Virus record (IMG/VR): IMGVR_UViG_3300028388_004748
Location: 1 to 42,739 of that record
Source of the DNA: a virus
Length of the DNA: 42,739 nucleotides
Direction: 5' to 3' (one strand)
Shown: in pieces, positions 1 through 42,739 of the stretch
Layout of the letters: the number at the start of each line of letters is the position of its first letter
Position numbering within the stretch: the stretch's first letter is position 1
Position numbers and translations under genes: made by a program
Notes under the pieces: model-generated
The model's input: the letters and a program-made list of their open reading frames with translations, nothing else
Told to the model about the DNA's origin: nothing
Database searches by the model: none

Positions 1-162
1 AATTAATTTTTTTTTTTTTTTTTTATTTTACTATAAGCTGGAGTTATACAAAGGCCGATTTATGCACCCCAAGACAGGTAGACCGCGCGCGATGTGTGGG
101 GTAAGCCTATTGCGTGGTCGCGATGTCCGTAGCCACTCAGAACCCCACAGAGGAGGAAAAAG
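1..162. other. Left-end non-coding region
   Basis: No gene is visible before 163. The region starts with an 18-base T tract (7-24), which could be real or an assembly edge. It contains one copy of a bipartite 43-bp element (92-134) and an 8-bp inverted repeat (TGTGGGGT at 95-102, ACCCCACA at 142-149) that ends just before the ribosome binding site of the first gene. A leader hairpin is therefore possible. I see no convincing sigma-70 promoter. Confidence 0.6.
92..134 (+). promoter_or_regulatory. Bipartite 43-bp element, left copy
   Basis: ATGTGTGGGG (92-101), a 21-base gap, then ATGTCCGTAGCC (123-134). The same two blocks with the same 21-base gap occur on the - strand at 42731-42689, and about 32 of 43 positions agree. 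The copy sits 28 bases before the first + gene and points into it. It may be an activator binding site or an unusual promoter. The function is inferred from position and repetition only. Confidence 0.6.
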
Positions 163-618
163 ATGGGAGACAATATTTTAGACATAGAGGCTTTGAGCTG
201 GCAGGAGATTAAGGACATGGAGATTAAGGACCTGCCCAAGGGCGCGGCTTTAATGCAGAAGGCGCAGAACCAAGGGGAGTTCTTAGAGGGACTTAGGTAC
301 TATGTGGAGGGTCATATTATGGCCAATAAAGGCGCGCCTAGGCTCAGGAATCTGCAACTGAATTATAGTAGAAAACTGAAGGGGCTTAAGCTGAATCCCC
401 TAAGCACGGCGCTATACTTACTGGGAGACCAATATGATCTAAGCGTCCACCTAGAGGGAGGCAAACAATATGTTCTGACTTCTGATCATTGGGCCAAGGC
501 TAGCGCCGCATGGGCCAAGATAGTAAAGGGAATCACCAAAGAGGACCCAGAAGAGGAGCGTAAAGAGGCCTTGGCTGCCTACTATGACAGCCAGGCAAAA
601 AAAGATTTCTATTCCTAA
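163..618 (+). CDS. Hypothetical protein, 151 aa
   Basis: I do not recognise a family. The ATG follows a strong ribosome binding site (GAGGAGG, about eight bases upstream), so the start is secure. The protein is soluble and charged, with a mostly helical look: an acidic N-terminal helix, a basic middle (residues about 58-75), and a Lys/Glu-rich C-terminal helix. It has no signal peptide, membrane segment or cysteine. It is the first gene of the + arm, directly after the bipartite element, and is followed by a terminator-like hairpin. It may therefore be an early, separately expressed product that acts on the host, but that is inference from position. Confidence 0.7.
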   Translation: MGDNILDIEALSWQEIKDMEIKDLPKGAALMQKAQNQGEFLEGLRYYVEGHIMANKGAPRLRNLQLNYSRKLKGLKLNPLSTALYLLGDQYDLSVHLEGGKQYVLTSDHWAKASAAWAKIVKGITKEDPEEERKEALAAYYDSQAKKDFYS

Positions 619-635
619 AAAAAAGTATTGACCTT

Positions 636-667
636 GGGGAGGTTTTTACGAGCCTCCTCTATTTTAG
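636..667 (+). terminator. Probable terminator after first gene
   Basis: GGGGAGG (636-642) pairs with CCTCCTC (653-659) around a 10-base loop, with one G-U pair, and a U-rich stretch (TATTTTAG) follows. It lies 18 bases after the stop of the first gene. The rest of the gap to 872 holds no supported gene. Confidence 0.5.
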
Positions 668-704
668 TTCTCAGATCAAAATTCGCTTCTATTGAACGCA
701 ATTC

Positions 705-736
705 GTGTAACCTATCCGATCATACTAGTTACCACC
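705..736. promoter_or_regulatory. GTGTAACC / GTTACCACC motif pair
   Basis: GTGTAACC (705-712) and GTTACCACC (728-736) lie in the 254-base gap before the gene at 873. The same two words recur side by side at 15142-15158, and GTTACC-type palindromes occur at 3174-3193 and 4583-4605. The site may be an operator for a phage regulator. The evidence is recurrence in gaps only. Confidence 0.35.
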
Positions 737-872
737 AAAACGCAGCACAGGCCATTCTCGTGAGTCTCAGCGATAAGGTGATTTTTCTCAAAAAAACATG
801 TCTTTTGGTGCAGAAAATACTAGACATCCGTACAGGTTCTTTATATAAAAGGCTCATTCCAAAGGAGGAAAC

Positions 873-1061
873 ATGAAAACCAAGAAATTGCAGGCAGGAC
901 AATACGAGATCAAGACCCAGGGCCAGACCTACCTAGCGGACAAGGAGCTAGGAGGGTGGAATCTATACCTAGTCGAGACTTACGAGGATGGGCGCGAGGG
1001 TCTAGCCATCGTCGCCACTACTGACACCCTAGCAGAGGCCAAGGAGCTGGCCTCATGCTAA
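873..1061 (+). CDS. Small hypothetical protein, 62 aa
   Basis: A strong ribosome binding site (AAAGGAGG) precedes the ATG. The sequence looks like a small beta-rich fold with a central Trp and a C-terminal helix (TLAEAKELA). This layout is common among small phage proteins of unknown role, and I cannot assign a function. The stop codon region overlaps the start of the PAPS-reductase-like gene at 1055 by seven bases, so the two are probably translationally coupled. Confidence 0.7.
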   Translation: MKTKKLQAGQYEIKTQGQTYLADKELGGWNLYLVETYEDGREGLAIVATTDTLAEAKELASC

Positions 1062-1825
1062 CTCAAGACCAAGCCATCCAGAAAGCCCATGCCATTTTCG
1101 TCTCTCACTCAGGGGGCAAGGACTCCCAAGCCATGCTGGCCTATTTGAAGCGCAAGGGTCTGCTTCACAAGTGCGTAATTGTACACAGTGACCTGGGCCG
1201 CATGGAATGGGAGGAGATGAAGCCTTGGATTGAGGCCAACAGCTTTGGGCTCCCTGTACATGTGGTAGAGGCGGAGAAGGATTTTTTCGAGATCGCCAGG
1301 CATTATGGGAGGCTTCCCAGTGGCCGCCAGCAATTCTGCACGGACTTGCTTAAGACCAAGCCGATCACGGAATTCATTCACCAGTATATGACCGAGCACG
1401 GACTGAGCCTTGCTATAAATGCGACCGGCATGCGCGCAGAGGAAAGCCCACGGCGAGCCAAAAAGGAGCCTTTCACTCTTTCCAAGGGGCAGGGCACGAG
1501 TAAAATGCACATGCCCAAGAAATACCCAGAGCACACTGTCTATGACTGGATGCCTATTTTTGAGTACAGCGAGCTGGCTGTCCGTGAGGAGATCGCGCAT
1601 GCAGGGCAGGAAATGCATCCAGTCTACGCCAAGGGATTCTCTAGGTTGTCTTGTGTGGTTTGTATCAATGGCCGCATCGGAGAGCATAAGCTGGCCGCCC
1701 AGCTTCGCCCCGAGCTAGTTAAGGAGATGGCCCAACTAGAACGCGAGCTAGGCAAGACCCTAAGACTCAAACAGCGCCAAGGGGTCAAGTACCCCAAGTA
1801 CCTGGACGAATATTTGGCGATCTGA
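1055..1825 (+). CDS. PAPS reductase-family protein
   Basis: The protein belongs to the adenine-nucleotide alpha-hydrolase fold family that includes PAPS reductase and the DndC/sulfurtransferase enzymes. The PP-loop SGGKDS is at residues 19-24 and is preceded by a hydrophobic strand. Later come QFC at about residue 95 and a C-x2-C pair at residues 200 and 203 (CVVC), as expected for a thiol or iron-sulfur site. Family members reduce PAPS or move sulfur onto nucleic acid. In phages they are common and their substrate is mostly unknown. A role in sulfur metabolism, or in modifying DNA or tRNA, are both open; no other Dnd gene is visible. The gene overlaps the one before it. Confidence 0.85.
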   Translation: MLTQDQAIQKAHAIFVSHSGGKDSQAMLAYLKRKGLLHKCVIVHSDLGRMEWEEMKPWIEANSFGLPVHVVEAEKDFFEIARHYGRLPSGRQQFCTDLLKTKPITEFIHQYMTEHGLSLAINATGMRAEESPRRAKKEPFTLSKGQGTSKMHMPKKYPEHTVYDWMPIFEYSELAVREEIAHAGQEMHPVYAKGFSRLSCVVCINGRIGEHKLAAQLRPELVKEMAQLERELGKTLRLKQRQGVKYPKYLDEYLAI

Positions 1826-1839
1826 GGTCCATTGACTCG

Positions 1840-1872
1840 GTCCACTGAATTCGTGGGCCTAGGTGAGTGGAC
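1840..1872. repeat. Inverted repeat in gap
   Basis: GTCCACT (1840-1846) and AGTGGAC (1866-1872) form a perfect 7-bp inverted repeat with a 19-base loop, just before the ribosome binding site of the gene at 1891. No U run follows, so this is not a typical terminator. It may be an operator or mRNA leader hairpin. Confidence 0.35.
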
Positions 1873-1890
1873 TTAACTAAAGGAGGCAAT

Positions 1891-2316
1891 ATGCTGTTAA
1901 ACGAATTAAACCCCAAGCAAACCCAAGAGATTATTAAAATCATGGGAGTACAAGACCTAGAAGAGGCCCAAGGGCTCATAGATAAGGAGGATTACCTTCT
2001 ATTGACTGATGAAGAGGCCCAAAAGGCAGCACGAGAGGAAATCACGAGGAGTCTTTGGGCTTTCAGTCCTAATTTCTTATCAGAAGCCACAGGACTCCCT
2101 CAGAAGGTTTTTGAGGCTATCCAAGCCAATGGGCTCTGCGAGGATAACAACGAGGCAATGTGGGCTCTTGTAAAAAGTACCTGCGGCTTAAGTCACCTAG
2201 TGGATGAGGCTATTCGCTGGGATGGGCGAGGGCATTTCTTAGCTTATTACGATCACGACGAGCAAGTGATTCTAGGCGACTCTAGCAATGAGTCGGTTTA
2301 TCTTTACCGCAGATGA
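1891..2316 (+). CDS. Hypothetical phage protein, GRGHFLA motif, 141 aa
   Basis: The start is taken at the ATG at 1891 because AGGAGG lies five bases upstream. An in-frame GTG at 1867 has no such signal. The C-terminal part (WDGRGHFLAYYD, then a short acidic strand and a YLYRR end) matches a small-protein type that I recognise from many phages and plasmids and that has no assigned role. The N-terminal half is helical and acidic. It sits among other small accessory genes of the + arm and is probably an early protein. The biochemical function is unknown. Confidence 0.7.
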   Translation: MLLNELNPKQTQEIIKIMGVQDLEEAQGLIDKEDYLLLTDEEAQKAAREEITRSLWAFSPNFLSEATGLPQKVFEAIQANGLCEDNNEAMWALVKSTCGLSHLVDEAIRWDGRGHFLAYYDHDEQVILGDSSNESVYLYRR

Positions 2317-2332
2317 GGACTAGGGAGGTGTT

Positions 2333-2470
2333 ATGCGTAAAAGGCATTTAGACAAGATAGAACAGCTCATGATGGATTTTGTTTTCTATGTGGCGCTGCC
2401 TGTGGTGGCGCTTATTCACATAGCCGCATTGTATTACCCTCCCCTGGGGCAAATGCTCCTAGGGAATTGA
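2333..2470 (+). CDS. Small membrane protein, 45 aa
   Basis: A 45-codon open frame has a good ribosome binding site (GGGAGG, six bases before the ATG) and starts 16 bases after the previous stop. The product has a basic N-terminus (MRKRH), then one hydrophobic segment, FVFYVALPVVALIHIAALYY (about residues 16-35), then a short tail. It is probably a single-pass inner-membrane protein with the N-terminus in the cytoplasm. The function is unknown; a holin-like or host-envelope role is possible, but it lies far from the lysis genes. Confidence 0.55.
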   Translation: MRKRHLDKIEQLMMDFVFYVALPVVALIHIAALYYPPLGQMLLGN

Positions 2471-2476
2471 CTTAAA

Positions 2477-2514
2477 GGCCTCCCTGGATAACGTAGCATT
2501 AATTAAGGGAGGCC
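2477..2514 (+). promoter_or_regulatory. Hairpin sequestering a ribosome binding site
   Basis: GGCCTCCC (2477-2484) and GGGAGGCC (2507-2514) are perfect 8-bp complements separated by 22 bases. The 3' arm contains the GGGAGG Shine-Dalgarno sequence of the gene whose ATG is at 2517. Folding would block translation of that gene. Release by ribosomes, a protein or temperature could switch it on. The structure is directly visible; regulation is inference. Confidence 0.55.
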
Positions 2515-2516
2515 AG

Positions 2517-2780
2517 ATGCCTAAAATCAAAACCAAGAAAATCCATGTGAATCAATGGAACGTTAAAAGGAACGCTAAGGGCGAAAGTCCTCGGCTGCCT
2601 GTCTTCACTGTGAAGACATATAACAGCAACACCTATGGCCATGAAGTAGCTATAGAGGGACCGAGTCGGCTTGTGTATAGGCCTGATAAGCCTATGCCAT
2701 GCGGAGCAAAGGCTTGGATAGAGACCCAAGCGCAAGTGCGTATCATAAACCAAGAGAACCAAGAGGAGATTATAGAATGA
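2517..2780 (+). CDS. Hypothetical protein, 87 aa
   Basis: I do not recognise a family. The protein is basic at its N-terminus (PKIKTKKIH) and then looks beta-rich, with a short acidic tail. The start is fixed by a GGGAGG ribosome binding site five bases upstream, which lies inside a perfect 8-bp hairpin (2477-2514). The stop overlaps the start of the zinc-ribbon gene at 2777 as ATGA, so the two genes are coupled and the hairpin probably controls both. Confidence 0.65.
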   Translation: MPKIKTKKIHVNQWNVKRNAKGESPRLPVFTVKTYNSNTYGHEVAIEGPSRLVYRPDKPMPCGAKAWIETQAQVRIINQENQEEIIE

Positions 2781-3040
2781 AAGACCCAAGAAAGACCCAA
2801 AGCATGAGGGAGAGATTCGAGAAAAGCCTAGTTCCCATCCCAATCTGCCCAATATGTGGCGATGGCCCCGCACTAGAGGGAGACTCTGCGCCTTGCGCAA
2901 GCTGCGGACAAGCCACAGTTCTGGGGCATTTCTACGAGGCCACACGAGATCGGCTCGTCTATTACCAAGATTATGAAAGGGCTTTTGAGCATTGGCTCGA
3001 TGATTGGTACTGGATAATTCAGGACGCAAATTCAGAGTAA
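2777..3040 (+). CDS. Small zinc-ribbon protein, 87 aa
   Basis: The start is the ATG at 2777, which overlaps the previous stop (ATGA). A longer in-frame version from 2699 would overlap the upstream gene heavily and is not used. Two knuckles, CPIC and CASC, about 18 residues apart near residues 24-46, form a likely zinc ribbon. After it comes an aromatic and acidic helix (YYQDYERAFEHWLDDWYW). Small zinc ribbons in phages often bind nucleic acid or a host protein, but no specific role can be read here. Confidence 0.65.
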   Translation: MKDPRKTQSMRERFEKSLVPIPICPICGDGPALEGDSAPCASCGQATVLGHFYEATRDRLVYYQDYERAFEHWLDDWYWIIQDANSE

Positions 3041-3045
3041 AAAAA

Positions 3046-3068
3046 AGCCAAGGGCAAAACCCCTGGCT
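3046..3068 (-). terminator. Hairpin with U tract on the - strand
   Basis: AGCCAAGGG (3046-3054) pairs with CCCTGGCT (3061-3068), with one bulge. Read on the - strand, the hairpin is followed by seven U residues (from the A run at 3038-3045). On the + strand no U run follows. It fits a terminator for leftward transcripts, which is odd because no - strand gene lies nearby. Confidence 0.35.
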
Positions 3069-3173
3069 CCAAAAAAGAAAAAAGCCCCTTATCAAAAGAG
3101 ACAAGATGCAGTCAGAGAAATAGCGCAACTGTGCTCCTTTGCGCAAGTAATTATTGCAATGACTTCTCGGGTC

Positions 3174-3193
3174 GTGTTACCACTAGGTAACAC
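3174..3193. promoter_or_regulatory. Perfect palindrome, possible operator
   Basis: GTGTTACC (3174-3181) and GGTAACAC (3186-3193) form a perfect palindrome around ACTA. The AAGGAG ribosome binding site of the next gene starts one base later. The core word GTTACC recurs in three other intergenic sites. It is a candidate binding site for one of the HTH proteins encoded nearby, or an mRNA hairpin. Confidence 0.45.
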
Positions 3194-3208
3194 AAGGAGA
3201 GCAAAGCA

Positions 3209-3550
3209 ATGGATAATCACAAGAAAGCTGCTTTTGAGACCGATTTGGGCCAAAAAGCGCAAGTCTCTAGGAGCGAGGCGCAAGGGGAACGTGAGACGGT
3301 GTTAAACCTTATGTTGCGTGAGATTGGGGCCGAGGCTAATCAATTGCCAGAAACTAGCGAATATATGGGGTCATGTGCTGTGCACGTTTATAAACCCAAG
3401 GGAAACGTGCAATATCTGCATTTTCAATGTCAAGTGGACCCTATGCAAGAAGTCCCTGAGCATATTGCGGATAAGGCCTTGGTCGATCTCAAGGGGACAT
3501 TAATGGAATTCTACGGACGCAAGCGACAGACCAAGAGGAGCGGGTTTTAA
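3209..3550 (+). CDS. Hypothetical protein, 113 aa
   Basis: There is no recognised family. The ATG is supported by AAGGAG about ten bases upstream, next to the palindrome at 3174-3193. The N-terminal third is charged and probably helical. The middle (GSCAVHVYKPKGNVQYLHFQ) looks like beta strands, and the C-terminus is basic (YGRKRQTKRSGF), as in nucleic-acid-binding tails. It is the first gene of a four-gene run (3209-4578) with overlapping stops and starts, so the four are probably co-translated. Confidence 0.65.
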   Translation: MDNHKKAAFETDLGQKAQVSRSEAQGERETVLNLMLREIGAEANQLPETSEYMGSCAVHVYKPKGNVQYLHFQCQVDPMQEVPEHIADKALVDLKGTLMEFYGRKRQTKRSGF

Positions 3551-3828
3551 TGCCTATCAGTGAAGACAAGCGCAAAAGTAAGGTGATCAGAGTCTCCCAC
3601 GAGAATCTAAGCAAATTAGAAAAGTGGAAAGGTCCGCGAAGTGATTCGTGGAATAAAGCCCTAGAGGTGGCTTTAAATTCCATTAATACAAGTCCAGTCT
3701 ACACGCTCCCTAGTTTGATTTTTCCGACCCAAAAGGAGGCAAGGCAAGCGGCGCTTGAGATAGGAGCGCGCGAAGGTGTGGATTTTGAGGAGATAGAACA
3801 GCCGGTTAAGATAAGAAAGACAAAATGA
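3550..3828 (+). CDS. Possible ribbon-helix-helix protein, 92 aa
   Basis: The ATG overlaps the previous stop by one base (TAATG). Residues about 10-45 (KSKVIRVSHENLSKLEKWKG, then a second helix) have the strand-helix-helix pattern of MetJ/Arc-type or antitoxin-type DNA-binding proteins: a basic strand, a Ser/Asn N-cap, and two amphipathic helices. The rest includes a strand and an acidic helix. A regulator role is therefore plausible, with the nearby GTTACC palindromes as possible sites. The family call is by pattern only. Confidence 0.5.
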   Translation: MPISEDKRKSKVIRVSHENLSKLEKWKGPRSDSWNKALEVALNSINTSPVYTLPSLIFPTQKEARQAALEIGAREGVDFEEIEQPVKIRKTK

Positions 3829-4202
3829 GCCTAGAAAGACTGAAAGACAAATATCCTTTTATTAACAGCAAGCCTTTTAAAGACTATAACGCAAGTGAAT
3901 TCGCCGAGCATCTCAGGGAAATTATAAACCATACCCAAAGAGTAAAACGCGCGAAAAAGGAGGAGGCTAAAAAGAGGTCCGAGCGTTATAAAGTGGAAAA
4001 AGAGCCCATATATGTCACCTTTCGTATTACCAAGACTGGCAAGGGGTCTATTATCATAAGAAAACGCAAGCCTCCTTACATATTAGTCTCAGAACTGGAG
4101 GGGATTAAAAAGGAATTTCCCACTAGGCACAAGGAGATTGCCGAGGCCATAGAAAAGAGAGAAATTCCAATCAAAGAGGACCCCAAGAAAAAGGAAAAAT
4201 GA
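3825..4202 (+). CDS. Hypothetical basic protein, 125 aa
   Basis: There is no recognised family. The start overlaps the previous stop (ATGA). The sequence is strongly basic, with a long Lys/Arg-rich helix at about residues 38-58 (RVKRAKKEEAKKRSERYKVE), a short beta segment (PIYVTFRI, GSIIIRKRKP), and a Lys/Glu-rich end. The charge suggests nucleic-acid binding. It lies between a possible ribbon-helix-helix gene and a LuxR-type HTH gene in a tight cluster. Confidence 0.6.
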   Translation: MSLERLKDKYPFINSKPFKDYNASEFAEHLREIINHTQRVKRAKKEEAKKRSERYKVEKEPIYVTFRITKTGKGSIIIRKRKPPYILVSELEGIKKEFPTRHKEIAEAIEKREIPIKEDPKKKEK

Positions 4203-4203
4203 G

Positions 4204-4578
4204 ATGCAGAAGACTAAAGACTTTCCCGAGGCCTTAGAACAAGGCGAGGAATTCACGCCTCCCATAGAAGTCGAGAGAGATATAAGGGATGAGGCAGACG
4301 AAGAGATGCCGCCCGAGCATAATCTCTATATGCGCGAATTAATGGAGGTGGGTCTCACTTATAAACAAAAGGTGACTTGCTGTCTTATGTTGGAAGGGTT
4401 CACACCTAGGATTATATCGGCCAAGGAAGACGTTTCTATTTCAGCAATCAAGCAGCGCATGACTGCAATCTTAAGTAAACACGAGGTAACGAATAGCAGA
4501 GAGCTGATGGCGCTTTATGTGAAATATTACAGAGATCGCTATTTTGACTTACTGCAAAAATCTATAAAAGGGAATTGA
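4204..4578 (+). CDS. LuxR/GerE-type HTH regulator, 124 aa
   Basis: Residues about 51-106 match the LuxR C-terminal helix-turn-helix: LTYKQK at the start, LEGFTPRIIS for the scaffold helix, VSISAIKQRM for the turn and recognition helix, then HEVTNSRELMAL, the typical end of the domain. The first 45 residues are acidic and contain no receiver or autoinducer domain, so it is a stand-alone DNA-binding protein. It ends the cluster that starts at 3209. A perfect 9-bp inverted repeat follows immediately, ahead of the ubiquitin-like cassette. It may control that cassette or itself; this is inference. Confidence 0.7.
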   Translation: MQKTKDFPEALEQGEEFTPPIEVERDIRDEADEEMPPEHNLYMRELMEVGLTYKQKVTCCLMLEGFTPRIISAKEDVSISAIKQRMTAILSKHEVTNSRELMALYVKYYRDRYFDLLQKSIKGN

Positions 4579-4582
4579 CCTA

Positions 4583-4605
4583 GGTGGTAACGAAAGGTTA
4601 CCACC
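4583..4605. promoter_or_regulatory. 9-bp perfect inverted repeat before Ubl gene
   Basis: GGTGGTAAC (4583-4591) and GTTACCACC (4597-4605) are perfect complements with a five-base loop (GAAAG). It sits between the LuxR-type gene and the ubiquitin-like gene (ATG 4647). No U run follows. It may be an operator, or an mRNA hairpin that stabilises the Ubl transcript. Confidence 0.45.
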
Positions 4606-4646
4606 AAGACTCGATAGCTTGTTTAACCAAAAAAGAAGGAGGAAAG

Positions 4647-4853
4647 ATGCAAGCAAAAAATGTAATTTCACAGGTGTTAGGTGGCGACAAGGCTGTATTG
4701 GATGATGTCAGCACGGTGGCCGATGCACGAGATCGTATGGGACTTAGCGCCGATTATAGCGCGACAGTCAACGGCGAGCCAGCAAGCGCAGAGACTGGGC
4801 TTCGAGACAATGATTTCGTCGCGTTTTCTCGTAAAGTAAAAGGTGGCCAGTAG
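4647..4853 (+). CDS. Ubiquitin-like beta-grasp protein, 68 aa
   Basis: The start at 4647 follows AAGGAGGAAAG; an upstream in-frame start at 4584 lies in the inverted repeat and has no such signal. The protein has the size and pattern of ThiS/MoaD/Prok_Ub beta-grasp modifiers: a central helix (TVADARDRMGL, residues 23-33), a strand with VNGEPAS (41-47), then LRDNDFVAFSRKV (52-64), and the diagnostic C-terminal Gly66-Gly67, followed by one extra residue, Gln68. In such systems the terminal glycine is adenylated by an E1-like enzyme and joined to a target amine or sulfur. The genes that follow encode an E2-like, a JAB peptidase and an E1-like protein, which strongly supports the call. Removal of Gln68 would be needed first, a natural job for the JAB protein. 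Confidence 0.82.
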   Translation: MQAKNVISQVLGGDKAVLDDVSTVADARDRMGLSADYSATVNGEPASAETGLRDNDFVAFSRKVKGGQ

Positions 4854-4866
4854 GCCTCCGAGACCG

Positions 4867-4893
4867 AGAGGGGCGCGAAGCCCCTCTTTTTTT
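4867..4893 (+). terminator. Strong intrinsic terminator after Ubl gene
   Basis: AGAGGGGC (4867-4874) and GCCCCTCT (4880-4887) form a perfect GC-rich stem with loop GCGAA, followed by seven T residues. It lies 14 bases after the Ubl stop and 55 bases before the E2-like gene. It should make the Ubl transcript mostly monocistronic, with partial read-through into the enzyme genes. Confidence 0.85.
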
Positions 4894-4947
4894 ATCCAAA
4901 AAAAAAAAGAAAAGAGAAAAAAGAAAAAAGAAGGAAAAGGAGAAAAG

Positions 4948-7194
4948 ATGCAAGCAGAGACGGAAACCATAGATCAAAATGCGCAAGCAGGTTATGAATC
5001 TTATTGCGAGGACGCGAATAATTTTCTGGATTCGTTTAATGTCGTACAGCTCATAGAAGGTGCCATCACAGAATTTACGACACATTCAGAGGAACCCGAA
5101 GGCAAGGTTAAGGTACTACGGACCGACAACGAGGAAATAAGGCAATTGACTCTTAACCATGGCGCACTTCTTAGTTATCCCATAGATATGTTGATCTCAC
5201 TGATTTTAAGTGAAAACGAACTGCAAGATGAGGCGATGTTAGGTGGCGCGGTTGTAGCTTACCACGAACCTTCACTGGGCCTACATGGGGATGTTTTTCC
5301 CGAGGGGATTTCATTTTATCTTCCAGCCCCAGAGGAATTTTATTTCTGGAAAGCCCCTAAAGATAATGAACCTCAAAGGTTTGAAAGTGCCTTGAGGGAG
5401 AGTTTTTTAGCGGACCGTTTTATGTCGCTTTGTCGCCATGATAGAGGGTTTTACTTAACTCCAATGCAATTTCAAGGTTTGATGAATGAGAGGAGTTTTC
5501 GTTTGCGAGATCGGGGTGTTGCCGTAGCGCAAAGAATCCTAATTGGAGAAGATAGCTTGCCTATTGAATGGAAAACCGCATTGCCTAGGGCTGATTTCCT
5601 AGAAGCAAGAAGGCTTGCTGATATAACTGAGCTAGGGCGCGGCGCTTTAATTTCAGCCCTGGAGACTTTTGAAGGGGATACGAGAAAAGACTATCTAGCC
5701 TTTGTAGACAAAAAACGATTACTTCTAGTACCTAACAATAACCGCTCCATCGGCCATATATATAATTTTGACACTGAATCTTGGGATAGCGGTAAGATTA
5801 GAGAATCCCTCTTTAATCAATGTAAAACCTATCCGAGTCATTTTGTGATTTTCCTTACGAGTGAGAATATTCATGACCTTCATTATGTGGAGTCTTTTTC
5901 ATTATATTATGAAGATGACTTAATCGAAGAGGAACGAGACCAATGGGATGAATGGATACGGAGTGGGTTTTGTATACGTTCGCATCATTGGTTCAAACAG
6001 TCATACCAAGAAATTCAATTAGCTCCTAAGCCACAGGAAGGGACTCTTGACTGGGCCTATCGAGAGCTAAGAAGGAAGGCTGCCCACGAGGACATAGAGC
6101 TGCTAAATTATGTGCAGAATATCACCGAGGCAGCGATGATCGTTACATCCAATTGGCATTGGGGAGAGATTTTCTTTAATGACCAAGGGTTTTTAAAAGT
6201 CAGAGAAAAGAGAGATATAAATGCGCTGATTTTCCAAAAGAGACTTCCCTCCGAATTTCTTGATTATAAAAAAGAGGAGGAAAAAGAGGAGGAAAAACAA
6301 GTCACCAAAGAACAAATTGAATCCTTTTTGGAGCAATCTAGTCGGCGCTTAGTTGCAGAATCCGAGGCAAGCAGAGAAGCCTATGATGCTCTAAACGTGA
6401 GAATTCAAGCACTCCGCAATGAGCTAGACTCCTGCACTAGCCAAGCAAGTGCTATTGCACAGCGCATGGGATACACGAGATCGGGCGATATGACTATGGC
6501 TGATGGGATTTTTGAGGATATAAAAGCACTCGCCACAACTGGTGTTTATGAATTCCTTGGGATTTCCGAGCGCGGTTATCTTCTCTTTAAAAACATATCT
6601 CCATTCTTTCTCAAGACTAGCGATGGAGAGGAGCGGTTTAATGTCCGTATTGGGCGGTTTTTATTCGAGGTCAATCCCTTTAATTACAAGGTAAGGTGCA
6701 AAAGTCTTGATCTCTGTGAGACTCCCACCACCGATTATAAGCATCCCTACCTCATGACCAATGATTGGCTTTGCTTTGGTGCCGAGGAGTCTCGACGATC
6801 TAAACTATTAGCAAGGCGCGATCTATATGATCTCATGCTTTTAGTGAGAGATCTTCTCACCTCTTTTGACCCAGGGAATCCCTATGTCTCTGATCAGGTT
6901 TTTATAGCAGCGCATAAGGCATGGGAGCGCGCAAAAGATATTGCAAGGCTTGAAGGCTCAGATTTTTCAGAGGCTCGCGCCGATTTTAATAGAGATATGG
7001 GGAATCGAGAACTTAAAGAGGGATTCTGTGATTACTACAATATCTACATCGGGGAATCCGGTGATATTCACCTCGGTAATGATGCTTATGAGATGACTGG
7101 GAGAGGCTGTCATTGGTACGAACATCCCTGGGATGACCCTTTTCATGCGGTAGATGATTATGAGGAGGAATGCGAAGATGACTGTTATATCTAA
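4948..7194 (+). CDS. Large protein with E2/UBC-like C-terminal domain, 748 aa
   Basis: The start at 4948 follows AAGGAG; a longer frame from 4843 would run through the terminator and is rejected. Residues 1-440 are not recognised. Residues about 448-505 are a Glu/Lys-rich coiled coil. Residues about 520-670 look like an E2-type (UBC/RWD-like) fold: strands, then YKHPYL (His599-Pro600), six residues to WLCFG with Cys609, then a long helix (DLYDLMLLVRDLLTS) ending near a Pro-Gly-Asn-Pro turn. This mirrors the E2 order HPN, active-site Cys, C-terminal helices. The tail is very acidic. Between the Ubl and the JAB/E1 genes it most likely carries the Ubl thioester and transfers it; the N-terminal region may choose the target. 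The E2 call is by motif and context, without an alignment. Confidence 0.65.
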   Translation: MQAETETIDQNAQAGYESYCEDANNFLDSFNVVQLIEGAITEFTTHSEEPEGKVKVLRTDNEEIRQLTLNHGALLSYPIDMLISLILSENELQDEAMLGGAVVAYHEPSLGLHGDVFPEGISFYLPAPEEFYFWKAPKDNEPQRFESALRESFLADRFMSLCRHDRGFYLTPMQFQGLMNERSFRLRDRGVAVAQRILIGEDSLPIEWKTALPRADFLEARRLADITELGRGALISALETFEGDTRKDYLAFVDKKRLLLVPNNNRSIGHIYNFDTESWDSGKIRESLFNQCKTYPSHFVIFLTSENIHDLHYVESFSLYYEDDLIEEERDQWDEWIRSGFCIRSHHWFKQSYQEIQLAPKPQEGTLDWAYRELRRKAAHEDIELLNYVQNITEAAMIVTSNWHWGEIFFNDQGFLKVREKRDINALIFQKRLPSEFLDYKKEEEKEEEKQVTKEQIESFLEQSSRRLVAESEASREAYDALNVRIQALRNELDSCTSQASAIAQRMGYTRSGDMTMADGIFEDIKALATTGVYEFLGISERGYLLFKNISPFFLKTSDGEERFNVRIGRFLFEVNPFNYKVRCKSLDLCETPTTDYKHPYLMTNDWLCFGAEESRRSKLLARRDLYDLMLLVRDLLTSFDPGNPYVSDQVFIAAHKAWERAKDIARLEGSDFSEARADFNRDMGNRELKEGFCDYYNIYIGESGDIHLGNDAYEMTGRGCHWYEHPWDDPFHAVDDYEEECEDDCYI

Positions 7195-7249
7195 GAAAAA
7201 AGAAAAAAGAACCAAAAAGGAAAAAAGGAAAACAAAGGAGGCGATTAAA

Positions 7250-8353
7250 ATGTTTTCGGATTTTAAAATTATACTGCCACTTAAAGTAAGGGAGCAGATA
7301 CAGTATTGGGTCGATAAGGCCGATAACGAGTGTTCAGGACTTGGGGATGCGTGGCTTGATCTTGACAAAAAAGAAGTGCGTATCACACGAGCCTTCATGC
7401 TAGATCAAGAATGCTCTGCTGTCGATACGGAGCTAGATGAAAAAGCAATTGCCAAGGCTATGTACGAGGCCCATCAAGATGAATCCAATGGTATCAAGAG
7501 AAATATCAAATTCTGGTGGCATTCACACGTTAATATGGAGGTGTTTTGGTCTGGTACTGATACTAAGGCCATGGAGGAACTGAGTGAACAATCATGGTTT
7601 GTGAATATCGTTTTTAATAAGAAACGAGAAATGCTAGGAGCTATATCCTATCCCTATAAAAAAGAGGCTGTGGGATATATTGAGGAAGGCATAACCTATG
7701 ACAATGACCTTAAGATCGAAGTGGAAGGTTCTATCTTTTCCGAGACTGAGATCGCAGCCATGGATAAGGAATTTAAAGAGAAGTACAAAGTGCGCACAGT
7801 GAAGACAACTATGTATAATGGCGGCATAATCACCGGCTACACATGGAAAAACGGAGTCTCGACTCCTATCTATGGGCCTAGTATGCCGAGCATGGAGGAA
7901 CCCGAAGTGGGATACAATCCGCCAGAAGTGGACCCCAAAGAGATCGAGGCTTGCTCCCCTTTCTCAAACAGCCTTAAAGCAGGTGATACGCTAAAAGGTG
8001 TGGCGCTTCTTTACACAAGCCCTACACTGTTAATCGGTCGTACACTAGAGGAATATAGCGAGGTGGTTTTTAAAAAGCATTATCATAATTGCTGGTACAC
8101 CTACGCTTGGGGCGCGGATGATATTGACCCCAAGGCTTATTATGCCATGCCCGATGATGTCCTTGAGATTCTCTTTAATGAACTTGATGATGTAGCCTAC
8201 AATAAAGAGACCGTAGAGGTTTTGTTTGATGCCTACGAGGCCCGAACGGGTCAAAGCAATATCCCTAAGAGAAAGATCGAGCCCGAGATTAATGGCAACA
8301 CATGGGATGATGCAGAGGGGTGGGATTACCGCGCATGGGGAGGTTTACTATGA
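7250..8353 (+). CDS. JAMM/JAB isopeptidase-like protein, 367 aa
   Basis: The start at 7250 follows AAAGGAGG eight bases upstream; an earlier in-frame start would translate an A-rich leader. The full JAMM zinc metallopeptidase motif is present: Glu27 (NECSGLG), His91-Ser92-His93, Ser101 and Asp104, with the exact H-x-H-x7-S-x2-D spacing. The fold occupies residues 1 to about 145. A further 220 residues are not recognised and may bind the modifier or a partner. JAB proteins beside Ubl, E1 and E2 genes cleave modifiers from targets or trim their C-terminus. Here it could remove Gln68 of the Ubl and reverse conjugation. The stop overlaps the E1-like start as ATGA. Confidence 0.88.
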   Translation: MFSDFKIILPLKVREQIQYWVDKADNECSGLGDAWLDLDKKEVRITRAFMLDQECSAVDTELDEKAIAKAMYEAHQDESNGIKRNIKFWWHSHVNMEVFWSGTDTKAMEELSEQSWFVNIVFNKKREMLGAISYPYKKEAVGYIEEGITYDNDLKIEVEGSIFSETEIAAMDKEFKEKYKVRTVKTTMYNGGIITGYTWKNGVSTPIYGPSMPSMEEPEVGYNPPEVDPKEIEACSPFSNSLKAGDTLKGVALLYTSPTLLIGRTLEEYSEVVFKKHYHNCWYTYAWGADDIDPKAYYAMPDDVLEILFNELDDVAYNKETVEVLFDAYEARTGQSNIPKRKIEPEINGNTWDDAEGWDYRAWGGLL

Positions 8354-9018
8354 GAAAAGAATTCTTAACTAGGCACGCAGACCTTCTCCCCTGGGAGAAT
8401 CTTGGCCTCTCCATAGCAATCATTGGGGCGGGAGCTGTCGGTTCCCAGGTGGCTTTATGCCTTGCCAAGCTAGGCTTTGATGATATTCATGTCTATGATT
8501 TTGACACGGTTGATGAAGAGAACATGAATTGCCAATGGTACGGACCTGAAGATATTGGAAAACTAAAGGCTGATTGCCTTTTCCACCAAGTCTACAGAAT
8601 GACTGGCACGGAAATTAACACTCATGCCCGGCGCGTAGAAGCTGGCTCAGGGCTAGAAGGAATGCCCGATATTGTTATCTGTGCTGTGGACTCCATGAAG
8701 GCTCGCGCGGAATTATGGGATGCTTTTGGGCGCGCGGCTAAGTGGTGGATTGACCCTAGAATGAGCGCGGAAGAGGCCTTGATCTATACGGTTAATCCCC
8801 GAGACCGAGCAGAATGCCAGCGTTATGTAAAGACTCTTTATAGCGACGAGGAGTCGGTACAAGAGTCCTGCACAGCCAAGGCTACTATGTATTGCGCCAT
8901 GATGCTGGCCGGTCATGTGGCAAAATTTGTCAAAGACATCGCTGTGGAGGATTCACCTTCCCACACAGTACAATGGAACATTAAGCAAGACGCATATCTA
9001 AACTATAGGAGGACTTAA
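8350..9018 (+). CDS. ThiF/E1-like Ubl-activating enzyme, 222 aa
   Basis: The ATG overlaps the JAB stop, so the two are coupled. The ThiF/MoeB/E1 Rossmann core is clear: IIGAGAVGS (residues 24-32) for ATP binding, VYDFDTVDEEN (48-58) with the acidic and Asn residues of the adenylation site, Lys71/Lys73, and ICAVDS (110-115) with the magnesium-binding Asp114. Cys174 (ESCTAK) is the best candidate for a catalytic cysteine. At 222 residues it is close to a minimal single-domain E1-like enzyme, without the added domains of eukaryotic E1. It should adenylate the Ubl C-terminal glycine. The arginine found after Asn-Leu-Gln in MoeB appears absent here (Cys61-Gln62), which is a point to check. Confidence 0.85.
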   Translation: MRKEFLTRHADLLPWENLGLSIAIIGAGAVGSQVALCLAKLGFDDIHVYDFDTVDEENMNCQWYGPEDIGKLKADCLFHQVYRMTGTEINTHARRVEAGSGLEGMPDIVICAVDSMKARAELWDAFGRAAKWWIDPRMSAEEALIYTVNPRDRAECQRYVKTLYSDEESVQESCTAKATMYCAMMLAGHVAKFVKDIAVEDSPSHTVQWNIKQDAYLNYRRT

Positions 9019-9019
9019 T

Positions 9020-9376
9020 ATGCACCAACCAACACAAGATGACTTAATTATGATTAAAGAAAATCTTGATATGTCTAACGCTGAGCTGGCACGAGCTGTA
9101 GGAGCATCTACGACTCAGGTAGTGGCTCGTTGGGTAGAGGGAGAAACATCACCTAGCCCAAGATTTTGGCCTAGTATCAATAAATTATTGTTACGACTAA
9201 ACACAAAAGCCCAAAAAATTGAGGAGCAAGAGGCTTCTGTATTCAAGGAGGAGCAAGCCTCCACTAATACCGAGATTAATTGGAGTACCATTGGGCAAGC
9301 GGCATATCTTGTCGCCTTAATGAGTCAAAACGAGCGTTATGCTCTCGGGAAATTGACCGGATTTATTACTGAATAA
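9020..9376 (+). CDS. XRE-like HTH protein, 118 aa
   Basis: Residues about 18-47 (MSNAELARAVGAS, QVVARWVEGETSPSP) fit the XRE/Cro helix-turn-helix, with the usual W-x-x-G-x-x-x-P ending. The C-terminal part is helical and unrecognised. AGGAGG lies seven bases before the ATG, inside the end of the E1-like gene, and only one base separates the two genes. It therefore belongs to the Ubl cassette transcript and may regulate it. A large hairpin after the gene marks the probable end of the operon. Confidence 0.72.
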   Translation: MHQPTQDDLIMIKENLDMSNAELARAVGASTTQVVARWVEGETSPSPRFWPSINKLLLRLNTKAQKIEEQEASVFKEEQASTNTEINWSTIGQAAYLVALMSQNERYALGKLTGFITE

Positions 9377-9382
9377 TACCAT

Positions 9383-9429
9383 GGGAGAGGGGGCCATAGG
9401 CATGAGGTTCACTTTTATGGCTCTCTCCT
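9383..9429 (+). terminator. Probable operon terminator
   Basis: GGAGAG (9384-9389) pairs with CTCTCC (9423-9428) and GCCATA (9393-9398) with TATGGC (9416-9421), with a small internal loop. A pyrimidine-rich tail (TCCCTTTCTATT) follows. It probably ends the transcript of the Ubl cassette and XRE gene. The U run is weak. Confidence 0.5.
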
Positions 9430-9502
9430 CCCTTTCTATTCCACAAAAAAGAAAAACACCTTAGATTAAAAGACATGATGCTCCCAACACAAAGGAGCAA
9501 CC

Positions 9503-10114
9503 ATGAATAATTTCAGACTATGGCCCACCTTCGAGAAAGTAATCACCGAGCTAGGCCTTTCCGCATACGATTGTCACAAAGAAATCCCAAGGAATGATGA
9601 ATACAGAGCCCTAGGTCATGGGGCGGGTGCAATCTGCATCGAGGAGGCCGTGACCCTTGGTGGGCTTCTAATGATTCACAAACCAGACATAGTGATAGAG
9701 CTAGGGACTGCATGGGGAGCAAGTTCTGTGGCCATGGCTTCGGTCCTAAAAGACCTTGGCAAGGGTCATCTTTATACCGTGGACCTAGCTAAGGATATGC
9801 CATTCACTAGCGCATTAGCAGAGAGGCATTCTCTACCTCTGACATATATCACAAAGACGCGAGGCCGCGACTTTTTAACGAACTTAGCTATTAAACCCAA
9901 TCTCAGATATTTTGTTTTCTCTGACACGGATATTCCCCAAAGGCCTGGGGAGGTTAAAGAAGTTATTAGACGTTTCCCAAAAGGGAGTCTTGTGGCGGTA
10001 CATGATACCTCTGACCTTCATCCCATCGGCCCAATGAACTTGCCTAAACACGTTACCGAGCGCGAAATTATAGAGCTGCCAAGCCCTCGGGGCCTTTCAA
10101 TTCTTAAAGTTTAA
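9503..10114 (+). CDS. Class I SAM methyltransferase (CmcI-like), 203 aa
   Basis: The ribosome binding site AAGGAG lies eight bases before the ATG. The Rossmann methyltransferase motif I is clear (VIELGTAWGASSVAMA, near residue 70). A second acidic strand follows (LYTVDL) and then a later strand with VHDTSDLHP. This pattern resembles the CmcI and small-molecule or sugar O-methyltransferase families (Methyltransf_24 type) rather than DNA methyltransferases, because no NPPY/DPPY motif is present. The next gene is a glycosyltransferase-like protein, so methylation of a surface sugar is a reasonable guess. The substrate is unknown. Confidence 0.72.
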   Translation: MNNFRLWPTFEKVITELGLSAYDCHKEIPRNDEYRALGHGAGAICIEEAVTLGGLLMIHKPDIVIELGTAWGASSVAMASVLKDLGKGHLYTVDLAKDMPFTSALAERHSLPLTYITKTRGRDFLTNLAIKPNLRYFVFSDTDIPQRPGEVKEVIRRFPKGSLVAVHDTSDLHPIGPMNLPKHVTEREIIELPSPRGLSILKV

Positions 10115-10146
10115 ATTCTAATCACCGATATGCCAGGGGGGCTATT

Positions 10147-11214
10147 ATGGAACCACTTAAACCAGTGGACCCTAGGGGAGAGCTAAAAAAGGCTCGCCAC
10201 AAGGGGTCTGTTGTCGATGAATCGGGGCTTTTTTTGAGAAAGCCTACGAAGCTGCATAGGCATACGTTTAATTATTTCTTACAGGGAGGAGGTCTTGGGG
10301 ACTATATATGTCAGATGCCGGTCTTTGAATATATGGCTGAAAACATGCCTCATGTCGATGGGAGGCTTTATGCGAGGCCTCCTTTTCTTGAGGTGGCTGA
10401 ATATATCATGAAGCCATGGCCCAAGTGGAAGGTGTATAATATCGATGACGCGCCCAAGATTATGCAGAAAGGCGAATTCATTTCATCTCCCACTAAATAT
10501 CATAAATATATAAATCCCTGCGGAGCGCATCTCATGGATTTAGGCTTTATGTACTACCTCAACATGGATAGGCCTCCACAAGGCTATGGGAGAATGCCTG
10601 ATCTCACCGGCTATTGCTCAGGCAAGGACTGGGGACTTCCCAAAGACTATGCGGTTATGACCCCAGGTTATACTTGTCTTACGCGAGCCACGCCAGCATG
10701 GGCCTTTAATGACCTATGCCAGTATCTTTTATCCCTAGGCATTACGCCGGTTTTTCTTGGGCGCGAGCACTTTGCAGATGCTGATGGAGGCTATGTGGCA
10801 GAGGACTATCATGCCAAGATCGGGGAAGGTGTGGACTTATCCCAGGGCATTAATCTCATGGAAAAGACAAGTCTTTTGGAGGCTGTGGAAATCATGAGGG
10901 GCGCGAAGATTGTACTAGGTGTGGACAATGGGCTGCTTCACTTTGCGGCCTGTACGGAGGTTCCTATCATCTTTGGGATGACGATAACAATTCCAAGGCA
11001 TCGGTGGCCGCGAAGAGCCAGGGGAGATACCGAGGTGATTACAGTAAGGCCCGAGAAGTTAAGCTGCATTGGATGCCAGTCTAAAGTCCGGTCTGTGGTG
11101 GGCTCAGACTTTAAATATTGTCTTTATGGGGATTACCTATGCACCGAGGCACTTTTTGAGAATGAATGCGCCGACTGGAAGAATGCAATTGATATTCTTT
11201 TAGAGGATTTCTAA
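10147..11214 (+). CDS. GT9/heptosyltransferase-like protein, 355 aa
   Basis: The fold looks like glycosyltransferase family 9 (ADP-heptose:LPS heptosyltransferase). Near the N-terminus is a glycine loop, GGGLGDYICQMPVFEYM (about residues 47-63), like the GxGD-x-x-x-x-P motif of WaaC/WaaF. The C-terminal half carries KIVLGVDNGLLHFAACTEVP, the donor-binding D-x-G-x-x-H-x-A motif, and then IIFGMT. Several cysteines follow (SCIGCQ, YCLYGDYLC). GT9 enzymes act at the inner face of the Gram-negative membrane. Here it may alter host LPS to block superinfection, together with the methyltransferase before it. That role is inferred. Confidence 0.75.
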   Translation: MEPLKPVDPRGELKKARHKGSVVDESGLFLRKPTKLHRHTFNYFLQGGGLGDYICQMPVFEYMAENMPHVDGRLYARPPFLEVAEYIMKPWPKWKVYNIDDAPKIMQKGEFISSPTKYHKYINPCGAHLMDLGFMYYLNMDRPPQGYGRMPDLTGYCSGKDWGLPKDYAVMTPGYTCLTRATPAWAFNDLCQYLLSLGITPVFLGREHFADADGGYVAEDYHAKIGEGVDLSQGINLMEKTSLLEAVEIMRGAKIVLGVDNGLLHFAACTEVPIIFGMTITIPRHRWPRRARGDTEVITVRPEKLSCIGCQSKVRSVVGSDFKYCLYGDYLCTEALFENECADWKNAIDILLEDF

Positions 11215-11233
11215 GGGAGCGCGTTCGCATCTC

Positions 11234-11330
11234 CGCGCACGCAAGTCAATAGCGGGTGGGAAGGAGTTAGGACCGAAGGATTAAAACACCCCCCAGGTAT
11301 TTTCCCTTTCTCGCGCACGCAAGTCAGTAG
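11234..11330. repeat. Direct repeats between convergent genes
   Basis: Two 19-base copies (11234-11252 and 11312-11330) differ at one position; the core is CGCGCACGCAAGTCA. They lie 78 bases apart in the gap between the + glycosyltransferase and the - gene that ends at 11339. A diverged third copy (CGCGAGCGCAAGTCC) occurs near 11429 inside that gene. The role is unknown. A small GC-rich stem (11219-11238) overlaps the first copy. Confidence 0.55.
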
Positions 11331-11338
11331 TAATGGTT

Positions 11339-11581
11339 TTAGGCCTTAAGTTCTATAATCTCCTCTACCCAGTGGTTAGGTAGAGTCATCACCATGGAAC
11401 ACTTCTCGTTGAAGGGGTCAATTTGCATCGCGAGCGCAAGTCCGTGATCGGAGTCTTCAATAAGAAAACCCACGGTGGTTATTTGCTTGCAAGCCCTTTT
11501 TGGCCCCACAATATCTTCCCACTCATCAGAGCTTTCGGCATCAATCCATGTCACCTTTACTATGGGAAATTGCTTATCCAT
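11339..11581 (-). CDS. Small hypothetical phage protein, 80 aa
   Basis: The start is supported by GGAGG ahead of the ATG and overlaps the end of the metallophosphoesterase gene by eight bases. The sequence has a type that I recognise from many phages: an N-terminal strand (IVKVTWIDAESSDEW), a central Thr-Val-Gly segment (TTVGFLIEDSDHGLALAM), and a C-terminal Pro-x-x-W helix (NHWVEEIIEL). No function is established. It is the last gene of the leftward lysis cluster and converges on the + accessory arm. Confidence 0.7.
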   Translation of the reverse strand: MDKQFPIVKVTWIDAESSDEWEDIVGPKRACKQITTVGFLIEDSDHGLALAMQIDPFNEKCSMVMTLPNHWVEEIIELKA

Positions 11582-12338
11582 AGATATATCCTCCGTAAAG
11601 TGCGCGCCCCTCCAAGATGCTCACCTGCTCGATAAAGGCTTCTGTCTGGTTTTCAATTGTCACCATGCAGAAACATTGCTGCCAGCTCTCATGCCCTTTA
11701 ACATAAGAAAAGACCCTTTGGTGTTCTTCACTCCGCTTGGTGCTACCAAGCCATCCATTAAAGAAGCAGTAATATTGCTTCCCACTTTTCCCGGTCCTCA
11801 CAGCAACCTGCTGTCTATGCGAACACCCATAGATCGAGGATTCGTCTATGTCTTTCTCTAGGCTGGTCATGGCCCCATTTTTGGCATAACTTGGAGGGGA
11901 GTGTTGGATATATACATTGCTCCCTTCGATCCGATACCGCGTATTGTAGGGATAAAATTTGATACCCAGATCAACGAGACCCAAGAGCTTGTCGAGTTTG
12001 AGGACCTCGAAGAGTTCTTTACAGTTTCTGAGGATGAAGCGTTCCAGCCGATCCTCGTGGTTTCCGAAAAGGAAGATTATTTCTGTCTTGGGAAATCGTT
12101 CTCGGAGGTGCTGGAGCCAGAGCCTGGTATCTTCTATTTCATCCCAAAGGATTGTCCCTACCCCAGGGTGCTTGGGTCCGTGCATGTTGACGTTATACAT
12201 GTCCATGAGGTCGCCATTAATAATAATCCTATCGACCTGTTGATCGTCTGCAATGTCGAGAACTAAAGCCACGGCTTGCTTATCATGGAAGGGGCGATGA
12301 AGGTCATTTATGACCAAGGTTTTAGTGATCACACCCAA
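11574..12338 (-). CDS. Calcineurin-like metallophosphoesterase, 254 aa
   Basis: The metallophosphoesterase motifs are in order: D-x-H (NDLHRPFHD), IINGDLMD, FGNHED, a His in YIQHSPP, and a final GCSH, which stands where the family's usual GHTH is found. These bind two metal ions and cleave phosphoesters. Such genes are frequent in phages and may act on nucleic acid ends or small nucleotides; the substrate is unknown. No ATG is available at the N-terminus. The frame opens with TTG at 12338, or GTG six bases later, and neither has a strong ribosome binding site, so the exact start is uncertain. Confidence 0.82.
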   Translation of the reverse strand: MGVITKTLVINDLHRPFHDKQAVALVLDIADDQQVDRIIINGDLMDMYNVNMHGPKHPGVGTILWDEIEDTRLWLQHLRERFPKTEIIFLFGNHEDRLERFILRNCKELFEVLKLDKLLGLVDLGIKFYPYNTRYRIEGSNVYIQHSPPSYAKNGAMTSLEKDIDESSIYGCSHRQQVAVRTGKSGKQYYCFFNGWLGSTKRSEEHQRVFSYVKGHESWQQCFCMVTIENQTEAFIEQVSILEGRALYGGYIYG

Positions 12339-12372
12339 TTATCGCCAGTGGGCGCTTTTATTAAAATATTAT

Positions 12373-12394
12373 GACCAAAAACTAGGCATTGGTC
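12373..12394 (-). terminator. Weak terminator-like hairpin
   Basis: On the - strand GACCAA and TTGGTC form a perfect 6-bp stem with a 10-base loop, followed by an A/U-rich stretch (ATAATATTTT). It directly follows the stop of the gene at 12395 and precedes the metallophosphoesterase gene, so it may reduce read-through. Confidence 0.4.
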
Positions 12395-12589
12395 TTAATT
12401 GAAAAATCCTAGTAGCTGTGCCAATTTACCTGCACCGACACCAGATGCGCTGCCAAAAAGGGTTGATAAGCCCAGAACACGCAGCTTGAAGGTGCTAAGT
12501 TCCATCTCCACATTGTCAATCTTGGCAAGCATATAAGCCCGCCATTCCTTTTCATTATCTACTATTCTTTGGATTTCTTCGGGGTTCAT
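12395..12589 (-). CDS. Holin candidate, XhlA-like layout, 64 aa
   Basis: The start at 12589 is fixed by AGGAGG; a longer frame would overlap the preceding gene. Residues 1-36 are a charged helix (EIQRIVDNEKEWRAYMLAKI), and residues about 37-62 are a single weakly hydrophobic segment rich in Leu, Gly and Ala. This is the layout of XhlA-type small membrane proteins that work with holins. Together with the nearby endolysin and lipoprotein, a lysis role is likely. The holin call rests on layout and context only. Confidence 0.5.
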   Translation of the reverse strand: MNPEEIQRIVDNEKEWRAYMLAKIDNVEMELSTFKLRVLGLSTLFGSASGVGAGKLAQLLGFFN

Positions 12590-12611
12590 TACGCCTCCTC
12601 TCAGATTATTT

Positions 12612-13412
12612 TTATTTTTTAAGCCCAAGGCCGCCAAGGATTGTGGAGCCTCCGCCGCCCCCAGAGGGTATTTGGTCATTTTCCTCTACATCAACAAAAC
12701 TGGTCCGACTAGAACCACTCAGGTCAAGACCACTGCTTGATGGATCAATCTCAGAATCCCAAATCACCATTTCATTCAAATCATAGTCCCCGTCATTTCC
12801 TAGCATCGGCGCTGTGCAAGGCAAAATCTCACCATAACGAGGGTTATTAACAGTGAAATCACTAGCTGCACTTGCCGTGGCGGTCTCAATCTCTGTTCCA
12901 TCAACCCAAAAACCAATACCCCCTGTGCCAGTCGTTCCATCCCAAGTCATGCAAATATCAGACGCTGTTCCGCTTGTTGCTGACCATGTGGCCGTAGTGG
13001 TGACATTTAAGAGATTGTTGCTTAGGGCACCACCCAGAAACCTCGCGCCAAAAGTCCCATCCGTATTGTGAACTAGATAAGCCCATGGCAAATTGGTGAA
13101 AGAAGTAAAGGACCACAAACCGCCAAGACTTGCTGCACCAGGGCTCCCAGTGTATTTTGGAATAACTCTGATAAGACAAGAAAACCCACCGGTCATCAGT
13201 GGAATGTTGCCAAGCCCCAAGAATCTGTAAGTCCTATAAGGTTGTGTTTGTTTGTCAACATTCAGAACTGTTGAACCGATCACCCCAGTATCTGCCGATG
13301 CAGTAAGCGCAGGCGCTGTGTCCGCGCTTAGAGCCATAGGACTGTGCGTGGTTACTACCGACGTATAGCGGGGCGCTAACTGGTCTGATCTATATGCAAA
13401 AGTAATCGCCAT
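12612..13412 (-). CDS. LamG/lectin-like virion protein, 266 aa
   Basis: Residues about 40-235 are beta-rich with the concanavalin/LamG pattern: TASDICMTWDGTTGTGGIGF, then WVDGTEIETATAS, and near the end DYDLNEMVIWDSEID. The C-terminus is a Gly-rich linker and a basic tail (GGGGGSTILGGLGLKK). Such folds bind carbohydrate on phage spikes or capsids, so it is probably a virion-associated adhesin. The start overlaps the endolysin stop (TAATG), and a TM-type gene follows. Confidence 0.6.
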   Translation of the reverse strand: MAITFAYRSDQLAPRYTSVVTTHSPMALSADTAPALTASADTGVIGSTVLNVDKQTQPYRTYRFLGLGNIPLMTGGFSCLIRVIPKYTGSPGAASLGGLWSFTSFTNLPWAYLVHNTDGTFGARFLGGALSNNLLNVTTTATWSATSGTASDICMTWDGTTGTGGIGFWVDGTEIETATASAASDFTVNNPRYGEILPCTAPMLGNDGDYDLNEMVIWDSEIDPSSSGLDLSGSSRTSFVDVEENDQIPSGGGGGSTILGGLGLKK

Positions 13413-13801
13413 TATTTAAGACTCCCATCCAACCTAAAACCGTTTTCCTTCAAGATGTCCTCAGAGAGATCCCACAAGAGATCCTCTTGCACTTCATTTA
13501 GTTTAGCATGTTTTGAACTTCGCCGAACGTCCAGAAGTTTCACCTTCGAGTAGGCGCGAACATTCACAGCGTCCCTTTGGTTTCCGCCCAAGGTGTAGAT
13601 ATGATCTTTACTCTCTCCGAGCCAGAAACCTACATGGCCCTGCCACCCAGACTTCGACCCTCTCCAGAACACCACAATGTCCCCAGGCAGGGGATCATTC
13701 TTCGTACTGCGCCCCCAATTTAACCAGCTCCGAGCGAGCCGCGAATTGGTACTCCCCATGACCGTGCCCCGAACCCTCGTGTTCTCCACCACCCAACACA
13801 T
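13412..13801 (-). CDS. Endolysin catalytic part (NlpC/P60-CHAP-like), 129 aa
   Basis: The sequence fits the TIGR02594-type peptidoglycan hydrolase. Cys2 stands where the catalytic Cys of PWCAAF lies. ARSWLNWG follows at exactly the usual distance of 24 residues to the Trp. Next come LPGDIVVFWRG, then GHVGFWLG with the catalytic His, and the typical LGGNQRDAVNVRAY. The frame opens at ATG 13801 with a modest AGGG upstream. The usual N-terminal segment is missing from this frame but is present in the overlapping frame 13968-13720. A frameshift, programmed or accidental, or a two-part enzyme is therefore likely. Confidence 0.75.
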   Translation of the reverse strand: MCWVVENTRVRGTVMGSTNSRLARSWLNWGRSTKNDPLPGDIVVFWRGSKSGWQGHVGFWLGESKDHIYTLGGNQRDAVNVRAYSKVKLLDVRRSSKHAKLNEVQEDLLWDLSEDILKENGFRLDGSLK

Positions 13802-13968
13802 GAATTCCCTGCTCCCGCGACCTCCTTCGTGCCCACTTCCTCTCGCGCCACCTCAAGCAGTCGGTAGTTCCTAAAGTCTTTGCTAACCTTTTTTGGAGCG
13901 GGTACTAGCATTTTACTAAAGAGTAGATCGAAAAGTTTTCTAAAGAAATTCAAAATCGCTTCTTTCAT
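13720..13968 (-). CDS. Endolysin N-terminal segment in another frame, 82 aa
   Basis: Residues about 1-25 are hydrophobic and basic (LNFFRKLFDLLFSKMLV), possibly a membrane anchor or signal-arrest segment. Residues 36-56 (RLLEVAREEVGTKEVAGAGN) match the start of NlpC/P60-type phage endolysins (AR-x-E-x-G-x-x-E-x-x-G). The last 25 residues look like out-of-frame reading of the catalytic ORF. A -1 shift near 13805-13815 would join the two into one endolysin of about 180 residues. The start overlaps the lipoprotein stop (TAATGA). Confidence 0.55.
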   Translation of the reverse strand: MKEAILNFFRKLFDLLFSKMLVPAPKKVSKDFRNYRLLEVAREEVGTKEVAGAGNSCVGWWRTRGFGARSWGVPIRGSLGAG

Positions 13969-14279
13969 TATCTCGCCTTACTGTAGAATTCGTTTTTCAA
14001 ATAGGTTATTGCTTTATTAAACCAAGCAAACATCTCTATGACTTGGTGGCCTGGCGCGCTCACATGATTATGCAAATACTTAATGTCTTCTTTATCAGTG
14101 GTGTACATCGAAATTTTAAATTTCGTATCCTTGTGGTTTTTGCATTCAAATTGACGAACCTTCATATTCACAAGGCAGGTATCCATCTTCGGCGCTGGCC
14201 CAATGGTACACCCACTAAACGTGATCAATGCGATTAACAAGGTCATGGATTTTATCAAGTACAGCCTCTCTTTCAGCAT
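13968..14279 (-). CDS. Small lipoprotein, o-spanin candidate, 103 aa
   Basis: From the ATG at 14279 the product has a basic start, a hydrophobic segment (MTLLIALITF) and a lipobox ending in Cys24 (TFSGC), so it is probably a lipoprotein exported and anchored by lipid. The mature part has two further cysteines, a mixed strand and helix pattern, and a basic end. The start lies inside the end of the gene 14436-14215 in another frame, which resembles the nested Rz/Rz1 arrangement of spanins. An alternative start is the ATG at 14246. It is Pro-poor compared with lambda Rz1, so the spanin role is tentative. Confidence 0.5.
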   Translation of the reverse strand: MLKERLYLIKSMTLLIALITFSGCTIGPAPKMDTCLVNMKVRQFECKNHKDTKFKISMYTTDKEDIKYLHNHVSAPGHQVIEMFAWFNKAITYLKNEFYSKAR

Positions 14280-14436
14280 TCGATTCGGCACTCGCCAGTT
14301 CTTCTTTGATTTCCTGCGCTTCTTTATTAATTTTGTCGTAACTAAGTCTCTTTCGCAGGAACAGGATGACCTCATCAGCCACCCTGTTTGCGAGTCTTTC
14401 AACGAACATTCCTACGATGCGCTGGAACCAGCTCAT
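14215..14436 (-). CDS. Small helical protein, 73 aa
   Basis: AAGG lies about eight bases upstream of the ATG, and the gene follows the 75-aa gene with two bases between. The product starts with an amphipathic segment (MSWFQRIVGMFVERLANRV), followed by a charged coiled-coil-like helix (KINKEAQEIKEELASAESNA). A membrane-surface or i-spanin-like role is possible, since its 3' end overlaps the lipoprotein gene in a different frame. There is no full transmembrane segment, so the spanin idea is weak. Confidence 0.5.
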   Translation of the reverse strand: MSWFQRIVGMFVERLANRVADEVILFLRKRLSYDKINKEAQEIKEELASAESNAEREAVLDKIHDLVNRIDHV

Positions 14437-14438
14437 GG

Positions 14439-14666
14439 CTAACCTTCTTCGCCATCTATCCGATCTATTTGCTTTAAGACTTCTTCCCTGAGCATAGGAA
14501 TAATAGCAATAACAAGGTCGTCATACTTGTTTTCAGACATCTTTGCAGAGTTTTCAAACCAGTTAAGAACCTCTTCAAGAACAAGAGCAGCGGCATCTTC
14601 GGCAAGATCCAATCCGCGTTCTTCGAGCTTTTTTAAAAGGTCTTTAGTATCGTATGCTTTTTCCAT
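14439..14666 (-). CDS. Small hypothetical acidic protein, 75 aa
   Basis: Two adjacent ATGs occur; the second (14666) has the better five-base spacing from AGGAGG. The product is acidic and helical (KKLEERGLDLAEDAAALVLEE, then LNWFENSAKMSENKYDD), without a membrane segment. I recall similar small proteins beside lysis genes of other phages, but no role is established. Confidence 0.65.
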   Translation of the reverse strand: MEKAYDTKDLLKKLEERGLDLAEDAAALVLEEVLNWFENSAKMSENKYDDLVIAIIPMLREEVLKQIDRIDGEEG

Positions 14667-14689
14667 CATATCCTCCTTGGATGGGTTAA

Positions 14690-15034
14690 TTACGTTTGAG
14701 CCACTTCTTCCAGATAGGCCACATATATTGCATCACCTTCGGTTGCCGCCACATAATAGTCGGACAAATTCACGGGTATCATATCATTACCCACCGTGGG
14801 CGGGGTTACGGTAAAGGGTGAATCACTTGTGATCTTAACACCATTCTTATTGGTGGTGGTCACTCCAGAATTTCCGACCCAGTTTCCTGTGGTGGCGGAG
14901 GCGGAGTCCTCGTTCACTCCAATCACAAGGGCATACACATATTTATCCGTAGAACTTAATTGCTCGGCGCTGTCCGTGCCTGTGGTGATGGCCTCGTAGG
15001 TGTATTTTAAATAGGTTGATTGATTAATGCTCAT
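14690..15034 (-). CDS. Small beta-rich structural-type protein, 114 aa
   Basis: This is the first gene of the leftward cluster, with GGAGGG ahead of the ATG and a candidate promoter at 15088-15116. The sequence is Thr/Ser/Val-rich and beta-like (YVYALVIGV, KITSDSPFTVTPPTVG) and starts SINQSTYLKYTYEA. It has no cysteine, signal or membrane segment. The composition suggests a virion decoration or fibre-accessory protein, but no family is recognised. Confidence 0.55.
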   Translation of the reverse strand: MSINQSTYLKYTYEAITTGTDSAEQLSSTDKYVYALVIGVNEDSASATTGNWVGNSGVTTTNKNGVKITSDSPFTVTPPTVGNDMIPVNLSDYYVAATEGDAIYVAYLEEVAQT

Positions 15035-15087
15035 ATTCCCTCCGTTGGAATGCCCACATATAGTCCCTCAAGGTACTAACGCGTACA

Positions 15088-15116
15088 ATTATAAAAAAAT
15101 TTTGACAGTATGGGAA
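15088..15116 (-). promoter_or_regulatory. Candidate leftward sigma-70 promoter
   Basis: On the - strand a perfect -10 (TATAAT, 15093-15088) lies 17 bases from a partial -35 (TTCCCA, 15116-15111). It would drive the leftward lysis cluster starting at 15034, and it overlaps the rightward promoter in the same 141-base gap. Confidence 0.5.
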
Positions 15117-15130
15117 CGAAGGCTTTATCG
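15102..15130 (+). promoter_or_regulatory. Candidate rightward sigma-70 promoter
   Basis: A perfect -35 (TTGACA, 15102-15107) is followed after 16 bases by TTTATC (15124-15129), a weak -10. It would drive the replication operon starting at 15176. Confidence 0.45.
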
Positions 15131-15141
15131 TCAGAAGCCTA

Positions 15142-15158
15142 GTTACCACCGTGTAACC
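15142..15158. promoter_or_regulatory. GTTACCACC-GTGTAACC site
   Basis: GTTACCACC (15142-15150) is followed directly by GTGTAACC (15151-15158); GTTAC and GTAAC form an inverted pair. The site lies just downstream of the rightward -10 box and before the replication operon, a good operator position. The same words occur at 705-736. Confidence 0.45.
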
Positions 15159-15175
15159 ACTACAAAGGACGCAAA

Positions 15176-16195
15176 ATGACCCAGACAAGCCAGGACGAAA
15201 GTCCTAAGCGCATGCTTTCACTTGAGAAAAGCGGAAGCGATTACATCGTCAACATTAACTCAAGTTCGCTGAGCTTGCTACAAACCTGCCCAAAAAAGAG
15301 CTATTACTCCCTTTATCGCAACCTTGTGCCTCGCGAGCCTTCTCCAGCCCTGACCTTTGGGACCGCGATCCATAAGGCATTAGAGATATATTATTCAGCC
15401 TCCAGGGAGGAACGTGCTCTTGTGCCAAATTTTAAAGAAAACATTATGCTTATGTGCCATGGCCAGACACTCGAAGATGAGTCATCTAGCATTTTATACC
15501 GAGCCACTAGGGGGTTCATTGAGAGTGCTGGCCCTCTGGCTTCTTTAGCCGATTCAGACAAGAGGTCTCTGCATAACGGAGGTTGGTTGCTTGGGGAGTA
15601 TTTTGAAGCCAGGCAACACGATCCCTACGAGGTGCTTCATCACGATGGGGAGCCGCTTGTGGAATGCGGTTTTGAAACGACTTTAGTGGAGAAGCCGGGG
15701 CTTACGATAAATCTCTTTGGAACCGTGGACGCGGTTATGGAGAACAAAGCCACGGGCCAGATAGTGGTCTGTGACCACAAGACCTCTTCTGTGGTGGGGA
15801 ATGATTTTTATAATCGCACAAAACCAAACCATCAGTACACGGCATATATTCACCTGGCCCAGCAATGCCTCGGTCTTACGACCGATAACTTTATGATTAA
15901 TTGTTTTCAAGTGAAAGCGCAGCCCAAGACCAGTAGGGGAAAGGGACCGGACTTCTTGCACCTCATCACCAAGCGAACTCAGCGTGACATAGAGGATTTC
16001 ACTAAGACCGTGGAATACTATGTTCGGCAGTACATTTCGTGGGTGGAGCAAGACTTTTTCCCCTACGGTCCTGTGGATGCGTGCGCGAATTACGGAAGAT
16101 GCACTTATCTTGATGTGTGTTCGATTCCCGAGGAAATTAAAGAAAATGTGATTCAAGCGAATTATAAAGATAAGTACGCAGAGGGTGAGTTATGA
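15176..16195 (+). CDS. PD-(D/E)XK nuclease, Cas4/RecB-like, 339 aa
   Basis: The motifs of the RecB-type exonuclease fold are in order: His66 in GTAIHKALE, Asp185 in GTVDAVM, Asp200-His-Lys202 in CDHKTSS, and QYTAY. One cysteine near the N-terminus (Cys38, LLQTCPKK) and three close to the C-terminus (CANYGRCTYLDVC, spacing x5 and x5) could bind a 4Fe-4S cluster, as in Cas4 and AddB. The enzyme probably resects DNA ends for the Sak4-like recombinase encoded next, or degrades host DNA. It is the first gene of the rightward replication operon. Confidence 0.85.
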   Translation: MTQTSQDESPKRMLSLEKSGSDYIVNINSSSLSLLQTCPKKSYYSLYRNLVPREPSPALTFGTAIHKALEIYYSASREERALVPNFKENIMLMCHGQTLEDESSSILYRATRGFIESAGPLASLADSDKRSLHNGGWLLGEYFEARQHDPYEVLHHDGEPLVECGFETTLVEKPGLTINLFGTVDAVMENKATGQIVVCDHKTSSVVGNDFYNRTKPNHQYTAYIHLAQQCLGLTTDNFMINCFQVKAQPKTSRGKGPDFLHLITKRTQRDIEDFTKTVEYYVRQYISWVEQDFFPYGPVDACANYGRCTYLDVCSIPEEIKENVIQANYKDKYAEGEL

Positions 16196-16266
16196 AACTG
16201 AGAAAGATTGAGACCGAGCGTGTCCTTGGGGATAGTAATAAGTGAACGAGCAACAGAGGAGACAGA

Positions 16267-17001
16267 ATGAAATTAAGCGAAGTTAAAACAGAGGACAGAG
16301 TAAAACTCCTCCTTTATGGAGACCCTGGAGAAGGGAAAACAGTGTTCGCGGCATCGTTCCCAGGCCCGATTAAGTTTTTTGATTTTGATGGCAAGGCGGA
16401 TTCCGCTGCACTCTTTTTCAAAGATAATCCAGAGGTCTTGGAGAATGTGGATGTTGTGGAGCTTGCGGGAAACTTGGTGGAAGATCCCATCGTGAATCTC
16501 AACAAAATCATAAATGAGGAACTGATTCCACAGCAAAAGACCGGAGAGATGCACTTCAAGACACTGGTGTTGGATTCTATCACCACCTTCTCCAGAGCCG
16601 TGCTCAACCATATTGTAAAAACCAACCCTGGAATCAAGCGCAACCAAACAAAACAAGGAGTTCAACCAGGGCTTCAAGACTATGGAATACTCAAGCGAGA
16701 GTTTGCTAAACTAATCCCAGGCCTTCTCTCTTTGCCCTGTAATGTCGTGATGACCGCGCACATGGATACCCAAAAAGACGAGGTTAGTGGTGAGATTATT
16801 CGCGGCCCTATCATGGACGGAGCCTTTAGCGCCCAGCTTCCGATTTATTTCAAAGAAGTCTGGCGGCTTTATACAGAAAAAGATCAGCGCCTGGCACAGA
16901 CACAAAGCAACTATAAATACAAATGCCGAAGTCAGATCCCAGGCCTGCCCAATCCTCTTGACGTTGGTGAAGGCTTTGGAGCTTTGGCAAAATACCTATA
17001 A
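16267..17001 (+). CDS. Sak4-like RecA-fold ATPase, 244 aa
   Basis: Walker A is GDPGEGKT (residues 18-25) and Walker B is TLVLDSI (near residue 100). The size, the opening (KLLLYGDPGEGKTVFAASFP) and the later VVMTAHMD segment match the AAA_24/Sak4 single-strand annealing ATPases of phages. It should promote annealing or strand exchange with the ssDNA-binding protein encoded next and with the nuclease before it. AGAGGAG precedes the ATG. Confidence 0.82.
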   Translation: MKLSEVKTEDRVKLLLYGDPGEGKTVFAASFPGPIKFFDFDGKADSAALFFKDNPEVLENVDVVELAGNLVEDPIVNLNKIINEELIPQQKTGEMHFKTLVLDSITTFSRAVLNHIVKTNPGIKRNQTKQGVQPGLQDYGILKREFAKLIPGLLSLPCNVVMTAHMDTQKDEVSGEIIRGPIMDGAFSAQLPIYFKEVWRLYTEKDQRLAQTQSNYKYKCRSQIPGLPNPLDVGEGFGALAKYL

Positions 17002-17043
17002 GATCAACCGGGGTTTTACCCCATTAACTAAAAGGAGAAAGAT

Positions 17044-17400
17044 ATGTTAGTTAATCCTGATTTTTCAGATGCCCAGGACCCGATTGAGCCTGGCGAATAT
17101 TTCGTTCGCATTGCAAAGTGCGAGCAAAAAACCAGTAAGAATGGGAATGCCTATTTGAGCTGGACTCTCAAAACCTTTAACGAGGAAGAAGAGAAGAACA
17201 ACGATCGGGCCATGTGGCACACAACAATGCTTGAAGGTCGCGGAGCTGGAATGCTCAAAGACTTTGTAAAAGCCGCTACAGGAGAGCCGCCTTCGGGATC
17301 TTTTGACACCGAGGAACTCATTGGTCGCGAACTTAAAGTTGTCGTTGGTCAAGATAACGAGGGCCGCGCACAAATTAAGGCAGTTCGACAAGTTCAATAA
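17044..17400 (+). CDS. DUF669-like ssDNA-binding protein, 118 aa
   Basis: The pattern fits the DUF669 phage proteins often found beside Sak4 ATPases: PGEYFVRIAKCEQKTSKNGN, then AYLSWTLKTF, a helix ending in a short loop (FVKAATGEPPSG), and a final IGRELKVVVGQDNEGRAQIK. An OB-like fold binding single-stranded DNA is expected. AAGGAG precedes the ATG. It sits between the recombinase and the polymerase, as in other phage replication modules. Confidence 0.72.
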   Translation: MLVNPDFSDAQDPIEPGEYFVRIAKCEQKTSKNGNAYLSWTLKTFNEEEEKNNDRAMWHTTMLEGRGAGMLKDFVKAATGEPPSGSFDTEELIGRELKVVVGQDNEGRAQIKAVRQVQ

Positions 17401-17422
17401 TCACTAACGGCAGGGGGGTAAA

Positions 17423-19627
17423 ATGGCCATTGATTCTTCAAAATTATGCGTTCTTGTAGAAGGGCTTCCTCCTGCCGTTGGTACTTATAATAACTATCTT
17501 CTTGAATCCACTCTCATGGAAAGTGGCTTCACTCCCTCTAAGGTTCGCATTGAAAACACTTCGGGTGCTTTGACTGAGAAACTTAATTCCCATGACTATG
17601 ATCTTATTATTACTATGGGAGAAGGACCTCTGCGCGCTCTCACAGGCAAAAAGGGTGTTGATAAGTGGAGCTTGTCTCCTCTTGAAAGCCTAAGCCCGTT
17701 CCGCTGCAAGAAAGTCTTACCCACTTTTGATTTTCTTCGCCTACAACGCCAGTACGAGTACCGTATGTTCTTCTTCCAGACTTTCGCAAAGGCTTCCAGG
17801 AGCATGTATGAAGGACCGTGGAAAAGAAAAAGGACTAATTATCGAATTTGCACAACGTTTGCGGAAGTCGAATACGCCCAGGAATTATTACAGGGACAGG
17901 ATCGCCTGGCCGTTGATATTGAAACAAGCCGAGGAACAATCAATACAATTGGATTCGCCTGGTCTTCCAGTGATGCAGTTGCCATTAGATGTGAACCTGG
18001 ATATTACGATGATTCCTTGCAATGGCGCTTGTGGAGTTGGGCGACTGACATCTTGGAAAACGGAAGCATTAAGAAGATACTGCAAAATAATGTTTATGAG
18101 GGAACATATTTCGCCCGGTACGGGATTCAAATGCGCGGAGTGTGGCATGATACAATGTGGGCTCAAAAGCTCTTATACCCGGAGTTTAAACAAGGACTGA
18201 ATATTGTTGGCCAGCTCTTCACTGATGAGATTTATTGGAAGGAAGACGGCAAAGATTGGTCGAATATTAATAACTGGGCCGAACATCTTCTTTATAATTG
18301 CAAAGATACATCAAACACTTTTGAAGCCGCGCTCAGGCAGCGAGACGAATTAAAGGCGCGCAACCTTCTCTCTTATTATGATGACTATTTCATCCGCCTG
18401 GCCGAGCCACTTAACCTTGCGTGCTGCCAAGGCCTTCCTGTAGACGAGCCACTTCTAAAAGAAACCCACGCTCGCCTGGAAAAAGAGATCGAAGAACAGG
18501 TGGCAAAATTGCCTCCGAAGCTTAACTACAGGTCCCCAAAGCAGAAGGTCTCCTTTTTTGAGGAAAAAGGTTACAAGATCCCTAAGAAACGCAACGGGGC
18601 CAAGTGGTCTAAAAGCGTCGATGAGTTGAGCTTAAGAAAACTCAGAGCTAAACATCCCGAAGACAAAGACATAGACACTTTTTTAACACTGGCAAAACTG
18701 GAGAAGTTCTTCACATCGTATGTTAATTTCACTTACCACGACGATTCCATCATGCGATACACCCTGAAAGGTTCAGGCACGGAGACACTCCGGTTTTCTG
18801 GTGGCACAGACTCTTGGGGGCTTGGTATGAACCCTCAGACCATTCCATCCAAGGCTAAGAGATTCTTCAAAGCCCCCGAGGGTCATGTGTTTTTACAAGT
18901 GGATCTGGCTCAGGCCGAGTCTCGTTACGTTGCCTACAAGGCTCGTGAGATGAATCTCATTGAGATGCTTGAAGACCCCAAGCAAGATGTGCATAGTTTT
19001 GTCGCCTCTAATGCTTTCGGTGTCCCCATCGAACAGGTCATAAAGGAAAAACAGGAAGGCAATCCTGCCAAGCGACAGCTCGGTAAAAAGTCCGGCCACG
19101 GCGCAAACTATGCCATGAGCGCACACACTTTCATGGAACAGTGTTTTAAGGAGGGGCTTGAAATCTCCAAAGCCGAGGCAGAACGAATTCTAAGTACCTA
19201 CCATCGGCTCTTTCCTGGCATAAAACGCTGGCATAATGAGATCCGAAAACAGCTCTATGATAAAGGTTGGCTTGAAAACCCACTAGGCTTTCGTCGTTAT
19301 TTCTGGGGACGCAAAGACGACAACACCTTCCGAGAAGCCTATGCCTTTGAGCCCCAATCCACCATCCCTGCGATTACAAATCACCTGCTGCTCTATGCAC
19401 TAGACAAGCGTACAGAGGGAGCTTTCGATTTTAATTTTCATTTGCAAGTCCACGATTCTCTCGTATTCAGCGTAAAGGAGCGTTACCTCAAGAGCCTGGC
19501 TGAACTATGCAAGGATACTTCTTTATGGCATCCTGAAATAGTCTTCCCTGCGGGCAAATTGGTCATCCCCACTGACGTTGAATACGGCCCCAACCTGAAA
19601 GACCTCAAAGAATATGAAGGATCATAA
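17423..19627 (+). CDS. Family A DNA polymerase with 3'-5' exonuclease, 734 aa
   Basis: The exonuclease motif is AVDIETS (Asp165, Glu167). Polymerase motif A is LQVDLAQAESRY (Asp494), motif B is RQLGKKSGHGANY, and motif C is LQVHDS (Asp678). Motif C has Ser where most family members have Glu. The first 140 residues resemble a uracil-DNA-glycosylase-like fold (LIITMGEGPLRALTGKKG, later VLPTFDF) but without the usual His after PT, so that part is probably a degenerate structural domain. It is the replicative polymerase of the phage, T7/Pol I-like. No separate primase is visible. The stop is separated from the next gene by a one-base overlap (ATAATGG). Confidence 0.93.
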   Translation: MAIDSSKLCVLVEGLPPAVGTYNNYLLESTLMESGFTPSKVRIENTSGALTEKLNSHDYDLIITMGEGPLRALTGKKGVDKWSLSPLESLSPFRCKKVLPTFDFLRLQRQYEYRMFFFQTFAKASRSMYEGPWKRKRTNYRICTTFAEVEYAQELLQGQDRLAVDIETSRGTINTIGFAWSSSDAVAIRCEPGYYDDSLQWRLWSWATDILENGSIKKILQNNVYEGTYFARYGIQMRGVWHDTMWAQKLLYPEFKQGLNIVGQLFTDEIYWKEDGKDWSNINNWAEHLLYNCKDTSNTFEAALRQRDELKARNLLSYYDDYFIRLAEPLNLACCQGLPVDEPLLKETHARLEKEIEEQVAKLPPKLNYRSPKQKVSFFEEKGYKIPKKRNGAKWSKSVDELSLRKLRAKHPEDKDIDTFLTLAKLEKFFTSYVNFTYHDDSIMRYTLKGSGTETLRFSGGTDSWGLGMNPQTIPSKAKRFFKAPEGHVFLQVDLAQAESRYVAYKAREMNLIEMLEDPKQDVHSFVASNAFGVPIEQVIKEKQEGNPAKRQLGKKSGHGANYAMSAHTFMEQCFKEGLEISKAEAERILSTYHRLFPGIKRWHNEIRKQLYDKGWLENPLGFRRYFWGRKDDNTFREAYAFEPQSTIPAITNHLLLYALDKRTEGAFDFNFHLQVHDSLVFSVKERYLKSLAELCKDTSLWHPEIVFPAGKLVIPTDVEYGPNLKDLKEYEGS

Positions 19628-20835
19628 TGGCCAGACACTACTCGAATTTCATCCAAGCTTTCGTTAAAAAACACGCTGATGGGTATGTGCCCAATAAGTT
19701 CTTCCTTTGGACTGCGATCGGTGTAGTTGCCGCTGCACTTGAACGCAAGGTGTGGTTGCCATGGGCTCTCCACTATGACGAATATCCAAACATGTATATC
19801 TTCCTGGTCTCACGTCCGGGGATTGGAAAGTCTAGTGCTATTCGTCCCGCAACCAAGATGTTACGAGATTTGAACAAAAACTACGCCCGACACATTAGGA
19901 TCTTGCCCAGTAAGGTCACGGAGCCAAAGCTTCTGGACATTCTTGGGGAGGAATATCTTTTTGAATATGACGGCAAGTGGCTTAAGCATACTAGCGTTTT
20001 CTACCCAGCCTCTGAAGCCAGCGCATGTTTTCACGATCCTTATGGAGGATTTGCGCAAACCATTACGGCACTTTATGACGGCGATGATATTGAAAAGGCC
20101 ACCGTGTCTCGTAAAAACATTGTCACCATCTCGAACCCTTGTGTGAACATTGTAGCTGGTTGCACGTTCTCCTACCTGGATCGCTTGCTTACCACAGAAG
20201 GGGTCTTGGGCGGATTTGCTTCACGCATTACCTATGTGGTGCATAACGAAGAGTTGGATCGAAAGTCGTCATGGCAGGGACGTAATGAGAAAAAGGATGC
20301 TTCCATAAACTATGATCACCTCTTAAAGGATCTTGCGGCCATCAATAAGATGCAAGGACCCTTTACCGCAGAGGAGGACTTCGCTAAGGCATGGGAAGAG
20401 TGGTTTCCTCAATTTGATAGGCAACAACAAAATGCACCCAATGAGAAGATTCAATCCCTACTGGTAAGAAAACAAACTGCGGTGAAAAAGCTCTCTATGA
20501 TCCTCTCTGCTGCTGAATCCAATGACCGAGTATTAAAAAGACACCACTGGGATATGGCTATTCGTTTGCTGGATGAGGTAGAGGATACGCTTCCCGATAT
20601 GATCCATAAAGGAAAGAGCAATCAAACCGGAACTCAAGAAGGAATTAATAGTGGCGTGGTGTCTATTCTTAAAAACGGCCCCATGAGACAACAAGACATT
20701 GTTGGTAAACTTATGGCCGTGGGGCATGATCCCGAGAAGGTTAAGAAAACCTTAGAGACTATGATGGCTCGTAACGATCTCCTAATTAAAGGCGCAAAAC
20801 TCTCCTTAGTTGGAGATGGCGACGCTTATCTCTAA
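19627..20835 (+). CDS. DUF3987-like helicase/ATPase, 402 aa
   Basis: The opening (NFIQAFVKKHADGYVPNKFFLWTAIGVV) and the P-loop SRPGIGKSS (Lys68, Ser69) resemble the DUF3987/YfjI family and phage replicative helicases. The first Gly of Walker A is Ser here. VNIVAGCTFSYLDRLL and GGFASRITYVV match the later family motifs. The C-terminal 70 residues look like a winged helix (SILKNGPMRQQDIVGKLMA). It probably opens or loads at the replication fork for the polymerase before it. Its 3' end overlaps a convergent - strand gene by 30 bases. Confidence 0.72.
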   Translation: MARHYSNFIQAFVKKHADGYVPNKFFLWTAIGVVAAALERKVWLPWALHYDEYPNMYIFLVSRPGIGKSSAIRPATKMLRDLNKNYARHIRILPSKVTEPKLLDILGEEYLFEYDGKWLKHTSVFYPASEASACFHDPYGGFAQTITALYDGDDIEKATVSRKNIVTISNPCVNIVAGCTFSYLDRLLTTEGVLGGFASRITYVVHNEELDRKSSWQGRNEKKDASINYDHLLKDLAAINKMQGPFTAEEDFAKAWEEWFPQFDRQQQNAPNEKIQSLLVRKQTAVKKLSMILSAAESNDRVLKRHHWDMAIRLLDEVEDTLPDMIHKGKSNQTGTQEGINSGVVSILKNGPMRQQDIVGKLMAVGHDPEKVKKTLETMMARNDLLIKGAKLSLVGDGDAYL

Positions 20836-20991
20836 GGAACCTGAAGCACAATTTCTTATAATAAGAATGTACCCAAGCTGGGCCACGGAATGTGCCAGCT
20901 CTTCCACAGCCAGTTGCAAATCGGCTTCTAATTTATGGAAAGCTGTTCTCGTGGTGCCAGGATCATGACCTGTGGGATCTATAAACTTCAT
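20806..20991 (-). CDS. Small hypothetical protein, 61 aa
   Basis: The ATG overlaps the stop of the 834-aa gene by one base (TAATG), as do other pairs in this operon, which supports a real gene. The product is helical with no recognised family. It is the last gene of the virion operon, and its 3' end overlaps the DUF3987 gene on the other strand by 30 bases. Confidence 0.5.
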   Translation of the reverse strand: MKFIDPTGHDPGTTRTAFHKLEADLQLAVEELAHSVAQLGYILIIRNCASGSLEISVAISN

Positions 20992-23495
20992 TATTGCTCC
21001 ACATAGTTGTTACGCTCTGTAAAGAGTCCTGTCATGCCTGCTCGTGCTGGCGCACCCGTGTTACCGCCGAGACCTCTTTCTGTGACATAGGCACCGAAAT
21101 TAAACAATGCTGAAAGAGTTTCGCGCATAGGTGCTTTATGATGTTCAGGCAATTTTTTTAAATAACGCTCTAAAGGAGCTTTCTGCAAGATCATCTTGAT
21201 TCGCTCCTGTTGAGTGGACCCGAAACGCAAAAATGCGGAAGCGGCGTTGATGCTATGAGGACCGAATTTTCCCGTCACGCCAGGAAGCACTTCCACCATT
21301 TCGCCAAAAATATCCATGGCTTTGCCTTCGTTACCCTTAGCAACTTGGGCCTCAAATCGCTCGCCTAGGAAAAGAATTTTGTTGAGGTTCTTAACCCCGT
21401 TTCCTTGGCCATCAAAAAGAACCTCAGTGAACTCGTTACCAAAACGACCAAAAAGTTCTTTGCGAAACTTCTTTATGTTGATGACGTTATCTTGAACACT
21501 GTTCTCTACGACCTCGTCAATAAAGGCAGTTTTTACAGCATCCCATGCCTCGGGCTCGTGTTTACCCAGAAAAGCTTTAAGTCTTACCAAATTCTCTAAA
21601 GCATCTTTACGGTTGTTAAACATGCTTTTTACCAGACCCTTCTGGGTCATTTGGTTTTCAGAAAGAAGTCTGCCCACAGTGTCTTCTACCTGAATAGCTT
21701 CCCGGTAGCGCGCAATAGGTTCCGCAAAACTTTTCGCGAGGTTTTGATCTTGGGAAAGCTTCATGTCCACCGTGTCAATACGATCTTTACGCATGGCCTT
21801 GTTAAGACGAGCTATTTGTTTTGTAAACAGATTGGACTTTTTCCCATCGGAGAGTTTCCCAGTAAAACCATTCAGCCTTGTGACAAAATTATTAAATTCC
21901 ACTAAGTCTTCTATAGTGGAGGGCTGCTTTGATTTTCTTTTCTTTAGGACAACCGTACCTGATCGGTATTGCTGAGCACGAGTGATAATGTTCTTCATCT
22001 CCTGTTTTACTTTCTTAACCCCGTATTCCGAGGCCGAGGTACCCGAGAAATTGGCATCAAAAAGCTCGTCAAAAGAATCCGGAAATGTCACAGAACCGTC
22101 CATATTTCTAATGAGTCGAAATTGTCCTCCCTGATCAAATAACTCATCGAGAACTTGAGCCGTATTCTGTGTTCGGATGTTAGTAGGGCCTTGTACAAGC
22201 TCGGCGCTTTTTAACATCTCGTTCATGGTAGCACCCTCAGAACTCTTCACTTGCTCAAAAAGCCGATTGATTCGTCCACTAATTTGTTTTGCTTTGCCCG
22301 TTCCTTTGGCTTTCATAAGCCTCTCGGCTTCTTTCCCAGACATTTGCAGAAGATTAGAAACATGATCGAGGATGCCTGTCTTTAAATTCTCGCGACTAAT
22401 CTCTTGGAGTTTCAGCCCCTCTGGAGTTCTAAGCACAGACTCCGCCATGGCGTGCAATTCGGGGGCTTCTTGGCCAAGAATGAAGTTGGGAGAGATGCGC
22501 TCGTTCGTGCCAGGAATGGGGATCGTGCCAGGGGTTTGGTTGAGGATTTCAGCGCCTTCGGCAGCGTCGGAGACGTTTTTAAAGGATGTCTCGGTTGGTG
22601 GCGCGTCACGGAGTTGTTTCATCTCTTTGCGGAGAGTACGGCGGTTGCGTAAAAGACGACCTACTCCGCGAAACAATGCCTCAAAAACCATCGTAACTGC
22701 ACCCTCATTGGCAGCTTCTTGCACGATCTCGCGCTGCTTTTGCCACCAACCTCGTTCTTTATCCGGAAGCAATGTGATGGGATCAATGTCAGTACCACCT
22801 CGCGAAGGATCTCTCTGTATCCCATAGAGATATTGCATGGTCTTGTCTATGGCGATTGATGTACCACCAGCGGATGCAACTCCTGCCACAGCCCCAGCAA
22901 GGGCCTTCAATACAGGTGGTCCGGGCGTGGCACCGAAAGCCTTCGTCGCGCCCGCAGTCCCCACCGCAGCCATCATTATCTCGCGAGATTCGTCGTACAT
23001 AAGATCCGCAATAGGCTCAAAGCTCTCGGAGTCTAGTTTTTGAAACTCAGTGGCCCCCGGGGGACGAATAAGAAAGTTATCTGAGGTCTTTTTGACATTC
23101 TCTTTGCCATAGGCTTTTTTGAGAAAATCCATGCGCTCGGTATCCGAACCAAGCATACCCACAAGAAACCTATTTATCCGGAGTTGCCTGGGGTTAAGTG
23201 ACTGTCCCGTAAAGGTCTGTTGCCCCAGGAACTCAGGATCTTGTTCTACTGGAACACCAAATTCTCCTCCCATGGAAACACTAGCACCTAGATTTGCAAG
23301 ACCAGAAAGACCTCCGGATTCCTGAGCTTGTTCTTCCTGTGGCTGAGCCTCTTCTGGAGCAGGAATCTTTATCTCAGCACCCAGAGCTGATAAACCTTCT
23401 AAGCCCCCTGGGTTGCCTGCGGGTTCCCGGGGAACAGGATCTTCTAAACTGGAAGGCTGTTGAGCATACGGATTAGTTAATACCTCTTGCTTCAT
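20991..23495 (-). CDS. Large internal virion protein candidate, 834 aa
   Basis: The N-terminal 90 residues are Pro/Gln/Gly-rich and low complexity. Residues about 175-215 contain a Gly/Ala-rich hydrophobic segment (LKALAGAVAGVASAGGTS) that could enter a membrane. The rest is long charged helix. Size, position at the end of the structural operon and grouping with two further helical proteins match the ejected inner-core proteins of podoviruses (functional counterparts of T7 gp14-gp16). No lysozyme motif is seen. The ejection role is by context. Confidence 0.6.
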   Translation of the reverse strand: MKQEVLTNPYAQQPSSLEDPVPREPAGNPGGLEGLSALGAEIKIPAPEEAQPQEEQAQESGGLSGLANLGASVSMGGEFGVPVEQDPEFLGQQTFTGQSLNPRQLRINRFLVGMLGSDTERMDFLKKAYGKENVKKTSDNFLIRPPGATEFQKLDSESFEPIADLMYDESREIMMAAVGTAGATKAFGATPGPPVLKALAGAVAGVASAGGTSIAIDKTMQYLYGIQRDPSRGGTDIDPITLLPDKERGWWQKQREIVQEAANEGAVTMVFEALFRGVGRLLRNRRTLRKEMKQLRDAPPTETSFKNVSDAAEGAEILNQTPGTIPIPGTNERISPNFILGQEAPELHAMAESVLRTPEGLKLQEISRENLKTGILDHVSNLLQMSGKEAERLMKAKGTGKAKQISGRINRLFEQVKSSEGATMNEMLKSAELVQGPTNIRTQNTAQVLDELFDQGGQFRLIRNMDGSVTFPDSFDELFDANFSGTSASEYGVKKVKQEMKNIITRAQQYRSGTVVLKKRKSKQPSTIEDLVEFNNFVTRLNGFTGKLSDGKKSNLFTKQIARLNKAMRKDRIDTVDMKLSQDQNLAKSFAEPIARYREAIQVEDTVGRLLSENQMTQKGLVKSMFNNRKDALENLVRLKAFLGKHEPEAWDAVKTAFIDEVVENSVQDNVINIKKFRKELFGRFGNEFTEVLFDGQGNGVKNLNKILFLGERFEAQVAKGNEGKAMDIFGEMVEVLPGVTGKFGPHSINAASAFLRFGSTQQERIKMILQKAPLERYLKKLPEHHKAPMRETLSALFNFGAYVTERGLGGNTGAPARAGMTGLFTERNNYVEQ

Positions 23496-24793
23496 TACTG
23501 CTCCCTTGGCTTTTTCATCTCTTTGTCGCGCTTGCCCAACACTCTATCCACCAGTTGGTCAATCATGCCCTCTGGCCAGCCTTGCGGGGTAAGCGCATCC
23601 ACGGCGAGCTTCTTAAGCTGTTTTCGATCAGGATTCTCTACATATTGCTTAAAAGGAGCTTGGGTCATCATGTATTGCTCCATGGATTCAATCAGCTCCT
23701 CTGGGGCAAAATCCGTGAGAACTAACTCGCGTCCTTTTTCCGAAGGAGTTTGAGGACGCTCATTCAAAGCAGCATCTAATTCCTCATCGGGAACATCTCG
23801 GTAGCTTTGGAATTCGCTCATGATCTGGGAAGGACTCTGCGTGGCTCCAGGCATGTCGGAAATACTCTTGGCTCGCGACATATATAGAGCATCCAATGTT
23901 TTCTGGCGTTTCTCGCCCAATTCGGCTGATAACTTCACGGCTTTTATAATATCGTTCACTGCATCTCTTGGAACTTTACCTGCGGCACGATTGGCTGCAT
24001 CCACGGCACCTTTAACACCAGGACGACTGGCGATTAGCTCAAAGTCCTTGTCAGTGATTCGATTGTCTGTTTGCTTAACAATGTTTTTAATGGTGTTGTT
24101 AAGGAGTGCAAAGTTATTTGTTTTCTTGGCTTCCTCCAGGAAAGTCGCCATATCTTGAAGACGCTTAGTGGACTCTTCAATATCTTTCATGTCTTTGATA
24201 TAGGTCTTGCCGAACTTGATCTTTTGTTTAACAAAACTCTCTTCGCGTTGGGTCTGGAACCGTTCACGACTTTCTTGCATCCTGGCTTGGGCAATACGCT
24301 CATTAGCAATCTGACTGATATTTTGATTCACAAAATTTGCCATAGATTCTGGATTTCCTGCAAAGACACCCGCAATCACCGCGCCCAGCTCCCTTTGTTT
24401 TTGTATATCACCCGTGCGGAGAGCCTGGTTGTAATCGGATGCAACCCCTACGAACTTCTCCATGTTGAACTGCTCGTCCTCATCCAAGGCTGCGAGCATC
24501 TTTGTATCAACATCCAATCCTAGGGACTGCAATGAAGGCTGAAGAACACTCTTGTCGTAATGCTTTCTCGCTTTGGGCGGAATCTTGCGTCGCCGAAGAT
24601 ACATGGTAGAAGCCAGGTTCAACTTCTGATTCTGCAACTGTTCACGATTAAGCTCTAGCTGCTCTCGCTGCCTTTGCAAAGCTTCTTTTTGTAGAGCAAT
24701 TTCAACACCCGCCTGAAAACTCTTGGCGATACCTTCGCCACTTTCTTGGGTACTTCTGCTAGCTTCTTGAAACATCAAATCTGCTAAAGCCAT
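23495..24793 (-). CDS. Coiled-coil internal virion protein candidate, 432 aa
   Basis: Residues about 35-65 form a strong Gln/Glu/Leu coiled coil (ALQKEALQRQREQLELNREQ). Most of the remainder is helical and charged, without cysteines or membrane segments. The gene joins both neighbours by one-base overlaps, so the products are probably made in fixed ratio. It is likely an inner-core or ejection protein. Confidence 0.6.
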   Translation of the reverse strand: MALADLMFQEASRSTQESGEGIAKSFQAGVEIALQKEALQRQREQLELNREQLQNQKLNLASTMYLRRRKIPPKARKHYDKSVLQPSLQSLGLDVDTKMLAALDEDEQFNMEKFVGVASDYNQALRTGDIQKQRELGAVIAGVFAGNPESMANFVNQNISQIANERIAQARMQESRERFQTQREESFVKQKIKFGKTYIKDMKDIEESTKRLQDMATFLEEAKKTNNFALLNNTIKNIVKQTDNRITDKDFELIASRPGVKGAVDAANRAAGKVPRDAVNDIIKAVKLSAELGEKRQKTLDALYMSRAKSISDMPGATQSPSQIMSEFQSYRDVPDEELDAALNERPQTPSEKGRELVLTDFAPEELIESMEQYMMTQAPFKQYVENPDRKQLKKLAVDALTPQGWPEGMIDQLVDRVLGKRDKEMKKPREQ

Positions 24794-25086
24794 TACTTAT
24801 TCCCTTTAGGTTGAATTTTTCTCACTCTCTCCAAAACACTTTGAAACTGGATCTCGTCGTCAAATTCTTTAAGGAGACCTCGAACCCCTGGCATGTTCCG
24901 ATACCCATTACCAAACCGCTGCTGTAAGGCCCTGCGCAGTCGATACTTCCCTACAGCATTGGGAGGAAGTTCCTGCATTTGATCAGGACCTATAATATTG
25001 GGAAGGTCTTTAAGAGTCATAGAACCATCCTGGGGAGCTTTCCCCATGATCTCGCCTAATGTTGGTTTCATGTCCTTTGGTCTCAT
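24793..25086 (-). CDS. Small structural-region protein, 97 aa
   Basis: A basic, helical protein with a Pro/Gly-rich middle (PPNAVGKYRLRRALQQRFG). No family is recognised. It lies between two putative internal virion genes, overlaps the next one by one base, and may be a core assembly factor or minor virion protein. Confidence 0.55.
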   Translation of the reverse strand: MRPKDMKPTLGEIMGKAPQDGSMTLKDLPNIIGPDQMQELPPNAVGKYRLRRALQQRFGNGYRNMPGVRGLLKEFDDEIQFQSVLERVRKIQPKGNK

Positions 25087-25100
25087 TCCTTGTCCTTTAA

Positions 25101-26219
25101 TTATCCGTAAGGGTTCGGGCCACCCCAGAAGCTATTAGCACCTTGGCTAAAAGTTCCAGGATTATTGGAAAGGTATGAAGTTCCTCCCATTGAACTTCCC
25201 GCTGCGCCAGCCGCTGCTGCACCAGCAGGACCTCCCGCGCTGGCACCCATAGCCATCATTGCCAATTGCAGACCTTGGTTTATGAAGGATTGCTGACCTT
25301 GTGAAGCTATTAGATTTCCAACTTGATTAGAACCAGCTCCTGCTGCAAGACCTTGTTGCGCATTCATGAGATTAGCAAAAGCTCCTTGTTCTAAATTTGC
25401 GCTAGAAATTGCGCGATCCAAACCGCCTAATCGTGTATTCGCCATCCGTTGCGCGCGATCTCCAAAAGCTTGCCCAAGTGCCCCCAAGCCACCGGCAGCC
25501 GCATTTTGCGCACTAACACTGGATGTAGCACCCTGATTAGCAATGCCCCACAATTGATTGAGACCCCGCTGCCTTTGTTCTGAGATTAGCATATTGGTTT
25601 CAGCATCGAATTTATTGAGAGCTTGAATACCCGCAGTTGAGGTTTCAGCACCAGGCCCCATTTGCTCACGAAGCATATTCACCACATCCTCGCGCTGCCG
25701 GGCTCTTTCTTGTCTTACGGGATCTAAGAATTGAGACTCATCCCCCCTAAGAACAGCTAGAGTTTGTTCCGCAGCCTCTATGACTGCCGGATCAATGTTA
25801 GCCAGCACTTGCTCCTGTCTTTGCAGAAACTTTTCCTGACTCTCCATTGCCTTTTCAAGAGCGGCTAGTTCTTGGGGACTGTCCGCAGCTCTAATAGCAT
25901 CCGCAATACCTTGCTGAGTTCTTTGCCCCGCTTCCTGAGCGACTCCTAGCCCCTTTTTTCCCATCCCCACGGCAGTTCTCAATTCCGCTTCACGCTGCTG
26001 AGCCGCTTTCTTTGCTGCTCTCGCCGCTGAACTAGATCCCGTTAGTTCCCCAATAGTATCGTCGTAAAGACCACCAAAGCCACCCCGATCCGTGCCGCCT
26101 CTACCGAAACCTGGCCATTTTGCGAAAGTGTCGTCCCAAAGACCTTGAAGGCCCCCAGCATCGCTACTGCCTGGCCCTATCCCAAACATTGCTCCTACGT
26201 CCTCGAAAAAACTCGCCAT
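25101..26219 (-). CDS. Ala/Gly-rich internal virion protein candidate, 372 aa
   Basis: The N-terminus is Gly-rich with paired WDDTF/YDDTI segments, followed by long Ala/Gln helices. The C-terminus has a small-residue hydrophobic segment (LQLAMMAMGASAGGPAGAAA) that may insert into a membrane, like the tail-end segments of podoviral gp14-type ejection proteins. GGGGAGG lies before the ATG. It is the first of the putative core gene set and follows an 82-base gap with a possible promoter. Confidence 0.6.
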   Translation of the reverse strand: MASFFEDVGAMFGIGPGSSDAGGLQGLWDDTFAKWPGFGRGGTDRGGFGGLYDDTIGELTGSSSAARAAKKAAQQREAELRTAVGMGKKGLGVAQEAGQRTQQGIADAIRAADSPQELAALEKAMESQEKFLQRQEQVLANIDPAVIEAAEQTLAVLRGDESQFLDPVRQERARQREDVVNMLREQMGPGAETSTAGIQALNKFDAETNMLISEQRQRGLNQLWGIANQGATSSVSAQNAAAGGLGALGQAFGDRAQRMANTRLGGLDRAISSANLEQGAFANLMNAQQGLAAGAGSNQVGNLIASQGQQSFINQGLQLAMMAMGASAGGPAGAAAAGAAGSSMGGTSYLSNNPGTFSQGANSFWGGPNPYG

Positions 26220-26243
26220 TATGGCCTCCCCTGGTTATGATGA

Positions 26244-26252
26244 ATTTTATCA
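26244..26252 (-). promoter_or_regulatory. Possible extended -10 promoter
   Basis: On the - strand TGATAAAAT (26252-26244) fits an extended -10 box. No good -35 is visible. It lies in the only gap of note between the tail fibre gene and the internal virion genes. Confidence 0.25.
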
Positions 26253-26301
26253 CAACCTAGTGTTTTATTCATAAAATATGCCCCAAGACTTTTGTACAGC
26301 A

Positions 26302-28632
26302 TTAAACGCTCTGTATGGGCTTTTCTTCGATTATGAAACGACAGTCTTCAAAGCTTGCTGTACCTCCACCAAGCACAGTTACAAGCGGCTTAAAAGTCTC
26401 ATCACCATAAGCAGCCCCTGTGACAGTAGACACATAGTCGTCAACATCCATAGTGTGATCAAGATGCACGGGAACATACACAGCAGCTAACGTACCCGAA
26501 CTGAGCTGGTGATAGTACGCATGAGTCGCAATATTCCTATCCCCTGCGGAGCCCTCATACTCTACTCCGTAATAAACCGTCGCCGAGGTGCCTGCAATGT
26601 TGTCGAATAATATATAACCATCCAGACCCACGCCACTATCGGTACTTAGTCGTAGGTTAATATTACGTCCCTCTCGTAAAAGAAAGTTAAGAGTTGTAGG
26701 GTTTCCTCGACCTGACGCAGAGGTATAAGTTGTAGCAGGAAGTTCGATTTCTTTTCTACGATTCAGTTGAATATCATCAGGAGCCACAAAATAATCAAAA
26801 GAACTTGCCCATGTTCCTGCCGTAGTATTGCTGACTTTTCCATAAGCCACCGCTGCGCCGTCACGCTCATCAGAGGCCCCTGCACCAGTAAGAGCATACA
26901 AAAACCCTGCATCTGAGGTGGCATCAAGAGCATAAGCACTCGGAGCGTCTTGTGCATATAAATGTTGATGCGAGCTTACGGCCAATTCCACGGCCACACC
27001 ACCTGCACCAGGAACACAAACATGAAGAACCACTGAATCAGTGACCCCGTCTTGGTGATCCAGCGTCGCTCCCGTAGGAATATCAAGCGACATCCAATAA
27101 GGAACATATATGGGGTTTTGCTGACCATTAGAACGTCCGTGAGGTTTAAAAGGACTACAATAGTAATCAAGACTTGTAGCTGACCCAACAGTTGTTGACG
27201 TAGCATAAGACGTATTTGGTCTATATTTATCTAAGGAACAACAATAGGCAACCTGAGATGCCACGATTCTATATTGGAATCCGACGCAGCGCCAGGTTTC
27301 ATAAGGATGGTAAAGACCTAAACGAGTGGCGCGAAGATCCATGGGAGCTTCTGTGTCTAGCTTAGGCACCCCTTCTTCTGTGATGTACATGAAATACATT
27401 TGGTCAGCCGCAGCAGTTCCAGACACTAAGTCTGTGTCATCCCAATCCAGTGAATCCACTTCTGTCCGCGTAGAAACAGTGAGAAGGTTGCCGTAGACTT
27501 CAATAGCTCCAGAACCCTTGAGCATAACGCGATCCTGGTCGGTCTCGTCATTAATAACCTCAAGACTATTGTGTCCTGTGGGAATTTTGTAGAAATCCAT
27601 AGAACGTGCAGCCACACAGTTATCATTTTCATCGCAAATGACATATCCGAGGTATACGGCATTAGAACTGTTATAGGTTGCCCCGTCATAGCTTTTCCAC
27701 TCCTGGGTAGAAATATCAAACCAATAATCACCCGTGGCAGGTGAAGCAGGCTCGGAGTTTCCAACCACTGGTTCATTTTGCGTAATAGAAAGCGTCCCTG
27801 AAGTGTCTAAAAAAACATGGTTTATACGCATGAGCGTGATCGTGTCGTTGTCAGCGAAAGTGATCGCAGAATAGCCCGCGCCATTCTCGTCAAATCCTAT
27901 TCCGCGAACAACCTCTTGAATCTCGCTAGCACTGGAATTGTAAACGCCCAGAAAGTATTCATTAGTGGAACCGTTATTTAGGCGATAGGCCGCCAAAACA
28001 CCATCACGTCCAATAATGTTCGCCCCAACAGAGTCTACAGGAATTCCGCCGCCATAAGTTCCATAAAATCGTGTCCACTCTTGGTCCGCAAGATAAGCAG
28101 CATCCACAGTAGCAGTGTTGTTTGTGGTCGGTGCCGCTGCCGTAGTAGCTTGCGTGATGTCAGTATCCACAGAGTATTCCACACCACCTATGGAATACCG
28201 GAGCGTAGTGGTGGTTGCGTTCACTGTGAAGCCCTCGCCATTTCCCTCACCCGCAGGAGTGATTAGATAAGACTGAGCGGAGTTGCTCGTGGTTTGGCCC
28301 GAGACCAGTCGCGCGTTTGAGGACACCGCACTAAATTGGGTATTAAGAGAAGCCAGTGTAGTGTCGGGAAGGTTGTACCAATAAGTCTCCCCCTTGATGG
28401 CCGCAATTTCGTAGCGAAGCCGCTCAATCTCACCAGCGAGATCCGTGGGAAGAGATGGGCTCCCAGGAGTTCCCGGGTCAGTCTGGGTTTGCATTGCGGA
28501 TTCGTTGAGGGACATGTCGTCCATGCCCGCTGGAGTAAAGTTATCCAGGATGTTATCAAACTCCGCGTTAATGTCTGCTGAATTTAATTTCTCCGTAATC
28601 CATGTTTTGAGTCTACTAAACGTCGCTCCCAT
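26302..28632 (-). CDS. Tail fibre / receptor-binding protein, 776 aa
   Basis: The N-terminus (FSRLKTWITEKLNSADINAEF, then DNILDNFTPAGMDD) has the pattern of the virion-attachment end seen in many phage fibres: a W-x-x-x-x-L-x-x-x-x-x-N-x-E-F helix followed by an Asn/Pro segment. The remainder is beta-rich and Ser/Thr/Gly-rich with repeated short strands and a few cysteines, as expected for a trimeric fibre with a receptor-binding tip. No chaperone or depolymerase motif is obvious. It probably determines host range. Confidence 0.72.
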   Translation of the reverse strand: MGATFSRLKTWITEKLNSADINAEFDNILDNFTPAGMDDMSLNESAMQTQTDPGTPGSPSLPTDLAGEIERLRYEIAAIKGETYWYNLPDTTLASLNTQFSAVSSNARLVSGQTTSNSAQSYLITPAGEGNGEGFTVNATTTTLRYSIGGVEYSVDTDITQATTAAAPTTNNTATVDAAYLADQEWTRFYGTYGGGIPVDSVGANIIGRDGVLAAYRLNNGSTNEYFLGVYNSSASEIQEVVRGIGFDENGAGYSAITFADNDTITLMRINHVFLDTSGTLSITQNEPVVGNSEPASPATGDYWFDISTQEWKSYDGATYNSSNAVYLGYVICDENDNCVAARSMDFYKIPTGHNSLEVINDETDQDRVMLKGSGAIEVYGNLLTVSTRTEVDSLDWDDTDLVSGTAAADQMYFMYITEEGVPKLDTEAPMDLRATRLGLYHPYETWRCVGFQYRIVASQVAYCCSLDKYRPNTSYATSTTVGSATSLDYYCSPFKPHGRSNGQQNPIYVPYWMSLDIPTGATLDHQDGVTDSVVLHVCVPGAGGVAVELAVSSHQHLYAQDAPSAYALDATSDAGFLYALTGAGASDERDGAAVAYGKVSNTTAGTWASSFDYFVAPDDIQLNRRKEIELPATTYTSASGRGNPTTLNFLLREGRNINLRLSTDSGVGLDGYILFDNIAGTSATVYYGVEYEGSAGDRNIATHAYYHQLSSGTLAAVYVPVHLDHTMDVDDYVSTVTGAAYGDETFKPLVTVLGGGTASFEDCRFIIEEKPIQSV

Positions 28633-28641
28633 TTTCTCTCC

Positions 28642-30219
28642 TTAGAAAATACTAAATCCTTCATGAGCTGGCCTAAAACCTACTGTTAATGAGGCTATTT
28701 GAAAACTCTGGTTCGAGCCTGCATTGTAACACCTAAAGCTTATTCTTCTACCCATTCCGTGTAAAGGAATTGGATTGCTCAAGGTTGTGTATTGTCCAAG
28801 ACGATCAGTACCCAGTAAGAACTCACCTGCGTAATCTTCAGAGAGCTGCATCTTGGTGCTTGTGGTTTCGATGTATTTACCATCAATGTAAACGTCGATA
28901 CTGAGGTCAAAGTCCCCTTCTTCCACGAACTCCACCCAGAGGTAATCAAAGTGTTTTTGTTTTACTGCCAGCTCGGGGGAGACATCTTTAAAATCGGTAA
29001 AAGCTGTCTGAAAGGCTCCCTCGTAGGAGGCTGTGCCCTCTAACCTATCTTCATCATTCATGAGATACACATAACCATCCGCTCCCCCGTAAATAGGGCG
29101 ACTGATGTCGTTAATGTTCTCGTAAAGAGCCAAGCAGGTGGGCGATCCTTTTTCTAGGTAAGTAATCCGAGGAAAATCACGATTAAGGTCAATGCAAATG
29201 AGCATATCATTTTCCGTGGTGTAGGTGCTTCGGTAGGTGAAGTACACCCGCTTGAGTTCCTCGTCATATACAGCATGTTGGACTCCTAGGCCCGATGGAT
29301 GAGTTGTTCTTCTCAGGAATCGCTCCATTTGAGCTAAACGGAAAACATCACTAGATTCTACGTCACCCAGTTTCTCTGTGGCTCTATAGGAAGTCACCGT
29401 TCCGGTGCTATTACCAACAAAGAGATCGTTGATTGGATTTGTGATGGCGTTCGGGGCTGTGAGGCCAAAGTTGCTTGAAAGCTTTCTCCAAAACCAAGCC
29501 TCAGAGTCCGCAGAAGAATCATCCAAGTAATAAACAAATTCACCTTCTTTGAAGGCAAAGAGTCGGCCTTGGAACACATAAGCGCCCACAATGTCGCCGC
29601 CCTCACCCGGAAAGATGTTCTGAGTCAGGAAGTTAGACTGGAAGTTCTCGTGATCTCCTGTGTCCGAGGCATAAGCTCGTTGATCCTGGAAAGCCCAAAA
29701 TCTATTCCGATGGGTGACTCCGCAACGGGGATAATTATTGGTGGTCCAATCCGCCGCAGGCTTGGATATGTCAGAAAAAGACGTTCCATCTCCTACCAGA
29801 ACTTTGAGTTGATTTTCACCATCTGTGAACAAAAAGAGCCTTTTGTCTCGCCCCGCAGTCTCGTTCCCACCGGGGATAAACTGGGATCGCGGCGAGGGGT
29901 TTGTTAGCCCTGTTGCAATGGCCGTAGAACTGTTAAATGTTCCATCGCCAGTGTCTCTATAAATATTTCCATCCGCACAGACCGCGATCATTCTTTGGGT
30001 CACTATGTCGGGTTGCCAGTCAAATAGGGCCACAATCTTTGCGAGTTGATTATTAGGGTTGTATATCCTTGCTCCTGGGGCTTTTTGAACGAGACCCTCT
30101 GAGATTATGATATTCTTGGCCTCAATAAGAGCGCCTAAAGGAAGATCCGCAGGTGATCTATCGGTGAGAAGACCGAAGTCTCCAAGTCGTATTGTTGCTA
30201 CTGCTCCCCGGTATGCCAT
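28642..30219 (-). CDS. Tail nozzle / tubular protein B-like, 525 aa
   Basis: The start at 30219 overlaps the adaptor stop (TGATG) with GAGGA upstream; a TTG one codon earlier is less likely. The sequence has repeated strand-turn units (IVALFDWQPDI, MIAVCADGNIYRDTG, FWAFQDQRAYASDTGD, RLFAFKEGEFVYYLDD, GADGYVYLMNDEDR) typical of a beta-propeller. Proteins of this kind form the tail nozzle or hub in podoviruses (T7 gp12, P22 gp10). It follows the adaptor gene and precedes the fibre gene, as expected. Confidence 0.72.
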   Translation of the reverse strand: MAYRGAVATIRLGDFGLLTDRSPADLPLGALIEAKNIIISEGLVQKAPGARIYNPNNQLAKIVALFDWQPDIVTQRMIAVCADGNIYRDTGDGTFNSSTAIATGLTNPSPRSQFIPGGNETAGRDKRLFLFTDGENQLKVLVGDGTSFSDISKPAADWTTNNYPRCGVTHRNRFWAFQDQRAYASDTGDHENFQSNFLTQNIFPGEGGDIVGAYVFQGRLFAFKEGEFVYYLDDSSADSEAWFWRKLSSNFGLTAPNAITNPINDLFVGNSTGTVTSYRATEKLGDVESSDVFRLAQMERFLRRTTHPSGLGVQHAVYDEELKRVYFTYRSTYTTENDMLICIDLNRDFPRITYLEKGSPTCLALYENINDISRPIYGGADGYVYLMNDEDRLEGTASYEGAFQTAFTDFKDVSPELAVKQKHFDYLWVEFVEEGDFDLSIDVYIDGKYIETTSTKMQLSEDYAGEFLLGTDRLGQYTTLSNPIPLHGMGRRISFRCYNAGSNQSFQIASLTVGFRPAHEGFSIF

Positions 30220-31532
30220 CAATCATCCTCATATCCATAAAGAAGCCGTCGCCGTTTCTGGGTCATTAGATCGGGACGAGCAACCACTTGAGCATAATTG
30301 ACCCCAACACGATTTTCAGTTTTTCTATAAGACTTCTGCATGGCCGCGAGTTGGTTTCGCGCCATGGGTAGGTATTGCTGAACACGATCATCATTCTTTT
30401 GCATGCTCAGGTATGCGGCTGCTCCGTGAGTTAATATCTGCGACCATTTACGAGGCACCAGAGGAGCAGAGTAAGCATTATCATAAAGATCAAGTGGCTG
30501 TGACACATAGTAAACCTCGATGCGTTTTTCCTCGTTGGGATATTTGTTAAAGCGAACTTTCATGTAGCCGTCGTCACGCTCTTCGACCACAGTAAAATGA
30601 GTGGGATTGCCTTCTCCTACATTGGTGGGCGGATATTTAGAGTAGAACTGACCAATGTCTATTCCAGAGACTTCTGTGTTTGCTTTGTTTCCGTTTTGGA
30701 GAAACATGGGCTGACTGAGCTTTGCAATTGCTCCCAAGGGTCGTTCAGATGTGTAAGTAGCCGCTCCGGTGTGATCTGTAATCGCGAGGCCAAATGTAGG
30801 CAAAGATGACACATACACGTTTGTCCCACTTGCTCCCAAAAGACTAAAGAGGCCATCACCCCCACCAAGGTCTGACGTGATGGAGAATTTTCGGGTGGAG
30901 CTTGCATAAGAAACAGTGTAAGTGCTTGCGCCTTCAGCGTCTAGTTGAGTTTTGATTTCTGTGGCGAGACCCGAGGGAGAGTAAGTGCCCTGTGTAAGTG
31001 TGGCGGTGATTTCAGTCCCTGCGGTGGTCTCGGTGAAATCAATCTTGTTGTTCGTGGCGTTGATGACAATAGTGTCGGGTACGAGTTCGTAATCAAGCTT
31101 GAAGGCCTCATAAGTAAGTCCTGAAGCAGAATCCAGAGGATAATTAGCATCCAGATTAGCAGAAGTAGCGCCCGCAGAGTGTGTCGCGATTTGGTAAATA
31201 TTGTCGTCATTTTGAACCTTGATATGCCAGCCTTCAAGAGAATTTGTGGGTGCAACCGAAAATGTTAGACTTGGACTGCCTTCGGTGACTTGAATCGTAC
31301 CTGTTTCAAATTTGGGCTGGAGTTCCAGAATGATAGGATTTTTCGCCATAGCCCAGGGCCACAGCTCATCCACATCGGGAGAAATATCAGTCCCCCCAGT
31401 GAGGAGGGAATGATGAATTCTATTAAGGTAATAAAGAGCATCCGCCTCGAAGGCAGAGTTGCCATTAGTAATCTCTCCACAAAGGTCGAGGATCTTGTCC
31501 ACATAATCAGCAGTAGTGCGAAAATTAGCCAT
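30219..31532 (-). CDS. Head-tail adaptor (tubular A-like) with beta insert, 437 aa
   Basis: The N-terminal helical part (DYVDKILDLCGEITNGNSAFEADALYYLNRIHHSL) and the C-terminal helical part (LTHGAAAYLSMQKNDDRVQQYLPMARNQLAAMQ) match the gp4/gp11-type adaptor helices. Between them, at about residues 75-275, is a beta-rich insert including NNKIDFTE, ITATLTQGTYSPSGLATEIK and YTVSYASSTRKFSITSD, a strand pattern that I recognise from other virion proteins. The adaptor should sit below the portal ring. Confidence 0.68.
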   Translation of the reverse strand: MANFRTTADYVDKILDLCGEITNGNSAFEADALYYLNRIHHSLLTGGTDISPDVDELWPWAMAKNPIILELQPKFETGTIQVTEGSPSLTFSVAPTNSLEGWHIKVQNDDNIYQIATHSAGATSANLDANYPLDSASGLTYEAFKLDYELVPDTIVINATNNKIDFTETTAGTEITATLTQGTYSPSGLATEIKTQLDAEGASTYTVSYASSTRKFSITSDLGGGDGLFSLLGASGTNVYVSSLPTFGLAITDHTGAATYTSERPLGAIAKLSQPMFLQNGNKANTEVSGIDIGQFYSKYPPTNVGEGNPTHFTVVEERDDGYMKVRFNKYPNEEKRIEVYYVSQPLDLYDNAYSAPLVPRKWSQILTHGAAAYLSMQKNDDRVQQYLPMARNQLAAMQKSYRKTENRVGVNYAQVVARPDLMTQKRRRLLYGYEDD

Positions 31533-31550
31533 GATCCTCTCCCCTCAAGA

Positions 31551-32006
31551 TTACTTTTTCGTAGGCGCTTTCACCTCTTCTTTAGGCTTTGCCGCTGTTT
31601 TAGATTCTACCTTTTTTACGGAAGCCTTGGAAGCGGCATCTCGTGCAATAGCTGCATCCCCTTCACGCTCCTTTTTGATAGCAGTCAGCTCGGCTTGCAA
31701 ACGTCTGTTCTCTTGTTCAAGAGACATTTGCTGAATAGCCAATTGCTCATCTGCTGTCATAGGAGGCTCAAAGTCCTCGTGCTTTGCACCAATAACGGGT
31801 TCGCCGCTCTCTGAAAGGCGGCCAGCGGGTTCGCGGTTCTCATACCAGAGATTTCCGGAGCCTTTTGGCCATTCAAAATAGCGTGTACCCTTATGTACAA
31901 AAAGACGGTAAGGATTTACCTTAACCACCCGCTTTGTACGCTCATCACGATGATGAACCACATGGGGATCAAAGTCCCCAAGGGCTTTATGCTGTTGGTT
32001 TTCCAT
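31551..32006 (-). CDS. Hypothetical structural-region protein, 151 aa
   Basis: The N-terminal half has an aromatic segment (GTRYFEWPKGSGNLWYENRE). The second half is a coiled coil (LAIQQMSLEQENRRLQAELT) with a Lys/Ala-rich, disordered end (KVESKTAAKPKEEVKAPTKK). No family is recognised. Lying between coat accessory genes and the adaptor, it may be a minor head protein or assembly factor. Confidence 0.6.
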   Translation of the reverse strand: MENQQHKALGDFDPHVVHHRDERTKRVVKVNPYRLFVHKGTRYFEWPKGSGNLWYENREPAGRLSESGEPVIGAKHEDFEPPMTADEQLAIQQMSLEQENRRLQAELTAIKKEREGDAAIARDAASKASVKKVESKTAAKPKEEVKAPTKK

Positions 32007-32040
32007 TATATTTCCTAACTACCGAACCATTAGGTTTTAA

Positions 32041-32406
32041 TTACCAGCCAATAACCTCTACAAGTAAAGTAGTAGCGGCAACTGCGTCGGTGCCTGCAAC
32101 AAGTTCGACCGCTGGAGCATCAGAGGCGTTGTTATTGTCACCCTGATAAATGCGGAGTGTTTCCGCGCTCTTGTCAAACTTGTACATGTAGCCGTCGCCA
32201 GCATTGTCTTCAACGAACATCAAAGACTCTAGTGCATTAGGGCACCCGAGATCACCTTTAGTGAGGGCGACACCACCACTAGGGTAAGTGTCGGTTCCAT
32301 CACCAAATTCGATTTGATAGACGGCCCGATATTTCGAGCCGCCTGTGAGTTCGTCCTGACCTTCTTGCTTAGTATAGGTGAGATCACCTGCTGCAATATC
32401 AGCCAT
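32041..32406 (-). CDS. Head-associated beta protein, 121 aa
   Basis: The sequence is beta-rich with YQIEFGDGTDTYPSGGVALT and a later GDGYMYKFDKSAETLRIYQG. This combination is familiar from small proteins next to the coat gene of podo- and siphoviruses and is probably a decoration or head-completion protein. The role is by position and resemblance. GAGG lies upstream of the start. Confidence 0.6.
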   Translation of the reverse strand: MADIAAGDLTYTKQEGQDELTGGSKYRAVYQIEFGDGTDTYPSGGVALTKGDLGCPNALESLMFVEDNAGDGYMYKFDKSAETLRIYQGDNNNASDAPAVELVAGTDAVAATTLLVEVIGW

Positions 32407-32418
32407 TCCTTACCTCCC

Positions 32419-32880
32419 TTACGCCGAAGCCGTTAAGTTGTCCTGGTTTCCAGGAACTTCAGGATCGTCAATGCAAAGCATCCCATAGTACCCATCGCCA
32501 GCGGCTGTACCCGCATCAGCAGCCTGAGTGACATGCTCTAAAGCAACTGTCTCACCAGCAGCAATTGCTACGGGAGTATCCAGGTCAACATACATGATAG
32601 TACCTGCGGATGTTCCATCTGGGATGGTGATTTGGTCAATCAATACTTCACCAGTGGCGCTACCTTGCGTAGGACGACGATTGAATTCCACTACAGGAGC
32701 GGTGGTATCGGCAGCAACAGCAACCGCTACGTTAAACATAACTCGCTTAATGTAGCAGGGCTTTACACATACCATCTCACCGTGAACCGCAGCAGCAGCA
32801 TCAACAGCCTCAATGTCCAAGGCAGCAGAACCAGCAGGAATGAAGTATTCAAACATATTATTTGAACGTTCGTAAGCCAT
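32419..32880 (-). CDS. Head decoration protein candidate, 153 aa
   Basis: The protein is Ala/Val-rich and beta-like (KRVMFNVAVAVAADTTAPVV, later IMYVDLDTPVAIAAGETVAL). It lies 13 bases after the coat gene with its own AAGGAG. High small-residue content and position suggest a coat-stabilising decoration protein. No family is recognised with certainty. Confidence 0.58.
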   Translation of the reverse strand: MAYERSNNMFEYFIPAGSAALDIEAVDAAAAVHGEMVCVKPCYIKRVMFNVAVAVAADTTAPVVEFNRRPTQGSATGEVLIDQITIPDGTSAGTIMYVDLDTPVAIAAGETVALEHVTQAADAGTAAGDGYYGMLCIDDPEVPGNQDNLTASA

Positions 32881-32893
32881 TTCTATCTCCTTA

Positions 32894-33844
32894 TTATGAG
32901 CTTGTTAAGTGAACAACGCGGGCTTCGCCTGAGTTGGCACTATCTTTCCAAATTTGGTCGAAACCATAAATTCCGTACCATGCAACACCTTTAGAACGAC
33001 CGTAGTCTTCAGATTCCTTAGCGCGAAGCTCAGGATCTTGAACAACAGCCATGCAAACAGGATCTGCACCAAAGAAAACACCTTCACCGAGCACAGAGCC
33101 AGTACCTTGAGAAGCCGAAAGGGCTGAGGTGTGGTTCTGCTCAACGAAACGGATGTTTTCGATACGACCGATCTCCCCGTTGAACTTGGCAGAAGGATCA
33201 GTGTACTTCTTCCAGTCAACCCACTTGGGATCACTCATGAGGCCACGCTTGGCCTTGTAAGAAATGATCGCAACGTAATCATCGCCCATGTAAGGAGTGA
33301 TGTTCAATGTACCGTACATGTAGTCGCGAATTTGCTCCACATGGTACATGTTGAGGTTGCTAGTAGCGGCACTAGAAGCAGTACCATCGGTATCAAAAGT
33401 GGTGGTGGCAACTCCGGTAGGAATAGCCTTTACCTGACCAGCTTTGAAGGCCGTGGCTGCGCTGATGTCCATGCTCAAAGAGAGCTGGTCGCGCAATTTC
33501 ATTTGAATAGCGTTTTCCAAGTCAAAGTGACCGAGGTCAACCGCCAAGCTAGTGTATGGAATGGCTCGACCGCGCTCAGCAACTGTGATTGCTTGAGTGG
33601 ACAAGCTGATTGTGTCCTCTGGAATACGCTCTAATTCGTTCAGAGTATCGTCAGAGGGAACGGTGATGTTTGATACACGAGTAATCGTGATAGACTCACC
33701 TTCCTTACGTCCATAACCTGGCTCAGGCTTCACAAAGGTCATGAACTTAGCCTGTTCAATAGCGGCTTTGCGAATTCGTGAACTGAGGTCATGGTTTTTA
33801 TACACGCCCGAGGGTGCATCTGCTACCCAACTGTGTTGTGCCAT
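32894..33844 (-). CDS. Major capsid protein (HK97 fold, N4 gp56-type), 316 aa
   Basis: Features expected of the N4 gp56/P22-like coat family are present: a helical N-arm (LSSRIRKAAIEQAKFMTFV), the E-loop region (GRKEGESITITRVSNIT), EDTISLSTQAITVAERGRAI, the spine helix (FDLENAIQMKLRDQLSLSM), and a C-terminal domain with YVAIISYKAKRGLM and GVFFGADPVCMAVV. It follows the scaffold gene directly. AAGGAAGG precedes the ATG, and a stable hairpin lies in the leader. Confidence 0.82.
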   Translation of the reverse strand: MAQHSWVADAPSGVYKNHDLSSRIRKAAIEQAKFMTFVKPEPGYGRKEGESITITRVSNITVPSDDTLNELERIPEDTISLSTQAITVAERGRAIPYTSLAVDLGHFDLENAIQMKLRDQLSLSMDISAATAFKAGQVKAIPTGVATTTFDTDGTASSAATSNLNMYHVEQIRDYMYGTLNITPYMGDDYVAIISYKAKRGLMSDPKWVDWKKYTDPSAKFNGEIGRIENIRFVEQNHTSALSASQGTGSVLGEGVFFGADPVCMAVVQDPELRAKESEDYGRSKGVAWYGIYGFDQIWKDSANSGEARVVHLTSS

Positions 33845-33865
33845 ATAAAACCTTCCTTAGTTAGT

Positions 33866-33887
33866 GCGGACAACACCCTGTTGCCGC
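33866..33887 (-). other. Hairpin between scaffold and coat genes
   Basis: GCGGACAACA and TGTTGCCGC pair over nine positions with one bulged base and a three-base loop. It lies in the 53-base gap ahead of the coat gene ribosome binding site, without a U run. It may stabilise or set the 5' end of the abundant coat mRNA. Confidence 0.4.
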
Positions 33888-33897
33888 TAGTTAATCA

Positions 33898-34674
33898 CTA
33901 TCTATTCCTATGCTGTTTAACTTGACTAATAAAATCAAGTGGTTTGTTCTCTTTTGTTTGAGAAGTTTGCGGGGTTACCGGAATGTTACCACCTGAGCTT
34001 GGTCCGGCCTTTGTCTGGGGTAGTTCGCGGGTGGGTTTTTGAGCTTCTACGAAATTCTGGAAGCGTTCACGCACTTTCGTAGCCACAAAGTCGTATGCTT
34101 TCTCAGGATTTCGCCGTGCCATGGCCGCGACTACTTCCTGGTTCTGGTTTGCGACAAGGTCCACAATGTCACGCATGTCAGCCAAATCAGGGTGTCGGTT
34201 AGTAAAACTGTTCCAGATTTGCTCATTTCTCTGAGCTTGCGTTTGTTGCGAGGTAACCTCATTCATGACCTCCTCTTTGATCTTTTTTCGTTGTTTATTA
34301 AGATATTCTACTGGATTTGCATAAAACTCATCCATGTCCATTTCAGGGTCATCTTGGGCCTGGTTGGCAAGTTGCTGGGGAACATGGCCAGGATTCTGGC
34401 GCATCATCTCTTGCATGGTCTCAAGACGAGCTGCTTCCACCATGCGCTCAGCCTCAAGCTCTGTGTTGCGGTTTTTAAGGTACTCGAAAGCCGCCTTCTC
34501 GTCGTTGAACTTCTGCCCGTCTACCTCGAAATACTGTTCTTGTTGCTGGGGAGCTGCTTCCTGTTCCTGGGGCGCTGCTACCTCTTGGTTGCCCTCGCCT
34601 GTAGGAAGGTCGCCAGAAGTGGCATCCCCAAGCGTTCCACTTTGCTCTGATAATTGGTCTAATGTCTCGCTCAT
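33898..34674 (-). CDS. Scaffolding protein, 258 aa
   Basis: The protein is acidic and Gln/Glu-rich with a disordered N-terminus (PQEQEAAPQQQEQYF). A middle segment YFEVDGQKFNDEKAAFEYLK and a helical core (KKIKEEVMNEVTSQQ) follow, and it ends in a short basic helix (DFISQVKQHRNR), the usual coat-binding end. Location between portal and coat is standard. The start overlaps the preceding small gene as ATGA. Confidence 0.78.
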   Translation of the reverse strand: MSETLDQLSEQSGTLGDATSGDLPTGEGNQEVAAPQEQEAAPQQQEQYFEVDGQKFNDEKAAFEYLKNRNTELEAERMVEAARLETMQEMMRQNPGHVPQQLANQAQDDPEMDMDEFYANPVEYLNKQRKKIKEEVMNEVTSQQTQAQRNEQIWNSFTNRHPDLADMRDIVDLVANQNQEVVAAMARRNPEKAYDFVATKVRERFQNFVEAQKPTRELPQTKAGPSSGGNIPVTPQTSQTKENKPLDFISQVKQHRNR

Positions 34675-34919
34675 TCTTTCTCCTTGGTTAAGCGTTCATA
34701 GTTTTTAAGTTTTGCATTTATGTCATCCATAATGGATGAATAAGCACTACATTCCGCCACCAGAGCCAAATTAGCGGATTTTGTATTTCTAAAATCACCT
34801 ACGAGACGACGGTAAGCCATCTCTTTTTTCTGTTCCAACATAGGAAGGAGAACACTGGCGACTAGGTGAAGTTGCCGGTACTCGTTAAGCTGTTCTTGCG
34901 TGAGTTCCTTCTTTCTCAC
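34671..34919 (-). CDS. Small helical protein between portal and scaffold, 82 aa
   Basis: The gene overlaps both neighbours by ATGA, so portal, this gene and scaffold are translationally linked. The product is almost entirely helical and charged (LTQEQLNEYRQLHLVASVLL, DDINAKLKNYERLTKEKE). The role is unknown; a head assembly factor is likely by position. Confidence 0.6.
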   Translation of the reverse strand: MRKKELTQEQLNEYRQLHLVASVLLPMLEQKKEMAYRRLVGDFRNTKSANLALVAECSAYSSIMDDINAKLKNYERLTKEKE

Positions 34920-36805
34920 TGATTACCTCCAGGAACTTGTTGCCCACCAAAACCCTCGGGCGGAATCGTGGCTGCAAAAGCCTCCGCTAACCCGCTTTGG
35001 GTATTAGTAGCCGCAGGAGTTTGGGACATGTCGGTGTTAGGACTAATTTGACCTCCAATACCCTGAATCCCCCCTGCGGCTGGTCGGTCAATCTCGATTT
35101 TATGCTTATCAATGTCGAGAGTGGACATGATTTCTCCAAGAAGTTTACCCATGTCGTATTTTTGAATAAATTCCTCGATAAGAAGCTCGGAGCTTGCAAT
35201 GGTTTGTAAAAGAGTTGTGAACTTCTGGAAATCTTGGGCACGAGCCAGTGTCTGAGAGATCCCATAAACTTTGAACTTAAAACCTCCCACAGTGGACACG
35301 AAAATGTCCTCAGGATCAATCTGGCTGAGTTCCGTTCCACGCTTCTCACCAAAAAGAGAAACAAAGATGTCTTTGGAAATCATGTCCCAGTTTTGAGCAA
35401 TCATACACCAAGCCATTTCTAATTCAGGAGTGATTTGGTTTTCCTCAATCTGCTTTGAGATTCCTTGAAACACACTGGTAATGGTTTGAGACTGCTCCAC
35501 GACCTCAGTGGCCTTAACAGCGCGATCCGGTAAAACACCCGAACGAAGGTCTGTGGTAAGAGCAGAAGAGTTGTACTCCTGGTTCAAAAGATTGAAAACG
35601 TTGAGAGCATCATTGGGAACATCCGTGGCCTCTAAGGGTTCCATCACTTTTGCCCCAGGAGGCAAAGAAGATTTTACAAGAAGAGCAATTCCGGGAGGGA
35701 TTCCATCAGAAACTTGCGTCGGATCTACTAAATCATCCACACGAACTTGCGAGGGAGCATGAACCTTTTTAAAGGCGGCATCAAGAATGAGATTGAGCAT
35801 CTCAATAAGAGTGTGATTGTGTTTAGTGGCAGCGTCCATAAGAGCGATAGGCCAGACAGCTCCATCCACTTCAATTAAAGGTGTGTGATTATAAGGGTCT
35901 TTTTGGTGCCAAAGAGGGTTTGGAGTGGGTTTGCGAATCACCTCAGTATCGTTAGCCACGGTGAACACAATATTCTCGTAAAGAAGCTCACCATCTTCGC
36001 CAACAATGTCTCCCCAATACTCTTTGATGCGAACTTGAGGACGGTGGGCGCGCTGGGTGTGGTCGTTAGCTTGATCTGTTTCACGCTCCTTGTCCCGACG
36101 CTCATAGGATTCCTCATTTGTAGCGGTAGAAAGACGCTTAACGGCTTCGAGATCATAGATGGCATTCTCACCGCGAGCTTTTTTGTAAACCTCGTGAAGA
36201 TCCATCCACATTTCTTCAATAACATAAAGACCTTTTCCCGTGGGGTCAGGATAGTAGTTAGCACCCCGAACGCGATCAAATTTAAGCTGCCAAGTTTTGT
36301 CATCTACAGCGAGGACTTTCTTACTATAGTCCTTACCCTTGCCAGCCTTTTTGAGCTTGTATTTTTGCTTAGGAATAAGTTCCCCATGGGTCTTGGAAAT
36401 CATAAGACCCCCCAAAAGACCACGCTGAACTAGCGAACCAACATGGGAGAAATATTTGGCCTGCTTGAGCATGAATGCTAGAAGTTTTTCCGCCTCATGT
36501 TTTCTAACAGGAAGAGTTTCCTCAGGCTGTGTCCCATCATGCTGGTATTCAATACCAAACCATTCTCCCAGATCAGCCAAAGCTTGTTGAAAAAAAGATT
36601 TCGTGGATTCCACAGACATACGCACCTTGGAAAGGATTTCCGTGCTCTGACCCTCGTTCTTGTGAGAGAAATCGTGGCGCATGTGGTACATGTCATAGTT
36701 AGCTTCATCTAAGCGCATTCGATTCTCTTTAACCGTGTCAGCCTCGTTCCAACAAGACTCCATGTATTTGAGCATGTCTGAATCAGAATGGTTTTTTGGT
36801 AGCAT
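34916..36805 (-). CDS. Portal protein, 629 aa
   Basis: Size, gene order (large terminase, portal, scaffold, coat) and sequence features (N-terminal WNEADTVKENRMRLDEANYD, a stem region with PSQVRVDDLVDPTQVSDGIP, GALLV-type loop, EYNSSALTTDLRSGVLPDRA and long C-terminal helices) fit podoviral portals of the P22/large type. It should form the 12-subunit ring through which DNA is packaged. The start overlaps the terminase end by 23 bases; GGAGGAAGGAT precedes the ATG. Confidence 0.78.
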   Translation of the reverse strand: MLPKNHSDSDMLKYMESCWNEADTVKENRMRLDEANYDMYHMRHDFSHKNEGQSTEILSKVRMSVESTKSFFQQALADLGEWFGIEYQHDGTQPEETLPVRKHEAEKLLAFMLKQAKYFSHVGSLVQRGLLGGLMISKTHGELIPKQKYKLKKAGKGKDYSKKVLAVDDKTWQLKFDRVRGANYYPDPTGKGLYVIEEMWMDLHEVYKKARGENAIYDLEAVKRLSTATNEESYERRDKERETDQANDHTQRAHRPQVRIKEYWGDIVGEDGELLYENIVFTVANDTEVIRKPTPNPLWHQKDPYNHTPLIEVDGAVWPIALMDAATKHNHTLIEMLNLILDAAFKKVHAPSQVRVDDLVDPTQVSDGIPPGIALLVKSSLPPGAKVMEPLEATDVPNDALNVFNLLNQEYNSSALTTDLRSGVLPDRAVKATEVVEQSQTITSVFQGISKQIEENQITPELEMAWCMIAQNWDMISKDIFVSLFGEKRGTELSQIDPEDIFVSTVGGFKFKVYGISQTLARAQDFQKFTTLLQTIASSELLIEEFIQKYDMGKLLGEIMSTLDIDKHKIEIDRPAAGGIQGIGGQISPNTDMSQTPAATNTQSGLAEAFAATIPPEGFGGQQVPGGNQ

Positions 36806-38354
36806 TGTTTATCCTTCCTCCGCCTAGGGCGAATCCGTAATGAGGTGTCGGAATCTTTATATTATTGTATCGTGCAATCTTTCTATGCGCTCCACAAGCC
36901 AAATATTGAAACGCATCATGGGGATGGGAATGGGAATCTTTAATAGGACGAGGTTTTGAAGACTCAATATCAGTTTGTTTATTCTCATAACGATACCCAC
37001 CTGCAAAACCTTCCAAGAGAACAGGCACACCAATGGGATCTAAAAGCAATCCTGGACCATCTCTGTCTATATATAGTAAGAAATGTTCCACACCAGACTT
37101 CCTAGCCTCAAAATCAATCGGACCAGGCTCGATATTGATGATTCCGGCAGAATTTCGCATTTCTTGGACACATGTACGGGCATCAGTCTGCGCTCGCTGG
37201 AATCCCGCAGGGTCAATGAAATGAAAATGGTCTTTTTGAGGATTATTCCACTCCGGATAACGGAGTTTTACCTCGTTCATGACTTTTCGAGAGAAAGTAT
37301 TGATCCCTTCGTTCTGAGATACCCATTCTTTTAGGACAATGAGCTGATTTCCCCTCATCTGCGCCATGATACAAGCAGGAGTTAGTCCAAAATCCCAACC
37401 AAAAAGAAGCGGAAGCCCCATGTGAGGGTCTTGAGGGCTTTTAGCTACATGAATATCTCGCCGAAAATTGGGATAGACAGGCATTCCAGCGAATGTACTC
37501 CAATTTCTCTCATATTCTCTTAGATATTGGTGAGTGGGGAGAGAACGTTCCAAAGCTTTCTGGAATTCATCAGAGCGTTTATCCGGATGTGCAGTGTAAT
37601 GCAGATCCATCACCGCAAACTCGTTGTTGGGATTCTTCCAAAGTTCCACACCTTGCATAGGGTGTTTTACCGGAGAGGGTGCGATCTCAGGAAAATCACT
37701 TCCCTTCGAGTTGATTTTATCGAAAACAATCTTTTTAAAAAAGCCCGGAGACCGAGAAGATACTAGCACCATGCGGCCACCCCCGTCCGTGGTAGGCTTG
37801 GCCCCGGTATAGAACTCCTCGGCCTGGGGCCAAAAGGCAGATTCATCTCCAAAAATCCCAGAGAAAGTAAACTGACGAAGCTGGTCAGCACCCATGGGAA
37901 AACCTTCTATATATGAAGTGACATTGTCGCCGAAATCAAGCTCTAACTTAGGGGGAGATTTGGTCATTCTCCCCCCAACAAGTTTGGGGAGTAAGGCTTT
38001 GGGGATCTTGTCAGGTGGTATTTTGTGATACATGAACTCCGCACGGGCCACGAGTTCTTTGGCATCGTCTTCCTTCTTTGAAACAAATGCCCATTCTCGA
38101 CCTGCGTGAAAAAGAATGTCCCAAAAGGCCAGGCCAATGCAGGTCCAACTCATAGTCATACGACGAGATTTAGGAACCGCGATCTTCTTTTCCTTTTGCC
38201 AAAGACGGGTAAAGAAATGAAGGTAATCATAGTCGGGAAATCGCTTTACAGGATTATCAGCATCAACAGCATCACGAGTGAAGACACATTCCGTGAGAAA
38301 TTTCCACGGGTCGTCTCGATAACTTTTTACTCTTAGTAGCGTTTCCTGTTCCAT
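36783..38354 (-). CDS. Terminase large subunit, 523 aa
   Basis: The ATPase domain has a Walker A-like PKSRRMTMSW near residues 61-70 (the Lys/Arg-rich viral form) and a Walker B IFGDESA. The nuclease domain (RNase H-like) starts near LLFGWDFGLTPACIM, with later HFIDPAG and a final PIKDSHSHPHDAFQYLACGA. The start is taken at the ATG at 38354, five bases after the previous stop; a TTG at 38381 would add nine residues. The enzyme cuts and pumps DNA through the portal. Confidence 0.88.
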   Translation of the reverse strand: MEQETLLRVKSYRDDPWKFLTECVFTRDAVDADNPVKRFPDYDYLHFFTRLWQKEKKIAVPKSRRMTMSWTCIGLAFWDILFHAGREWAFVSKKEDDAKELVARAEFMYHKIPPDKIPKALLPKLVGGRMTKSPPKLELDFGDNVTSYIEGFPMGADQLRQFTFSGIFGDESAFWPQAEEFYTGAKPTTDGGGRMVLVSSRSPGFFKKIVFDKINSKGSDFPEIAPSPVKHPMQGVELWKNPNNEFAVMDLHYTAHPDKRSDEFQKALERSLPTHQYLREYERNWSTFAGMPVYPNFRRDIHVAKSPQDPHMGLPLLFGWDFGLTPACIMAQMRGNQLIVLKEWVSQNEGINTFSRKVMNEVKLRYPEWNNPQKDHFHFIDPAGFQRAQTDARTCVQEMRNSAGIINIEPGPIDFEARKSGVEHFLLYIDRDGPGLLLDPIGVPVLLEGFAGGYRYENKQTDIESSKPRPIKDSHSHPHDAFQYLACGAHRKIARYNNIKIPTPHYGFALGGGRINNATKKPF

Positions 38355-38359
38355 ATCCC

Positions 38360-38962
38360 CTACATGTTCTTTTCTAGCCAATCGTCAAAACGATCTAGCT
38401 CTACGGTTTCTTTAGACTCCGCGTCCTCGTGATCCACGTTGATTACTTCGCCGTCGCTTTCGGGGAGTTCTGGGTGTTTTGCCTCCACGTCTTTCATGTC
38501 TCCTAGTTGGTCTAACTTTGCGAAAACCGCTCCAAGGGAAACTTCCACCTTGGCATCCATTTGTTGAGCGGGTTTCCCCGTCATCTTCTCGATCAACCAC
38601 CTAGCAGCCCCCTCTTTCTTCTCTAAATCTACTTTGTCAGAGCGTAAGATTTCCTCCATAGTGTCAAATGCCTCTGGTAAAAGGTCTTTCATTCGATTTT
38701 CTGCATCGGATGCAAAGATTTTGTCCCTATAACGCTCAACTTCCTCTTGCATCTTAGGGTCACGAAACAGCAAGTATAAATACTGCTGATTATATCCTAA
38801 ACGCTCAGATATTTTGCTATAAGGCTTTCCTAAAGCATAAAGACGGCAAGCCTCCCGCTGACGATGGTTAAGAGCCTTCTCGGGATGAAGACCCTTAGTC
38901 TCATAGGCAGTTTGGGAGGGTGACATCTCCTCAGACTGCTCATCAGAATTCGTAGTGGTCAT
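38360..38962 (-). CDS. Terminase small subunit-like protein, 200 aa
   Basis: Residues about 35-75 (LNHRQREACRLYALGKPYSK, then ISERLGYNQQYLYLLFRDP) form a helix-turn-helix like the DNA-recognition end of small terminases, followed by long helices for oligomerisation and an acidic C-terminus. It stands directly before the large terminase. Of two close ATGs, the one at 38962 has GAGG nearby; 38974 is possible. Confidence 0.68.
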   Translation of the reverse strand: MTTTNSDEQSEEMSPSQTAYETKGLHPEKALNHRQREACRLYALGKPYSKISERLGYNQQYLYLLFRDPKMQEEVERYRDKIFASDAENRMKDLLPEAFDTMEEILRSDKVDLEKKEGAARWLIEKMTGKPAQQMDAKVEVSLGAVFAKLDQLGDMKDVEAKHPELPESDGEVINVDHEDAESKETVELDRFDDWLEKNM

Positions 38963-39200
38963 CTTCCTCTTCATTATTAAACTTGCCTTTGGTTATTTCC
39001 GTAATGGCAAAGTTATCTATAGCAGAGACAGGGACCACTACGGATTTCTTACCCTTACCCCCAACCTCGATGTATTTATGTGTAAGAAAAAGGTCTGCAA
39101 TGTGTTCACAGTTGTAGACATGAGCATGAGCCACATCCCAATCAAATGTAAATTGCCGACCCTTAATGGTTTCGAGTTTTACTTTAAATTTTCTCATCAT
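38943..39200 (-). CDS. Hypothetical protein, 85 aa
   Basis: A small mixed strand-helix protein with an early basic strand (KFKVKLETIKGRQFTFDWD), a His/Cys-containing helix, a strand (KKSVVVPVSAIDNFAITEIT) and an acidic end. AAGGAG lies seven bases before the first ATG, which overlaps the preceding stop (ATGA). It lies just before the terminase genes; the role is unknown. Confidence 0.58.
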   Translation of the reverse strand: MMRKFKVKLETIKGRQFTFDWDVAHAHVYNCEHIADLFLTHKYIEVGGKGKKSVVVPVSAIDNFAITEITKGKFNNEEEDDHYEF

Positions 39201-39769
39201 ACGATAGCTCCTTCGACAGAAAAGGCGAGGTCATTGGTAAATGCTGCTGTCCATGTTCCCCCACCAGAGAAATCAAAAGCTTGGTTTCCTCCAGCGTAAG
39301 GATTTCCTGTATCCACAGGAAGTAAAACTCCGTCCGTTCCGCTACCTGCATTGTGAAAAGCAACGATGGCATAGTAGTTGGAGGCTGTAAGACTTAAGCC
39401 AGTAAAGATAAATTGTGTGGGTAAGCTAGGAAGAGGATCAGAAGATGGGAAGTCTGTGTAGCTTACAGGATTTGAAGAGTAGGTGGAAACAAGGGTGGTG
39501 GGAGTTCCAGAACCAACACTGAAATTATATAAATAAAGGTTGCAAGACCCGCCAGTAGCTCCACTGCGTAAATACCAGGGTAAACTTATACGGAGCTGCG
39601 TCCAGTTGTCAGAAACTTGGAAACCTTGGGATTGGCGCTGAAAAGAGCCAGCACCTAGGGTGCTAGTTGAACCTGCGGAAGTTTGGGAAACATCCTCCGT
39701 ATAAGAAAGTCCGCCCGCAGCAGCTCCAATGCCAATGCCTATGCTGTTTGCGCTGCCTGGTAAAATCAT
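39197..39769 (-). CDS. Beta-rich virion surface protein candidate, 190 aa
   Basis: The start is the ATG at 39769 that overlaps the previous stop (ATGA); a TTG four codons earlier is less likely. The product is Ser/Gly/Thr-rich and beta-like, with a jelly-roll type segment (NWTQLRISLPWYLRSG, then SCNLYLYNFSVGSG and QFIFTGLSLTASNYYAIVAF). This resembles carbohydrate-binding modules at fibre tips. It could be an attached tail or head fibre part. Confidence 0.55.
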   Translation of the reverse strand: MILPGSANSIGIGIGAAAGGLSYTEDVSQTSAGSTSTLGAGSFQRQSQGFQVSDNWTQLRISLPWYLRSGATGGSCNLYLYNFSVGSGTPTTLVSTYSSNPVSYTDFPSSDPLPSLPTQFIFTGLSLTASNYYAIVAFHNAGSGTDGVLLPVDTGNPYAGGNQAFDFSGGGTWTAAFTNDLAFSVEGAIV

Positions 39770-40101
39770 CCAAACAACCAAACAGAGCCGGTGCCCCCGT
39801 AAGCATCAATGGAATACACTCGCATAGGAAGAATCCCATTGTCAGGAAAAGCAATAGCGTAAGCTGTCCCACCAGACTCGAAGCGAACCGTGACATCCCC
39901 AGCACCTTCTGCGTAAACATAACGATGGTCAAAAGCCACATCGGTATCAGAAGCAGGTGTGACTTCCTTTGCTGATGTGATAGGCAAATCCGCCGTGTGC
40001 ATACCGCGACGAGTATCAGATGTTTCGCCTGTTACATTAGTGTTTTCTGCGCCGTCATCATTATGTGTATCTGAGACGTAAAGTTCGGATCTACTTGCCA
40101 T
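39766..40101 (-). CDS. Small virion protein with NVTGET motif, 111 aa
   Basis: The N-terminus (MASRSELYVSDTHNDDGAEN, NVTGETSDTRRGMHT) resembles that of the 429-aa protein encoded at 40729-42018 (MANRNEIFADEEVRDNNG, then NVTGQTVGRRRALNT), so both may dock to the same virion site. The rest is beta-rich with an end typical of a small fold (RVYSIDAYGGTGSVWLFG). AGAGG precedes the ATG. Confidence 0.58.
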   Translation of the reverse strand: MASRSELYVSDTHNDDGAENTNVTGETSDTRRGMHTADLPITSAKEVTPASDTDVAFDHRYVYAEGAGDVTVRFESGGTAYAIAFPDNGILPMRVYSIDAYGGTGSVWLFG

Positions 40102-40194
40102 GGTTACCTCTTGGGTTACAGGATCAGGTTCTACGGTAATCTTAACCCGAGGGGTTGTCTAGTGCAAATTTTGTACCCACAAAAGGGGCTGGGG

Positions 40195-40560
40195 TTACAG
40201 GCTTATGAGCGCGTCTACAGGAAAAGCGTAGGTCCCATCAGGACTCTGGAAAGCGTACTTGCGAAAAACGCCCGCAGGAGTACATCCTATTGCTGTGCAA
40301 TACTTTTTGCTAGGGTTAAAGGCCATAAACACATATACGTCGCAATCTTGGTCATAGGTTTGTTGATCAATGTAGATGTGATTGAGGGCCTCGGGGTATT
40401 GCATTTCTCGCGTCCTTACGGATACGCGAAGACCTTCCCAATCAAAATTATAGCCACGGGTGGGTTTATAAGTGGCGCTAGGTGCGAGGCGCTGGAAGGC
40501 CGCGTCCCCTGGGGGCATGGGGCTGTCGGCCCGATCGAGGGTCAGGTATGTGTAGCTCAT
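40195..40560 (-). CDS. Hypothetical protein, 121 aa
   Basis: No family is recognised. The product has Tyr-rich segments (MSYTYLTLDR, YIDQQTYDQDCDVYVFMAF) and two nearby cysteines. No clear ribosome binding site lies before the ATG at 40560, so either the start is unusual or it is further inside. It follows a GC-rich gap with a hairpin. Placement among virion genes suggests a structural or adhesion role. Confidence 0.45.
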   Translation of the reverse strand: MSYTYLTLDRADSPMPPGDAAFQRLAPSATYKPTRGYNFDWEGLRVSVRTREMQYPEALNHIYIDQQTYDQDCDVYVFMAFNPSKKYCTAIGCTPAGVFRKYAFQSPDGTYAFPVDALISL

Positions 40561-40728
40561 GGTAACTATGTAGCATTTGCTTCGTTTGGGGTCCAGTGGA
40601 AAGCTCGCGGGGCTTCGCCCCTGCTCGCAAGGGTTGGCGAGAGAATCTGAACGAGCGCGGGGGCCGGTGGCAGGGTTGGGAGATCTCGGTGGCGCGGAGC
40701 TTAGTGGGGTGGGTGGCTCGGTCGGGGC
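40561..40728 (-). other. GC-rich gap with hairpin
   Basis: The gap is more GC-rich than its surroundings. It holds a strong stem, GGGGC (40609-40613) with GCCCC (40617-40621) and a three-base loop, extended by two pairs past a bulge. No U run follows on the - strand. It may be an mRNA processing or stability element. No gene is supported. Confidence 0.4.
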
Positions 40729-42018
40729 CTACCACTCTTCTTTGATATTCATAGTGCAGACATCTAGTGTAGGCGTTCCCGTGACAGCACGGGCGACCAG
40801 CGTGAAGGGTTGAGAGTTTATTAAGTCGGTTACCTTGTCTGAAACATTCCCTGCGATTTGCGTATTACCTTGACCTCCGGGAACACTATAGAACCCTCCC
40901 GTAAAAGTGCCGCCAGTTATTGCCGTAGCACTTGTGTCACTCTCTAGAATAGTTTCGGTTGCTGTGTGATTTGTGGGCGTTCCCCATGAAGCTCCCGTAA
41001 GAGTCCCGTTCACTACAAAACTAATAATAATATCACCAGTCGTATGAAGCTGTAGATCATCGAACTGAGCTATCTGATTCTGAAAGATTGATGCAGTCTT
41101 TCTTCTAAAGGAGATAAGGGGCTGAAAAGTAGTGGAGAGAGTTACGTTTGCTCTAAAGTCCCCCGTTAAGCGGAAGATAGGGTTATAACCTCCGTAGATG
41201 CTGTATTGACGGCCGCCGACATATACATCAGTCGCAACAGCCTCCGTCCCATTGGTCAGCTCTACGTTAATAGGTAAGTTAGGTTGCTGGATCGAAGTCT
41301 CGCCATCAGGAATAATGGTGTGCATGAGAATCTTTTTTGTGCCCAGAATAAAGTCTGCGTTTTTGGCGATCACATAAAAACGAATAGACCCATAGCCATA
41401 CCAAACATAGTCAATTTCAAAAACGTTCCCACTTTCAGGATCTAGAGTATAGGCGCTATCTCCTTGACCATCCACAGAATCATTCTCGAAATCAGCCTGA
41501 TATGTTTTTGTGTCTACGCCACCACGCCTAATGCCAACATAAAAACCCAAGGCATCGTAACCAAAAAAATACCCATTATTATCATCAAAGTATCCCCACT
41601 TGGAGTCCATGTCCCCAGTGTAATCGGCCACGCTGCCTAGCCTAATGCCCACGCCGCACTCGGCCTGATAGCCTGGCACATAACGTCCCTTCTCGGCTGA
41701 GGTGAGTTTCGCAGTATCGCCAGCACTTGCGGTAGTTCTTAACCTGTATTCACTATTAGCAAGAGCTACAGTCGCCGAACCCGTCACCTCAGTCACGTTT
41801 CTAAGAACTGAGATATCATTAACTGCTGATTTTAACTCGATTAGAACCTGTTTCTCTGCAATAACCAGCTCATCAAAAGCCGTTTTTTCTGTCCGGTTTA
41901 GCTCGTAAGTGTTTAGGGCACGTCTGCGCCCTACTGTCTGGCCCGTGACATTCTTAAAAGTCGTGCCGTTATTGTCTCTTACTTCCTCATCTGCAAAGAT
42001 CTCGTTTCTATTAGCCAC
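40729..42018 (-). CDS. Virion structural/adhesion protein, 429 aa
   Basis: The middle of the protein carries a pattern I recognise from many phage virion proteins: AEKGRYVPGYQAECGVGIRL, then KWGYFDDNNGYFFGYDALGF, GIRRGGVDTK, and later IDYVWYGYGSIRFYVI and NLPINVELTN. It is beta-rich and thought to be surface-exposed. The N-terminus (NVTGQT) resembles that of the 111-aa protein. It overlaps the Lys-rich gene at its start by one base. It lies early in the late operon, so high expression is expected. Confidence 0.65.
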   Translation of the reverse strand: MANRNEIFADEEVRDNNGTTFKNVTGQTVGRRRALNTYELNRTEKTAFDELVIAEKQVLIELKSAVNDISVLRNVTEVTGSATVALANSEYRLRTTASAGDTAKLTSAEKGRYVPGYQAECGVGIRLGSVADYTGDMDSKWGYFDDNNGYFFGYDALGFYVGIRRGGVDTKTYQADFENDSVDGQGDSAYTLDPESGNVFEIDYVWYGYGSIRFYVIAKNADFILGTKKILMHTIIPDGETSIQQPNLPINVELTNGTEAVATDVYVGGRQYSIYGGYNPIFRLTGDFRANVTLSTTFQPLISFRRKTASIFQNQIAQFDDLQLHTTGDIIISFVVNGTLTGASWGTPTNHTATETILESDTSATAITGGTFTGGFYSVPGGQGNTQIAGNVSDKVTDLINSQPFTLVARAVTGTPTLDVCTMNIKEEW

Positions 42019-42221
42019 TACTTCTTTTTAGCCTTCTTCTTAGCCTTCTTTTTCTTTTTGACCTTTTTAGACATTTCCATAAGGCCCGCTTGCATTTGAA
42101 TGACCGCGGCCTTTTTTTGTTTGATGTCCTCTACCATAGAGTTCATATGACCCTCTGTTTTGCGTTTAACAGCTTCGCGATCCTTATACTTACTCTTATT
42201 CTTGTATTTCATCTTAGCCAT
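42018..42221 (-). CDS. Lys-rich basic protein, 67 aa
   Basis: First gene of the late operon, below the three sigma-54 promoters. The ends are very basic (MKYKNKSKYKDREAVKRKTE and a KKKKKAKKKAKKK tail), with a helical middle. It may bind DNA or RNA, or neutralise packaged DNA. AGGGG lies before the ATG. No family is recognised. Confidence 0.6.
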   Translation of the reverse strand: MAKMKYKNKSKYKDREAVKRKTEGHMNSMVEDIKQKKAAVIQMQAGLMEMSKKVKKKKKAKKKAKKK

Positions 42222-42527
42222 GAAAACCCCTATTTATCTAGCTTGCCCCCTTCTCTCCCCAGAATCAACACTAAAGATGGGTGGGGTGGAGGGGCTTGGG
42301 GGCTCCCCTTTTCGCCAGAATATCCTTATAATAATCCTAACCGTAGTGGGCCGGAGCCCGGAAGACCTCCGGTAGGGGTGCAAATCCCCTATTCTTATGC
42401 ACTGCATCATTCCTAAATTTTAGTTAATCTCGCGCCCCGTGGACCTGTGAACATCAAGGTGCCTGGCACTCCCTGGCCCAGGGTGGGGGGTGGGTTGAAA
42501 ATTTTACAATAAGATTTGCTTATACTA
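42222..42527 (-). other. Long leader of the late operon
   Basis: About 300 bases separate the sigma-54 promoters from the first late gene, with no supported gene. It contains several stems: CCGGA/TCCGG (near 42357-42371), GGGGTGCAAATCCCC, and AGGGG/CCCCT (near 42292-42318). A structured 5' leader is likely. Promoter, leader and regulation of the late operon are inferred from position. Confidence 0.45.
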
Positions 42528-42534
42528 CGAGGCC

Positions 42535-42553
42535 CTTGCAATATCCGTGCCAA
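42535..42553 (-). promoter_or_regulatory. Sigma-54 promoter 1 (late operon)
   Basis: On the - strand TTGGCACG, four bases, TTGCA: a perfect fit to the -24/-12 consensus (TGGCACG-N4-TTGCW), with the required 12-base distance between the GG and GC. It points towards the gene at 42221; transcription should start near 42526. Confidence 0.8.
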
Positions 42554-42573
42554 GTTCCAAAGATGAGCTCTCT

Positions 42574-42591
42574 CTGCAAGAACCGTGCCAT
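42574..42591 (-). promoter_or_regulatory. Sigma-54 promoter 2 (late operon)
   Basis: On the - strand ATGGCACG, four bases, TTGCA, with exact GG to GC spacing. It lies 38 bases upstream of promoter 1 and has the same orientation. Confidence 0.8.
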
Positions 42592-42627
42592 CTGAAAAGC
42601 CGGTGCAAGGGGGTCAACTGATAGAGA

Positions 42628-42647
42628 CTTGCAATTAGCGTGCCAAA
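42628..42647 (-). promoter_or_regulatory. Sigma-54 promoter 3 (late operon)
   Basis: On the - strand TTTGGCACG, four bases, TTGCA, with exact spacing. It lies 55 bases upstream of promoter 2 and is the closest of the three to the bipartite element at 42689-42731. Confidence 0.8.
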
Positions 42648-42688
42648 CCTTCCCTCAGATCAAACCTAGGGCCTCCTCAGGCCTCGGC

Positions 42689-42731
42689 GGCTACGGACAT
42701 AAGGACTTCACATTGGGCCATCCCCACACAT
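42689..42731 (-). promoter_or_regulatory. Bipartite 43-bp element, right copy
   Basis: On the - strand ATGTGTGGGG (42731-42722), 21 bases, then ATGTCCGTAGCC (42700-42689), matching the left copy at 92-134. It lies 45-180 bases upstream of the three sigma-54 promoters, a usual place for an enhancer-binding-protein site. That role is inferred. Confidence 0.6.
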
Positions 42732-42739
42732 ATCACCAC

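Follow-up and report, generated by a model that had tools for sequence, protein, structure and literature searches.

Among the systems described so far, the bacterial Bil system (BilABCD) comprises a complete set of ubiquitin-like modifier (Ubl), E1, E2, and JAMM peptidase as separate proteins. In the CBASS Cap2/Cap3 and 6A-type systems, E1 and E2 form one polypeptide that is partnered by a JAB protein, and a separately encoded Ubl is lacking, while the archaeal SAMP2/JAMM1 system is not known to have an E2. The PRTRC cassette (TIGR03735-03738), which we take to be operon type 6d of Iyer 2006, is found on plasmids in the order ParB-E-C(Ubl)-F-B(E2)-A(JAB)-ThiF. Predictions of bacterial Ubl cassettes of such kinds date back to 2006 (PMC1779556), and their action in defence has been shown since 2023–2024 (e.g., PMC10449767; Bil), Bil tagging phage tail fibres (PMC12948488, PMC11364771). 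In PRTRC-type E2 proteins, the classical His before the Cys is missing and a conserved His lies downstream (Iyer 2006, PMC1779556). In phages, a Ubl and a JAB domain are coupled in lambda-like tail genes (PMC1779556), namely the tail proteins I and K, which belong to tail assembly and come without E1 or E2. In the journal papers searched, largely open-access ones, no report of a phage-encoded Ubl-E2-JAB-E1 cassette was found.

The window analyzed here is the entire virus record IMGVR_UViG_3300028388_004748 (42,739 nt), which PHROGs profiles identified as a tailed phage encoding terminase, portal or head-tail adaptor, major head protein, DNA polymerase, primase, Sak4 annealing protein, and exonuclease. 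The terminase was most like those of scattered, mainly proteobacterial phages. At 4647–9018 on the + strand, genes for a Ubl, an E2 protein, a JAB peptidase, and an E1 lie back to back, as a sequence-only reading of the region had described them, and the analysis confirmed that they constitute a complete Ubl, E1, E2, and JAMM kit in a genuine tailed-phage genome. The reading frames start with ATG at 4647 (Ubl), 4948 (E2 protein), 7250 (JAB), and 8350 (E1), the last overlapping the JAB stop (8353), and a ribosome-binding site was clear for most of the four, being strong for the Ubl and present for the E2 protein. The likeness to Bil lies in the four separate genes, that is, in gene content alone, and the two differ in that Bil is a host-encoded defence whereas this cassette is carried by a phage. 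With CBASS Cap2/Cap3 and the 6A-type fusions it shares a homologous E1 domain and the JAB partner (PADLOC E1-E2 models matched the cassette E1 at about 1e-10), yet here all components are separate. Membership in CBASS type II was rejected, given that its E1-E2 fusion beside a CD-NTase was not found and no nucleotidyltransferase was recognised beside the cassette in the window.

The first gene (4647–4853, +) encodes 68 residues ending in KVKGGQ, in which Gly-Gly occupies positions 66–67 and is followed by one extra residue. Its AlphaFold2 (AF2) model (pLDDT 90.6) exhibits the order strand-strand-helix-strand-strand-strand, and the best Foldseek matches were MTH1743, MoaD, and ubiquitin, so that the beta-grasp fold proposed in the sequence-only reading can be confidently predicted from the model. 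The single sequence matched Pfam ThiS at E = 0.0075, and the same family was detected in 10 of 23 Ubl relatives; the profile built from these 23 reached archaeal SAMP2 in the PDB at 6e-7. Tails across the family end in G[GA], usually plus one residue, and this mostly single residue beyond Gly-Gly suggests that trimming is probably needed. In the large contigs L025–L032, the Ubl was missed by the profile and recognised by eye, in our reading of the sequence, through an N-terminal coiled coil and the tail KV[AS]GG.

The gap that separates the Ubl stop from the E2 start contains a hairpin followed by a T-tract (4866–4895, +), which resembles a strong intrinsic terminator and likely acts as an attenuator. 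Terminator-like structures of this type were detected behind 10 of 28 Ubl genes, in comparison with none of 31 E2 genes, 1 of 27 JAB genes, 1 of 27 E1 genes, and, among the remaining genes in these loci, 20 of 573 (3.5%) under the same test (Fisher p ~1e-7, or 5e-5 with the related L025–L032 group counted once). The hairpin sequences themselves vary from phage to phage. Partial termination directly behind the Ubl gene would supply the Ubl in excess of the enzymes, as expected for a tag that is consumed.

The E2 protein (4948–7194, +; 748 aa) consists of a long, poorly conserved N-terminal region, a coiled coil, and a UBC-like domain at approximately residues 530–665 (6535–6945, +). An E2-like C-terminal domain had been claimed from the sequence; the domain itself stood, around Cys609, but it lies short of the extreme C-terminus. 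The predicted active site reads H599-P600 ... C609-F-G, the codon of the catalytic Cys609 being located at 6772–6774 (+). A single-sequence Pfam search of the protein gave no convincing match, and when the full-length protein was used for a pattern search of virus contigs and phage records, no relatives came up because E2 changes too quickly; JAB served as the route to the family instead. E2 is the fastest-evolving protein of the cassette, with 30% identity to the closest relative over part of its length, compared with 57–66% for the other three. Across 31 sequences of the domain at ~20% identity, the Cys and the Gly two residues on were invariant, and nothing else was. The profile of these 31 sequences, searched against 177,635 PDB sequences, yielded hits up to E = 1 (best 0.047) that were nearly all ubiquitin-conjugating enzymes, matches that are interrelated and each weak on its own; the alignment sets HPH..G.lClG over HPN..GnICLDIL with the Cys aligned, and continues into the same helix and NP-P segment. 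Pfam UQ_con was found in four members and Prok-E2_B and Prok-E2_D in one each, all under the curated cut-offs. The AF2 model of the domain (pLDDT 82.7) shows, like the UBC fold, a helix, a beta-meander, an active-site loop, and helices, and its eight best PDB folds in Foldseek were all Ubc9, RWD, or TSG101-UEV, as weak matches with E of 0.15–0.42. The Asn of the HPN motif, a catalytic residue of classical E2 enzymes, is mostly His or Tyr in the phage family, giving HPH or HPY before the Cys. The fold around Cys609 thus appears UBC-like, recognisable by the sequence profile and by a weak fold match of the predicted structure only.

The JAB/JAMM metallopeptidase (7250–8353, +; 367 aa, with a C-terminal extension) bears the JAMM ligands E, HxH, and S-x2-D at the right spacing, in agreement with the full motif read from the sequence, and these ligands were invariant in 27 relatives, as was the motif WWHSHVNM. 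Pfam Prok-JAB was detected in 24 of the 27, and the JAB profile reached N11/Rpn11 in the PDB at 1.4e-8 and also JAMM1. The cassette accordingly resembles the archaeal SAMP2/JAMM1 pair in PDB profile searches, with its Ubl closest to SAMP2 and its JAB close to JAMM1, and differs from it in possessing an E2.

The last gene of the four (8350–9018, +; 222 aa) encodes the E1/ThiF adenylating enzyme, identified as such in the sequence-only reading as well (Pfam ThiF 1e-23), with profile matches in the PDB to Uba5, Uba1, and ThiF. The residues GxGxxGS, D50, N58, K73, D114, and C174 are invariant across the family, C174, the predicted catalytic residue, lying in the motif CTxK. Within the ATP site, all 37 phage E1s have another residue in place of the NxxRQ Arg, which all 9 PRTRC E1s retain. 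The corresponding Arg in MoeB contacts ATP, and its absence from the phage enzymes could make adenylation less efficient or indicate that the chemistry differs. A loss of the ATP site in relatives, named in the sequence-only reading as a sign against such a system, was hence observed family-wide for this Arg, the other residues of the site being invariant. The general features of a Ubl pathway were found together in the cassette: a beta-grasp Ubl with a C-terminal Gly after any processing, an E1 with ATP-binding residues (the NxxRQ Arg excepted) and Cys, and, by a weak fold match, an E2 fold with Cys.

The search for the same gene set in other phages, which the sequence-only reading had suggested, revealed JAB relatives in 31 other virus contigs (L002–L032), to which an alignment search added one, giving 32. 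A gene with the E2 domain and its Cys was present in all of L002–L032; every locus not truncated by the end of its contig also had an E1, and almost every complete locus had a Ubl upstream. The genes typically run Ubl-E2-JAB-E1, with the variants Ubl-E2-E1-JAB (L004, L008) and E1-Ubl-E2-JAB (L022, L023). That this gene set, its active sites unchanged, is retained in ~30 divergent virus contigs points to more than chance. Terminase genes were found in 22 of the 31 cassette records, and the recurring neighbours of the cassette were D5-type primase-helicase, SNF2 helicase, RecA, ParB, and AAA ATPase genes. In a scan of 84,980 bacterial and archaeal species (one genome each), the family JAB motif occurred in two short metagenome-bin contigs, against 32 virus contigs; the scan used one exact motif and its result covers this lineage only. 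The close lineage of the cassette looks phage-restricted and almost absent from bacterial genomes.

Cultured phages extend this distribution. E1 relatives occurred in 80 annotated phage records, the bulk being crAss-like Bacteroides phages and 29 Flavobacterium phages. The same gene order was observed in crAss001 (Bacteroides intestinalis), DAC15 (B. thetaiotaomicron), and Fpv1 (Flavobacterium psychrophilum), and throughout the crAss-like group the cassette is a stable component of the replication module. In crAss001, gp79-gp78-gp77-gp76 lie between DNA primase and uracil-DNA glycosylase, with nucleases nearby; gp76 is the E1, gp77 the JAB, gp78 has the conserved motif HSH...PCxG, and gp79 begins with a Ubl-like segment ending KKIKSGA. 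This crAss-type set was present in 13 of 14 related virus contigs, some motifs not being recovered in individual contigs. By sequence comparison, the homology of the crAss E1 and JAB is firm. The E2-like protein aligned with the E2 profile of the window family at E = 7e-4 and a probability of 27% (0.1% for unrelated profiles in an hhalign control), the Ubl-like protein gave no significant match to the Ubl profile of the window family, and neither of the two had a meaningful match in the PDB; their assignment as E2 and Ubl, through the motifs HSH...PCxG and KxxKSG[AG] and through position, is probable. Flavobacterium phage Fpv1 encodes E1 and JAB and a Ubl tail KQVKSGG in a replication-module setting as in crAss001. 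Xanthomonas phage PhiXhv-12 encodes a Ubl-like protein, an E2 (E = 1.5e-7), and an E1, with no JAB within the 10 kb examined; its Ubl-like protein ends exactly at GG, and this combination fits a role of the JAB in maturation. Ownership of the cassette by the phage, as the sequence-only reading had proposed, is strongly supported, and the system extends much further than that reading could show, to dozens of virus contigs and to crAss-like, Flavobacterium, and Xanthomonas phages; many unrelated phages share it, cultured crAss-like gut phages probably among them.

Kinship was found with PRTRC, and the question arises whether the cassette is a divergent phage branch of that plasmid ParB- and ThiF-related cassette, serving replicon maintenance or partition. 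The relative order Ubl (C), E2 (B), JAB (A), ThiF is identical in the two; the E1 profiles align at 99.6% probability, PRTRC_ThiF being the best NCBIfam match of the cassette E1 (1.3e-20, 73.7 bits, under the cut-off of 144.75); and ParB follows E1 directly in the closest relative and lies near the cassette in four large contigs. ParB is nevertheless rare in the phage loci, with ParB_N detected in 5 of 31 records, the window record not among them, and counterparts of the PRTRC proteins E and F were not recognised. The window Ubl, E2, and JAB gave no match to the PRTRC families, and between the two groups the E2 profiles barely align (9.6%) and the Ubl profiles do not (0.1%). The active sites also differ, as the PRTRC B protein lacks the His-Pro motif where the phage E2 family has HPH or HPY ahead of the Cys, the PRTRC Ubl terminates with Lys and one conserved Gly in place of a Gly-Gly tail, and the PRTRC E1 keeps the NxxRQ Arg along with SCS. 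In the E1 tree, PRTRC sequences form their own clade (100/99) and all phage E1s lie on the other side of a split supported at 88/72, which is moderate and leaves the long-branch placement unsure. In view of ParB co-occurrence, profile comparison, and the E1 tree, membership was not accepted and a PRTRC branch is unlikely; the resemblance noted in the sequence-only reading extends to gene order and E1 kinship, and the sequences suggest a distant relative that shares E1 ancestry and gene order with PRTRC and stands outside it.

On the evidence of sequences and predicted structures, the four genes would encode a phage-owned, reversible ubiquitin-like conjugation pathway, a reading to which we assign a probability of about 0.75. 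We infer its enzymatic steps, order of events, and targets as follows. The Ubl mRNA would be overproduced through the terminator right behind its gene; the JAMM peptidase would clip the residue or residues past Gly-Gly and later take tags off again; E1 would adenylate the C-terminal Gly of the Ubl and form a thioester on C174, from which the tag would be handed to Cys609 of E2. E2 would then place the tag on its targets, steered, as we propose, by its own large, variable N-terminal region, which would select them in place of an E3. The most likely timing is early in infection, with host or phage replication and takeover proteins as targets, a role favoured because the recurring neighbours are replication, partition, and recombination genes. 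The main alternative to this early role, itself a special case of conjugation, is counter-defence or competitor exclusion, in which the phage tags host defence proteins or, as Bil does, incoming rival phages. The location of the cassette in the early arm, apart from the structural genes, is in keeping with it, as are the action of bacterial Ubl conjugation on phage tail fibres and the rapid evolution of the E2 protein, expected of a conflict-driven specificity module; the cassette is, however, stable in the replication module of crAss-like phages, unlike most counter-defence genes, which are sporadic, and we consider this alternative possible but doubtful.

Conjugation has also to be weighed against the use of the Ubl as a thiocarboxylate donor of the ThiS/MoaD/SAMP2 kind, for instance in tRNA or DNA thiolation. 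E2 is required for conjugation and unnecessary for sulfur transfer, so that an E2 with an invariant Cys favours the former, and we know of no role in sulfur transfer for a conserved E2 of this type. The similarity of the Ubl to ThiS and SAMP2, together with a PAPS-reductase-like gene at 1055–1825 of the window record that might assist, speaks for a sulfur carrier; PAPS reductase occurs, however, in only 2 of 31 cassette records, there is no rhodanese, and with linked sulfur-transfer genes not found, we set sulfur-carrier membership aside and hold this function to be very improbable. The least probable reading of all is virion maturation, in which the Ubl would tag or join structural proteins in the manner of lambda tail protein I with the JAB-containing protein K. 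Its precedent is the coupling of Ubl and JAB in those tail genes, a system that lacks both E1 and E2. The tagging of virion proteins, raised in the sequence-only reading, found no support in the examined loci, where no structural gene was recognised next to the cassette and the recurring neighbours have other functions, and gp75–gp79 go without mention in the main text of the crAss001 structural atlas.

Bacterial Ubl conjugation is known as a host defence against phages, and a widespread pathway owned by phages would be a reversal of it. Much as ubiquitin is exploited by some animal viruses, bacterial viruses may attach tags to proteins of the host or of their own. Whether many tailed phages, crAss-like phages of the human gut among them, operate a Ubl conjugation pathway of their own during infection, with a dedicated Ubl/E1/E2/JAMM lineage, excess Ubl supplied by transcription, and targets chosen by the N-terminal region of E2, is a proposition whose odds we judge to be even. 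The presence of the same gene order in cultured phages makes it directly testable, and functions are suggested for abundant gut-phage genes that are annotated as thiamine biosynthesis, metalloprotease, or hypothetical.

Directly 3' of E1 (9020–9376, +) lies a gene for a helix-turn-helix protein of 118 aa, XRE-like (HTH_3 6.4e-5), as the adjacent XRE regulator of the sequence-only reading. No relative of this protein was found in the other cassette loci, and its functional link to the cassette is uncertain; in the closest relative, L002, the same place is taken by ParB (ParB_N 1.9e-12).

Within the cassette of the window, the start codons of both the E2 and the JAB genes are directly preceded by long A-rich purine leaders, located at 4900-4947 and 7195-7249, respectively. 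In some of the related virus contigs, Ubl-like or E2-domain genes are present in additional copies. The contig L015 encodes two Ubl repeats in tandem within a single 137-aa protein, each repeat closing with KVKGG, as well as a third Ubl-like gene immediately 5' of E1; together these features occupy 3906-4274 and 6242-6655. A second E2-domain gene was observed immediately 3' of E1 in L014 (9606-10358), and a second Ubl-like protein, bearing a Cys-rich tail, in L020 (12042-12317).

In the Flavobacterium phage Fpv1 (L079, 2701-4993), the JAB gene is apparently in two pieces, gp56 and gp54, separated by an endonuclease gene on the opposite strand (gp55), as if it had been invaded by an intron or homing element. 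In the Xanthomonas phage PhiXhv-12 (L080, 1736-6488), no JAB was recognised in the 10 kb examined around the E2, E1 and Ubl-like genes, the latter encoding a protein that ends exactly in Gly-Gly.

In the large phage contigs L025, L026, L027 and L032, the cassette is followed, at about 10600-15200, by genes for ParB-like, RecA-like and AAA+ (AAA_lid_3) proteins, the last of which could be an unfoldase acting on tagged proteins. In the window, the region 3' of the cassette (9503-11214) encodes methyltransferase (CmcI/Methyltransf_24) and family 9 glycosyltransferase enzymes, perhaps involved in the modification of surface glycans. The left arm carries a PAPS-reductase family gene (1055-1825), of a kind present in only two of the 31 cassette records; a member of this family also lies near the PRTRC-like cassette of a Vibrio campbellii plasmid (L074, 7905-9396).
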